Below are positions 1 through 59,272 of a stretch of 59,272 nt of DNA, piece after piece. This DNA is from Punctularia strigosozonata HHB-11173 SS5. Its lineage: Eukaryota > Basidiomycota > Agaricomycetes > Corticiales > Punctulariaceae. Position 1 is the first letter of the stretch. Each line of letters opens with the position of its first letter. Location: assembly GCF_000264995.1 (NCBI RefSeq), contig NW_006767452.1, positions 365,037 to 424,308 on the forward strand, in the 5' to 3' direction. Both the position numbers and the translations under genes were made by a program. The notes under the pieces were generated by a model. It had not been told where the DNA came from. It was given only the letters and a program-made list of their open reading frames with translations, and searched no databases.

Positions 1-588
1 AGCCTTGGGGCCGATAGTCTGGAGATGTAACTTCTGGAGCGCGGATCGCTTGGCCATCTCGAGCTTTCGCCAACTCCGCGAGGCGTGCCGATAAGGTGGC
101 GGGCAAGTTTCCGCTGCTTAGATAAGCAGATCCGGGAGTTTGGGCCCGTCTCCTTGAACACCGCGCTGAGCTTTGGCCACAGGATCATTATTGCGGAAAA
201 TATTAGTGGAAGCCCTCAGAGTACGTCCAAACATTATGTTGGGAACAGATTTCCGTATTTCCTTGGTTTTATCCCTTCAGAATACAAGGATCTCACTATG
301 TAGGCCGAAGACGCGAATTCTATTACCAACATTTTGTCCGGAAAGTCTCGATAACCAACTTCCCTCTGCAAGATGTTCTGTGAACTGTTGTGCCGGGCAC
401 GTCAACCACCTCGGACGTACCACGAGCCGTTCTTACCGTTGCGAGCCAAGGTGGCTGACGCGTGTGAACTTACGTCGGAGCGGGAAATTCTCGCTGGCGT
501 TGCTCATCCCCATCATCTGTGACCAGTCGCGTCTACACGTGACTCGGCCCTCGTCCTGCTTTGGCTCCATGCGCGTACCGGCAAGGTA
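1..588. other. Upstream region of VPS39, no supported gene
   Basis: Sequence 5' of VPS39. Short open frames exist on both strands, but none has splice structure or a recognisable motif. On the minus strand an ATG at about position 53 opens a frame running off the left edge (it begins MAKRSALQ). It could be the first exon of a divergent neighbour, but 19 codons are too few to judge. The stretch presumably contains the VPS39 promoter. Confidence 0.4.
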
Positions 589-3500
589 ATGGCCCCTTTC
601 CTAACGCCTACGCCTATCATCAATGGCTTTAAGGAAAAGGTTGAGTCTTTGCTGATACAAGGTGCGCAACACAAATCTTGTTCGGAAGAGGGACTCATCA
701 CCTCGCGAGACAGGAGACAGGCTTTATATTGGAACCAGTACGGGGAACTTGCACATATATAGCGTCGATGGTGAGTTAATCCCTTCTGTCGGAGACCGAT
801 AAATGCTTCATGTGATAATCTGTAGGAAGAAGTGCGACGCTCCTGGAGGTCAAGCAGAACCTATTCCGCCGGGCCATCGAACAGCTAGGGTTCGTCAAGG
901 AGATCAACTCTCTCGTGGTGCTGTCGGGTGTGCTCCATTGACAGGTACATATCAACGCGCGTTCGCTAAGTTGTGTCTACTGCAGAGTCTCTGGTAACAT
1001 TGTACCCTCTTCCGACGTTACATCCACCTACTGCCCTCCCGAAGACGAAGAGCGCGTTCTCGTTCGCCGTTCACTCCAGCGTGCAGCACACCCTTGTGGA
1101 TGGAAGCAAGCCGGACGAGGGTGACTTTGACAAGGCAGGAAAGGCGAAGACGGTGCCTACGGTTGTGTCCTATCTTGCTGTGGGCTGCAAGCGTAAGGTT
1201 GTCGTGTACTCCTGGAAGGATGGTGAACCCGAGGAACCCAAGGTGCGCCATGAAAAACGTTCATTCTTTCTTCGCTAATCTCGCGTACAGGAAACTGTGC
1301 TTGACCACTCTGCACGAACTATGACTTTTGTGAACGACGAGACCATCTGTTTGGGATATCCACACCCTGATTTCGCCATGTTCAATGTCACAACGATGAC
1401 CGTGGTGGATTTCACATTTCCGCCCACGGCTTCAACGTCGGTACCAGGCATCAGCAATGTCTCTGTGGGAAAAGGGATTGGCATGGGAGCGATAAGCGGT
1501 TTAGGAGGTTATATAGGCTTGGGTGCGAAAGTGAAGCCGCAGGTCGTGCGTATCAACGATAACGAGGTTCTCGTTGGCAGAGACAGTGGGTCCCCTGTTT
1601 CATATACGACTCGAACTCATAAAGCCGCTAGATGCTGGCATATTCTTTGGACTCGATGGCAAGCCATCCCGGCCGTCTAACGTCGAATGGCCCGCGATAC
1701 CAGATGAGATAGGTGAGATCGACTTGCATTGCCTGGATGCTACGTGCTGACAGCACCGCAGGATATGTGAGACCGTATATTTTCTCTGCGCTTCCACCCG
1801 GATCAACTTCCGTTTCATCCCTCACGTCAACTTCCCCAACCTCCCCAGCCGCGGTTCACATACGCTCCTCCATATTCTCTTCGGATACCCAATCGCAGCT
1901 TATACCATTTCCTTTTGATCCTTCGCATGCAAAAGCTGCTCCCGAACAATACGTTATCCGGGTTCTTGTATCAGCGCCGCAGGCCAAGTCGCCGCTGTTA
2001 GCGGTTACGACACCAACAGACCGAACAACTGCGTCGACGGAGGGAAGCTCTATATGGAGGTTCGAGATGAAACCTTGGGGAGAGCAGATTGATGAGCTGG
2101 TGGCGGCCGGCGCTTATTCCGACGCGCTTGCACTTGTGAACAGCTTAGAAGAAGCGTTGCTACCTGATAAGGTTCGGTCTCGGACAGACAATCGTTTGTA
2201 GTTGGTCTTACCAATTCGCAGAGCAGTCGCATCTCGCTCATTCGAGGCCTCAATGCGGTGTCCAAGTTCGCTGCCGGCGAGTACGACGTTGCGATGGACA
2301 CCTTCATAGAACTGGATATCAATCCTGCGAAGGTCGTGGCCCTTTATCCAGAGCCAGTCGCTGGCCGGTTGTCTGTCCCTCAAGATGCTTGGATTCACCT
2401 GTTTGGGGGGCCACAGGTGTCGGATAACGTTTCCGCGACGGAGCCCAAGGAGGATAAACATGATGGCTCGAACGCGTCACAGTCGGATAGCGTCTCGCCT
2501 TCCCGCGTGATGTCTCCCGTGGGCTCGATCAGCAACATCAGGGACAAGCTTAAAACCGGTTTAGACGCAATCCGACCATCTTTCGCGAAGGACGACGATA
2601 CGGCCTCCATCTCTGGCAAACGAAAGGCGCCTATTAAAGGTGTGTTGGTTTCTATCGTTCGCGAGCTTCAGCTCACCGCGATGATGGCATGGGTTAGACG
2701 AGTTCACTCGGTCCGTCGAAACACTGCTCCGATACCTCAGCGACCGAAGGCCCAAAGTCGGAGGCGCCCTCGGCGCGTTCCATATCACCCCAGCGCAGTC
2801 GCACCAAATAGAAGCTTTGTCTAAGGCGTCGGTCGAAGACCTGTTTGACCTTCCTAACTTGCCTCTATCCGCGTTGACACCGGATCAACTGGTGCGCTAC
2901 GCTCAGATAGTCGATACAGCGCTCTTCAAGTCGTACCTGATTGTCCGTCCTGGATTGATTGGCGCCCTGTGTCGAGTGGAAAATTGGTGTGAGGTGACGG
3001 AGGTTGAGGAAGTCCTGCGCAGTCGACAGGTATGTCTTGCTCTACCCCATGCACCTCGAGATAGTTTACCAATTGCGTGTAGAAATATGCGGAGCTCATT
3101 GACCTCTATCATGGAAAGAAGATGCACGACAAGGCCTTGGATCTTTTGCGAAGGTAAGGGAGGCTTCTTGCTCCCACCCTCTGCTGTCTTATCATCCGTT
3201 ATTCCAGCTTGAGCGAGCAGGAAGATGATGTTCGCGACAAATTACAACCCTCGATCACATACCTCCAACGCTTGGGGCCCGAATATATGCAACTAATTCT
3301 CCAATCCTCACAATGGTTACTCACTGTGGATCCTGGCATGGCGCTTGAGGTGTGTGCAACGTCATACGTATCCCGGTTTCCTCTGAATCCACGATCAGGT
3401 CTTCACCTGCGAAGAGCCTGAGCTTCCGCGTGAGCCTATAGCGGACTTTCTCGAGGGCATCGATCCGCAGATATGTGCTCGATATTTGGAACATCTCATC

Positions 3501-4518
3501 GAAGAGCGCGAGGAGGAGTCGCCCATATTTCATGATCGTCTGGCTGACTTATACTTGTCGATGACTCTAGCAGCGAAAAAGCGGAACGACGAGAGTAAGT
3601 TTGTTCATCCAAAAATGAACACACATAAAGCTCAATTCCTTCAGAAACATGGAGGGTTCCCTATGCGAAACTACTGCGCTTCATCGAAACCACAGATCGC
3701 TATCAAACTGATCGTTTGTTTGGTCATCTTCCGAATGATGGTGGGCGTAGTCTAGCTCAGGCTGTTGTACCTTCCATGACCTATATCGTCAGACCTATAC
3801 GAGGCCCGAGCCATTCTGCTCGGTCGACTCGGGCGCCATGTTCATGCTCTTGAACTATACGTGTACCGCCTCCAAGACTACATGAATGCGGAAGAGTTGG
3901 TGCCGTCGTTACGAGTGCACCACCACAACTCACCGGTCGATTGTCAGGTATTGCAAACGCATCTACCTCCCAGACTCAGACACGGAGGACATCTTCCTTT
4001 CCCTATTACGCATATACTTGCAACCTACAGTCAAGACGTCTGCAAACCTCCTTCTGCCTGCCCTGGATCTTATCCGCCGCCATAGTCCGCGTCTCGATCC
4101 CGTGGAGAGCTTGAACCTGCTTCCTCCCCTGGTTACCACTCAGGACGTCCGCAAATTCCTCATGGACGCACTGCGTGCCCCAGTCTTTGATACTCAAGTT
4201 GTTCGCGAAATAAGCAAAGCGCGAAACGAGCAGATCTCCCGTACATTGATGGCCTTGCAGTCTAAGCGGGTAAAAATTACGGATACTCGAATGTACGCGG
4301 TGTTAATGATGGTATTTACACATTCTAAATTCTCATTCAGGTGCCCGCAATGCCACAAGCGCTTGGGCAACAGTGTGATCGCAGTACATGCGCCGCGGTG
4401 TGTCACATTTCGCCGGAAAGCTCATGCGATAGAGACTGATCAGATTATCAGTGGCGAGGTTACGCACTATCAATGCCGAGAAGCATTCTCTCAGAAACTT
4501 GGGGGGAAACGCCATTGA
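589..4518 (+). CDS. VPS39: VPS39/VAM6, HOPS complex subunit
   Basis: Vam6/Vps39 subunit of the HOPS (and CORVET-related) tethering complex, which drives fusion at late endosomes and the vacuole. About 1,000 residues in many exons split by introns of about 50 bp. The start MAPFLTPTPIINGFKEKVES fits the family. A CNH/citron-like beta-propeller half follows (for example LVTLYPLP, then NDNEVLVGRD joined to NAGIFFGLDGKPSRPSNVEW). Next come the VPS39-1 region (AAGEYDVAMDTFIELDINP) and helical clathrin-repeat-like exons (LYEARAILLGRLGRHVHALE). The C-terminal zinc finger is rebuilt by two introns as MCPQCHKRLGNSV, then HAPRGEVTHYQC. Every junction I checked keeps frame, so the gene looks intact. The stop is TGA at 4516-4518. 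Confidence 0.93.
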
Positions 4519-4863
4519 GACTGCCCCTTGGCCCGACACTACCTACATATAGTGACATCAATGGCACCGCATTCACACGCATCATACGACCTTCGCGCCG
4601 TGCGGGATGCAAACGGACAAGTTTCTGGCATGCCAAGTTCTCTTTGGTGGACCAATCATGCAAGTACGACAGCCATAGGTTTCTTCAATGTAAGGCTGTT
4701 CCCGTTTAGGAACCGTACTCGGTAATATACCTACCTACCTACCTTCCTCTTACTGCTACATCCCCAAATTTGCGGGAGGCCTGTTCATACCTGCGAGGTC
4801 AAACTCCTACATTGAAGCGTCTTTCTAATTCTCTCACGAGATAACAACGTAAACATCATTGCA
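4519..4863. other. VPS39 3' flank, no gene
   Basis: Presumed 3' UTR and spacer between VPS39 and a transposon-like element. It holds a short TACC tandem repeat (about four units, 4728-4744). Overlapping small ORFs here have no family signature. Confidence 0.4.
4728..4744. repeat. TACC microsatellite
   Basis: About four head-to-tail TACC units in the 3' flank of VPS39. Confidence 0.7.
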
Positions 4864-5549
4864 TACTATGGATGTACCATCAATGCAATTTCGATTGCAT
4901 TGATGGTTCACAATCGTCATTTCATTGCTAATCCACCCAGAAAATAAATCATATGGTAGCCAAAATCATGCAGCAGCTGTATGTCAAGCCTCAAATATTT
5001 TGGTACGCGAGATGCCTTGCCAGAGCGATGCCGGTAGGACGTGTCGATGACTCTGCAGATTGCACAATGGGTCCCCCAAGGCCGAGAAGCCGAGGCCGCG
5101 ACCTTCTGGCGGGGAGCTCCTGCAATCTGACCCTGCTTTGTCAGCATTTAAAGCGGAGCTTCAATTGCATTCATGGCACCTCCGCCAGTAATCCTTGCAT
5201 AGCAAGCACAAAGTTGCAGATATCACGTATCGGGATAGACAGACGTACCTTCTGTATAGTATAGAGTATAATTGAATATATCCAGATTTTAGCAGTTCCG
5301 ATCCCTTGAGCCGAGCCGTGTCTTCATGCTAGAGCATGCTTGGATGGTTCCCCAACCGACGTTGCACATTTTCTGTAGGCCCATCCCCTAATGCTTCGCT
5401 CTATTCCTTTGGCACATATCATGAGATAGTACTGTATATGCACTCAATTTAATATGTAGGGATTATGATGGGAGGGAGCCCCGCAGTGACGAGATTTCAG
5501 ACCGATTGCATTGATGGTGCACTATTGCATTTATGGTACATCCATAGTA
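4864..5549. mobile_element. MITE-like element with TA ends and subterminal repeats
   Basis: A 686-bp stretch bounded by inverted termini that both read TACTATGGATGTACCAT and continue into AATGCAAT. They match over about 26 bp with one mismatch. The outermost TA on each side could be a duplicated TA target, as in Tc1/mariner-type insertions. The motif TTGCATTGATGGT and its close variants recurs inside: inverted at about 4875, direct at about 4893, 5163, 5504 and 5523. The first two copies form a perfect palindrome. There is no transposase ORF, so it would be non-autonomous. It lies between VPS39 and the 3' end of the first P450 gene. Family assignment is inference; the termini and repeats are seen directly. 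Confidence 0.7.
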
Positions 5550-5697
5550 ACATTCTGGTAAAAACGCACGTCGATTGCTTGCGCGGTTACAAAATCGTTT
5601 TATCGTTAGTTCGTCATGTATCACGCACGATGATGTCGTTCGGGGGATGACGCGGGCGAGCATCGCGAGTGATGTTCCAAATACCATGGTGCACCCT

Positions 5698-7949
5698 TCA
5701 GACCTGAGAGACCCTCTGCTTTGCCAGCCAAGATTTCTCCTCGCTGCTAAGGCCCTGTTCGTAAGGACCGTAGAGAGGTATGGCGTTCGTGAATTCGTTG
5801 CGCATGATATCGGCATGTCGGGCAGAACGAGGCTTGATCGAGCATTTGAATGGGTTCGGGCCAGTGCCAACTCCCTGAAAGTGTGCACTCAGTTAAACCG
5901 GCGTCTATATAGAAAGCGGTACGTGCCTGGCTGTAGTCCCAAAGGTTAACGGGCTCTGGCTTTCCAGTGGCATCATTGACAAGAGGAGCGAAGTTGAACG
6001 CCCAGATGAGATCCATAGTATTAATTCTCTGTGATTTATGGTGAGTTCACCTGAATAAGCGAAAGGACATAAAGCAATCGGAACATACAATCGTATTATC
6101 AGCGAGGTGTCGCCCGGGGCAGATTCTCTGTGAAGTGAGATCAGCAAGGATCTACCGACGAGTTCGCTACGACTCACCCTTCCGGCACCGAAAGGCATTG
6201 AGTGTCTGAAATCGGATGGGTCGACATCCGACTTGGTGCCATATTCAGACTTCAGATACCGATCGGGGCTGAACATTTCCGGATCCTCAAAGACGTCGGA
6301 ATCATGATAGATACCCCCTATCATCTCGTCAAGCGCTGAATAGTATCCGAGCTTCAGAAACCTACATAAATTGACGATCATCGTGGAACCGCGTGGAATC
6401 AGATATCCCTCGTACTGCCGACTTCTGCTTAGTACTGCCTGTGGAAGCATCTAGAAGATTACTCACGGTCATATCCTCCAACGTAGCATGTGGCACGCCC
6501 AAGGGCGCGACCGGTCTGAAACGATGTACTTCCTTGATTGTCGCCTTCGAAGGTGTGATAAGCGCAATGCGAGGGTTACCATGAGTTTCCCACACCTGCA
6601 AATATGGCATAGCATTGAAGTCCTCAAAAGTAGGGACACGCTCAGGGCCGACAATGCGGTCAATCTCCTCGTGCAAGCGTTTTTGTACGTCGGGAAAGGC
6701 TGCCATCATGAGTACAAAAGATTGCATAAACGACGCGCTTGTGTCGCTCCCCGCCTCCAGAAGTAAGCCACCGAGATATCTGGACGTAGCGGGTGTAGGT
6801 GAGCATGGGAGCGGTCTCTCGGCAGAGTCTACTCACGTCGTCATTTCTCTCGTCAAACCATATTCCCCTTCTTTACGTATGACTCGATCGATGAAAGGCT
6901 CCTGCTCAGAGCCTTCTCCGTTCGCGACTCTGTTCTCGCAGTGCTTGACAAGGCGGAGATATAGAGCGCGTTGCAAATGACGGAGTCGCTTGACCAACGA
7001 TTTCCAAGCCGCCCATCTCTCGGGAACAAGTTTCAGGACGGGTATCATGTCTACCGGAGGGTGAGCACCGGGGTCAAACAACTCAGACGTGAGTTGCACG
7101 ACATCAAAGAGCGACGATATTTCCTCCGATTCATAACTAATTATGTGTCAATTATCGCATGGAGAAGGTGAAGTAGACTCCGACCTTGGAGCACGTTGTC
7201 CATACAGAACCGACAAAGCGACAGAGTTGGATGCACGTCTGAGGTGCCACCACGCCCGCTGCAGAATCATTCGGTAAGCTAGGCAACGCTAGTGAGGATG
7301 GCTTTTTATACCTGAGGTGTATTCATTATGTCGTATACGAGCTGGAAGGATTCTGCTCGCTGTATAGGAACATGCTTCATCGCACTCTGAGGTGTAAGAA
7401 TTGAATTTGCAGTCTTGCGCAATACACGCCATTCGTCGGCTGCATACTGTCAGTTCAATCCAACCAGTGGATTATTGAAGTGAACGTACAGTAGTGTGCG
7501 AGTGCTAGGTTGACTGCGTCACCGACAATCTGGGAGCCAAAGTGGCTCACAGGTCTGTCAACGGTGATTGCACTTTGTTTCTCCATGAGCTCTCGAACGG
7601 CTTTCGCGCTGGTGATAACGATGGTGATCCCATTTCCCAGCATGATCTGCAAGCAATGATTGCTTTGAGCATCAGTTTACACGAATAAAAAGGCTCCTTA
7701 CTGAGTATACGCCTCCGTAGATTCGCGCCCATTCTGTGAGGCTGTAATGACCTTGAGCAATGGTCGCAAGATGAAGAGAGCGTATGTGGATTACCCAAGA
7801 TAGGCATGATCTCTGGGGAAAATATGTGCATTGCCGAGAATCGGGACCGTCGGTGGTCCAGGAGGTAGCCCAACTCGTCTGCTGCCAGTTTTTGAAGCTC
7901 TCCAAAGGACCCAAGAAGCAATAAGAGCAGAGGCTATGAGGGTAATCAT
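5698..7949 (-). CDS. Cytochrome P450 monooxygenase 1
   Basis: Haem-thiolate monooxygenase, probably ER-anchored. The N-terminus is one hydrophobic helix (MITLIASALIASWVL) followed by the hinge GLPPGPPTVPILGN. Further motifs are the I-helix AGSDTS, the K-helix ExxR in IKEVHRFRP, the PERF-like MFSPDRYL, and the haem loop FGAGR joined by an intron to RICPGRHLADNTI, which supplies the axial Cys. The last exon ends with KSWLAKQRVSQV and TGA at 5698-5700. About ten short introns are present. I chose the ATG at 7949 over the one at 7976 because a TATA-like box sits 45 bp upstream, exactly as in the paralogue at 9.9-12.2 kb. It resembles fungal P450s usually labelled O-methylsterigmatocystin oxidoreductase-like. 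The substrate cannot be told. Confidence 0.9.
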
Positions 7950-7993
7950 TGAGACGTTCAAGGATCTGCAGACCACGGCATCGCTGATGATGG

Positions 7994-8050
7994 CCTTTTA
8001 AGCAGTCCTAGTGGTGCCCGGGCCGACTGGTATAATATGGCTTATAGCAT
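7994..8050 (-). promoter_or_regulatory. P450-1 core promoter module
   Basis: On the minus strand this contains, in order, ATGCTATAAG, a GC-rich box (TCGGCCCGGGC) and a TATA-like GCTTAAAAGG ending 45 bp before the chosen ATG. The same three blocks with nearly identical spacing precede the second P450 gene. That conservation between otherwise diverged flanks suggests a shared functional promoter. Confidence 0.55.
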
Positions 8051-9340
8051 AAGCTATAGCCGTGGGCAGCAGAAGGCAGATAATTCCCACCACGGCGTGT
8101 GAGGAGTCCCGGAAGACTCGGTGAGAACGGAAGTCCTGCAGGAAGAATTCTGTGCCAAGTTAGCGCGCTAGTCTGACTCCGTTATACTCTATGAGAGCAG
8201 TATTGGTGATGGCAGGCATCGTGAAAGCCACATCGTGAGGCACAGGCATTGTGAAGGGTGACAGGCTTCGGTTCATGATTATTTCAGATGCAGAGGTCAT
8301 CCTTGCGCTGCAAGTACTGCGCAGAACCACGGCAGCTTGCCAGTGCGAATGAGAGTAAGTACTTACGTCTACTACTGCCGCTTGAGTCATAACAAAGGGG
8401 GCCGATAACGTTGAACGTATGACCGACAGCAACACGACGAAGGTAGACACAATTCTTCGAATCCGATAGGCTGCTTCAGTGGAGACATCCGAGAAAAAAC
8501 GGACGAAAACTGAACCAGTCGCACGCGAAGGTGGTGCGTGCAAGCCGCAGCAATCGCGCGGTGCATGGCAGGGGTCGTCCGCCGGACAATGGTGATAGCA
8601 TGCATCGCGAGTTCCCTTGAGCAGCTCCGCGGACACCCGGGATTGGCTGAGGGAGCAAGGATGTTCTCTGCGCGATACGACAAGCGAAACAGCCGGTCCT
8701 CGAAGCTCCGCGTATGAAGTGTGGGCTATCGATGTCTCGGTCCGAGTGGGTGATCATGCAATCATGACGAAGCTCGGGACCCGAGCTCACAAGCTTGCAA
8801 CAAACAAAAGGGCGCGGCCCTTCTGAATGCAAAGCAAGTATCTCCAGTGCACACGACTGGCAACTGGTTGATGTTAGGGAATATCTGTCAACGGTTAACC
8901 ACCCCGTGCTTAAGACCAATGCTCGTACGATGATTGCTGTCCAGATGACCGTTGGGTCAGATCAATTCCATAAAAACGGGCCGATGTGCAAGAACAGATG
9001 CCTACTCCTCGGTGGCACTACTCAAGCACCGACGGCTCGACTCCGGGACACGTCACCATATAAGCATTGCCCTGCAGTAACACAGTGGGCGGATCAGTGC
9101 AGTCGGCGGGTCAGTGGATGAGATGCCAAGAACCAGAACATCCAACAGGGCGTTGGCCATGAATGAGAGCACCGCCAGCACAGCAGAATACTACTGTCGT
9201 GCGTGGGAGGACGCCCCCAAGCTATTGTGGATATAGCGGCTTGCGTTGTGATCGTGTACGGTTCATGATCTTCTGAATCGTGATGCATGAGGCTTGTCCG
9301 GCGGGAGCAGTCGCGACTGGTCAAAGGCCGGTGTAGAGAA
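8051..9340. other. P450 intergenic region, no supported gene
   Basis: About 1.3 kb between the P450-1 promoter and a MITE. Minus-strand open frames at 8160-8919 overlap one another in different frames and show no domain, signal peptide or coherent splice pattern. I see only a short palindrome around TTATAGCATAAGCTATA near 8042. Confidence 0.4.
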
Positions 9341-9589
9341 TACTGTAGTTTTACGACCTTAGGTTCGGTCCGCCTCCCAGGGGACAGGGGACAGTTGCAA
9401 GTTCGGGGCCGTGGGAAGTTCGCAAACTGACCAGAGTCAGTTAAGAATATTTACACAGTAAGAAATTATATTCTCACGATCAGTTTAGGCCCTGGATTTT
9501 GGCGGGGGACCGGGGACAACACGGGAAACTAGGTTCAGTTCGGGCTGCCAGGGGACAGGGGACAAACCTAAGGTCGTAAAACTACAGTA
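9341..9589. mobile_element. MITE with TA-flanked perfect inverted termini
   Basis: A 249-bp element. Its ends are perfect inverted repeats of 25 bp beginning TACTGTAGTTTTACGACCTT (left 9341-9365, right 9565-9589). If TA is the target duplication, the termini start CTGTAG, consistent with a Tc1/mariner-derived non-autonomous element. Just inside both ends lies the direct motif CCAGGGGACAGGGGACA (about 9378 and 9548), with a related GGGGGACCGGGGACA near 9503. There is no coding capacity. Confidence 0.8.
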
Positions 9590-9947
9590 GTAGGCGGTTG
9601 ACTCGGCCTGAACCGGTGGACACATGAGGGATATTGAAGGGCGCGAAAACGAACTGGAGGCGAACTTAATGTATAATTATCTCAGCTCTCGCCACCTTCA
9701 CATCAACAGCAGTTCGATGGAAAAGAACAGTCAGGGCGTGTTCGGCCTTCTCGGCACCAGCATCGAAGTTCTTGGAGGCGGAGGGCATGTCAATTGGAAC
9801 GACAGACGAATTACTGGCAGGTATTCATTCCATCCGTAGTTCTCTGCGGATCAATTAACTGCATCCTACTCCGTGTCTCTGTCTACTCTCCTAGTTGCGT
9901 ACAGGTTCGAGACGCAGTCATATTTGTAGGACAATCCGGTTTCAGTC
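9590..9947. other. Spacer between MITE and P450-2
   Basis: Downstream flank of the second P450 gene. The plus-strand frame at 9624-9839 has no recognisable feature and is probably chance. Confidence 0.35.
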
Positions 9948-12200
9948 CTAAGAGAACCTTTGTTGAGCGAGCCATTCCTTCTCTGCGTTGCTGAGCCCCT
10001 CTTCGTATGGGCCATACAAAGGTATGGCAGACTCGAATTCGCTGCGAATGAGATCAGCGTGCTGAGAAGAACGAGGCTTGATCGTGCATTTGTATGGTTT
10101 CGGGCCAGTACCGAGGCCCTGGATACGCTGTCAGTGTGCGGACCCCTCTCAAGACAGCAACAGGATATACCTCGCTGTAGCTCCACAGGTCAAGGGGCTC
10201 CGGCTTTCCGGTCGCTTCATTTATGGGAGGACCAAAGGTGAAGCCCCAAACCAGGTCCATGGTGTTGACCCTCTGAAGTTACGTTGAGCCCAGTGAACGA
10301 TCATCAGGAATGTGAACTCACAATCGTGTTGTCTACGAGGTGCCTCCCGGGACATATTCTCTGGATGTATGGTTGGTAATCACCGAAAGCAATGCCCACA
10401 ATATTCACGCACTCTACCGAATCCAAAGGGCATCGTGTGCTTGAAATAAGAGGGGTCCACGTCCGGCTTGGTGCCAAATTCGGACTTGAGATACCGTTCA
10501 GGATTGAACATCTCTGGGTCGTCGTAGACGTCGGGGTTGTGGTAGATACCCCCTGATATCTCATTAGTACCCAGGCTCTTGCGTGCTGCTTGGAAGTATC
10601 ACTGACACATATTGACGATGATCGCGGAACCGCGAGGAATCAAATATCCATCATACTATACGATATGCTCAGTAAACGCTGCAGCCATACCAAGGAAAGT
10701 GCGTACAGTCAGATCCTCCAAAGCAGCGTGCGGCAAACCGAGGGGGGCGACCGGCCTGTAGCGATGGACCTCTTTGATTGTTGCCTGTCGGCGTTCGCCG
10801 CGTTTAGATACGACAGGAACCCGCGTAAGAGTAAGATGCGTACCTGCAGATACGGCAGATTATCGAAATCATCGTATTCAGGGACACGCTTCGAGCCCAC
10901 AACACGGTCCATCTCCTCGTGCAACCGCTTCTGAGCATCCGGGAAAGCTGCGATCAGAAGTACGAAGGACTGCATGAACGATGCGCTCGTATCACTGCCC
11001 GCTTCAACCAGAGTACCGCCGAGATATCTGCATAACGCAGAGGCAGAGCAGTGAGCGAAGAGAAGGATCCAATTATGGGAGAACCACTCACGCAGTCCTC
11101 TCCCTGTTGAGACCGTAGTCCGCCTGCCTACGCACAACTTTATCGATGAACGGCTCATCTTCGGATGCTTCCGAGTTCGTCACCCTGTCCTCAGACTGTT
11201 GGAGAAGGCGGAAGTATAAAGCCCGTTGCATGCTGCGAAGGCGCTTGACCATGGTCTTCCATCGCGCCCATCTCTCCGGGACGTATTTGAGAATGGGGAA
11301 CATGTCAACGGGAGGGTGAGCACCGGGATCTAGCAATTCCCCTACGAGGTCGACGACGTCAAACAGTACCGAGAGATCATCCGACTCGTATCTATCCAGC
11401 GCACATCTCAGGGAATGTATACCAGATAATGGGAAGATTCTGACCTTGGTGCACGCCTCCCGTACAGAATCGACAAGGCAACAGAGTTGGATGTCCGTCT
11501 GAGGTGCCACCAGGCTCGCTGTCCAAATCATCAGCTCGTGAAGTGCGACCGAGGATACGCATTCAACTTACCTCCGGCGTATGAAGAAGATCATACACAA
11601 GCTGGAAAGATTCCGCTCGCTGTATCGGAACGTGCTTTGCGGCACTTTGCGGCGTAAGAATGGAGTTGGCTGCCTTGCGCATCAAACGCCAATCCTCAGC
11701 TACATGCTGTCAGCGTCATGTCGAACGAAAGAGAATGTTAACAGACAGTATGGAACAAATGCCAGGTTCACTGCGGTCCCCACGATCTCAGCTCCAATGT
11801 GACTTGGCGGACGGTCGACGGTGACTGCGCTCTGTTTCTCCATGAGTTCGAAAGCCGCTTTCGCGCTGGTGACGACTATAGTGGGCCCGTTTCCTAGCAT
11901 GACCTAGCAATCATTGTGATGATCAACGTTACGTCAACTGATGGGTCTTCACATACCGAATACACGCCTCCGTAAGTTCGTGCCCATTCCGAGAGTCTGC
12001 AATGCTTGGATCAAAGGAAGAGAGTGTAGCCGCACGTGTACGTACTGGAGAAACGCGTGATCCTTCGGAAAGATATGCGCATTTCCAAGGATAGGTACCG
12101 TGGGCGGTCCAGGAGGGAAGCCAGTTCGTCGACTCCCAAACCTCAAAACCCTGGAAACAAGGAACAGTAAAAGGCCAGCTGATACGAGTAGGATGATCAT
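9948..12200 (-). CDS. Cytochrome P450 monooxygenase 2
   Basis: Tandem paralogue of the gene at 5.7-7.9 kb, with the same exon pattern and strong similarity throughout. It has an N-terminal anchor (MIILLVSAGLLLFLVSRV), hinge TGFPPGPPTVPILGN, I-helix EAGSDTSASF, ExxR in IKEVHRYRP, and a haem motif split by an intron (MPFG, then RICPGRHLVDNTI). The C-terminus is KPYKCTIKPRSSQHADL, ending GLSNAEKEWLAQQRFS and TAG at 9948-9950. The frame is also open from an ATG at 12284, but the TATA box at 12245-12254 lies inside that extension, so 12200 is preferred. Intact by inspection. It is likely an ER-membrane oxygenase of secondary or xenobiotic metabolism; the substrate is unknown. Confidence 0.9.
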
Positions 12201-12244
12201 GGAGAGGAATCCAAATCCGCTGAGCGGACACGACTGAAGAAGGT

Positions 12245-12302
12245 CCTTATAAGCATTTCTGTCGATTCCCCGGCCCGATGACAATGATGAGCCTTATAGC
12301 AT
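12245..12302 (-). promoter_or_regulatory. P450-2 core promoter module
   Basis: Minus-strand blocks ATGCTATAAG (12293-12302), TCGGGCCGGGG and TATA box GCTTATAAGG (12245-12254), the last ending 45 bp before ATG 12200. Order and spacing match the module before the first P450 gene to within one base. Confidence 0.6.
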
Positions 12303-13562
12303 TGACAAGTGATGAACAATCACGAAAGTCCGGGCACAGGGAACGAGTGGACCATATCGAAGCCGCCTGTCAAAGGAACCCTTGAACTCGCGGCGTCCGT
12401 ACGAGCCAGGCCGGCAGGGCCGAAGTGAAAAGCATGGAGAACGTCGTCCAAATTTGGGGTAATGGGAGAGTAGACCGGTTCCAGGCGAGTAAATAACGTT
12501 TTACTGCACAGAGCACACATGGATCCCTGAGGATTAGGGAAGAGTCGAACTATAGCCAGTACTGCTCCTATATATATGACTGACGGCTCTCTGAGCTGCG
12601 CAAACCGTCAGCCATGGCGCAAAAGCGATATCACCGGGATTTTGGCAGGGCTTACTATTGACACCCAGTTAGTATGCAAGCTTTCGGTGCATCACGATCG
12701 AACCTCGCGAAGACTGATACCTAGGTCTATGAACGCGGGAGCGAACCTTCAACTGTATGGTGCTGTATGGTATAGCGGCTTGAATGGTGCGACGGCAATT
12801 CATAGTGCGGACGGGGTTCTGCCGGATATACTCACGCATGTATAAACAACCTCTACCATCCTCTTGGCCTTCAGCTACATCCACCACTAGCATCCTCTCA
12901 TGTAGGATGGTGAACATCCTAAAGTAGACATCCCACTAGGATGTCGACGATGTCGGCGAACACTTGCCAGCAAGCTTGTGCTTCGAGCGGTGAGCGCCTT
13001 GGGTAGCCTGTGGGTGCCGGTGCGTCGTCTTCAGTCCCTAGAAGGGGATAGACAAGAGGTTCGGGGCTATAAGACGAGAAACTTGAAACAAATATGCAGA
13101 ACGTAACCAGAAGCCGAAGGTCATGGGTGAAGACAACCCCGTTTAGGAGACAACCCATAGACGCGTCGTCCGGGCCCGCGCCGTGTCCCACAGACGCCTG
13201 TTGGTATGCGTCACGACGGCATAACAGTCCTGGAGCGGTCTATTCCAAACACGAAGCGATTGTGATCTCGTTGGATACCGTCTCATAAAATCGTGTGTAT
13301 ATCAAGAGCACGTAACCCTCGGTAGCCTACAGCATCAGGTTACAGCCAGGGCGCCGCCGTAGCGCTACTGGGGCAGGGCCGCGATAATTTCCTCAATAAC
13401 AACACACACAGATGGGCGTGTTTCCATCCTATAGCATGACGCGAAACTCTAACACACTCTCCGAGCGCAACACGGTTTCCTACCATAACGCACAACATCA
13501 GTGAGCGACGCAAACGAACTCTAACGAAACCGAACCGACTTTTTTCTGTAGTTCTACCGCAT
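12303..13562. other. Intergenic, no supported gene
   Basis: About 1.25 kb upstream of P450-2 and downstream of MFS transporter 1. Two small nested hairpins (CATCCT...AGGATG and ACATCCT...AGGATGT) lie at about 12890-12945. The small ORFs have no motifs. Confidence 0.4.
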
Positions 13563-15542
13563 TCACATTCTATCTTCGCGGTCTCCTTCTGCGCCTAGCC
13601 TGTCACAATCCCACCTATCCTCCGGCAGTTTCACCGCGACGCACAGCGCGCCGATCGCGAAGGCGTCCAAAATCGCGTACGCCGCGTACCCGCCCAGAAC
13701 ATCGTGCTCGACAGAGAACGCAAACAGCGACGTAGACGCCGCGGGGCCGACCGCTCTTACCACCGACGCTGCCCAGCGAACAACACACCGTGTGCCGTCA
13801 GCCTCGTCTCGATAATTCGGAAGGGAAAGGGGATACTATCTCTCACCGGTCGTTTGAGCGAGCCCGTTCACCGCGCCCAAGCACCGCTTGCTCGGCGCCG
13901 CGCTCGTAATGTACACGTAAATCACGCCTGCACCCCCCGGTACGTACCGACTCTCAGCATCGTCGGATCTCAAGACCAAAATCTAAACAGAACACAAGCC
14001 GCACGCACCGTAACACATATCCCTCACGACGCACAACCCCAGCTCGACCACCAACGCCGCCCACACGCCCGCCGCCATCCCGCCGCTCCTTCTCGCGAGC
14101 GCGTTCATCGCGGGCATCCCCGCGAAGATCGGCAGGAAGGCCGCGATGCCCGACACGAACGTGCGCCTCATGCCGAGCTTGCGGATCACGCGGGGGAGGA
14201 GCGAGGCCTGGACGATGCCGTTGCCGAGGCCGTAGGCGCCCATGACGAGCCCGATCGCGCGCGGGGAGAGGCCGAGGCCGCCGTGGGGGACGGGGGAGGC
14301 GTAGAAGAGCGGTTGGAGGGCGAGGAGGGCGATGTCGAGGAGGGCGAGGAGGGCGTAGTTCGCGAGGGAGACGAGGACCGGACGCGTGAGGACGCTCTTG
14401 AGCGGGGGAGGCTTGCTCTCGTCTACGCCGTCGCTGGGGTCACCACGAGTCGGGGATTCCGGTGAGGTATCGGAGGCCTTTTTGTGGCGGGGAAGCGTCT
14501 GCGATGCGGCGAGATCGGGGGTTCAGAAATGTGTTTCGACGCCGCGTTTAGATAGCAGTGTAGCCCACCTCTTTGAGGACGAACAAGGTGAGGATGAACA
14601 CGAACGCTGAGAACCCGGCCGAGACGGCGCAAGGAAGGAAGTACGGATACTTCCTCCAGAATCGGCCGCCGAACGTCTTCGGCCACGCGTCGTGCGGCCT
14701 CGAGAGCGTTCCGCCTATGAAGGGCCTGCGACGCAACGAGTTGTAAGGTCAGGATCCACCTGCTCGGGTATATGCGCGTATACATGGGGGAACATCAAAG
14801 AGAGAGAGCTCTCACCCTACGGTGACGCCCACGGCCCATGTCAGGGGCAGCAGCGCGAACGCCTGCGCGGCGTTGGACGGGTCGGTCAGCTCGCAGACCA
14901 TGCTTTTCATCACGCCCGTGTTCCCGTTCAACGCTCCGTTCAAGCATCGGCTGTCATAAAAAAAAAGAAAAAGTTAGCGTTGAAGTCTTCGGGAGACGAG
15001 GGAAGAGGAAACCTGACGACGAGCAGCCAGAAGGTGGTCGATAATCCAAAGAACACCATCGAGAGGCAGAGGCCAGAGAGTCCGATCAGCAGAACGGGTT
15101 TACGGCCTATGCGATCGGAGAGGCGGCTCCATTGTAACACCGTCAACGCTTGCGTCGCGAAGAACAGCGTTTGCTGGGAGCGTAAGGTCGGTTCAGGGGC
15201 CTGCTGAGACCATGCGACAGACTCACGATCATGCCAGCGTAATATCCGACCTTTCTCTTATCTCCCTTGATGATGTCCAGCGTCCCGACCAGCTGTGATG
15301 TCTCGTCAGACGCCAGGCTATGAGAAGCAGAGGAAGTGGTGCACCTCGTATATGAAGGGGTATATGCACTGACTCGTCATGGGCTCCGCAAGCTGCACTA
15401 GCATGAGCGTCGCGATCTGCACTTTCGGTAGGGGCGTTTGCTTGTTTTCCGTGGGGGGCGCGTCGACATCGTCGTGCGGCAGGAGCGTGGTTCGTTCGTC
15501 ATGACGGCCCTGCTTGTCTCTGCGAGTGTCTCGCCTAGACAT
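13563..15542 (-). CDS. MFS transporter 1, DHA1-like
   Basis: Twelve-helix major facilitator of the drug:H+ antiporter type, at a cell membrane. The charged N-terminus (MSRRDTRRDKQGRHDERTTL) leads into PLPKVQIATLMLVQLAEPM (TM1) and CIYPFIYE. Later exons give GYYAGMI, QTLFFATQALTVLQWSR, the signature SDRIGRKPVLLIGL between TM2 and TM3, RCLNGALNGNTGV (TM4), IGGTLSRPHDAWP, then after a charged loop the second half with LNYALL-like helices (SLANYALLALLDIALLALQP) and GAVNGLAQTT. An intron with donor gtgcgt at the CYG|GVIYVYITSAAPS junction explains an apparent stop at about 13.99 kb. It shares gene structure with the transporter at 17.4-19.2 kb. The substrate is unknown. Confidence 0.88.
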
Positions 15543-15987
15543 GTCGGGAGTTGTGGTTGGAGAGCAGACCGAAGCTCAGTAGATAGTCTTTGTGGTGACG
15601 TCGCGAACCCCCCGACGGACTGACGAGGTTCGCAAGCCCCACAGGGCGTTCGCAGACGGGAAGGGAAGAGGATGACGCCATCACGATTGTTCTCCAGCTG
15701 CAAGCGCTTGAGGCTTGGGGATATTGAGATATTCGGGCGAGATAACACGCTGGTCTCCTCGGAACACTAGCCAGGGATGAAATGCGAGGACAAACATGCA
15801 TATGGACGATGCTTGGCCAAGATCATGATGCCGATCGCGTCGTGCCGCCGGGTCGAGCCTATCGCGCCAGTCCTGCAAGCAATTGCGACTCGACCGCCAT
15901 ACCACTTATCATAAGTATACTCGCGCGTTCGTCCCGCTTGCACCGACCTCCTAGCTTCATACTCTTTACATCCTAGCCGACCCCGTG
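15543..15987. promoter_or_regulatory. Divergent promoter, MFS1 / dehydrogenase
   Basis: A 445-bp spacer between the minus-strand MFS1 start and the plus-strand dehydrogenase start, so it probably carries both promoters. I see no clear TATA box for either. Short open frames here are chance. Confidence 0.4.
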
Positions 15988-17233
15988 ATGCCGCCCCGCC
16001 CCGACTTCACCACCATCCTCGTCGTCGGCATCCCCTTCCACCCCCGCCTGCGCACCCTCTTACCCTCCTCCACGCTCCTCCACCACCCCGACGGGCGTCG
16101 CGAGCCCGTTCCAGATGCCGAGATGCTGCAAGCGGACGCGATCGTGGGCAGCATGCCCGCCAACCTCCAGCGGCGCGCGCAGGCCCCCCGCTTGAAGTTC
16201 GTGCAGCTGCACAGCGCGGGCGCCGACGCCGACCTCGGGCGGCCGATCTGGGACGAGGTGCAGCAAGGCGGGGGCGAGCCGGAGGTGGTGATGGCCACCG
16301 CGGCCGGAGTGCACATCGGGTGCATACCGCAGGTGAGCTGCAAACATCGCTACTGTCGTCGTCTCAAAGTATGTTCAGGCTGAAGGATGAAGGGCGTGTA
16401 GTACTTCATCATGACGACCCTCGCGCTGTACCACAAGCTGCAAGAGCAAATCATCCCCACCCAGACCGAGAAACGCTGGCCGTCCGACCAAGAAGTCGGC
16501 GGACGGATGTTTATCAAGGAGTTGCGCGGGAAGACCGTCGGGATCCTGGGCTACGGCCAGGTACGTACGACTCCCCATCCCTGAGCGCAATCTCGTCGCT
16601 CAACGTCGTTTCCTCTTTCAGATCGGGCGTGAATCCGCAAGATTAGCACATGCATTCGGCGCAAAGATCATCGCCGCCAACTCCTCCGGCCAACGAAAGC
16701 CTCAAGAAGAGTTCCGTCTCCCGGGCACCGGCGACCCGGATGGCAGGTAAACACACCGCAACGTTACCCCCCTACATCATCTAATTACCCCCTCCAGCCT
16801 CCCCTCAGCCTGGTACTCCACCTCGGACCCCACCTCCCTCGCGACCTTCCTCTCCCTCACCGACGTCCTCCTCCTCGCCCTCCCCTCTACCCCCTCCACC
16901 AAGCACATCCTCGACGCCTCCACCCTCGCCCACCTCAAGCCCTCCTCCATCCTCGTCAACATCGGGCGCGGCCCGCTCGTCCACACGCCCTCGCTCCTCG
17001 CCGCGCTCGACCAGGGCAAGCTCGCCGGCGCGGCGCTGGACGTGACCGATCCCGAGCCGCTCCCTGACGGGCACGCGCTCTACGGCCGTCGGAACGTGAT
17101 CGTGACGCCGCACCTGAGCGGCCGGACGGAGGGGTACTGGGACTACGCGATGGATATCTTGGAGGAGAACGTCGCGCGGTGGAGGGAGGGCCGGGAGCTC
17201 GTGAACGTCGTCGATCCCAAGAAGGGGTACTAA
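15988..17233 (+). CDS. D-isomer-specific 2-hydroxyacid dehydrogenase
   Basis: NAD(P)-dependent oxidoreductase acting on 2-hydroxy or 2-keto acids, soluble. The start is MPPRPDFTTILVVG. Introns lie at 16333-16401, 16561-16620 and 16747-16797. The Rossmann fingerprint GKTVGILGYGQ joined to IGRESARLAHAFGAKI is clear (GxGxxG). The family signatures follow: DVLLLALPSTPSTKHI, then LKPSSILVNIGRGPLVHTPS with the catalytic-region Arg/Gly, then GAALDVTDPEPLPDGHALY, then TPHLSGRTEGYW with the catalytic His. The predicted length of about 355 aa is usual. It sits between two paralogous transporters; whether it works with them is unproven. The stop is TAA at 17231-17233. Confidence 0.93.
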
Positions 17234-17357
17234 ACGCAGCGTTTGCTGTGACATGTGGAGATGCGTTTGTATGCGAATAGATGCGTAGATGAATAGATGA
17301 CCATGCCACAAATCGTTCGCCTTCGTTACTCTGAATCGATACGCCAACGTCTATACC

Positions 17358-19160
17358 TCACTCCTCCTCACTGTCCTCCTCCTTCCATCCATTCTTCGGA
17401 AGCTGCACCGCAGCCACCAACGCCGCCGCCGCCATCGCCACCAATACCACATACACCGCGTACCCTCCCATCAAATCGTGACTGACCGAGAACGCAAACA
17501 GCGACGTCGACAACGCAGGCCCGACCGCGCGCACGACGCTCGCCGTCGTCTGCGCGATCCCGTTCACCGCGCCCAGCGTCCGCCTCGACGGCGCCGCGTG
17601 CGTCACGTACACGAATATCGTCCCGTACGCGAGCTCCATCACCATCGCGCACGTCAGCTGCACCGCCAGCACCGCCCACACCCCCGGCCCCACCCCCCCT
17701 CCTCCCCCTCCTCCCCCTCCTTCTCCATCGCTCCTCCGCGCCAGCACGTTCATCACGGGGAACAGCGCGAACAATGGCACGAACGCGAGCATGCCCACGC
17801 GGAACACGGGCCCCAGGCCGAACGCGCGCACGATCTTGGCCAGGAACAGCACCTGAAATCCGCCGTTCGCGAGGCCGAAGGCGCCCATGATCAGCCCGAT
17901 CGCGCGGGGGGAGAAGCCGAGGCCGCCGGCGGAGACGGGCGTGGAGAGGAAGAGCGGCTGGAGGGCGCAGTACGCGATGTCGAGCGTCGCGAGCAGGCCG
18001 TAGTTGAGCACGCTGACGACGACGGGGCGGGTGAGCAGAGCGCGGAGGGAGGCGTCTGCGTCGGTCGGGGAGGGGTGCGGGTGTGGAGGCAGGGCGGGTT
18101 CGCCCTCGTGGAAGGCGACGGCGCCTTCGGCGGAGAGGTCGCGCTCGAGGTCGGTGTAGTCGGAGGGTTTTGAGGGTTCGGGGCGATGTTCCTTTTGTAC
18201 CGTCTGGGAGAAAGGTCAGCGATCGCTTGGGTGGCTGTAGGAGAGTGCGTACCTCCTTGAGGAAGAGGAGAACGATGACGAAGACAAACGCGGAGAACAC
18301 GGCCGAGACAAAGCACGGCAAGAAGTAGGGATACTGCTGCCAGAACGGATGCGAGAATACGTGGGGCCATGTATCGTGAGGCCGCGAGAGCGAGCCGCCA
18401 ATCATCGGTCTGGTGCAACAGTTCATTGCATGTACGATCTTTGGCAGGCAAACGCGCTCACCCTATGGATACGCCGGCTGCCCATGTTACGGGCATGAGA
18501 GCGAACGCTTGGGCGATGTTGCTGGAATCGCTTATTTCCCCGATCATGCTCTTCATGACCCCGATATTACCGTTGAGCAGCCCGTTGAGGCAGCGACTGT
18601 AAGCGTTTGGTCTACCTCTGCATCCAGCGCGCATACATCCTAGCGTACCTTAAAACCAGGGTCCAGTATGTTCGTGATAGGCCGAAGAAGATCATGGAGA
18701 AGAATAAACCGGACAAGCCGATGAGGAGTACGGGCTTGCGTCCTATGCGATCGGATAGGCGACTCCATTGCAAGACGGTGAGAGCCTCCGTAGCGAAGAA
18801 GAGCGATTGCTGAACGAAGCTTCAGAAACGAGCATACGGCGGAGAAGAAGGACGTACGATCAACCCCGCATAATACCCGACCTTACTCTCATCGCCTCCC
18901 GTGATGTCCAGGGTACGCACAAGCTACGACGATGTCAGGCGGGCCTCCTCGAACAGGGCGCATATACTCACGTCGTTGATGAAAGGATATATGCACTGGC
19001 TCATGATCGGCTCTGCCAGTTGCGCCAGCAGGATGATGCTCATCTGCACCTTGGGCAGCGGCGTAGGCCTCCTCTTCTGCTTCCCATTCCGCGGCGACAA
19101 CAGAGCGGTCTCCTCAGACGCCGGGGTCGTCGTCCCGTCCTCCTCGTAGCTCGAAGTCAT
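17358..19160 (-). CDS. MFS transporter 2, DHA1-like
   Basis: Paralogue of MFS1. It begins MTSSYEEDGTTTPASEETAL, then PLPKVQMSIILLAQLAEPI (TM1), CIYPFIND, GYYAGLIQQSLFFATEALTV, SDRIGRKPVLLIGLSGLFF, RCLNGLLNGNIGVMKSM, IGGSLSRPHDTWP and YFLPCFVSAVFSAFVFVI. After a charged loop (EHRPEPSKPSDYTDLERDL) the second half is intronless, with ALQPLFLSTPVSAGGLGFSP and GAVNGIAQTTASVVRAVGP. A run of nine glycines sits in the loop near 17.70-17.73 kb, encoded by GGGGGA/GGG-type repeats. The acidic tail is KEEDSEEE. Only 124 bp separate it from the dehydrogenase, tail to tail. The very long minus-strand frame at 17368-18426 is a GC-rich shadow of this gene. Confidence 0.9.
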
Positions 19161-19649
19161 GGTCGTAGAGAGAGTCGCGCAGAACCCGCAAGTTGTGTGC
19201 GAGTAAGATGCTCAGAGCATATCAATCGAGTCGAAAATGGTCGATCGGTCCGTGTCGGGTAAAATGATAGGCCTGGAAAACTCTTCTTCGAAGCCTGCGG
19301 CAAAGCTAGTATGCCTATCTTGCCTCAGGAGACATAGCGAGGGAAGGGCAGCTCTGAGGTGGTTTAAGTATATTGCTAAGTTGTGTGGGTTGGCCGACGC
19401 ACGCCGGTCCGTGGCGCCATCGTCCGCGACGAGAGTCTAAGACTGAGTCAAGCTGGCAACTGCAGCGATGCGCTTACCTATCAGATAAGATGTAATCGCA
19501 CCACTCCTCCTCGGACGTCCTTGCCGTGCACTCACGATTTGTCCTTGTTGGCCTACGCAAATCATTCGGCAGAAGATGATATAGATCGAGCGTTAGTGGT
19601 TGAGCAGAGGTAATCTACTTGGGTAAATCACATCATCGAAGCTCAGTAA
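19161..19649. other. MFS2 upstream region, no gene
   Basis: Likely promoter of MFS2 plus spacer up to the Harbinger-like MITE. No recognisable coding exon. Confidence 0.4.
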
Positions 19650-19840
19650 GGCCCCGTTCGGTTGGGGTTGATTCTGTGAGAATCAGGCGCCTGATTTGAC
19701 TTTGCTTGACTTTTGTCCTCCTCGTATGGCAAGCCCCTGTTCTATTATGTTAAGTTTGTCTCACAGTCTTACCGATTATGGTATGCGAGCAGAGTCAAAT
19801 CATCTGATTTTTCCAGAATCAGGCGTCGCCGAACGGGGCC
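19650..19840. mobile_element. PIF/Harbinger-like MITE
   Basis: A 191-bp element with inverted termini GGCCCCGTTCGG. A longer imperfect inner match (TGATTCT...AGAATCAGGCG) gives foldback ends. It is flanked on both sides by TAA (19647-19649 and 19841-19843), the 3-bp TWA target duplication typical of PIF/Harbinger elements. There is no ORF, so it is non-autonomous. It sits about 170 bp before the first exon of the kinase-like gene, in its promoter region, and is absent from the equivalent place at the duplicated copy near 51.6 kb. Confidence 0.82.
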
Positions 19841-19859
19841 TAAATTACCTTTAAAATCG

Positions 19860-21422
19860 AAAAAGTGAGAGTCACGCGTGAGAAATCCACGCATGAGAGT
19901 TATTATATAATATAGAGCTAACTGCACATTTGTTCGCTGGAACGTCTTCTAGGGCACAATCGGCGATTGCGTCGCACAAGACAAACCACAATCAGCTACA
20001 CTAAGCCCCAATGCTTAGCAAAAGCTTGGTAAACAATCGAATTCACGTCTTTGCAATCTACTCAGACGCTTCTACCGCAGGACACCGCTTCCGTGGTCCA
20101 GCTCAACATCATCCAGGGTCTGCTCGACGGCGGTGTCCATCCACCAGTACGCCTCTCTCGTGAAAGTGTACCTGAAGACTATGTGCCGAGGCTTACCTTT
20201 TCCTGCACCCCGCCCGACGACGTCCCACCTCACCCGCTGTCGCCACATCCAGCAGATCCTATCACCTTGGAGGTGATTCTTGGCGCTGAGATTTCTAGCG
20301 GCCGCGTCGGTGTCGCCTATCGGCTTGAATCCGCACGTGCCCTATCACTGGATGGATCGGTTGTTGACATGCGAGTTCCACCGCTCGTAGTGAAGATCGC
20401 AGGAGAGGGCTTTTCGGACACTCTCGCCCGGGAAGCGTGGTTTTACGATGATATGAGACATTGCCAGGGGTCTGTAGTTGCTCGCTGTTACGGCTTTTTC
20501 GAGGCACCGCTACCAGAGCCCGTCACACCGATTCCATGGACTGCGCATCAATCTCCTCACTCCTCTCACGGGTCGGGGAGCAAGTGCTCGGACAAGCCAT
20601 CGAACGAAACTTCGATCATTTTTTCGCCCGAGAACAAGAACAAGCGCCCCATCCCGCGCGGAAAGGGAAGACAGCTTTCTATCCTCCTTCTTGAAGACCT
20701 CGGCGAAGAGAAGTTGCCACTTGGCCCCGCAATGACCATAGATCTACGGTACGCTGCGATGATCACAATTCAGACTTGCTGCTGATTTCATCTTACTAAG
20801 TCAGGAGATATTGTCGTTGATCGATGAGCTCGACTATGTCAGGATCGTGCACGGCGACATAAGACACAACCATATACGTCGCGCCCCATCTCACTCGCCG
20901 AGTCTGTCTTCACCGTATACGGGCCGCACGTACGATTGGCGTCTCATCGACTTCGACAGAGCCATGAAGTGTGACGCCCCTACGGACTATGTCAATGCCC
21001 TAAATAGCGACATTGCACTCGGTCTCCTGGACGGCTTAGCAGAAGGATATGTCATGGAACCTTGGGAACTCTTCTGAGACAGGCGGTGTATAGACTGTCC
21101 CTCAAATTGAAATTGGATCAGTAAGTATCGTTCCAGGCAGTGTTTTATGCGTTTCATGGCGGAACATGTGAAAGGCTGTAATGCGGTGCGGTCTGGAAAG
21201 GCTCTCGTATGTACGACAGTAAAGTTCAAGATCGTGTCCATCTATGTTCTAATTTAGCCTATCAAGGAGAGATGGTGAAAGTCTAGGTTCGAGTCCGAGA
21301 TAACAACTGATGGAAGCGAAGAACGCGCGAGATGCAATCGAAGGAGTGCAATGATGGGCCTAACATCGAAGAGGGCATTTGCAAGGACGTGCCGACTCAT
21401 TTTCTTGAGTTCACAGGCTGGC
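19860..21422. repeat. Dispersed duplication, copy A
   Basis: The kinase-like gene plus flanks is repeated in the same orientation at about 51500-53095. Similarity runs from the upstream CGGCGATTGCGTCGCA block through all exons and introns and about 340 bp of 3' flank (TTTATGCG, GGAGAGATGGTGAAAGTCTA, GAGGGCATTTGCAAGGA). Outer limits are approximate. Confidence 0.8.
20011..21077 (+). CDS. Protein kinase-like protein, copy A
   Basis: Predicted 320 aa from three exons: 20011-20028, 20081-20748 and 20801-21077. The first exon is only six codons (MLSKSL) and joins in phase to DTASVVQLNIIQG. The same micro-exon is conserved in copy B. Kinase-fold landmarks are VVKIAGEG (candidate ATP-anchoring Lys), EAWFYDDM (candidate helix-C Glu), HGDIRHNHI (HxDxxxxN catalytic loop) and LIDFDRA, where the metal-binding motif is DFD rather than DFG. 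No clear glycine-rich loop is visible. The C-terminus is GYVMEPWELF. It belongs to the kinase-like proteins expanded in mushrooms; activity and substrate are unknown. A Harbinger-like MITE lies just upstream. Confidence 0.8.
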
Positions 21423-21502
21423 GCAATTGACGGTCGAAGCTGTCGAAGGGCACAGACCAGAAGGATTCGCACTGACAGACCCTGCTCCCTGAGTGGCACA
21501 TA

Positions 21503-21873
21503 TCAACACATAACCCAACCAGCAGGAACAATCGTGCGGCAGGCAAAACCAACCTCGTAGAAGCAGAAGAACTGCCATGTTACAGGATTGACGGATGCGT
21601 TGCTGTTGTATCTACACATGACACGGTGTCAGTGAGACTCTCTCAAGCGAGAATGCCAAAGCTGAGCGCATACCCGCAAAACGAAGGAGTGCCGGGGGTA
21701 CCTCCGCTGGCGGCCACAAGGTAATAGTCGCTGGGAGCGCCAGCAGTGACGTTCACCGCAGGGTTTGCGATAGCTTTCGGACAGCTTGCACACTGAGCGT
21801 CAGGCGCTGGCAGCGCAGAGGCTGCAGCGGCGGCAGAAAAGATGACGAGAACGGGGGCCAAGGAAAGCTGCAT
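21503..21873 (-). CDS. Small secreted six-cysteine protein
   Basis: Predicted 102 aa from two exons (21873-21674 and 21611-21503) split by a 62-bp intron with donor gtatgc and a CTGAC branch-like site. The start MQLSLAPVLVIFSAAAAASA is a signal peptide with likely cleavage near ALPAPDAQ. The mature part has six Cys: QCASCPK, SFCGYNSNAS, WQFFCFYEV, GFACRT and VMC. If the intron is kept, the frame ends early at GYALSFGILA, so the spliced form with a Cys-rich end is preferred. The frame opens upstream at 21942, but a TATAAA at 21961-21966 makes the 21873 start more likely. No family is recognised. It resembles small secreted (effector-like) proteins of Agaricomycetes. Confidence 0.65.
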
Positions 21874-21960
21874 GACTCGTCCAGAGGGCTTTGGAATAGG
21901 CAGTGTGAGGGGTGCGCTGTGACTCTGCTTGCTGGCGTTCAAGAGCCCTTCGATGCGTGT

Positions 21961-21966
21961 TTTATA
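21961..21966 (-). promoter_or_regulatory. TATA box of the secreted-protein gene
   Basis: TATAAA on the minus strand, about 88 bp before the chosen ATG at 21873 and only about 19 bp before the alternative ATG at 21942. Confidence 0.5.
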
Positions 21967-22821
21967 GAGCGCTGATCCTGTATGCTGGCCTTCTTGCCTT
22001 GAAGCTGGCGTCCACCGTGCATGCCGAAGACCACGCTATCCCCAAGACTTGGGAACATGCTCGTCGGGGCATCGTTCTGGCCGATTGCGGTACCATGCGA
22101 TAGGGCGCGTTTCAGTATGTCAAGGGCTGGATTAGACAGCCTCGCCCGCCTCAGAGCCGACGAGAGCGTCGATGAGCGCGCCGGAGATGGGCGTCGTTGC
22201 GAGTATGAGAACGAGGTTTCAATGAGTGAGATGAGTGGAGACACATCGGCGCGTCTAGGTTGGGTACCATGTGCAACGTGTGATCTAGACAGAAGCTTAC
22301 ACAGGACTGGAGACTGCCTTAGACATGGGAAGATCTATCGAAGCGTGAGCGAATGCACAAACGAGTGCCTTATCCTCCGAAGATTGCCCAAGGATATCCA
22401 CAAATCCATTGATCCAGGAACCAGATACATCCTGGTTTAGCAACGCGAAATCGTGAAGCATCTCCAGTCCAATGACGTACCTGGGAATGGGAAGGCGAGC
22501 CAGCAGCAATCCATCAGAGACTCCTCATAAGACAGCAGGGCATGAGCACGTTAGGCATTTGGACACCCTGTTATACATCGATCCTTGAGAATATACACAG
22601 CACATCATAGCGCAGTACGGTAAGACCAGATAAGCCAAAGATACGAGAGAAATGATACCAGCAAACTGGGCAAGAGATGAGGCAGATCCAAGCGAAGAGA
22701 AATCTGAAGGGATGATACTTGTTTTGGTTGATCCGCGACGTTCGCGAGGAATGGAACTTGGTACGGTCCGGATCCAAGTTGGGGGGTCGCGGTCCCAGAT
22801 CGGCGATGGAGCACGCTAATC
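21967..22821. other. Intergenic, no supported gene
   Basis: Spacer between the secreted-protein promoter and the 3' end of the split MFS gene. Overlapping ORFs in several frames, none with motifs. Confidence 0.4.
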
Positions 22822-24163
22822 CTAGGTATACAGGCGCTTCGGCAGCATGGTTGAGGTGTATATGCCGGCAAGCACTACCGCGCACAAAACCCAATAGACC
22901 AGTGTCCCGCGCAGAAGGTTCTTTTCGATGGATGCAGCAAATAGCGAGGAAGCAGCGGTTGGCGCGATCGCGCGCATGGTAGATGCGGTCGTCTGCGCGA
23001 GGCCGTTGGCCGCGCCGAGCGCGCCGCGAGGCGCTCCCGTGTTGACGAAGAGGAAGACGCATCCTGAGTTGAGAGACATGAGAATTGGGCGCTTCTAGCG
23101 GGATGCGGGGTGTCGGAAAACTTACCATAACCCATGTATGCAACCGTGTATACCGCGAGCTGAATCACCAGCACGAGCCATGTCCACTTGTCAATATGAC
23201 CTGCCCGCTGCGCCAGGAACGCCATCAAGGGGAAGGCCGAGAGACATACGAGGTAGCAGGCGAAGGATGCGATGTACAGCGTTCGGGGCCCAACCTTCCG
23301 AACCAGGGGCGGAAAGACGAATATCTCCACGATGCAGTTCACGACGCCCCACACGCCGATAATGATTCCGATGGTGAACGTGCTAAACCCCAATCCTTGT
23401 GCGCCAATGGATGTGGAGTACATGAGTGGCTGGAGCACCTCATAGCACTGGTCGACAAATGCAATGAACCCATAGTTGAGAAGCGGGTAAAGGACCCTCG
23501 GTACAAACAACGAGCGGAACCCAGGAACTTGCGGGGACGGAATGACTGCTTCAGACGAAGACAAAGTTTGAGCTGTCTGTACTTGGGACGGCAACTCGGG
23601 CAGGTCCGTTATAGGTGTTGCGGCCTTTTCGTCGCCCTGAGTCACAGGTTCCGCGGGTGAAGATCCTGCACTGTGCGATCGTCGGAGAGTCTGAAATACA
23701 ACGTCATCATACTACTACGCCGCGAGAAACCCTGATAACGCACCTCACGAAGACCAAGGAAGGCAAATAGAAAGGCGCTCATGGAAACTGAGGCAACGGT
23801 GATGCAAGGCAGGAAATAGGGATAATCCGTCAACAGCCGACTACGCCCTAGTGTGTCCGGCCATCGTTGAGCAGGGTCGGCGAGAACCCCGCCAATGATA
23901 GGTCCGAGCGTCGTGCCGAGGGACCATATCGTGCCGAAGAAGGCGTATCCGAGCGCAGCGTTGGTTTCATCGGTCATTTCGGCTGTCACACACTTGACAA
24001 CGCCAATGTTCCCGTTGAGCATGCCTTGAGCGATACGGCTGAGGATAATCTCCCAGTACGTTTTAGACAGGCCAAACCCGACCATAGCCAGGGTCAACCC
24101 AAACAAGCCGGTCAGGATCACCGGTCGCCGACCGATTCTGTCGGAGAGTTTTCCCCACTGAAG
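22822..24163 (-). pseudogene. MFS transporter 3, C-terminal part cut by inversion
   Basis: This carries everything from LQWGKLSDRIGRRPV (the MFS signature after TM2) to the end (MLPKRLYT, TAA at 22822). It includes GMLNGNIGVVKCVTAEMTDE, IIGGVLADPAQRWP, YFLPCITVASVSMSAFLFAF, a loop, LNYGFIAFVDQCYEVLQPL and GAANGLAQTTASTMRAIAP. Introns at LGLRE|TLRR and MGYG|CVFLF are intact and no frame break occurs inside. There is no N-terminus: reading upstream in frame meets TGA at 24167-24169 and no TM1. The missing exons lie on the opposite strand at 24795-25202, and their last codon joins this piece in frame. It would be a DHA1-like transporter. As arranged it cannot give a full protein. Confidence 0.85.
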
Positions 24164-24222
24164 GAGTCATCGCCGCGCTCCGAGGAAGAGGGCAGATTGG
24201 TGAGGTCAATAATGTCTGCCAT
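24164..24222 (-). pseudogene. Displaced 5' end of zinc-binding protein gene
   Basis: ATG at 24220-24222 opens 19 codons plus two bases (MADIIDLTNLPSSSERGDD). This is acidic and Ser-rich with a DIIDLT start. It abuts the MFS piece at 24163 out of frame and stops soon after. The two leftover bases complete a Ser codon with the base at 25203, and the frame then continues into QTEFSESHDERHSD of the zinc-binding protein. I therefore read it as that gene's original first codons. Confidence 0.75.
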
Positions 24223-24794
24223 TATGTGAGAACGCCAAAATGAAGTAGTGTTCCGAAGATTGGGTCACAAAGCAACTCTCGAGCGCGCTCTTGCAACCAG
24301 AGTTGGCGCAATCTGCATCGGAGTCTGAAATCAAGCTCGTATTACACGATTAATCGGTTCTCCCACGGTGACCCGGCGTGCCTCGTCTTGCCAACTGTCC
24401 TCGTCTTGCCATCTCGGGAAACGGCACAACTCGGGACTTCCTCACTAATCCACTAATGCATCCACGGAACCCTGCGCGTTGTTCTAGGCCGCTCGCTCCT
24501 CACCCGTTGGAATATCTTGCCGCGGTCTCCGCACCAACGTGTGCCGCGGCTGGAAGTGGACAAGCATGAATTCTCCGCCATATGTCGTAACGCGCTTAAC
24601 TGCATTCGCGATTTTTACGCTCCCTTCATGGGCCCTCCGTGTGCCGATCGATTACGCCTATGCTCGATAAAGTCTGGGTTGCATGCGCATCAGGGTTGAG
24701 CACCTCAACTTTCCATGGTGGTGGTGGTTTCAGCTGATGAGCGTATAAAATCCGGAGCCCAGCGACACGCAATTGGATAGTAAGCCTCCCATCC
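24223..24794. promoter_or_regulatory. Former bidirectional promoter, MFS3 / zinc protein
   Basis: 572 bp between the displaced zinc-protein ATG (minus) and the MFS3 ATG (plus). It lies wholly inside the inverted segment. There is no coding signal. A TATA box for the MFS3 start is at 24744. Confidence 0.5.
24744..24750 (+). promoter_or_regulatory. TATA box of MFS3
   Basis: TATAAAA, 51 bp before the ATG at 24795. Confidence 0.6.
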
Positions 24795-25202
24795 ATGTCC
24801 CAATCTACTCTGCCTTTGGCTGAAACTACCCGTGAACAGGCCGAGGATCGATCCCCGAATGTCGCGGCGGTGGCACTGGACAGCCCTCGACCAAGACTGA
24901 CCCCTTTCCCGAAAATTCAACTCGCCATCTTTTTGTATTTACAGGTATCTTCCTTTCCGCTCTTGTGAGAATGATACTTACGCTAAAGTCCCTAGCTCGC
25001 CGAGCCCCTGACGTGCACCGTCATATATCCTTTCGTCAACCAGCTAGTTCGGAGAACTGGCGTGACTGGCGGGGATGAGAAGCGAACTGGATACTATGCC
25101 GGCCTTACAGTAAGGCTCCCTCCATATACTCGAAATGAACTGCGCTGACAGGTTATCCGACTGTAGCAATCGCTGTTCTACGCTAGCGAGGCGGTTTGTG
25201 TG
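24795..25202 (+). pseudogene. MFS transporter 3, N-terminal exons cut by inversion
   Basis: Exons 24795-24944, 24996-25109 and 25167-25202 with good GT-AG borders. The protein begins MSQSTLPLAETTREQAED, then PFPKIQLAIFLYLQ joined to LAEPLTCTVIYPFVNQ (TM1), GVTGGDEKRTGYYAGLT, then QSLFYASEAVCV. Paralogues read QSLFFATEALTVLQWSRLSD at this point. Here the homology stops dead at 25202 and the sequence becomes the zinc-binding gene in another frame. The continuation is on the minus strand from 24163. It keeps its own TATA box. Confidence 0.85.
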
Positions 25203-25761
25203 TCAGACAGAGTTCTCGGAATCACACGACGAACGCCATTCAGACGGAGTAGAGGTTGACGAAGAGGAGCCACTCGACGCGCCCTCGCTAGAAAGGCTCA
25301 GGGAAGCTGTGGTTTCCGTTCCGGAAAAGACGCTTCGAGAAATAGTGCTCGATCTTATCGAGGACATGCCATCAGTCGGACACGCTCTCTTCAAAGAGTT
25401 AGTGACGGTTCAACACGGAGAGCTCGTGCAAAGATGGGAAATATGCCGTAAATGTGGCGACGATTTCGATGTCAGCGCAACACAGGTAGAAGGATCATGC
25501 CAGTTCCATCCGGGTATGTTTTACCGAAGAATACGGGGAGATCAAACATTGACGTAAGCCTTAGGTGTACTGGAAGTCAGGGAGGAGGAATTCGTTGACT
25601 GGGACGAAGACTGCCATGGGCCAATGGACACGCCTGAAAATAGGAGAGACTACCCGGAGAATTTCAGTTGGACGTGCTGTGATGGCAGTGGCCTGTCTGA
25701 AGGCTGCGTGTCGAGCACACATACCGCGAGCGGCCCCGCAAGAAAACGCAAGCGAATATGA
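25135..25761 (+). CDS. CHORD-like zinc-binding protein, 5' end replaced
   Basis: True family sequence starts at 25203 (QTEFSESHDERHSD, EEEPLDAPSLERLREAVV). The zinc-ligand pattern is WEICRKCGDDFDV, then CQFHPG, an intron at about 25518-25564 (gtatgt...ccttag), then VLEVREEEFVDWDEDCHGPM, FSWTCCDGSG, GCVSSTH and a basic tail (PARKRKRI) that could be a nuclear signal. The CxFHPG...WxCC order resembles CHORD zinc domains, but the exact family is not certain. The frame is open from ATG 25135, so translation would now add about 22 residues read out of frame from MFS intron and exon DNA. The native start appears to be the fragment at 24220-24222. Confidence 0.7.
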
Positions 25762-26576
25762 TGGCAGCGGGATCCAACCACTGCTTCGTGCAGATTGCAG
25801 TCACATGCGTACTGCGCGAACAGGAACCGACACCGTGACGGTTCTTCGCGGTACATCTCGCAACTGATAGGTACGTATACAATGATCTTCCTCAAATCGC
25901 GGTGCGGCTCAAAGCCTACACACTCGTAGACAAGTTATTGTGGTCGGCCTTGATGCCCCGACGTTTGGATTATCATTGTATCCCAAACAGTGACTGTCTG
26001 AGCTCGGGCACTCCTGAATTCAGCGGCCCGCCCTGCTCCGTAATCATTGCACCATCCTTCGCCATCATTGCACAGCGGAGGAATACGTACGTATCCGAAG
26101 GATCAGGCCCCAGGCCTCAGCGAATACAGCCAAGCGAGCCCGGTTCCCCGCACTTTCGTACAGACTTCAGAACACAAACTTTTCCGCCAGCGGCATTGTG
26201 GGAAACACATAACACATGGTTTGCGATGCTCCCGCTCTATTGCTCTTTCGGCACAGACAATCCCGCAAAAATTCCCGCCCGCCACCATAGACAGCATGTC
26301 TTCAATTGCTCGATAATTGGGTACCTGTCCGCTTCGGTTACACGGAGACGTCATCAACCCAACGCTGAACGTTGTTGTCTGTAAGTTCTTATGGACTGGT
26401 AATCCCGAGCGTGGTCGGGACGTCTAGAACAGGAGATCGATCAGCGTGCTGCGTGCTGCGTGCTTCTTGTGAATCTCTGCGGAATGGCCATTGCATCTCA
26501 ACTGCCACTGGGGCTCGCCAGAAGACCACGCCGATAATAGTACATTGGATTGCTCTGCATGACCTTACAGGACGTA
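25762..26576. other. Intergenic, no supported gene
   Basis: Spacer between the zinc-protein stop and the urease stop (convergent genes). It probably holds both 3' UTRs. The ORF at 25902-26384 has no motif and biased Pro/His content typical of chance frames. Confidence 0.4.
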
Positions 26577-29500
26577 CTAAAACAGGTTGTATGCTTTACC
26601 AAGGGGAAGCCGCTCTGCGGGCTCGATATCCGCGAGCACGCCGTCTGCATGCACCTCATAGTTCTCCGGGTCCACCTTCATTTCGGGCGTGGCGTCGTTC
26701 CACTTCATGTCCTTCTTCGTGACCGCTCGACACCCCGTAACAGGTTCGAACCGTTTTGATAGTTTATAGGACGCCACGGTGCCAGACGAAATGGATATTT
26801 CAGACACGAACGAGATAGAGTTGAGCGCCGCTGAAGCCGGGTAAGAGCCCCACATAGGTTTGGAGTAGAACGGCTGCACGGTAGGGATGGATGCGTTCGC
26901 GTCACCCATCTGCGACATAGACGTCAATGGTCGAAATTCTGCCAACTAGAGGAGACATACCTGCGACCAGGCGATTACGCCAGACTTCAGTACCATAGAG
27001 GGCTTGGAGCCGAAGTTCTCTGGCTTCCAAAGAACGAGGTCTGCCAGTGTACCTGTAGCAACCTGACCAACCAGGTGGCTCATGCCATGTGTGATAGCAC
27101 TGTAAACTATGATCAACCAAAACCCTGATCCCGTAAGAACGGCACCAACGGATTGATGGTGTATTTTGAAATGTAACGCTTGACCCTCCCATTGTCCACG
27201 CCTTCGCTGTCACCAAGAGCCGAGAGCGGCCCCCTGAATTCGCGCATTTTACTGGCCGTCCTCCATGTACGACTGACAACTTCTCCTACGCGGCCCATGG
27301 CCTGCGAGTCCGAACTGATCATGGAGATGGCGCCGGTATCATGCAACACATCTTCCGCAGCGACTGTCTCGGCTCGGATTCGCGATTCGGCGAACGCAAG
27401 ATCTTCGGGGATAGACTTGTCGAGGTGGTGGCAGACCATGAGCATCTACCCACGGGCTCAGATGAGCACTCTCGGTGTGACAAAATGAGACGGACTGACA
27501 TCCAGATGCTCGTCAAGTGTATTCTTCGTGAAGGGACGAGTCGGGTTGGTTGAAGAAGGCAGTACATTGTTCTGACCACAGACGACGATGATGTCTGGCG
27601 CATGTCCACCACCTGTACGAAGACCGTTCAGATTCGTATCAACAATGCCAATGCCTAGCCCACTTACCTGCACCTTCTGTGTGGTATGTATGAATTGTAC
27701 GACCTCCGAAGGCGGCAATGGTGCCTTCAGACTGCCCCATCAGATACAATCCAGCCATACTATGATTCCCCGAACTCACTTTCAACGAAACCACTCTCGT
27801 TCAAGGTGTCTGTGTGAATGTTGACCTGGGAAGATATGAACGTGAGTACTTCTCTTTATGAAGGTTTAGGTTGCGCTTACCTGCACGTCGTACTTGTCAC
27901 CGACGTCCAGCGCCTTGACAATAACGGCTGGAGTAGTGCCCCAATCCTCGTGGAGCTTCAACCCGCAAGCTCCCGCTTTCACGATCTCTTCCACCGCCGT
28001 CGTCCCCGCATCGTTGCCTTTCCCGGTGAAGCCGAAGTTCATCGGAAGACCATCCGTAGCTGCCAACATGTGACGCATATAGAAGGGAGAAGGAGTGCAC
28101 GTTGTGGCATTCGTCCCCGCACTAGGCCCGGTACCGCCACCGATCATGGTTGTCGTCCCCGCAGCGAGCGCTTCGTTAACCTGTTGGGGACATATGTAAT
28201 GAACGTGGGCATCGATAGCGCCCGCTGTGAGGATCATTTTTTCCCCAGCGATGACCTCCGTGGACGAGCCGATGACGAGGGACGGGTGCACGCCTGCCAT
28301 GACGTCTGGGTTGCCCGCCTTGCCAATTCCGGCGATATAACCGTTCTTGACACCGACGTCCGCCTATACCCGCAACGGTAAGGCCAGGGAGATAACCGAT
28401 GGAAAGGGGAGGACAGACCTTGTAGATACCCGACCAGTCGACAATAAGCGCGTTTGTGATCACAAGGTCTAGGGTCTCGGACGACGATCGATTGGTCGCT
28501 TGTCCCATCCCTTCCCGTATGGATTTGCCTGGAAGGTGTGAGACGGGTATTGTGTCGAGCCCGCGTAGATGCACTGACCTCCGCCGAACTTCACTTCGTC
28601 GCCGTATACCGTCTATCGGATAGGCTTGAGCACCCGTGATGTTTAAGACAAGCCAACAACCGACCTCGTCCCTCTCCACCTCAATCCACAACGCTGTGTC
28701 GCCAAGACGTACCCTGTCGCCCACAGTAGGCCCAAACATAGCGATATATGCATCCCGACCGATGGACGTATCTTCCGACACCTCGAGCGCCCCGGGTTCA
28801 GGAGCATACCCGAAGCCCTTTTGGACTAAACCCCGGATTATGTCGTCGGTGCGTGCGAGATCGAACACGCCCGACGCGAGGTTGTTTCCACCCGAGATAA
28901 TCTTCGCCCCGGCTATGGTGCATAGCGTGACCGTCTTGACATCTCCCGGTTCGAAGCGCACTGCGGTGCCAGCGGCAATATCCAGGCGCTTGCCGTAGGC
29001 TTTGCCGCGGTCAAAGGACAGCGCCTTGTTCGTCTCAACGAAGTGGTAGTGCGAGCCAATCTGGTTTCGAGGAATGATGAGACTCGTACCGCAGACCGCA
29101 GCGGGATAGTGGAAATATGGCAATGCTACGCACCTGGATGGGTCTGTCCCCGTTATTGGTGACGCGCAGCCTGATGCGTTCCCTCCCTTTGTTTATCACG
29201 ATGCTTTCCTTGCGCGCGATGATGGCGCCGGCGACTTTCTCCCGTGCGAAGTCCGCGGGGTCGGTGGACGGGAACGCGTCTTCAGGTGGCACGGGGAGGA
29301 AAGATCCGTAGAGAGCGGCTGCGATGTCTCCAGATTCCGTGCAGACAGGATCGTGCACCGTCACCAGGAACACGCTGTCCGACGAAGATATTAGGCCTTG
29401 AACAACGCCAGAGTCTGAAGCACGCACCCATCAGGAAACGTCCCCTCGACTTGTATCTCATGTAGGAGGCTGACAACGTCAGGGAGGACGTGCCTTCGGC

Positions 29501-29768
29501 CAAGGAGCGTCTTCCCATGTTGCATCAGCTCCGCAACTGAATGCCTGGCATCCCGGATTCTCTCCTGTAACACTGACGCGATCAATGCCGTGGCTTCGGT
29601 TTGATTGAGCTTGAGTCCTCGCGCGAGACGTTTCTGAGCGAGGAACCCGGCCTGTGTGGGATATCATCATTGGAGCGCGGCATGAGTCAATTGGTCCGTG
29701 GATCAAGTTGAAGCAGCAACCACCTGATGCAAAAGCAGTTTGGCCTCATCTCGGGGTAGGATATGCAT
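26577..29768 (-). CDS. URE1: Urease
   Basis: Cytosolic nickel enzyme hydrolysing urea to ammonia and carbamate. It is one fused gamma-beta-alpha chain, as in other fungi and plants, estimated at 830-840 aa from about a dozen exons. The start is [15 protein letters not shown] joined to [20 protein letters not shown]. The beta part has [49 protein letters not shown] and FEPGDVKTV. The alpha part shows [18 protein letters not shown], the nickel-binding [14 protein letters not shown], the carbamylated-Lys motif [27 protein letters not shown], and the active-site flap [20 protein letters not shown]. The C-terminus is [10 protein letters not shown]. All ligand motifs are present and no break is seen. 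Accessory nickel chaperones are not in this window. Confidence 0.96.
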
Positions 29769-31376
29769 AGCGCTAGGTCAGACAGCCACTGGCTGTACTG
29801 CAAGTCCTATCCTGAGTTGAGAGATAGCGAACTAGAGACTCGACCATCAGACGAGCCAGCGTTAACATGAGAGATAACATGGCTATCATTGAATCAAGGC
29901 ACTGCCTTGTGCAACATGGGCGCCCTGATCTCATTCTATCTTTTGCTTTGCTGGCTAGAACGCGGAAACTGTCTTCAATCTATTATCGGGACGGCCTAGG
30001 GTGAATGTCAACTTCTGGTGACAAATATGACAGCAACTCCCCGATAGTCTCGACAGCTATGCAGCGGTACAAAGTTTGGTATACTATAGACCTACCTCTG
30101 GGTCCTCAAAACACTGCACAGCACCCCCGTTACTCCTGCATTAGATGCTATCCCGGGCGCCCGAGCTACCAACAGCGTTTGTATAACCCACGTACAACCT
30201 TAACTCTGCATTTGACTCGACAGGGGCAAACTTCGCCGTGCGCGCTGGCTCCACATTCAAGCCGCGCGATGAAACCCCCCAAGTTATGATCCAAACGGGT
30301 ATCGGAAGATACGCAAGTGAATACATGCTCCATGATGCATTAATGATTGGCTTTCGCTGTAAGTTCACCATCTAACTACGCCACTATCTACTTATCCTCA
30401 ATCGGATATCATCATGAACCGGTATCTCACCAGCCGTCTGCGCCGGTGAACACTGCTATACCATCAGATATCCTGTATCGCATCTTCGCTCAAGGGAGAA
30501 GTCGTAGCGCGCGGCAGTCTCATCGAGTTGAAGGGAAGAGCAAACTGAAATGAGGCAGATACCGGATTCGACCCATATGAGCTGCTGTGGATCGGCACAA
30601 CCAAGTACATACTGGATCGGGGCTGTGGGCCAATATACTGCCCCATAACTGCCATGTTTCATTACATCGAAGTTCTTCGCTCTCGACTCCCAGATGATAC
30701 TGCTGTCAATGTACGTTTCATATCGGTTTCGCGTATTCCATATGCGCACCCTTGGCGTCATAACTTCCCGCCGTGCTCTCGGCATTTCGTGGCCATCTGA
30801 GAGCCTTCGCGTGGCTTGCGTGGCATTTGTGCGGATGCTGACAATATGAAACGCAGCTCCCACACGGCAGGGCCAACGCGGTCAGCACAGCGTTTTTCGC
30901 AACTCTCCGGTTGGTATACATGTTGCGATATGCCGGTGGGCGCTGGGAACTATCTCCGGCAACCATGTATGGGCTTTGGACGTTTGCTTCCGCGCTCTCC
31001 GCGTGCGATCCCGTTGATCATCTTTAGCTTGTGCCCTGCCGGCATCAACGATCCATCTATCAGAGTCTGTTTCCGTCGCGTTCTCCGAGATGCGGTGCTG
31101 CCGCAATCCTGCATCTCGCAGCGTCAGCATAGGCCAGGTTTGGATTCACCCGGGAATAGGATGCCGGTTTAAGCGATTGTCCCCTACAGAGGTGACTCCT
31201 CCGGACGCAGATGTTCCACTCGGATCTAGTGGCGCCCGGCGATAGCCACCTGCCACATGTCACGTGCACGCCTGTTCTTAAGCAGGCAGCCAGTCCCGGT
31301 TCTCCTTTTGTCCCCAGACACGGCCTTGGATATAAACCCCCTCCCTGCGACAGCCGAGCACACTACCTTCAGCTAC
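29769..31376. other. Urease / hypothetical gene intergenic region
   Basis: About 1.6 kb with divergent genes on each side, so both promoters should lie here. A plus-strand stretch near 30445-30500 (IPSDILYRIFAQ) faintly resembles the start of an F-box, but the frame closes quickly. Nothing else is supported. Confidence 0.35.
31331..31336 (+). promoter_or_regulatory. TATA box of hypothetical gene
   Basis: TATAAA 46 bp before the ATG at 31377. It lies inside the longer open frame from 31257, arguing that the upstream ATG is not used. Confidence 0.55.
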
Positions 31377-32093
31377 ATGTCGTGCGTTGCTGTCCTGCCG
31401 CCCCCGCCCGCGTCGTTCGATCCGTTCCACTCCGCTCGGAAACGTACCCACTCGTTCTCGATGCCCAAACCGGCCAAGTCGGCTCGCACCCTCCAACGGA
31501 CGGTGTCCTTCATCGAGCTTTCGGACGCGTTCGATGATAACTCGGACCCCGAATTCGCCTTCCCCTCCATCCCCGCCACCCGCGCCGAATCCTCCTCCGC
31601 GCGTTCTCTGCGGGCGTACAAGGAGGCCCGTGCAAGACGCTACGTCCAGGATTTCAAGACCGAGGAGATGCTCTCCCTTTCATCCGCGTCCCTCGCTGCA
31701 CTATTCGACGAACTGGGCCCAAGTTCCGTGATCACCTTCAAACCTAAGCCGCGCCCACCGCTCTTCTACAGCTCCTTCCGGCACAGGACCTCCTCCCCGC
31801 TCTCCCCCGTCCAGAAGCTGCTCCCTGCGCGCCCTGTCTTCCCGCGCTCCAAGCCCGACTCGGAGGCGGATTTGCACCGGCGCGCGATCGTCGCGCGGAT
31901 GCGATGTTCGCCGGAGGGCCAGAAGATCCTCATGATGGGCGCCAGGGTGGCGATCTCGATGATGAGCGCGACAAGGGAGCTCGAAGCACTCGTCGCCGCG
32001 CGGGAAGGGTCCGAGGGCCACGACGCACCGACGAAGGACTCTCGGACACCGGTCGGCCAGCCGGAGGAGGATTGGGAGTTGATCGACTCATGA
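31377..32093 (+). CDS. Hypothetical protein, Ser/Pro/Arg-rich
   Basis: Intronless, 238 aa, unrecognised. It starts MSCVAVLPPPPASFDPFHSA and has a basic N-terminal patch (RKRTHSFSMPKPAKSARTLQ), an acidic stretch (DAFDDNSDPEF), KPKPRPPLFYSSFRHRTSSP in the middle, a helix-prone segment (HRRAIVARMRCSPEGQKILM) and an acidic end EEDWELIDS. No signal peptide and no membrane helix. The start is chosen by the TATA box 46 bp upstream. High GC at third codon positions supports coding. The function cannot be inferred. Confidence 0.75.
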   Translation: MSCVAVLPPPPASFDPFHSARKRTHSFSMPKPAKSARTLQRTVSFIELSDAFDDNSDPEFAFPSIPATRAESSSARSLRAYKEARARRYVQDFKTEEMLSLSSASLAALFDELGPSSVITFKPKPRPPLFYSSFRHRTSSPLSPVQKLLPARPVFPRSKPDSEADLHRRAIVARMRCSPEGQKILMMGARVAISMMSATRELEALVAAREGSEGHDAPTKDSRTPVGQPEEDWELIDS

Positions 32094-32879
32094 ACGCGCT
32101 CCGAGGGAACCTGGACCTCGACCGACCCGCCTGCCACCGTTCGGTGGGGTCGGGGGCCCCCCGCATTCCGTGGTCGCCCTTGTTTCATTTCACTTCTTTC
32201 CCTGGCTCCACGCCGCAGACGAATTGGTTTCAACCACGCATCGGATCTAAAGCTGCAATGTCTCAGGGACTGCTTATATATGGTCGTGTTATGGAGCACA
32301 TATGTATACTCATCAACATTATTCTGTACAATCATCTGTCGGTAGTATAGCGACTTACGTCGATGAATCAACCTACTACATAGTACCAGCTTGACTCGAA
32401 AGAGACAAACAAGTGTGTCCGGGTATCGTCTTCGCCGCGGGGGCACCTTGGTGCCACCGAAAACAAATAGAGGTAAGCAAAGTTGCGTGAGGTGACGCGC
32501 CGCCTTACGCGCCAGATCCTTGTCTCCGACCCACGACTTTGACCTCCTCACGTCTTCACTCTGCGCCTTTTCTGCATCGGCTTTGTCTGGGAACATCTTT
32601 CGGAGAGAGCGCTGGAACGAGCAACCGACGGTGGCCTTCTCCCTGTATTAATTTATCATGTAAGAGTCTCGTCCATGTCCATGCTGCCTCTCGTTGTCCT
32701 CCAGGAAAATCCTCTCCATATGCATGTATCTGACGAGGCTGCATTACCTTGGGTGCTGTATACGCTCTGCTGTATCGCTCGCTCTGTTGTCCGTCGATAC
32801 TCGCAGTTCCTGTCACTCGCGCCCCCGAAACAGAGATCCTTTAAACGAACTCTCCTGTCGACGAACGACATTGTGAGCG
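32094..32879. other. Intergenic, no supported gene
   Basis: 3' flank of the hypothetical gene and promoter of the RRM gene. Open frames on either strand have no recognisable exon structure. Confidence 0.4.
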
Positions 32880-34422
32880 ATGGAAAATAGCACTGAGGAA
32901 GATTTCACCGATCTCTACGGCGATGACGAAGCCTTCGTGGGCTCTGGACCTATGCCCGTTGAGGTGAGTCGTGAGCCACCTGTAAGGACGAACAAACCCA
33001 GTGACAGTTGTTCTGGAATACAGCAGCAGCAGCAAGAGGAACCGAAGTCCATACAGAAGGGCGACTTCAACCCGGAACCCTCCGTTGGCGACAAACGACC
33101 TCGAGAGGAAGACCCGGAGGAACAGAGGCAGCAGCAGCCTCAGCAACACGCGCTGCCTCAAAATCCGAAGACGGGACAATCGCCCACCCCCAATGCGGGC
33201 GCGAATGGCAACTATAATGGGGGCCAGATGATGAACATGTCGGGAGGCATGGGTGCTGTGAACGCTATGTCTGGATACGATGCTTTGTACATTGGCGATC
33301 TGCAATGGGTCCGTAATTCTGATGTCGTTCTCGAGTGTAATCCTGCCTTGTACTTATCCGTACTTTTGGATGACGCATCGCAGTGGACGACCGACGAAGA
33401 CCTTCGACAAGTCGCGTTAAACGTCGGCGTCACGATTGATCACAAGGATATCACGTTCTCGGAGCACAAGGTGAACGGGAAGAGTAAGGGGTACGTACTC
33501 ACCTCCTTCGCGGAAATCGTCAGCGATTGAGCAACACGTAGCATCGCATATATCGAATGTGGATCACCCGAAAACGCGGCAGCGTTGAAAGAATGGTTCG
33601 ACAACAAGTGCGTAGCTTCGTTCGAGATAGCTGGCCCATCGATGTCTGACCATGTGCAGTGACTTCCAAAATCGCCGCGCAACGGCGACCCCCACCAACT
33701 CCGCGCAGGGCAATCCGTTCCGTACGCTCCCCAAAGGTAGGATCGTGCACATGGGCAGGGACGCGATGTCTTGCTGACGCCTTTGTTTTGACAGAGCCCC
33801 CTTCACGCGAGGGCCGTGCGCACGCAAACCAGCCTATACCTACCAGTGGCGGCGAAGGCGGTGGCCGCGGTCGCGGTGGCTTCCGTGGCGGACACAACAA
33901 CAACATGGGCGGGAACATGGGTGGCCAATTGCCCATGCGCGGTGGCATGATGGGAGGTAACATGGGCCTGATGCGCGGTGGTATGATGAACGGCATGAAC
34001 CCCATGGGAATGGGCATGATGGGCATGAACGGCATGGCCATGGGCAATATGGGTATGGGCATGAACATGGGCGGCCGGGGCATGGTCCCGCAAGCCCCGA
34101 GGGGCAACCTGATGGGCGGCGGGTTTGGCGGGCGCGGCGGCGGCGGCATGATGAACGGTATGGGTATGTACGGCTCCAACATGTAGCGGCCTTTTCGTCT
34201 ACGGTTCGCTCTGTGCGCTGGTTCTGATGTTGAGACCCCGTTTTCGTTGTATTTGTAGGTGGTGGTGGAATGGGAATGATGCCCATGAGCGGTCGCGGCG
34301 GGTTCGGGAGTATGCAGCAAGGCCATTTCAACCCAGCATTCGTACAAGGTGGGCAGGGCGGCGGTGGAAACTTCGGTCAGGAAGGACCGCGGAAACGTTT
34401 CCGCGTGGACGAGAGCGGATGA
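32880..34422 (+). CDS. RRM protein, CPSF6-like
   Basis: Probable nuclear RNA-binding protein resembling the large subunit of cleavage factor I (CPSF6-like). It starts [24 protein letters not shown]-rich Gln tract follows the first intron. The RRM runs from [10 protein letters not shown] joined to [16 protein letters not shown], through HKVNGKSKG joined to [20 protein letters not shown] (RNP2-like LYIGDL, RNP1-like SKGIAYIEC). After [17 protein letters not shown] the C-terminus is very rich in Gly and Met ([18 protein letters not shown]), ending [12 protein letters not shown]. Five or six short introns. The family assignment rests on layout (acidic N-terminus, one RRM, low-complexity tail), so another single-RRM protein is possible. 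Confidence 0.82.
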
Positions 34423-34721
34423 GGTGGATATCCGACAAGATTTGTATGATGTCTGCACATACTAAGTAGGACGTCTGGCTGCTTTTCATATCATTGCGGT
34501 GTTGCTTTATTGATGCACAATAACCATATATTCCATGTAGACGAGTAACAGATGATCCGTGGCAGATAGTCGATGTAAGTACGTGAAGAAGATATTGGCC
34601 GGATTGTATCAGATGCGTAGGTCACAAGACGAAAAGAACATGATGTACATAGAGCTAATTATGTGTAACGACAGAATTCCACTGATCCATCGTCCGAGAG
34701 GAAGCTGCCAAGCCGTTGTAC

Positions 34722-36244
34722 TTATCCCCTCCTTTCCCTCATATCCTTCTCCTTCTTGCGACGACGTTTCTCCTCCTCGTGCCTACGCTCTTCCTCAAGA
34801 GCTGCCTCTTCTTCCTTCTTGGCGATGCGCATACTGATCTTTTCCTCTCTCTCGAGGGTCCGCGTGTCTACCTCCATGTCGGAATCGTCGCTGAGCACAT
34901 CCCGTTCGACGTAACGTCGCTTATCCTTGCCAAACAGCTTCCAAATTTCGGTGCTGATATCCATGCCGTCTCCCTCATCGTCGTAATCGGCACGACCCCT
35001 TTCTTTGTCACGACGTTTCTTCGCGGGAGGCGGGGATGGCGACCGAGAATCCGACGAATAAGATCCCGAACGCCCACGCTTCATCCGTGAGGAAGAAGTG
35101 GGTGCGACAGGGCGCCCAGACTTCAGAGAGGGCTTGGACATGGTACTCGTAGGTCGCGATTTAGCCAAGGATGACTGGGCACCTCGTGGGTCGATACCCG
35201 CCGAGCGTGATGGTGTCGCCTTCAGATTTGAACTGCTGGACGGCCTCGATAGGGAGTTCGAAGCGCCGCTATTGGCACCGGAACTGGAAAGTTTCATGGA
35301 CGATAGCTTCTTGGTAGCGGAAGACATCGCCACGGAAGATGGTGCAGGATTGGATTCTGTCATGGTTTCGTTATTTTCTGTTATGCAAACATCTTTGCAA
35401 TGAACGTACTGGACGATGATGGATGTGCCGGCGAGTTTGCGCCGGACACAGGAGACGCGGTGGATCGAGGCTTCCTCAGGAGTTCTTTCTTCTTCGTCTC
35501 CGTGAACCACCCATTGAACTCTTTCGCATCCTCGCCTGATACGACCTGCCCGGACTTGGCCTTTGCGAGATCCGCGACGATTTCGTCGATAGTCCGAGTG
35601 TCCCTCTTGACCGTGTTGAGTTTGGTGAGTGTGTTCGGTTGGGCGGCAAGTCTAGCTCGAATGCTTTGTGCAGCGCTGGCGGACGTGCCACCGCTGCCAT
35701 TCGCCACCATGTCGATAGCGCCTCCAGCAAGGCGTCTTCCGGACTTTCCACTATGTCCCGATGCGTAACTTCCACTGCGTCGGTCGGCGCCACCAAACTG
35801 CCGACGCATGCTTGCCTGCAGTTTCCGCTCTCGGAGTTCCTCTCGGGTCAGTGCGACGGGCCCATCGTCGTCAACAACTTTCTCGCGGCTAGCCGCCGCT
35901 CGCGACGTCGGGTAATCCAGACCGTGGCCAGATCGCTGTTTATTGACCTTGTTGCCCAAGAGGCGATCCAGTTGCGCCTGCTCCCGACGTTTAGCTTCCC
36001 GCTCGCGTGCCCGTTCCTCCTCCTCCTGCCGCTGCCGCCGCTCTTGCTCCCGCTTCTCCGCCTCGAGCTTCTTCAAGCGTAGCTTCGCCTCCTGCTCCCT
36101 TTCCTTCCTCTCTCGTTCTTCTTGTTCTTTCCGTTTAGCAGCTTCTTTGCGTTTACGCTCGGCGAGGGCGATCTCAACGGCGGACTGGGTTGTGGCAGTA
36201 TACTGCTCGCTGAGGTTGAGTAGCGCCGCATAGGCCCCCGACAT
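34722..36244 (-). CDS. SPT2: SPT2 chromatin protein
   Basis: Histone-binding chromatin factor linked to transcription elongation. Two exons split by a short intron at about 35.39 kb (donor gtacgt, acceptor cataacag), which joins AHPSSSS to KNNETMTESNP. The N-terminus MSGAYAALLNLSEQYTATT precedes a long Lys/Glu/Arg coiled-coil-like helix (EQEERERKEREQEAKLRLKK), then a Ser-rich disordered middle. The C-terminal SPT2 domain reads GDGMDISTEIWKLFGKDKRR, SDDSDMEVD, EKISMRIAKKEEEAALEEER, ending in a basic tail. Tail to tail with the RRM gene. About 495 aa. Confidence 0.9.
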
Positions 36245-37092
36245 CGACAGAGTGGTATTAGTACAGTTCTATGAGTCTAGCGGAGACAGATGAAAGAGAA
36301 GAGAGACAAGGCTGGTCAAGACAGATCGGTGAGCAAGCGCAGCCGAGGCAAGGGCAGTCCGTCAGTACATCGCCACAGTCCACGTGTTCTCCGGGGCTGT
36401 ACAAGCCCTTTGTACTTTCTTGTTCGACGACGCTCGCGTCTGGCGTCTGCTGCCGGCCATCGCGCAATCGTCGGATTATACCTATTCAGGGCGGCAATGA
36501 ATGCGGAACACTATATGTACTTCTACATTCGACTCTATTGACCAGACATCTTTGAGGACCATGCCATGATCGGACGAATTTAGCTGGCATACAACCCACA
36601 TCGCCCCAAATGGAGAAGAGAATGCAGCCATACACTTGAAGGTAACCAGCCGCACCATCGCAACCTGCCTTATGGCCACCAATCTATCAAATCGGCGGAA
36701 CGTCAACAGTGCAATGCGAACATATTTCCTTTGGAAGCAGGCGCAACAGTCTCTTGACATTCAGAATGTGTCCGATCGTTACGTCTCGGCTCCACCGGCG
36801 GCTGAATCTAGCTCATTAGTTGTTCCGCCGGAACACAATCACCGCTCTGCACTTCAGTTGAAGATCAATCTCCGCGCGGAAGGAATGTGTGCCTTCGAGG
36901 TCTTTACCGGGGCCAAGCACTACAACCGTTACTTAGCGTTCACACGTATGCTTTGCGGCGCGGTTCCTGATTTAGCGTTGAGCACGCGCGACCAACTCTA
37001 AATGAATCGCTTATAAAACATGCTAGATTGGACACAAGGGGCAAAGCGGTTTGCACTCGACGCAGACTCGGGACTATCCAATCACAGAGACC
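36245..37092. other. SPT2 / AIF-like divergent promoter region
   Basis: Spacer between two divergent starts. A 121-codon plus-strand frame (36636-37001) ends just before the next gene but shows no domain and would occupy its promoter, so it is not called. Confidence 0.4.
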
Positions 37093-38569
37093 ATGCCCAC
37101 CGACAAACAGCGGATAGTTGTCGTTGGCGGAGGGGGGGCTGGTAGCTTGCTTGCACGTTCGCTTTCCTCCAAGATAGACATCACGAAGCAATCTCTGACG
37201 CTCGTTACCGCACGGCCGTTCAATGTCTACCTCCCAGGCCAGTGTCGCACAACCGTATCCGATCAAGGGAGTCTTGAGAAGAAAACGCTCTTCCCGTTCG
37301 TAGTCTGCTCCCTTCACTGATATCAAATGATATATTTCGTTGCCAGGTATGACCGATTGTTTCACAACGGGAAGGGCACAATCAGGATTGCTACAGCAAA
37401 AGCTATTGAACGTAACGCAAGCACTGTAGGCGGGGCCGTCGTGCTCGAGGGCGGAGAGAGCATCGGTTACGATGTCCTCGTTCTTGCCCCCGGGTCTGTA
37501 TGGGAAGGGCCGCTTGCGTATCCCAACGATCCAGAAGGAGTTGAATCACATCTTTCAATATGGCGAACAAACTTCGCGGAGTCGACCCATATCGTACTGG
37601 CAGGTGGCGGAGCTGTTGGGATAGGTCAGTACGCCTTTTCGTCCCTTTTGAGCTATCTTGACTAAAACTATACACCAGAGTTCGCTGGAGAAATAAAGGA
37701 CATCTGGCCCGTACGTCGTTCACAAGCGTTACCCATTGTAAAATCTCATGGAGATCGATGTTCATGATATTCTCGTAAGCAGCACAAGAAGGTTACTATC
37801 GTTCATGGGAACTCAGCTCTCCTGAACGATACCTATCCTGCGAAATATCGTGCCCTTCTCGAACGTCAACTGCTTGCTCGTGGTGTCGAGATACTCTACA
37901 ACGACTTCGTCGAGGAAATACCACTACCTGGTCCGGCGTCTATCACAACACGACGCGGCATGCAGTTCGATGACGCGCTCATTGTATGTCCCGTCAAACT
38001 TTGGTCTTGTGCCGATAGATAGACAACATATTGTCTTACAGGTTCCGACCCGCGGAGGCCGGCCGAATACCGATTTTATACGGTCCTGCCTCCCAAATCT
38101 GCTCAATGATACGGGGCAGATTCGTGTTCGACCCACGTTACAGACCCTCGACTACCCCGATATATTCGCCATTGGCGACTGCACGGATTGGAACGAACAG
38201 AAGCAGATCGGGAAGTACTATTCGCATGTGTCCGTATGTGCGGCCAATGTCATCGGTTACTTGCGTCAGGTCAAGACGATGAAGGTGTACAAAGGAAGGT
38301 GCAGTGTCAATTTTTCATCGTAGCGGACTAGCCGTATGTGAGGCGATACTGATCTTTTGTGCTGTAGCTACGAAATGATCGTCATCACCAACGGACAGGT
38401 CGGTGATGTTGCTTTCCCCTGTATATCAGAAGGCTGAGTGGTGTAACAGAACGGTGGCGCTTCTTATTTCGGTATTCTGTGGGGATTCATATTCGGCAAT
38501 TGGGTTTCGAAGGTGTTGAAGTCAAAACACCTATTAATCGGACTTTCCAGGAGAAATGTTGGTCTGTAG
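37093..38569 (+). CDS. AIF-like FAD/NAD(P)H oxidoreductase
   Basis: Pyridine-nucleotide-disulphide-type flavoprotein of the AIF2/AMID (FSP1-like) group. The start MPTDKQRIVVVGGGGAGSLL contains the FAD-binding GxGxxG-type fingerprint. Then LTLVTARPFNVYLPG, and LFP joined (donor gttcgt) to YDRLFHNGKGTIRI. A second nucleotide-binding fingerprint is HIVLAGGGAVGI, followed after introns by EFAGEIKDIWP and KVTIVHGNSALLNDTYPAKY. The FAD-contacting motif is LDYPDIFAIGDCTDW. The C-terminal part GILWGFIFGNWVSKVLKSKH is hydrophobic. About 375-385 aa, five or six introns. It probably reduces quinones or similar acceptors; the location is uncertain. Confidence 0.88.
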
Positions 38570-38670
38570 GGCCGCGGCTCGGCGTAGTTGTAACGTGAAA
38601 GAGCTGAAGATGGTGTACCTATAGCAGTGGTGTATAAGAACTCCTTGTTCGCGGCAGATGAGGGTCAAAA

Positions 38671-38756
38671 AGGCCATACCAGGGTTCGAACCTGGGTTGC
38701 GGGAACAAGCGATCATACTCAAAATCCCGAGTGCTAAACCGCTACACTATATGGCC
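38671..38756 (-). tRNA. tRNA-Gln (UUG) with 13-nt intron
   Basis: An 86-nt gene on the minus strand. Acceptor GGCCATA pairs with TATGGCC; the discriminator is T. The D-arm is GTGTAGCGGTTTAGCAC, and the anticodon stem CGGGA/TCCCG encloses loop TTTTGA...T with anticodon TTG. A 13-nt intron (gtatgatcgcttg) interrupts after position 37, the canonical site. The T-arm is CCAGG-TTCGAAC-CCTGG, containing the B box. Cloverleaf pairing is complete by hand. Confidence 0.95.
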
Positions 38757-38919
38757 CTTGCGCACAAAATGTGTAGAAAGTATATGATAGGTACTTGACT
38801 AAGAAGCGCTTCTTCACGTCCCGTCACGTTCATGTTTGCTGTGACCTCGCGCGCGTCGTCGTGTCCCGCGACATCGACTCAGCCCGAGCCCCTCTTGTCG
38901 TAGCATTCCTTATCACACG

Positions 38920-40578
38920 ATGTCTCTCTGGGTCGACAAGGTGACCTACGCTGCATATTTGAATACCCTACTCCAGCTGAACAGACCTAGTACCGACCGA
39001 AAGCTCTGGATAACTTGCATTACCATGAGGGTCTCTCGGCGCGACTCAAATCACTGGTAGGTCGCGCTTTTCATGGACGACCGGCGTTGGTAGTCTCACT
39101 ACATTGGGATACGCTTAGGCCTCATCTGGAGACTTTCCTCATATGCTTTTCTATGGTCCTTCGGGCGCGGGAAAGAAAACAAGGATCAGTGCGACATTAA
39201 GACAACTTTATGGTCCGGGTGCGGAGAAGGTGGCATCAGATCACACTTAGTCTCCCAATGCCAAGGTTGATAGGATCATGGCTGTTTTCTAGCTCAAGAT
39301 CGACCAGCGTGTCTTTATGACTCCTTCAAGGCGGCGACTGGATCTGAACGTCGTGCAGAGCAACTTCCACATCGAGATCACGCCCAGGTGGGATCACATC
39401 GATCCCCTGTGAGGATGTGGCTCATGGTTCGAACAGCGAAGTTGGCAATTATGATCGGGTAGTCATACAAGAGCTGTTAAAGGAGATTGCGCAGACACAA
39501 CAGGTTGACCTGAATGCGAGGCAACGGTTCAAGGGTGAGTTCTGCTCATGCAACACCTCTTCTTCTCGTGACTATCGAGCTTCGAACCTCACTTGACGCC
39601 TTTGGATCCCAGTCGTCGTCATCAACGAAGCCGACTCGCTTTCTCGGGACGCCCAAGCTGCCCTACGTCGAACCATGGAAAAGTACATGTCAAACATGCG
39701 TATCATACTCTGTGCGAACTCGACGTCACGCCTCATTGCACCTATCAAGTCCCGATGTTTACTGGTACGTGTCGGCGCTCCCAGTGAAGAAGAGGTCAGA
39801 TACCGTCTTCTCTGATATACCCGTGCCGGAGCTGACCGGCAGGTCTACGGATAGATGATGCGCGTACTGGCACACGTGGCTAAAGGAGAGGGGTTTGATC
39901 TTCCGCCAGATGCAGCCGCCGAAATCGCTAGGGATGCGAATGGGAACCTTCGCAAGGCTCTACTGGTACTGGAGGCGCTGAAAATGCAGTCGTACGTTCT
40001 TCCACGCGCCGGTTCGTCAGCCTCCGCCGTTGCTAATCCCTACCGCGTACCCTAGACCCGACTTGTCAGGGCCGCTATCCATAGCAAAACCAGATTGGGA
40101 GACGTACTGCCACAAGGTCGCGGACATGATCGTACAAGAGCAGAGCCCGCAACGCGTGATGGACGTTCGGGCCAAGTTCTATGAGCTCTTGAGCCATTGT
40201 ATACCGCCGACGGTCATCTTGAAGGTCCGTGGCGCGCGCAGCTTCCTACGAGGCTAGACGGACTAACACAGTCCGAAGACGGTTGCAGATCGGGTAGTAG
40301 AGCGCGTGGACGAAAGCTTGAAGGCGGACATAATGCATTGGGCAGCGATATACGTGAGCGCGGCGCCCTCTGTTGACATGTGACCTTGTGCTAACGTGTA
40401 TGCAGGAGACCCGAATGCGATTAGGGCAGAAGAAGATTTTCCATCTGGAAGCATGGGTGGTAAAGGTGATGAGCTTGTATAAGGTGCGGACACAACGATC
40501 GATCATAATGTGGGATCCTGCTGAATTTCGCGAGCATAGCATTCGATGTTCAATTTCGATATGAGCGAGTTTGATTGA
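38920..40578 (+). CDS. RFC5: Replication factor C subunit 5
   Basis: AAA+ clamp-loader subunit (yeast Rfc5, human RFC3) that helps load PCNA. It starts MSLWVDK joined to YRPKALDNLHYHEGLSARLK. The Walker A region is MLFYGPSGAGKKTRISATLR. Family marks follow: QRVFMTPSRRRLDLNVVQSN, FHIEITPS, DRVVIQELLKEIAQTQQVD, VVVINEADSLSRDAQAALRR (Walker B region, with the SRC motif later in APIKSRCLLVRVG) and DANGNLRKALLVLEALKMQS. The end is rebuilt with an acceptor at gcgagcatag, giving SLYKHSMFNFDMSEFD and TGA at 40576-40578. That reads better than running on to the stop in the intron frame. About eight introns. Confidence 0.92.
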
Positions 40579-40745
40579 TTTTTCCGGGACCATTGCATAT
40601 CCCCATTGTATCCTTAGATCGCCATTTATTACGCGGTACACGAAGCTCGCTGTGACGCAAGTCTGGAATGATCGCGTTCAGCAGCGTCTCGGGAGGGAGG
40701 ATGGCTCGGTTCACCCGCAACATCTACATCGTCGTTAGAATGGTG

Positions 40746-41672
40746 TCATGAGGTTCCCTCATACTCCTCGTCCACTGCAGAGAGGAAGTCGAGCATCTGG
40801 TCATCATGCTAAGCTAGGATCCGGTTCGTCGACTGGAACGAACTCGAAGGTGCTCACAAATTGATGCCTCCGTTGCCCGCGCCGTTTTCCCTCCTTGGTC
40901 TTCAGTCTTGAGATGACGTGTAGGAGCTTGTCGTGGAAGTGCGCAATTGATGACTCCTGTGTGACCGTCGTAAACGCACGTGTAGACGCGTCAGAGCAAA
41001 GCGATACCTCGTGCATGGGATCGTTCGGAGGCGTGTGCAGCGGCCTTTTGACAGCGCACGAGAATGCGGCGCAACGCATGACACCGAAGGCGCCGATGGC
41101 GTCAAGCCGGTCAGCGTCCTGTACGCAATGGAGCTCGACACAGTTCTCGTGCCATTGTGTCCATCCACTCGGTTCCATCGCCCTGAGCTTCCTCTCTGTC
41201 GTCCAGCTCACGCTTTCTACGATTTTAGTGATCGTTCTTGCCCTCCCGTCCGCGATGAAGTCCAACCCGGCGAGATCGGCGTTGCCCGTCTCTTCGTTTG
41301 TACCTGGCTGGACGCGAGAGATCTCGACCCATTCACGGAAGTAGGGCAAGAAAAAGGTGTACGCGTCGACGTCTTTCTGATCTACTGGGAGGTACTTCTT
41401 GTCCAAAACGTCGTGCAGGAGAGCTGCGAGTTCGATAACCAGGAGATCAGGCGTGGGCGTCATCGAGCACGCCAGCGAAAGCGCTGTTTTTCGCACGCGA
41501 TTCACTAGCAATCTAAGATGAGAATCAGCTACTCTTGCCAGAGCTTTGCGGAGCCCGTACCGTGGTAAGCGTCGTGCGACGGATCGTAGCGCGCCATGGT
41601 TTCGTGCATCAACTTCTCGCATTGTGCGACGATCGTAGCTTCCGCGGGGGATGGGTACGAGGATGCAGCCAT
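40746..41672 (-). CDS. HD-domain phosphohydrolase
   Basis: Metal-dependent HD-superfamily hydrolase (YpgQ-like group). It starts MAASSYPSPAEATIVAQCEK. The first intron joins HDAYH to VNRVRKTALSLACSMT. The conserved metal ligands are the His of HDAYHV, the HD pair in AALLHDVLDKKY, and a later Asp in CVQDADRLDAIGAFGVMRC. The final intron joins KRRGQRRHQF to MLDFLSAVDEEYEGTS, moving the stop to 40746. The unspliced frame would instead end VDEPDPSLA. About 270 aa, soluble. The exact nucleotide substrate is unknown. The gene is tail to tail with RFC5, 167 bp apart. Confidence 0.88.
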
Positions 41673-41933
41673 GCCGCCGCTCCTATGCTGTTGGGATAAA
41701 CGGTTGCGCTCAATTTTATATCGCTGGAGTCACAGCAACAGAGAGAAAGGCACAAGATGTGCTCTGCGCGCGTTGACGTGTCGTTGACGTCTGTTTACGC
41801 GAATCGACGCGTCGCGCTCTATTCATAACCTCGTCCTGTACTTATTTCCATGCTTCGCGCATCCAATCAAGCAGTGGGCATTACACTATATTACGACCTT
41901 TGCTTAAGGTATTAAACAACGACGACGTCTCTA

Positions 41934-43656
41934 CTAAAAGTCGGAGGCACCGCACGTCGCGTTCCACGCCGCGTCGCCCCAGGTGATGCTCGTCGAGAAC
42001 GCGTTCGCCTTCACAAAGTCGGAGAACGCGCACGTCCCGTACTCCTTCGTCGCGTGCGTCTCGCAGAACGTGAGCGGCATCGGCGCGTCGTTGAGCACGA
42101 GCCGGATCTGGGGGCCCTCGAAGCTCGACGTGCAGCTGAACTTTTCCCAGATCATCTGCGCGCCGAAGGGGACCTGCTCGGAGGTGCGCCACTTGCGGTG
42201 CGCGGGGACGGGGCCGGAGGCGCTCAGTCTTGGCGTGTCCCTGTGGGAGAGAGAGAAAGAGAGAGAGAGAGAAACGGTGAGTTTGGGGGGGTCAGGAAGG
42301 GTGGGTGGTGGGTGGTTAAACGTACTTGGCGAGGCCGAGGGCAGTCAGGATCATGTCGATGGTGGTGTCGTGGCCGAACTCGAGGTAGATGGGCTCCGCG
42401 TCGCCGGTCTTGTTCGAGAACCTGCGGTAAATAAAAAAAAGAAGGCAAGGAAGCGTCAGTTCAGGCATCTCCGACGCGTCTTCCGCAGCAGAGAGACGCA
42501 CCGTTCGATGAGCTTGTCGACGTAGAGCGCGCCGAGGGTGGGTCCCATCTTGCCGGGGAGGTTGTAGCCGAAGGCGCCATCCATGAGCACATCGAGCTCG
42601 TACTCAAAGTCGGCGATCTCGGACTCGGTGAACGCGCCGCACCAGGGTGAGGTGCCCCAGGCGGCGAGGTCGTACGCGCACGCGTAGAGCGCGCCGTGCA
42701 CGTCGTCCGTGGTGAGGTTCACGCCGGGGATGGCCTTGTTCAGGCGTTTCGCGATCGGCGGGAGGTACACGTTGCCCCAGGTGATCGTGGCCTATATACC
42801 CAAGCAACGGTGGATCAGCGTAAGCCGACTCGAGGGTGCGGGAGGTACGGCGCGGGGGGGGGGGGGGGTGGCGCAAGAACTCACGTTGTTGCCGTAGTTG
42901 TAGTCCCAATCGGCGCAGGTGTCCATGGGGGTGATCCAGGAGATGGTCACGTCGTCCTCGGGGATGGTGGAGAACACGGTCGAGGAGATGTTGGGCCAGA
43001 TGCGGCCGTAGTAGCCCTGAGCGAACCACTGGGCGGACTCGATAACGCGGTCCTGAGCGCCAGCGAGGATGGCGGTCGCGTTGAACTGGGGGTACTTCAG
43101 GCGGAAGCTGCGCATACAATCGCTTCAGCGTCACCCCGAACGCGCATATATGGACCTCATGTAAGTTCTACTCACGCGACGCCGTGGTCGAAGAGCGTCT
43201 GCCTCCCGGGAGCCGTGAGGTCGTTCGTGCCCAGCTTGGTGGTGTACCCGTCCTTGAGGAACGCCAGGTCGCTGGGCAGCTTGGCCTTTTTGATAGCAGC
43301 CGTCGCGTTTCCGATCTTGTAGGCCAGGCCTTGGATGTAGACGAGCTCGGAGCCGAGAGGGTACCGGTCTCCGTGACGTCCCATCTACTCTCCGCTCAGA
43401 AACATTGGAGATGAAAGATGCCCCTGCTTCGACTCACCAGCATGACCTGGTCGACCGTGCAATCCGAGGGCAGGTCTTCGTGCACTCCAGACGGAACCGG
43501 GGCCTGGTGGTACGGCGCCAAATTGCCCAACCTGTCGTACACCGACGTCGTTTCCGAGGAAGAAGACGAGCCATGGCGCTTGGACGGCGCCGCGGCGACG
43601 AGACCGGAGGAGAGGACCAGGGGCACCAGCGCGAGGACAGCCTGGAGGACGAGCAT
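41934..43656 (-). CDS. Secreted histidine acid phosphatase
   Basis: Phytase/acid phosphatase of histidine-phosphatase clade 2. The signal peptide is MLVLQAVLALVPLVLSSGLV, cut near AAAPSKRH. The catalytic RHGxRxP motif is MGRHGDRYP, after an intron following CTVDQVMLV. The proton-donor HD is in YLEFGHDTTIDMILTALGLA. Cys residues and sequons (NATAIL, NISSTV, NLTTDD) suit an extracellular glycoprotein, and the end is ATCGASDF. Five or so introns. The one at about 42.2-42.3 kb uses a CT-microsatellite as its polypyrimidine tract, and the one near 42.85 kb holds a run of 15 C (coding strand). Likely role: phosphate release outside the cell. Confidence 0.93.
42247..42273. repeat. GA/CT microsatellite in phosphatase intron
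   Basis: A nearly pure GA repeat on the plus strand. In the gene's sense it is a CT tract directly before a cccacag acceptor. Confidence 0.8.
42854..42868. repeat. 15-bp poly-G run in phosphatase intron
   Basis: Homopolymer G (C in the sense of the gene) in an intron. Its length may be unreliable in the assembly. Confidence 0.7.
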
Positions 43657-44689
43657 GTCTGCTTAACGGCGGGATCGTTGGACCACGAAGGATGACGGGG
43701 GCGCCCGAGGCCTCCGCCCGAGCTGGCCCATGGTTTTTTTATGCGCGACGTAAGGGCGGTGGCGGGTGTGGTGCCCGGCTCGGTCGTACGCCGACGGGAA
43801 CCACGAGGATACCATCAATCGACGTGCCTGATGCGCGGTGCTGTGGACGGCAGCGATACGGGTCGATCCATGCGGTTGTCGACTGATAGCGGGGAAATTG
43901 GTAGGTAACAAGAGTTGATATCTTGTTGAACGTCGTCCCAAACCCGAGCGTTGTTACCCAGTCGTTACGCTAAAGTTGTGCGACGAGAGCGAGTTTCACC
44001 GCCTCCCAACGCCATGGCCACAAAAAATACCAATGTAGAAGCACATGTGACCGAGTCCTTGGCGCAGGGAATGATAAGGGCGAAGAAAAAGAGTACATGC
44101 TTCCGAAATCCTGCCTTCGGAAACTACACTGGGTTAGATATGTTCACGCGAATCTCAAGGCACGGCCTCGTGAGGTCATAGCACAAAAAAAAGGCGGCTG
44201 TGGTCTCTATATATTGCGACTTCGTAGGCGCGTCAAGGTATGAATTACATGCATGCGACTAAGTCTGCAATCGGGGTGATGGGCTGAGACTCCGTTACGA
44301 AATCCATTGAAGGAGGGGGGGAGGATGCAGTCTCCGATGAATGCGATTGAACGAAGTCGATATTGGGTGTCATTGTTTGTTGGTTGGTTGCAGCGTGCTG
44401 AATATGCGAGATGAGCGATAGTACTGTAAAAAAGCGGGGTCCGAGCGACGATTTCGATGGGGGAGTGGAATAAAGAAGATCTACGCAAATGAGATGAAGG
44501 GGGGGAAAGGGAAGCATTCGGGCGCGACGTTGCGACTAGCTGGGGGCTCGGCGTCCAAGCGACCAGGGGGTGTGGATGTGCAAAAGCACGTTCCTCTCTA
44601 GGGGCCATGGGAGCGATGGATGTATCCTCGGCCGTCGATGCTTCCGTCGGGATAATCTTGACCTCTGGACGCGGGGGCTGTCGTCTTGG
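43657..44689. other. Intergenic, no supported gene
   Basis: Phosphatase promoter and Nudix 3' flank. Minus-strand frames at 44207-44608 probably belong to the Nudix 3' UTR. No motif. Confidence 0.4.
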
Positions 44690-45374
44690 TCACCGCTTCG
44701 GCGCGAGAGACGAGAGCATCAGGCCCTGCGCCAGCTCGGCCTTCCACGACACGCGGTTGACGGCCTCGGCAAAGTCGACCCACTCCCGCCGGCGCTCGCC
44801 CGACTCGAGCCAGTCGGCGTCGAGCGAGGACACGTCGAGCTCGTAGAAGTGGTACGTCGAGGACGCGGACGGGATCGTGACCACGAATCGGGTGATCGTG
44901 CCGCGGACGCCAGCTGTTTCGAGAGAGGAAGGGGGGGAGGGAGGTGGGGCGTAAACGAACGCGGGCAGTGAGCGGGGGGAGGAAGGGGAGGGGCATATAT
45001 TAGGACGTGGATCCACGGGGAGAGTCAAAGGATGAGACCTTCTTCCAACGCTTCTCTCGACGCCGCCGCCTCCAGCACTCTATCCGTCGCTTCCCATCCT
45101 CCCTTGGGCACTGTGATGAGGGAACACGCGAGATTGTCAGCGTCTGCTGGGTAACGGAGACTGAGACAGGGGTAAAGATAGAACTCCGGAACAGAAGAAA
45201 AGACGACGAAGGAGGGCCGGGGATGTCCAAGAAAAGAAGTTGTTGCTGCGAGCACTTACAAACCCATCTATCCGGACGTTTCCGACTGGTGATGACGAGC
45301 ACCTTGCCGGAGGCGCGCGCGATAGGGATGGCGCAGCACACGATGCGCGGTGTCGAGCGTCCTTTCGTCGCCAT
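44690..45374 (-). CDS. Nudix hydrolase, DIPP-like
   Basis: Probable diphosphoinositol-polyphosphate or dinucleoside-polyphosphate phosphohydrolase. It starts MATKGRSTPRIVCCAIPIAR, then VLVITSRKRPDRWV. An intron with donor gtaagt joins to LPKGGWEATDRVLE. The Nudix box follows the GX5EX7REUXEEXG pattern: GGWEATDRVLEA then AASREALEE, with the last Gly supplied across the next intron (AGVRGTITRFVVTI). The C-terminal part (YHFYELDVSSLDADWLESGE, RREWVDFAEAV, ELAQGLMLSSLAPKR) ends at TGA 44690. An alternative splice at that stop would add about 20 residues. Around 160 aa. Confidence 0.88.
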
Positions 45375-48111
45375 GGGTGTCGTCGCCGGCGACTCGCTGT
45401 CGGGGTCGAGGGATCGAAGGCGGTGGTGGTGTGGTCGAAGAAGTCGACTTCGACGAGGTGGTGGGTTGTTGACGATGCCAGGGTTCGACGGTGCGTTCGG
45501 GCGCCTCTTTCTAGTGCTCTGCTGTCGTGGTTCGGTGCCAAGGAGGGCTGCAGGGGCCCTGTTCGAGTGGGTGACGTGTACCGCCTGCCAGGAGCTGGAA
45601 GCGATGTGACCCTTGCCGCGAGAGTGTGGGGTTGGCTCCGACCGGATTTACGAGGGCCGTATGGTGCTGCTGCAGGGCTGTTGGGTATGTCAGGCCGCGC
45701 TGTGGCGAGCTGGGCTGTAAGGGTGTTGCTGTTTCAGACCTGTTTTAAAGGGCCACACGACTCGGGGGTGGAGGGGAGGGGCGACGACAGATGGAAAACT
45801 ATTTGTGTCGAGAACAGGACGCGGTGCAAGAGATGAATAATGGGAAAGATTCAGGAAACCGTGTTCGGCCCAGGGGAGGGACCTAAGAGCGGTGGTCGCA
45901 TCGCGCTGCCGAGCCCGTTACGCGGTCAGCCAGTGACGAAGCCCGCTCACGCACGTTCATCCGCCCGGGAGAAGCCACATTTCCCGCTTTGGGCGATCCC
46001 CCGTGCGAACGTCTGACGCAGCCCACTCGTGCTTCTTTGGCTCAAGCTTCGAACAGGTGGATGCGAGCGTATTCGAACGTTCTGGGTCAAAAATATATCT
46101 AGAAGGTTTTTGTAGCCCGAATGTTGTGATTCGCGGCGAGCTACGCGTGACGTCGCGTTCCAACATCTGACATTCCCTTCCGACAAACTCAGCCGTTCCA
46201 ACACGGGTGCCTTTCGAATATCTTCCTGCTGTTCGCAAACAGGCGGTTTGCGCGTGCTTGGGAGAAAAGACAGGGATAGAAGCGGATGAGAGCGTCCACT
46301 TGATATTGCATCACGGTCGGGGTTTTCGCGGTATGACATACAGTCATCCGTATGAATGCCATCCATGCACTCTGTAACCATGCAGCTACAGGCGTAGTTC
46401 TGGCTGAATGGCCTAGATGACGATGTCAGCTTTCATCTCTCTCATCAACGTCATGGTCTTTGATAACAGAAGCGCATCTATCCAGTGCAGGGTTTGGGTT
46501 TCCAGGGTCATTCAATGGACGAAAAGTTGCACTCCGGGTTTATTCAGGTTTGGTAGCGTGGAGCAGGCGAGAGACGCCACTGTAAAAGTCTTCATACCCG
46601 GATCATCCACGAGCGAAACGATCTGAACGAAAACACCTCATCGCTCGAGCAGAAAGACCGACCTGAGATTGCATCCCGATTTTCGTCCCGGCTGCGTCGA
46701 GAAGCTGTCGTGGGGCTGTTCGTTGAGCGAGTCACCGGCCAAAATCTAGCGCCCACTTGGCCGCGCGGGACGACCATATAACATGCTATTGTGCTCCGCA
46801 CTATTGCTCCGAGAGATCCGTACATGTCGCACCGCGCGTTACCGCCAGACTCGCCTCACGGCGCGTACATGCCGGAACCGAAGGCCTGAGGCCTGAGCAA
46901 TCAGCGCCGCATTGCTGCCAATAGAGAAAGGCCCCAACGAAGACACACCGGGATTATTCATGGGTCGACGCGGCTCCGTTTCCTCCGAAACGTGATACAG
47001 AAAGCATCCTGAACAGCAAGGCGAGGTCAATGCTGTGACTCCAAGATGGCATAATAGAAGCCGCGCTCACACTGACAAGCGAGTAAGCAAGGCACCCGTA
47101 ACAAAAAGTCCAACAAACGTGCGCCAGAAATTAGGATAGCCACGTAAACATTGGCCCAGCCCCTCCACGCTCCCTCCAACTCTCTCTCGTTCCCCCCCCC
47201 CTCCTTCTTGCCAACATGTTCTCCTCCTTGCAACGCCACTCGCCAGTTTAACCATGACAGGGATTCGACGGCCCTGACCAACAGCCTGCGCTAAGACGCA
47301 AGTCGATGACGCTCTGCCGTCCCGACGGCCCCTCACAAGCTCGGTCTCGAACCCTAGGTTGCTGCCGCCCCAGCGTGACGCACGCCGCGCCCCCATTCTC
47401 CCTTCCGGCATCCTAACACGCAGGCATCTGGCAGAAAACTGTATACTGATCAATTGGATATTGCGGGATCGAGGCTGTTGAGGAGACGTATCGCTTTTTT
47501 GGAGGGGGCCTACCTGCCAGCTCCGTGGGAGGACAAGGCACGAACTACGTCGGGCATACGCGAGGCTACGGAGCCTGAGTCAAACACCGTCAGCCTCGCA
47601 GCCCCGGACGGACCACACCTCCTCGATGCGACCTACCGTATGTGGTTTCCATCCTGTTCTCAGGTCAAACCCTCTTCCGTCTTGCCAGCGCTGCGCCCGG
47701 CTGTTGGCGACAAAACTCTCGCCTCTTCCTCCGTCTTCGCTTGGTCGACCTATCAACCAAGCTGTCATCGATCGCATAGAAGATGCGTACCATCCTGTCA
47801 TAAATTGCGGCATCCGTGAAAGTCATTGGCCTTCACCTCACTGGGTCATGACCGATAAACTCGTTCAACACTTCCATACCATACGGCCTAGGCCGTCTGC
47901 AAAATCGAACACGCGGAAACAACGAGTCCATGCCGTCACCGTGCGCGCATTAAAAACCCATAAGATTAAGGCAGGGTTAAATTATCTGAGAAAAGGCAGT
48001 CTAAGCGAGCCAGAACCGACGAGAAGCGCGACCTACTCGGCCGAAGGAAACGCACATGTACAACGACGTATTGGCCTATACCATCCCGAATGCTTCTAGT
48101 CCGCCTGCCCT
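45375..48111. other. 2.7-kb region without a supported gene
   Basis: Between the Nudix start and the ZIP transporter stop. I looked on both strands for spliced genes, tRNAs and inverted repeats and saw nothing convincing. The ORFs at 45947-46381, 47067-47453, 47454-47819 and 47626-48099 show no domain and no conserved splice structure. A decayed or lineage-specific gene cannot be excluded. Confidence 0.35.
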
Positions 48112-50056
48112 CTATTCGTTCCACCTGTCGGTCAACACAAGCAATTAGCCGAGAGACAAACGGCGTGACGCCACCGAGCCAGGCCGTTTGCACTCACGCG
48201 ACCAAAAACATGCAGAGCACCCCGAACGCCATCGCTCCGAACTCTCTCAGGGCCTGCGAGACGCTCTTGCTCTCGGCCAGCAGCCTAAATAAGGCGAGAC
48301 GATCCGTCAGCACGATCATCTCGGAGCACCGATAGAGGTTTAGACGATGACGCGAGACCGGAGCACGGACTTACGTGGGTAAGACGGCGACCGCACCGAT
48401 GTACATGAAGCCGCCCGCGACGAACGGGATGACCTAGACCAAGAGATCGCACGATACTCGTTAGTTTGATGCGCGTCAAGATAAGCAGCGGAACGGCGTA
48501 CCAGATCACCCAAGCTGACCGTAGTGCCCAGGATGCCCGCGGCAGCCTGTCGCACGGCGGCGCCTAGATCGTCTGCGCCACTCTCTTCCGTGCTGTTGGA
48601 CAGGTTGTGAATACCGATGCCCATGAACGTTCCGATCTGTTAGGGAAGGGAGGCCGTTCAGTATAGACGACTGTCTTTTACCCGACAACACTCACGAAGG
48701 CGCCGACCGCGGTAAGGAACTGGCTCTTCATCGCCTGGCCCTTGGTGAACCCGCTGCGGACGAGGATGGAGTAGTCGGCGATCTCGTGTGGGATCTCGTG
48801 AGCGAAGCAGGCGAGAGCAGTAGTAGCCCCTATGAGGGGCGACGAGTAGAAGGACGCGGCCATGCTGGTTATACGCGCAGCGTGAGCACGTTAGTAGTAC
48901 CAACGAGCGAGCACGACGACTTACGCGAGCCCGTCGGTGATGTTATGCACGAAGTCGCCGAACAAGTTGAGGTACGCGGACAGTTTCGACGTCTGGTGCA
49001 CGGTTTCGGTAGTTTCCTCGGCCTTGGAGGTATCGCCATTGGCAGGGTTAGCACCTCGTGCACGCAATCCGTCCTTGTTTTTCTCTTCAATAGCGGACGA
49101 GTGTGCCGCCGATTCTGAGTGGAGAGTGAACCTTCTGTATGCATGAAAAGGTGCCATGACGTACCGTCCGGGCCATGAGAATGCGAATGTTCGTGTGCAT
49201 GTCCGTGACTATCCTCCCCGCCGCCGAGGACGCGCAAAGTCTTCTCCATCACGAAGAACGACGCAAATCCAATGAATATACCAAGTCTGCGTTGCTCCTT
49301 GATCAATCCATAGGGATGAAGACGCGCCAGGAAGACACTAACCCTACAAGGATGTTACGTTTCTCTTCAACCATGACGAACCGAACCCCGTCGTCGCCCT
49401 CGGAAGGTTCCCCCATGAAGGAGTGCGGAACAAGGTGGAGAAACACGTCTGACAGAAGGCCGCCAGTCTAAATCTCTGTGAGCATGGAGCTTTTCGGGCG
49501 TGCTCAAAAGATGCGCATATACCGCGAAAGCCGTCATGGTGTTCAGCGTGTTCGAGCTGATTTGCGCGGGGATGAAAGCCAGGATAAAGTTGGGCACGGA
49601 CGAGATGTAGAACGTGGCGAGGACTGACGTTCACAGGTAAAGCACGATTTTATTGCATTGCAGGGACAGGGCGTACTGCTATTCCAGGCTGGCCCGAATG
49701 GGAAGAACCATGCGAATATTTGACGCATCATAGGCGAGGCGTTGGCTTCGTGCGCCTCCTTGATCATCGACAGCTGACGAACGGGCAACGTGTTGTGTAT
49801 GTCCGCACCCTGGCAAGGGACAGCGATGAGCCTGAGGTGATATATGCTGCCGTCGACGACACCCTGAGTCTGTTAAACAGTACCACTGCATGACGGTGTA
49901 CTGGCTCCAAGTCGTCGACGCGTACAACTTGCATCGTGGGCTTACCGTCACCACGAAGCTCTCTACCATCTTCTCCCCGGCAAGTTCGCTAGCCTCAACG
50001 CCCTGAAGCGCGAGCAGCATCGTGAAGCCGACCGCTGCGACAATAATCTTGAGCAT
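48112..50056 (-). CDS. ZIP zinc transporter, LIV-1/KE4 type
   Basis: SLC39 family metal importer, probably of an ER/Golgi-type membrane as for yeast Yke4. The signal-like N-terminus is MLKIIVAAVGFTMLLALQGV; an in-frame ATG 11 codons upstream (50089) is an alternative. Exons then give VLATFYISSVPNFILAFIPA-like TM1, TGGLLSDVFLHLVPHSFMG, GIFIGFASFFVMEKTLRVLG and a His-rich loop (DSHGHAHEHSHSHGPD). TM4 has FVHNITDGLA (HNxxD) and TM5 the LIV-1 signature HEIPHEIAD. The last exons give GIHNLSNSTE, VIPFVAGGFMYIGAVAVLPT and CMFLVA joined by a gtgagt intron to WNE-stop at 48112. Metal-binding residues are all present. Confidence 0.92.
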
Positions 50057-51657
50057 TGAGTACGGAAGGGTCGACCTTGCATTGTACATCGCGCCGTCCG
50101 AGTAAGAGACACGTCTGCCTGTAGCTGTGCACCCGAAGGTGACGGGGGCGCGCCAATACGATGGTGGGAACACGTGATGCGCTTGCAGAAGCCCAACAGA
50201 AGCCTCTGTTCTTCGCCGTAGAAGGAGGCCGGCGCGAAACGCGTCACAATTTGCGACTACATCTGTTGGGTTGCCTCGCTCACCTGAACGGGTGGGATCC
50301 TATGATCACATTGCCCTCATGGTGGGTGAGGTAGGTGCCCGATCAGGTGAGCCTGGTGGCAGGTGAGTACTGGGTTGGTATGCTCTCACGCATGGCAATA
50401 CAGAAAAACGATATTCAAGACTGTGTGGGGAGCCTCGACGTCGGGTGTGCATTCACTGACATGGGATGACGGGCGAACTATATCCTGCCGCTTCCTGCAG
50501 TGTCCAGACAACAACGACCGGAAGCTCGTAGCCATGTTGTCCCAGAACTTTGCGAAGGAAACAAGAAGGCTTACATCACACACTTGGACAATATCGGCCT
50601 AATCTCCTAGGGTCGTCGTGGACCCCAGTACCTTATCTCAGTACGTCTCCGTGTCCGGCTAGGGAGATCGGAGAACGCGTCTCCCGTCAAACGTTCCCCA
50701 GGGTTTCTGTAAGGCATAACATACCGTTTCCACCATTTGCTATTCCTGAGGTCGCCAACAGGTGGAAGAGAAATCACTTGAGCGTCTTGCAGGATCAAGA
50801 CAGTGTATCGGTTGTTTCGTGGATCTGACCGAGTGCTTCCAGTAGGCTTGGGCTGAATACGCGAACGGAACGCTAAGAAGTTGAGAGCAATAAATACTCG
50901 CAGTCTCGTACCTGGATGTCAAGCCGAAGGCTCTGGCGATGTACGCAGCTGAGGTCTACGTGAATTCCCCTGTGCTTTTTTTCGGCACCCAACGTTTCGT
51001 GGCCCCGTTTCTAACATACTTTTCTTACATAGGTAAAGTGTTGGGTGTTGTGTCAGCCTCGCGCATCGACACTCATCTACACCCAATCGTTTTCCCATGT
51101 CGATTGTACCTTATGTCACTCCTTCATTCACGAGCAAACAAATCGCCGTGGTCCAGAATGAACATACGCGTCGTCATCGGCCTTCTGGTTCACGTCAAGT
51201 ACGAGCATCATTCAACGCTACGTTATCTTCCGATTTGTCGCCCAGTCAATATTCTAACGTTCTACATAATTATTGACCCTGAAATTGACGGCCCCCCCCC
51301 CCAGTTCGCGTTCTTCCCCTGTGTCAAATTAGGAATCATTCCAGCGTCCGCTTTCGACTCGATCGCGATCATGCTAAAACCTGCAAGAATTTGTAGCAAA
51401 ACCGGAGAGTCCCGATGGATGGGCGGGGAAAACGTGATTTCGCAGTTGCCTGACTTCACGAAGAACAGCCAAGTGCGTCCATTCGGCCTAAGCTTTTTGT
51501 TGCTTGAGAAGAAGAGTCACGTGCGGAATCTGAGAATCAAGTTGTATATATAATGATAGAGCCGTCGTTCGCAGCGCTAGAACATCTTCTCCTCGAACAC
51601 GGTCGGCGATTGCGTCGCAGAACACAAGCAACTCCTTCAGTTATCTTCGACTCCCCA
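50057..51657. other. Intergenic, no supported gene
   Basis: ZIP promoter and left flank of the duplicated kinase-like gene. It holds an 11-C run at 51292-51302 and a 204-codon open frame (50939-51553) without motif, which I take as chance. GGTGAG/CAGGTGAG-type short repeats occur near 50320-50370. Confidence 0.35.
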
Positions 51658-53095
51658 ATGCTTGGCAGAAGCTTGGTAGACGCCAACATTCATGTCTTCG
51701 CCATTTACTCATATTCTTTTACCTCAGGACACCGCTTCCGTGGTTCAGCTCAACATCATCCAGGGTCTATTTGACGCCGGTGTTCATCCAGCGATATGCC
51801 TCCATCGCGAAAACGTACCTGCAGACTATGTGCCGAAGTTGACTTTTGCCCGATCCCCGCCCGACGACATCCCACCTCACCCGCTGTCGCCACATCCCCA
51901 AGATCCTATCACCTTGGAGGTGATTCTGGGCGCTAAGCTTTCTCGCGGCCGCGTCGGTGTCGCCTATCGGCTTCAATCCGCACGCGTCCTGTCACTGGAT
52001 GGATCGGTTGTTGACATGCGAATTCCACCGCTCGTAGTCAAGATCGCAGGAGAGGGTTTCTCGGACAATCTCGCCCGGGAAGCGTGGTTTTACGATGATA
52101 TGAGACAATGCCAGGGGTCTGTAGTGGCTCGCTGTTACGGATTTTTTGAGGCACCGCTACCAGAGCCCGTCACACCGATTCCATGGACTGCGCATCAATC
52201 TCCTCACTCCTCTCACGGGCCTGGGAGCAAGTGCTCGGACAAGCCCTCGAACGAGGCTGAAAACCCTTTGGACGAAACTTCGAACATTTTTTTGCGGCAG
52301 AACAAGAACAGGCGCCCTATCCCGCGCGGAAAGGGGAGACAGCTTTCTATACTTCTTCTTGAAGACCTCGGCGACGAGAAACTGCCACTTGGCCCCGCCA
52401 TGACCATAGATCTACGGTACGCTGCGATGATCACCATTCGGACTTGTTTATCTGATTCTAACTTTACGCAGTCAGGAGATCTTGTCGTTAATCAACGAGC
52501 TCGGCCATGTTAGGATCGTGCACGGCGACATAAGACATAACCATATACGTCGTGCCCCATCTCACTCGCCGAGTCTGCCTTCTCCGTATACGGGCCGCAC
52601 GTACGGTTGGCGTCTCATCGACTTCGACAGAGCCATGAAGTATGAAGCCCTTGGGAAGCATGTTAACGCCCTAAATAGCGACATCGCGATCGGAATCCTG
52701 GACGGCTTAGCAGAAGGGTATGTCATGGAACCTTGGGAGCTCTTCTGAGACAGGCGGTAGACAGGCGGTGTATAGACTGCTCAAATTAAGGCTGGATGAG
52801 TAGGTATTGTTCCAGGAAGCGTTTTATGCGTTTTATGGCGGAGCATGTGAACGGCTGTAGTGCGATGCGGTCTGGAAAAGCTCTCGTATGTACGACAGTA
52901 AAGTTCACGATCGTGTCCTTCTAATCTATCGAGGAGAGATGGTGAAAGTCTAGGTTCCGGTTCGAGATAACAAGTCATGGAAGCAAAGAAGGCGTGAACT
53001 ACAATCGAAGACAGGATGTAATGATGTGCCTAACGTCGAAGAGGGCATTTGCAAGGAAGTGCCGACACAGTCTTTTGAGTTCACAGGCTGGCATG
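51500..53095. repeat. Dispersed duplication, copy B
   Basis: Partner of about 19860-21422 in the same orientation. A local tandem duplication of gacaggcggta directly after the stop codon (52748-52773) distinguishes it. Outer limits are approximate. Confidence 0.8.
51658..52748 (+). CDS. Protein kinase-like protein, copy B
   Basis: Predicted 327 aa from exons 51658-51675, 51728-52416 and 52472-52748. The six-codon first exon (MLGRSL) joins in phase to DTASVVQLNIIQG, the same structure as copy A. Kinase landmarks are conserved: VVKIAGEG, EAWFYDDM, HGDIRHNHI, LIDFDRA. Relative to copy A it has about seven extra residues (EAENPLDETSN) in the variable middle loop. Most differences are single substitutions and both copies keep open frames and splice sites, which suggests both have been under selection. 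An ATG at 51692 would give an unspliced start (MSSPFTHILLPQ), but its equivalent in copy A is ACG. Confidence 0.82.
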
Positions 53096-53197
53096 AGAAA
53101 CGGGATGAGTAAGAAGATTTGAGAAGCACGCGCTGAGCCCTCATAAACTCATGGGCTCGCTCGCATCTTTCCCCTCTCGAGGTGTCCCTGATCAGAC

Positions 53198-54337
53198 ATG
53201 GCTACAAGTGGTCCTTTAGTGTTAGTAGTCGGAGGCACCGGACGAACGGGCAAGTCTATCGTCACAGGACTTCTCAAGCACGGTAAATTCGTGCGTTTGA
53301 CACATTTCCATTGCATTCGTCCTCATCCTTTCTGGTGCACTGACTACTATCGTGTTGGTAGCGGGTTGCCGTTCTGACAAGACCTGTTTCCGCCAACAAA
53401 CCGTACATCAAGGAACTGGCAGCGAAAGGCGTAGAGATCAGGATTGGAGACATATCGACGGACGGCCATGCGAAGCTGGTAGAAATCCTCCAAGGCGTCG
53501 ATGTACTCATCAGCGCAATATACGCCGGACTGATCCACGACCAACGCAAGTTATTCGCAGCGGCTAAGGATGTGAATCCGAACGTGCGCGTGGTGCCGGA
53601 CGATTGGGCCACCTACACTCCGCGCGGGATACGCCAACTGGCCGATGATGTACGTACCATGCATCTGATTGCACGTTGCATGTATGTGCTCACCACCCAC
53701 GGTAGAAATACGCCATCCACGACTACATAGAGGAGCTAGGGCTTCCGCACACGTATATCGATGTCGGCTGGTGGATGCAGATCACGGTTCCCGGAAAAGT
53801 ACCTGGATTCGAATTGGACACCGCTTGGACCTTCTACGGAGATGGCGACAAGAAATTTGCTGTGACGGACTTGAACCATATCGGAGATTTCGTCGCCCGT
53901 ATCATCGAGGACCCGAGGACGTTGAACCAATGGGTGTACATCTGGGAGGACGAGTTGACACAGGCAGAAGCATGGGCTACAGCCACAAGAGTGCTAGGGT
54001 CTGGATGGCTGCAGGAGACGGTTCAGGTCCGCTTTCTGTCGCCTTAGATTCAAGTTACAGCTGCTCATTATGTTGATCATAGGTCTCCGCAGACGAATTG
54101 TTGCAGAGAGCTACAGAGTTTCGGGCCAAATATCGCGAAAATCCCGATCTCACCAGTCTTTATGGTTTGGCTGTCGCGGAGTACGCGTACAGCATCCATA
54201 TTAGAGGCGACAACAATATTGCGACCGCGAAGGCAGCGGGGGCGTTGGATGCTCGAGAGTTGTATCCCGACATCCGGGTATCAACATTCGAAGAGTTTCT
54301 CCGTCGTGTCCACGGGAAGCGCGAAGAGAATTCTTGA
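53198..54337 (+). CDS. NmrA-like / isoflavone reductase-like protein
   Basis: NAD(P)-binding Rossmann protein of the atypical SDR/NmrA group. The start MATSGPLVLVVGGTGRTGKS contains GGTGxxG. An intron at 53291-53361 (donor gtgcgt) joins LLKHGKF to RVAVLTRPVSANKPYIKELA. Then GVEIRIGDISTDGHAKLVEI, VDVLISAIYAGLI and VRVVPDDWATYTPRG. A second intron precedes KYAIHDYIEELGLPHTYIDV. The C-terminal part covers KFAVTDLNHIGDFVARII and, after a third intron near 54.03-54.08 kb, VSADELLQRATEFRAKYREN, ending VHGKREENS. The third donor is uncertain (gttcag or gtccgc). About 310-320 aa. It could be an aromatic-compound reductase or a redox-sensing regulator. Confidence 0.87.
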
Positions 54338-54842
54338 AACAATTGATCTAATTTTACACTGCCATTGATACGAACTTCCTGGATACGAACGACCGTATGT
54401 GTACTACAAAATACTTCTAGCAGCCATGGTTACAATGCGATACCTTCTTCATGACCCAAGTCTGGAGGCGTCGCTCACTAACAGGTTCCATGCGGGATCC
54501 CTATCCCTAGCGTCGAACGCCACAGGGGGATGGTGAGACAGCGGGCAGTAAACGAGCGCAACATTTTATATACGTGAATAAGCCAAAGCAGTGGTCAGCA
54601 AACCAGACGTTGCGCAAGAGCTGAGACAGGTGAATCGGCGACATACACACCGCCGATGGCCATAGTGATAATGAAAGTGCGATTGACACAAGGCCCCGCA
54701 GGCGTTACGCGAATCAAATCTTTACCTATCAAGAGGTATGCTCTTTCGAGCTAGCAACGTGAAGGGATCATATCGCAAGGATGCCGGTTGTACAATAGCG
54801 AAATTGATGATTGTAATCATTGCGTTAAAAATACGACAATCA
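54338..54842. other. 3' flanks of convergent genes
   Basis: Spacer between the NmrA-like stop and the TAN1 stop. No coding or RNA signal seen. Confidence 0.4.
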
Positions 54843-56794
54843 TTACTGATCCATCTTCTCCGAGTCGTCTTCGTTCCTCTTTACATTCGCAATTTCCATA
54901 ACATTGAACTTCTGCATTGCATAATAGTCTCGGACGACGCTGATGCCACACACACTCTACGGATGACGTGAGTAAAGGCGAAAGATGAATAGCCGGGACT
55001 ATCGTCACGAGGCACCTTGAAAATCTCGACGAGAATGAATACGTCCGCATGTTCGAGGTCGACTACGTGTCCCTCAGGAACGCAAGATGCGATTTCCTTG
55101 ATCACCTCCGGTCGCGCGAGCGTCGTGTGATTGCGCGTACGGAGTTCGATTTTATACTGTCAGCAGGATGATCAGTAGATCGACGGCAAACAGACGATAC
55201 TCTAATCTATGCCCATCAGACTCCCCACAGGATCGCCGAGGGATATGAAGGCAAGAGCAAAGACGAAAGGGGCATCGCAAAACCCACCTTGTATTTCTCA
55301 TCGGAGCCTTCGAAGAAGGGAGTGACGACGCGTTCGCACAGGCCGCGGATCTCGGGCAGGTTGGCCACGACCGTGTTGGACACCGGCGTGAACCGATGAC
55401 AGTGCCTGTTTGCGCGCGATCAGTCCAGATTCCCGAGGACGATGTCTCGAAGAGGAAGCCGAATGCGGTCGACGGAGGTGCTCGAAAGGGGGTTTGTGGC
55501 AATGCAGTCTGCATGGCAACCCCGCACGCGAAGACCGAGGGACGCATGGGAAGCACGAGATCGCTCGAGAGAGATGAACTGGGGCGCTACGGCCGCATGC
55601 TCGGCGTTCCAACGGTCTACGTTCGTGCGAGGCCGGGGATGCCGCAGTGCGCGAACGCATGCCTCGGAAAGCCAGGAATATAACTGGCATATGGATAGAT
55701 AGTCGATGAACGAGATGGAAGACAAGCCTACCTCGCTCGGGTCACGCCTGTGCGCTGTACACTTTGGATGTGAGTAGTAATCAATGTCACCGGATCGACC
55801 GGCGCCTTGCAGCCGATAAATAGCACTGTCCGAAGGACGCTTTGTGAGTCGCGGGATATAATGGGATGAAATCTCAGGTCCGAGTGATAAGATTCCGGTC
55901 GCGATGGGTGACCAGGCGCTGGTCTCGAGGCAGAGACGGAATGCTACGCCGCGGTCCCGAGAACGAGGGCGTGCTCGAGAGGGGTCGTGATGCCATCAAT
56001 ATGACAACCCTTTCGTCCGGACAGTTTGCATCGCGGTGGAGCGATGCATAGATGCAGAGTTGGCGACGAGCTGAGATTGCACGCAAGCCGCCGTGAGAGC
56101 GCATGCGAACGACCGCAGCGTCGACGGGGACGAGCGGGCGACCATCCACGTCCTGCATGGCGTTCCGCAGGAGAGGCAAAGGCACGCCGCACGCAATACC
56201 CCGAATTCCCACGGAGAAGGGAGGCCGTTCGGACAAGTCCAGACTCACAGCAAGGCGTGTTCGTTTGGCAATTTGCTGAGAGAGGAATCAGCTCGAGCCT
56301 CCACAATCAAGGCCCCGATAAGTATGAACGTAAAGCGCCGTCCGGGTGAAGGAAGCGGCAAGGCTGGCAACAAGGGCTGACTCCGAACGTGGGACGAATC
56401 AAGTAAGCACAGCCGGGGCGAACGCACCGAATCTCTGCTCTTTGCGCGGTTTTTTCATGGCGGCAATTTCTTGGGCGATCTGCTGTTCAATGTCCAGCTC
56501 GCGATCCTGATCATCGTCCGTCGTCATGTTGCTCGCGGCTTGATCTTCCGGCCACAGTTCACTGGCTAGCTATAGTCTGCGGTCGTAACGCGCACGGCGG
56601 TGTTTAGAACAGAGAGCCAAGGATACGGACCGATTGGAACAGATCGTACAGTTCTCCGACTGCTTGCTTTTCTTTACCTTTCACGCACGTCACCCAGACG
56701 CCTGGGCCGTCGATGGTCCGTTTAGACCATATCGGAGTGCCGTCCTTTGCGAAAAAAAGCGCGTTAGCCCACTGACCAAGCGTTCGAGGCTCAT
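54843..56794 (-). CDS. TAN1: TAN1, THUMP protein for tRNA acetylation
   Basis: Cofactor with the Kre33/NAT10 acetyltransferase for N4-acetylcytidine in tRNA-Ser and tRNA-Leu. The start MSLERL is a six-codon exon joined (gtcagt...gcaaag) to DGTPIWSKRTIDGPGVWVTC. Then VKGKEKQAVGELYDLFQS, LASELWPEDQAASNM, EIAAMKKPRKEQRF and a 27-nt exon (56249-56275: ANCQTNTPC). The THUMP region follows: LFIGCKAPVDPVTLITTHIQ, TGVTRAR, HCHRFTPVSNTVVANLPEIR, YKIELRTRNHTTLARPEVIK, VDLEHADVFILVEIFK and SVCGVSVVRDYYAMQKFNVM. The end is DDSEKMDQ. Introns of 423, 326, 152 and 131 bp are unusually long for this locus; all junctions keep phase. Confidence 0.9.
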
Positions 56795-57191
56795 CGCCCC
56801 CCCCTGAGGCACGCAGCACCCCACGAGAGCCCGAGAGGTCTATGAAAGTCTATATGCCCGCAGCATACTCGTCGGCGACTGACCGATCGATATTTGCGCT
56901 TGCGCCTGTCTCCCCCGGTTCTCGGCGAGGCCGACATTGTGGGTGGTATTTTGGGTCCTGGAACGAGGGAACCGGTGTCCCGAACGAAGTTACGAGCGTC
57001 GTAGGTGATCGAAGCTGGAAGGGGTTGCGTGACTGATACCCGAGCCCCGAACTCGCGAACAAATTGGCGAACGGGTGGATCCCGAGTGGATGTGGGGAAA
57101 ATGGGTGATCATGCGCACGATCACCAGGGGCGTTGCCTTTTCGGGGCTGGTGTCGCGTTATAACTTATAGGGCCCCTCGCCCGGATTTCAC
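56795..57191. promoter_or_regulatory. Divergent promoter, TAN1 / bHLH factor
   Basis: 397 bp between two divergent starts. A TATA-like stretch (TTATAACTTATAG) at about 57158-57170 lies roughly 25-35 bp before the bHLH ATG at 57192. Confidence 0.45.
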
Positions 57192-58480
57192 ATGGTCCTC
57201 GTCCCCCCGGAGTCGGGCCCAGCCATGCACATGTCGTCGTCGCTGCTCACGCCCAACGAAAATCACGCTTTCAACGCTTTCCTCTCCTCCATCGACTACG
57301 CCTCCTATACCGATGCCGCCGACCCCGACCCCGCCGCGATGGTCCCTCCGGAGTGGGCGATGTACTCCTCTGAGCTCGGTATTGGAGGCGCCCCGCACGA
57401 CGTCGGCGTGCACGTAGTCCCGCCGGTGCCACAGGGGAAGGAGGCCCTCGCACTCGCGCAGGCGACGAAGAACCTCATGTCGCTCGGGAACACGAACATC
57501 TACCAGCAGCAACCTCAGACATGGCCCTCCGCGGCACCGACCCCGCAGAACCCGTTTATGTCCCAGACGCCACATCAGCTCACTCCGTCGGGCTACGGCG
57601 CCACGTCGATGCGGACGCTGCAGCAGCAGCAGCAGCGGGATTACATATCGAGCCCGACGACCGCGTCCCCTCAGGTGTTTCACCGGAACCCCTCCGAGCC
57701 CGGACCCTCTTTCCATACCCCGTCACTGCATTCCGCCCCCAAGCGTTCCATAACGGACCCGAACCCCGCGGCCAGCAAGCGCCGTCGCAGCAGCGCCGCG
57801 TCTTCCGCGTATTCGATCGCCCACCCGCCACCGCCACGGTCGTCTAAATCCGCGTCGCCGCCGGCCGCGTCTACCTCCGCATCTACCTCCGACGGCACGA
57901 AGCCGCCGCTGCTGTCCCCGTCGCAGAAGAAGGCAAACCATATCCAATCCGAGCAGAAGCGGCGCGCGAATATACGGAGGGGGTACGAAGCGTTGTGCGA
58001 GACCGTTCCCGCACTGCGGGAAGCGATCCGCCTCATGGAGGCCGAGCAGGGCACCGGTCTGCCCGACGGGCAGGAGGAAGCGGGGAAGAAGGGGAAGAAG
58101 AGGCGGTCGAAGAAGGTGAACGACGACGGGGAGCGTGTCGACGGACGCGCGGGGCCGAAGAGCGAGTGCGTCGTGCTGCAGAAGAGTGCGTCCTATTTTC
58201 CACTCCTTTTTCCCGCCCGCGAACGAACGAATTGCTGATAGAGAGCCGACGTGCTTGTACAGCTATCGAATACGTACACGAGCTTCTGTCGGAACGCGAG
58301 GAGCTCTTCGCGCGTTATCACCAAGCGCGATCGGCGCTCGTGCCCGGTCATCCTGCCCTGCAGCCGATACGACCGCTGGACGCCAACGGCATGCCGGGCA
58401 TGCCATTGTGGGAGCGTGAATGGACGGGCGGTGCGAACGGCGATGACGAGGGCGACAGCGACGAGGAGGATAACCCTTAG
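57192..58480 (+). CDS. bHLH transcription factor with extended loop
   Basis: Nuclear DNA-binding protein, about 400 aa, two exons. The N-terminal two thirds is low complexity (QQQPQTWPSAAPTPQNPFMS, LQQQQQRDYISS, SSAASSAYSIAHPPPPRSSK). The basic region KANHIQSEQKRRANIRRGYE has the His/Glu/Arg trio expected for E-box (CACGTG-type) binding. Helix 1 continues ALCETVPALREAIRLMEAEQ. Then comes an unusually long loop of about 45 residues rich in Lys and Gly (EEAGKKGKKRRSKKVNDDGE). Helix 2 spans the intron: SECVVLQK joined to TIEYVHELLSEREELFARYH, with a leucine-zipper-like extension. The end is acidic (DDEGDSDEEDNP). It resembles Ino4/Max-like fungal factors; targets are unknown. Confidence 0.9.
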
Positions 58481-59272
58481 ACATGCTGTCCAGGATAACG
58501 ATGACGCATATCTATTGGTCATACCAATCAGGGGGGGGGCAGAAGAAGGAAACCTAATCGATCGGACGGCATGGTCGTTGTGGGACCACATGTACTATTA
58601 GACTATCGCGCTACAGTAATTTTTGCCTAGTCCTGCAAATTAATCTTGCGTAGCATGCCAGGTTTCGGGAGTGTTCCCGGAGAGGATTTGAGGGGTCGCG
58701 CGACGTTCTTCCCGGACCATGAAGCATGGGAACACTGCATCGAATCGCCTTGCAGGGTAACCAGGACTTTCTGATTCGTCGTGCGCAGTAAAACGGTTCC
58801 TTTTCCATCAGGAAGTTCCTGTAAAGACAGTTGACCAGCTTGTTGAGTTGACGACGGAAAAAGAAGGAGGGCCTCTGGAGCCGAGTGGTAAGCACCTCAG
58901 CCACCCCTTAGGCACGTCCTTGTAAGGTGGAAATCCCCCCTCCCATGATATGCCTCTAAGGCCTTGCCGGGTTGGTATTTACCCGTTTTCGGGTACTTCC
59001 TGCGCCCCTCGACCCGATAGGCTGCCTGTCTCTTGGTATGCACCCATGTGTCTCTAGGAACTTCCCATGCAGCTTGCCCTGCTCTGGGTACGTACCGACC
59101 GAGTCCTGACGTATGTCCCTTGGAACGCACCCTCCCGTCGAGCGGGCCCCACGCGATTTATCGAATAGTTTCCAACCCCGCTAAAATGTCACTGGGGCGT
59201 TCGTTTCGTCACGAAGCGAATATGTCACGTGATCAGATGTTCCAAGGCGACGCGCGTGCGAGTCCCTTGCCG
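58481..59272. other. Right-end region, no supported gene
   Basis: 3' flank of the bHLH gene. A 97-codon and a 77-codon minus-strand frame show no motif. A tRNA-like A box and weak B box occur at 58877-58936, and a 10-bp-arm inverted repeat (TTCGTTTCGT c ACGAAGCGAA) at 59200-59220. Confidence 0.35.
58877..58936 (+). repeat. Possible tRNA-derived SINE head
   Basis: GGAGCCGAGTGGTAAGC resembles a pol III A box. About 45 bp later GGTGGAAATCC is a weak B box (8 of 11 matches to GGTTCGAATCC). No full tRNA fold can be drawn, so this is at best a decayed tRNA or SINE start. Confidence 0.2.

What the first reader, a model, noticed from the sequence alone, without database searches (positions are those of the whole stretch)
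24164..25202. A single 1,039-bp inversion splits two divergent genes and swaps their 5' ends
Seen directly: MFS exons 1-3 (ending SEAVCV) on the plus strand stop at 25202, and the rest of the same transporter (LQWGKLSDRIG onward) starts at 24163 on the minus strand. The zinc-binding protein body starts at 25203 on the plus strand, and an orphan ATG fragment (MADIIDLT...GDD) ends at 24164 on the minus strand. Flipping the segment restores both reading frames at the exact base, with 59 nt plus one base completing a Ser codon and a whole-codon MFS join. Two independent in-frame repairs from one flip are very unlikely by chance. No decay is visible in either gene, so the event is recent, polymorphic, or an assembly artefact. 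If biological, it abolishes a transporter and a zinc protein together.
Basis: partly seen in the sequence, partly recalled or inferred. Interest (0 to 1): 0.85.

Follow-up and report, generated by a model that had tools for sequence, protein, structure and literature searches.

The report
Small inversion breaking two fungal genes
In this draft fungal genome a stretch of about one thousand bases is turned around relative to its neighbours, which separates the beginnings of two neighbouring genes from their bodies; it is either an ordinary small DNA inversion or an assembly mistake, and only reads or PCR can tell which.

Summary
The first exons of an MFS transporter end on the plus strand at 25202; the rest of that gene starts on the minus strand at 24163. 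Two paralogues in the window run through the homologous point with no base between the halves. Of 14 paralogous places, 9 show both halves, and in 9 of 9 they lie on one strand. The zinc-protein half is consistent but weak alone: no relative was found, and 22% of random sites offer as good a start. Both breakpoints lie in unique sequence without inverted repeats, so a recombinase switch or repeat-mediated inversion is unsupported. No undisturbed second copy was found in the assembly. A 5,373-base run of N, a gap or a withheld stretch, ends just before the window; the window holds no N. Best reading: one balanced, blunt-ended inversion of a divergent promoter segment, recent if real. I cannot separate a real inversion (about 0.5) from an orientation error (about 0.45). 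That both functions are lost is inference.

The parts
24164..25202 (.). Segment inverted relative to its flanks (1,039 bases); one match in the genome, itself
24795..25202 (+). MFS transporter, start: exon 1 (24795-24944), intron (24945-24995), exon 2 (24996-25109), intron (25110-25166), part of exon 3 (25167-25202); covers the first two membrane helices (helix assignment recalled)
   Evidence: gene model by my reading of splice signals and paralogue matches, no RNA evidence
22840..24163 (-). MFS transporter, remainder, beginning just before the DRxGR motif; MFS_1 over the Pfam cut-off in both stretches scanned; the end of the gene was not determined
24164..24222 (-). Orphan start fragment (ATG plus 18 codons and 2 bases), assigned to the zinc-binding protein by phase only
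25203..25760 (+). Zinc-binding protein body, two exons with an intron at about 25514-25564; Cys/His pattern like CHORD (likeness recalled)
24223..24794 (.). 572-base spacer between the two start codons, read as a divergent promoter (inference); TATAAA at 24744 on the + strand
24163..24164 (.). Left breakpoint; unique sequence, no inverted homology with the right one beyond chance
25202..25203 (.). Right breakpoint; unique sequence
18250..19145 (-). MFS paralogue 1 (matched part only), contiguous at 18774/18773
14566..15437 (-). MFS paralogue 2 (matched part only), contiguous at 15138/15137

Best explanation
The ancestral order was two divergent genes, an MFS transporter on the minus strand and a CHORD-like zinc protein on the plus strand, sharing a spacer of about 570 bases. 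A 1,039-base piece holding that spacer and both gene starts has been turned around. Shown: the two transporter halves lie on opposite strands, and two paralogues are contiguous at exactly that point. Shown: both breakpoints lie in unique sequence without inverted repeats. Inferred: the zinc gene's start went with the same piece. Inferred: two double-strand breaks whose ends were rejoined bluntly (end joining), recently enough that neither gene has visibly decayed. Inferred consequence: the transporter's promoter now drives a short truncated product ahead of the zinc body, and the zinc gene's start runs out of frame into the transporter body, so both proteins are probably lost or truncated.
For: Pieces and coordinates. 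Zero-gap contiguity in two paralogues. 9 of 9 paralogues with both pieces collinear; 5 further places showed only the second half and say nothing. No N in the window, so no visible scaffold gap at either junction. Unique breakpoint sequence. No strand-split gene in two other families as a control: among exon neighbours closer than 1.5 kb, P450 21 same strand and 2 opposite, both of which I read as separate convergent genes because they repeat profile positions (on the 105 matches, which scored 92 of 266 candidates); AA9 13 same strand and 0 opposite (on the 28 matches).
Against: No reads, second haplotype or relative was available. Neither gene shows decay, which a misoriented contig explains equally well. 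A 5,373-base N run ends one base before the window; if it is a scaffold gap rather than a withheld stretch, orientation errors are possible in this record. No lost or added residue shows at the transporter junction, which is cleaner than many end-joining events (recalled). The zinc half rests on phase and a start codon only.
Confidence: 0.5

Rival explanations
1. Assembly artefact: a short contig or graph edge of about 1 kb was placed in the wrong orientation and the ends were joined without a gap.
For: An N run just outside the window, which may be a scaffold gap; no decay visible in either gene; lossless transporter junction. Orientation errors of short contigs are described for Hi-C scaffolding (PMC6719893, passages seen), but how this genome was assembled is unknown.
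Against: No N at or near the breakpoints; no repeat found at either breakpoint that would end a contig; misplaced contigs usually leave N or overlap remnants (recalled). No other strand-split gene in the samples: 9 of 9 transporter paralogues with both pieces, 13 of 13 AA9 neighbour pairs, 21 of 23 P450 neighbour pairs with the other 2 read as separate genes.
Confidence: 0.45
2. Programmed invertible promoter segment, switching the two genes between an intact and a broken state.
For: The segment carries both gene starts and a promoter-like spacer.
Against: No shared inverted word of 7 or more bases within 40 nt of the breakpoints, two of 6; the longest in-register match is 4, reached by 43.5% of random pairs. 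The left and right cuts fall inside coding sequence. No recombinase family appeared in the part of the window scanned, but no dedicated search was made.
Confidence: 0.02
3. The genes are natively split and the transporter messenger is made by trans-splicing.
For: The halves complement each other without gap or overlap relative to the paralogues.
Against: Bases beyond the break are TC after 25202 and TC before 24163, not GT and AG; the two window paralogues have no intron there.
Confidence: 0.02

Closest known systems
Small balanced (micro-)inversions formed by end joining (recalled)
   Same: Balanced, about 1 kb, no repeats at the ends, gene starts separated from bodies
   Different: The transporter junction appears lossless; reality of the DNA not shown
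Scaffold orientation errors of short contigs (PMC6719893, passages)
   Same: Turn of a short piece within a larger record
   Different: No N and no repeat at the ends; that paper concerns Hi-C scaffolding, and whether Hi-C was used here is unknown
DHA1-type MFS transporters (Pfam MFS_1 PF07690; nearest solved sequence MFSD10, 6s4m); the label DHA1 is recalled
   Same: Second half matches MFS_1 and animal and bacterial transporter sequences
   Different: Substrate unknown; the 25 NCBIfam matches shown of 56 are far below their cut-offs
CHORD zinc-binding domain (PF04968)
   Same: Cys/His positions of the body (likeness to CHORD recalled) and a weak profile match
   Different: Below the curated cut-off, 13.7 against 24.6 bits, E 0.099

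Membership tests
Balanced inversion | Segment on the opposite strand relative to the ancestral order, nothing lost at the transporter junction | tested here: met
   Transporter halves against two contiguous paralogues and 9 of 9 collinear ones; residue level only
Balanced inversion | Present in the DNA of the strain | not testable with these tools
   No reads, PCR or second assembly
Balanced inversion | Second gene start and body meet at the other breakpoint | tested here: inconclusive
   Phase fits; a random site fits in 22%; no relatives found
Site-specific invertible element | Inverted repeats at both ends | tested here: not met
Site-specific invertible element | Recombinase gene nearby | not tested
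   25 Pfam queries, 20 open frames of the window plus 5 pieces of the two genes, gave no recombinase, but most frames were not scanned and no dedicated search was made
Inversion by repeat recombination | Inverted repeat copies at the breakpoints | tested here: not met
Pfam MFS_1 (second half of the transporter) | Score over the curated cut-off | tested here: met
   62.7 and 39.7 bits against 33.4
Pfam CHORD (zinc body) | Score over the curated cut-off | tested here: not met
   13.7 bits against 24.6

The most novel reading that the evidence does not exclude
A divergent promoter segment that flips as a unit in this fungus, leaving some nuclei with both genes intact and others with both broken, without the inverted repeats that known invertible segments use.
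Probability: 0.02. Interest if true: 0.85.

Novelty: new member of a known kind. Interest (0 to 1): 0.25.

Why it matters
If real, it is a clean example of one short inversion breaking two genes by exchanging their starts, caught before visible decay, and it would show how such events look at the base level in a fungus. If an artefact, it is a warning that gap-free orientation errors can sit in draft genomes and destroy gene models; a paralogue-contiguity check of the kind used here could find others.

Tried and rejected
Identification of the organism: no 5.8S match (which scored 39 of 1,266 candidates); one AA9 exon's best solved match is PDB 5nns, which I recall as Heterobasidion irregulare, and the matched stretch of that sequence finds at best 55% identity in this genome, so it is probably not that species.

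Relatives of the zinc protein: only itself in the own genome; none in viral contigs (body exon 1), prokaryote contigs (exon 2) or solved structures. These collections hold few or no fungal genes, so this says little.

Genome-wide MFS_1 scan scored only 9 of 216 candidates, so it was not used as a control. Paper searches on small inversions and assembly errors were seen as listings only; from PMC6719893 and PMC5596377 I saw passages only, and nothing was taken from the second. No claim is made that such an inversion is absent from print.

The odds were judgements and are unchanged.

Full report
What is there. It begins at the first base after a run of N from 359664 to 365036 of that record and itself contains no N. 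The N run may be a scaffold gap or a stretch that the operators withhold; the tool's note allows both. A transporter's start exons lie on the plus strand and end at 25202. Its remainder lies on the minus strand from 24163. A zinc-protein body lies on the plus strand from 25203. A short ATG fragment lies on the minus strand, ending at 24164.

Is it more than chance? For the transporter, yes. Two paralogues on the minus strand of the same window match both halves. The peptide homologous to the end of the first half stops at 18774 (15138 in the second paralogue), and the peptide homologous to the start of the second half begins at the very next base, 18773 (15137), on the same strand. The end-peptide matches are short and weak alone (E 0.014 and 0.026; only the first passed E 0.05); it is their place directly before the second-half match that counts. 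The second half finds 14 other places with a match; 9 of these also show an early piece, and in 9 of 9 both are on the same strand and in order, while 5 show the second half only. Among those seen with both pieces, only the window gene is divided between strands. For the zinc protein the evidence is thinner. The start fragment fits in phase and has a good start context, but a random site in this window offers an in-frame ATG within 20 codons without a stop in 22% of 20,000 trials. I found no relative to check it.

Breakpoints. No shared inverted word of 7 or more bases lies within 40 nt of the two breakpoints; two of 6 bases do. The longest in-register inverted match is 4 bases, a value reached by 43.5% of 5,000 random pairs at the same distance. 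The two 200-base stretches around the breakpoints match nothing else in the genome at E up to 10, and no 13-mer within 60 nt of a breakpoint recurs in the window. The bases next to the two cuts differ, so neither cut can be slid (from the sequence). This speaks against repeat-mediated inversion and gives no support to a recombinase switch. It also gives no reason why a contig should end there.

Effects. As printed, the ATG fragment runs 34 codons, 19 of them its own, to a stop at 24120. The transporter start runs 18 codons beyond 25202 to a stop at 25257. The zinc frame is open upstream to 25114 with an ATG at 25135, but that ATG lies in the transporter's second intron (25110-25166). Loss of both functions is therefore likely but inferred, and three transporter paralogues remain on the same record (their integrity was not checked).

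What the genes are. The second half of the transporter scores above the MFS_1 cut-off in both stretches scanned. Its nearest solved sequences are MFSD10 and bacterial transporters such as NorA and MdfA, and the 25 NCBIfam matches shown of 56 are far below their cut-offs. Its substrate is unknown. The zinc body shows Cys/His positions that resemble CHORD as I recall it, and a sub-threshold CHORD match.

Real or artefact? For a real inversion: no N at the junctions, unique sequence on both sides, and no other strand-split gene in the samples examined. In those samples 21 P450 neighbour pairs lie on one strand and 2 on opposite strands, the latter repeating profile positions as two convergent genes would (one search scored 92 of 266 candidates); 13 AA9 neighbour pairs lie on one strand and 0 on opposite strands; and 9 of 9 MFS paralogues with both pieces are collinear. 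For an artefact: the record may be a gapped scaffold, neither gene shows decay, and the transporter junction loses nothing. Orientation errors of short contigs are a described failure of Hi-C scaffolding (PMC6719893, passages). I put a real inversion at about 0.5, an artefact at about 0.45, and all else at about 0.05. These are judgements, not computed values.

Verdict. The biological claim is undecided. The kind of event is known, so interest is modest unless reads show both orientations in one strain.

Noticed in passing
window 27869-29192, minus strand: Urease gene pieces (beta and alpha domains) lie convergent to the zinc protein; both scanned pieces are on one strand.
   Followed up: no
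window 14566-19145, minus strand, and G000:C20:323357-324129: Three further paralogues of the broken transporter on the same record.
   Followed up: partly
window 6365-7138 and 10712-11179, minus strand: Two cytochrome P450 matches near the MFS group; possibly a metabolic cluster.
   Followed up: no
L043 66-478 and L044 1-413: The first 413 bases of record C1 are 99.8% identical to C20:66-478, so a repeat lies at the start of both records.
   Followed up: no
window 25114-25257: Two reading frames overlap here as printed: transporter exon 3 with its run-on to 25257, and the upstream-open zinc frame with ATG 25135.
   Followed up: partly
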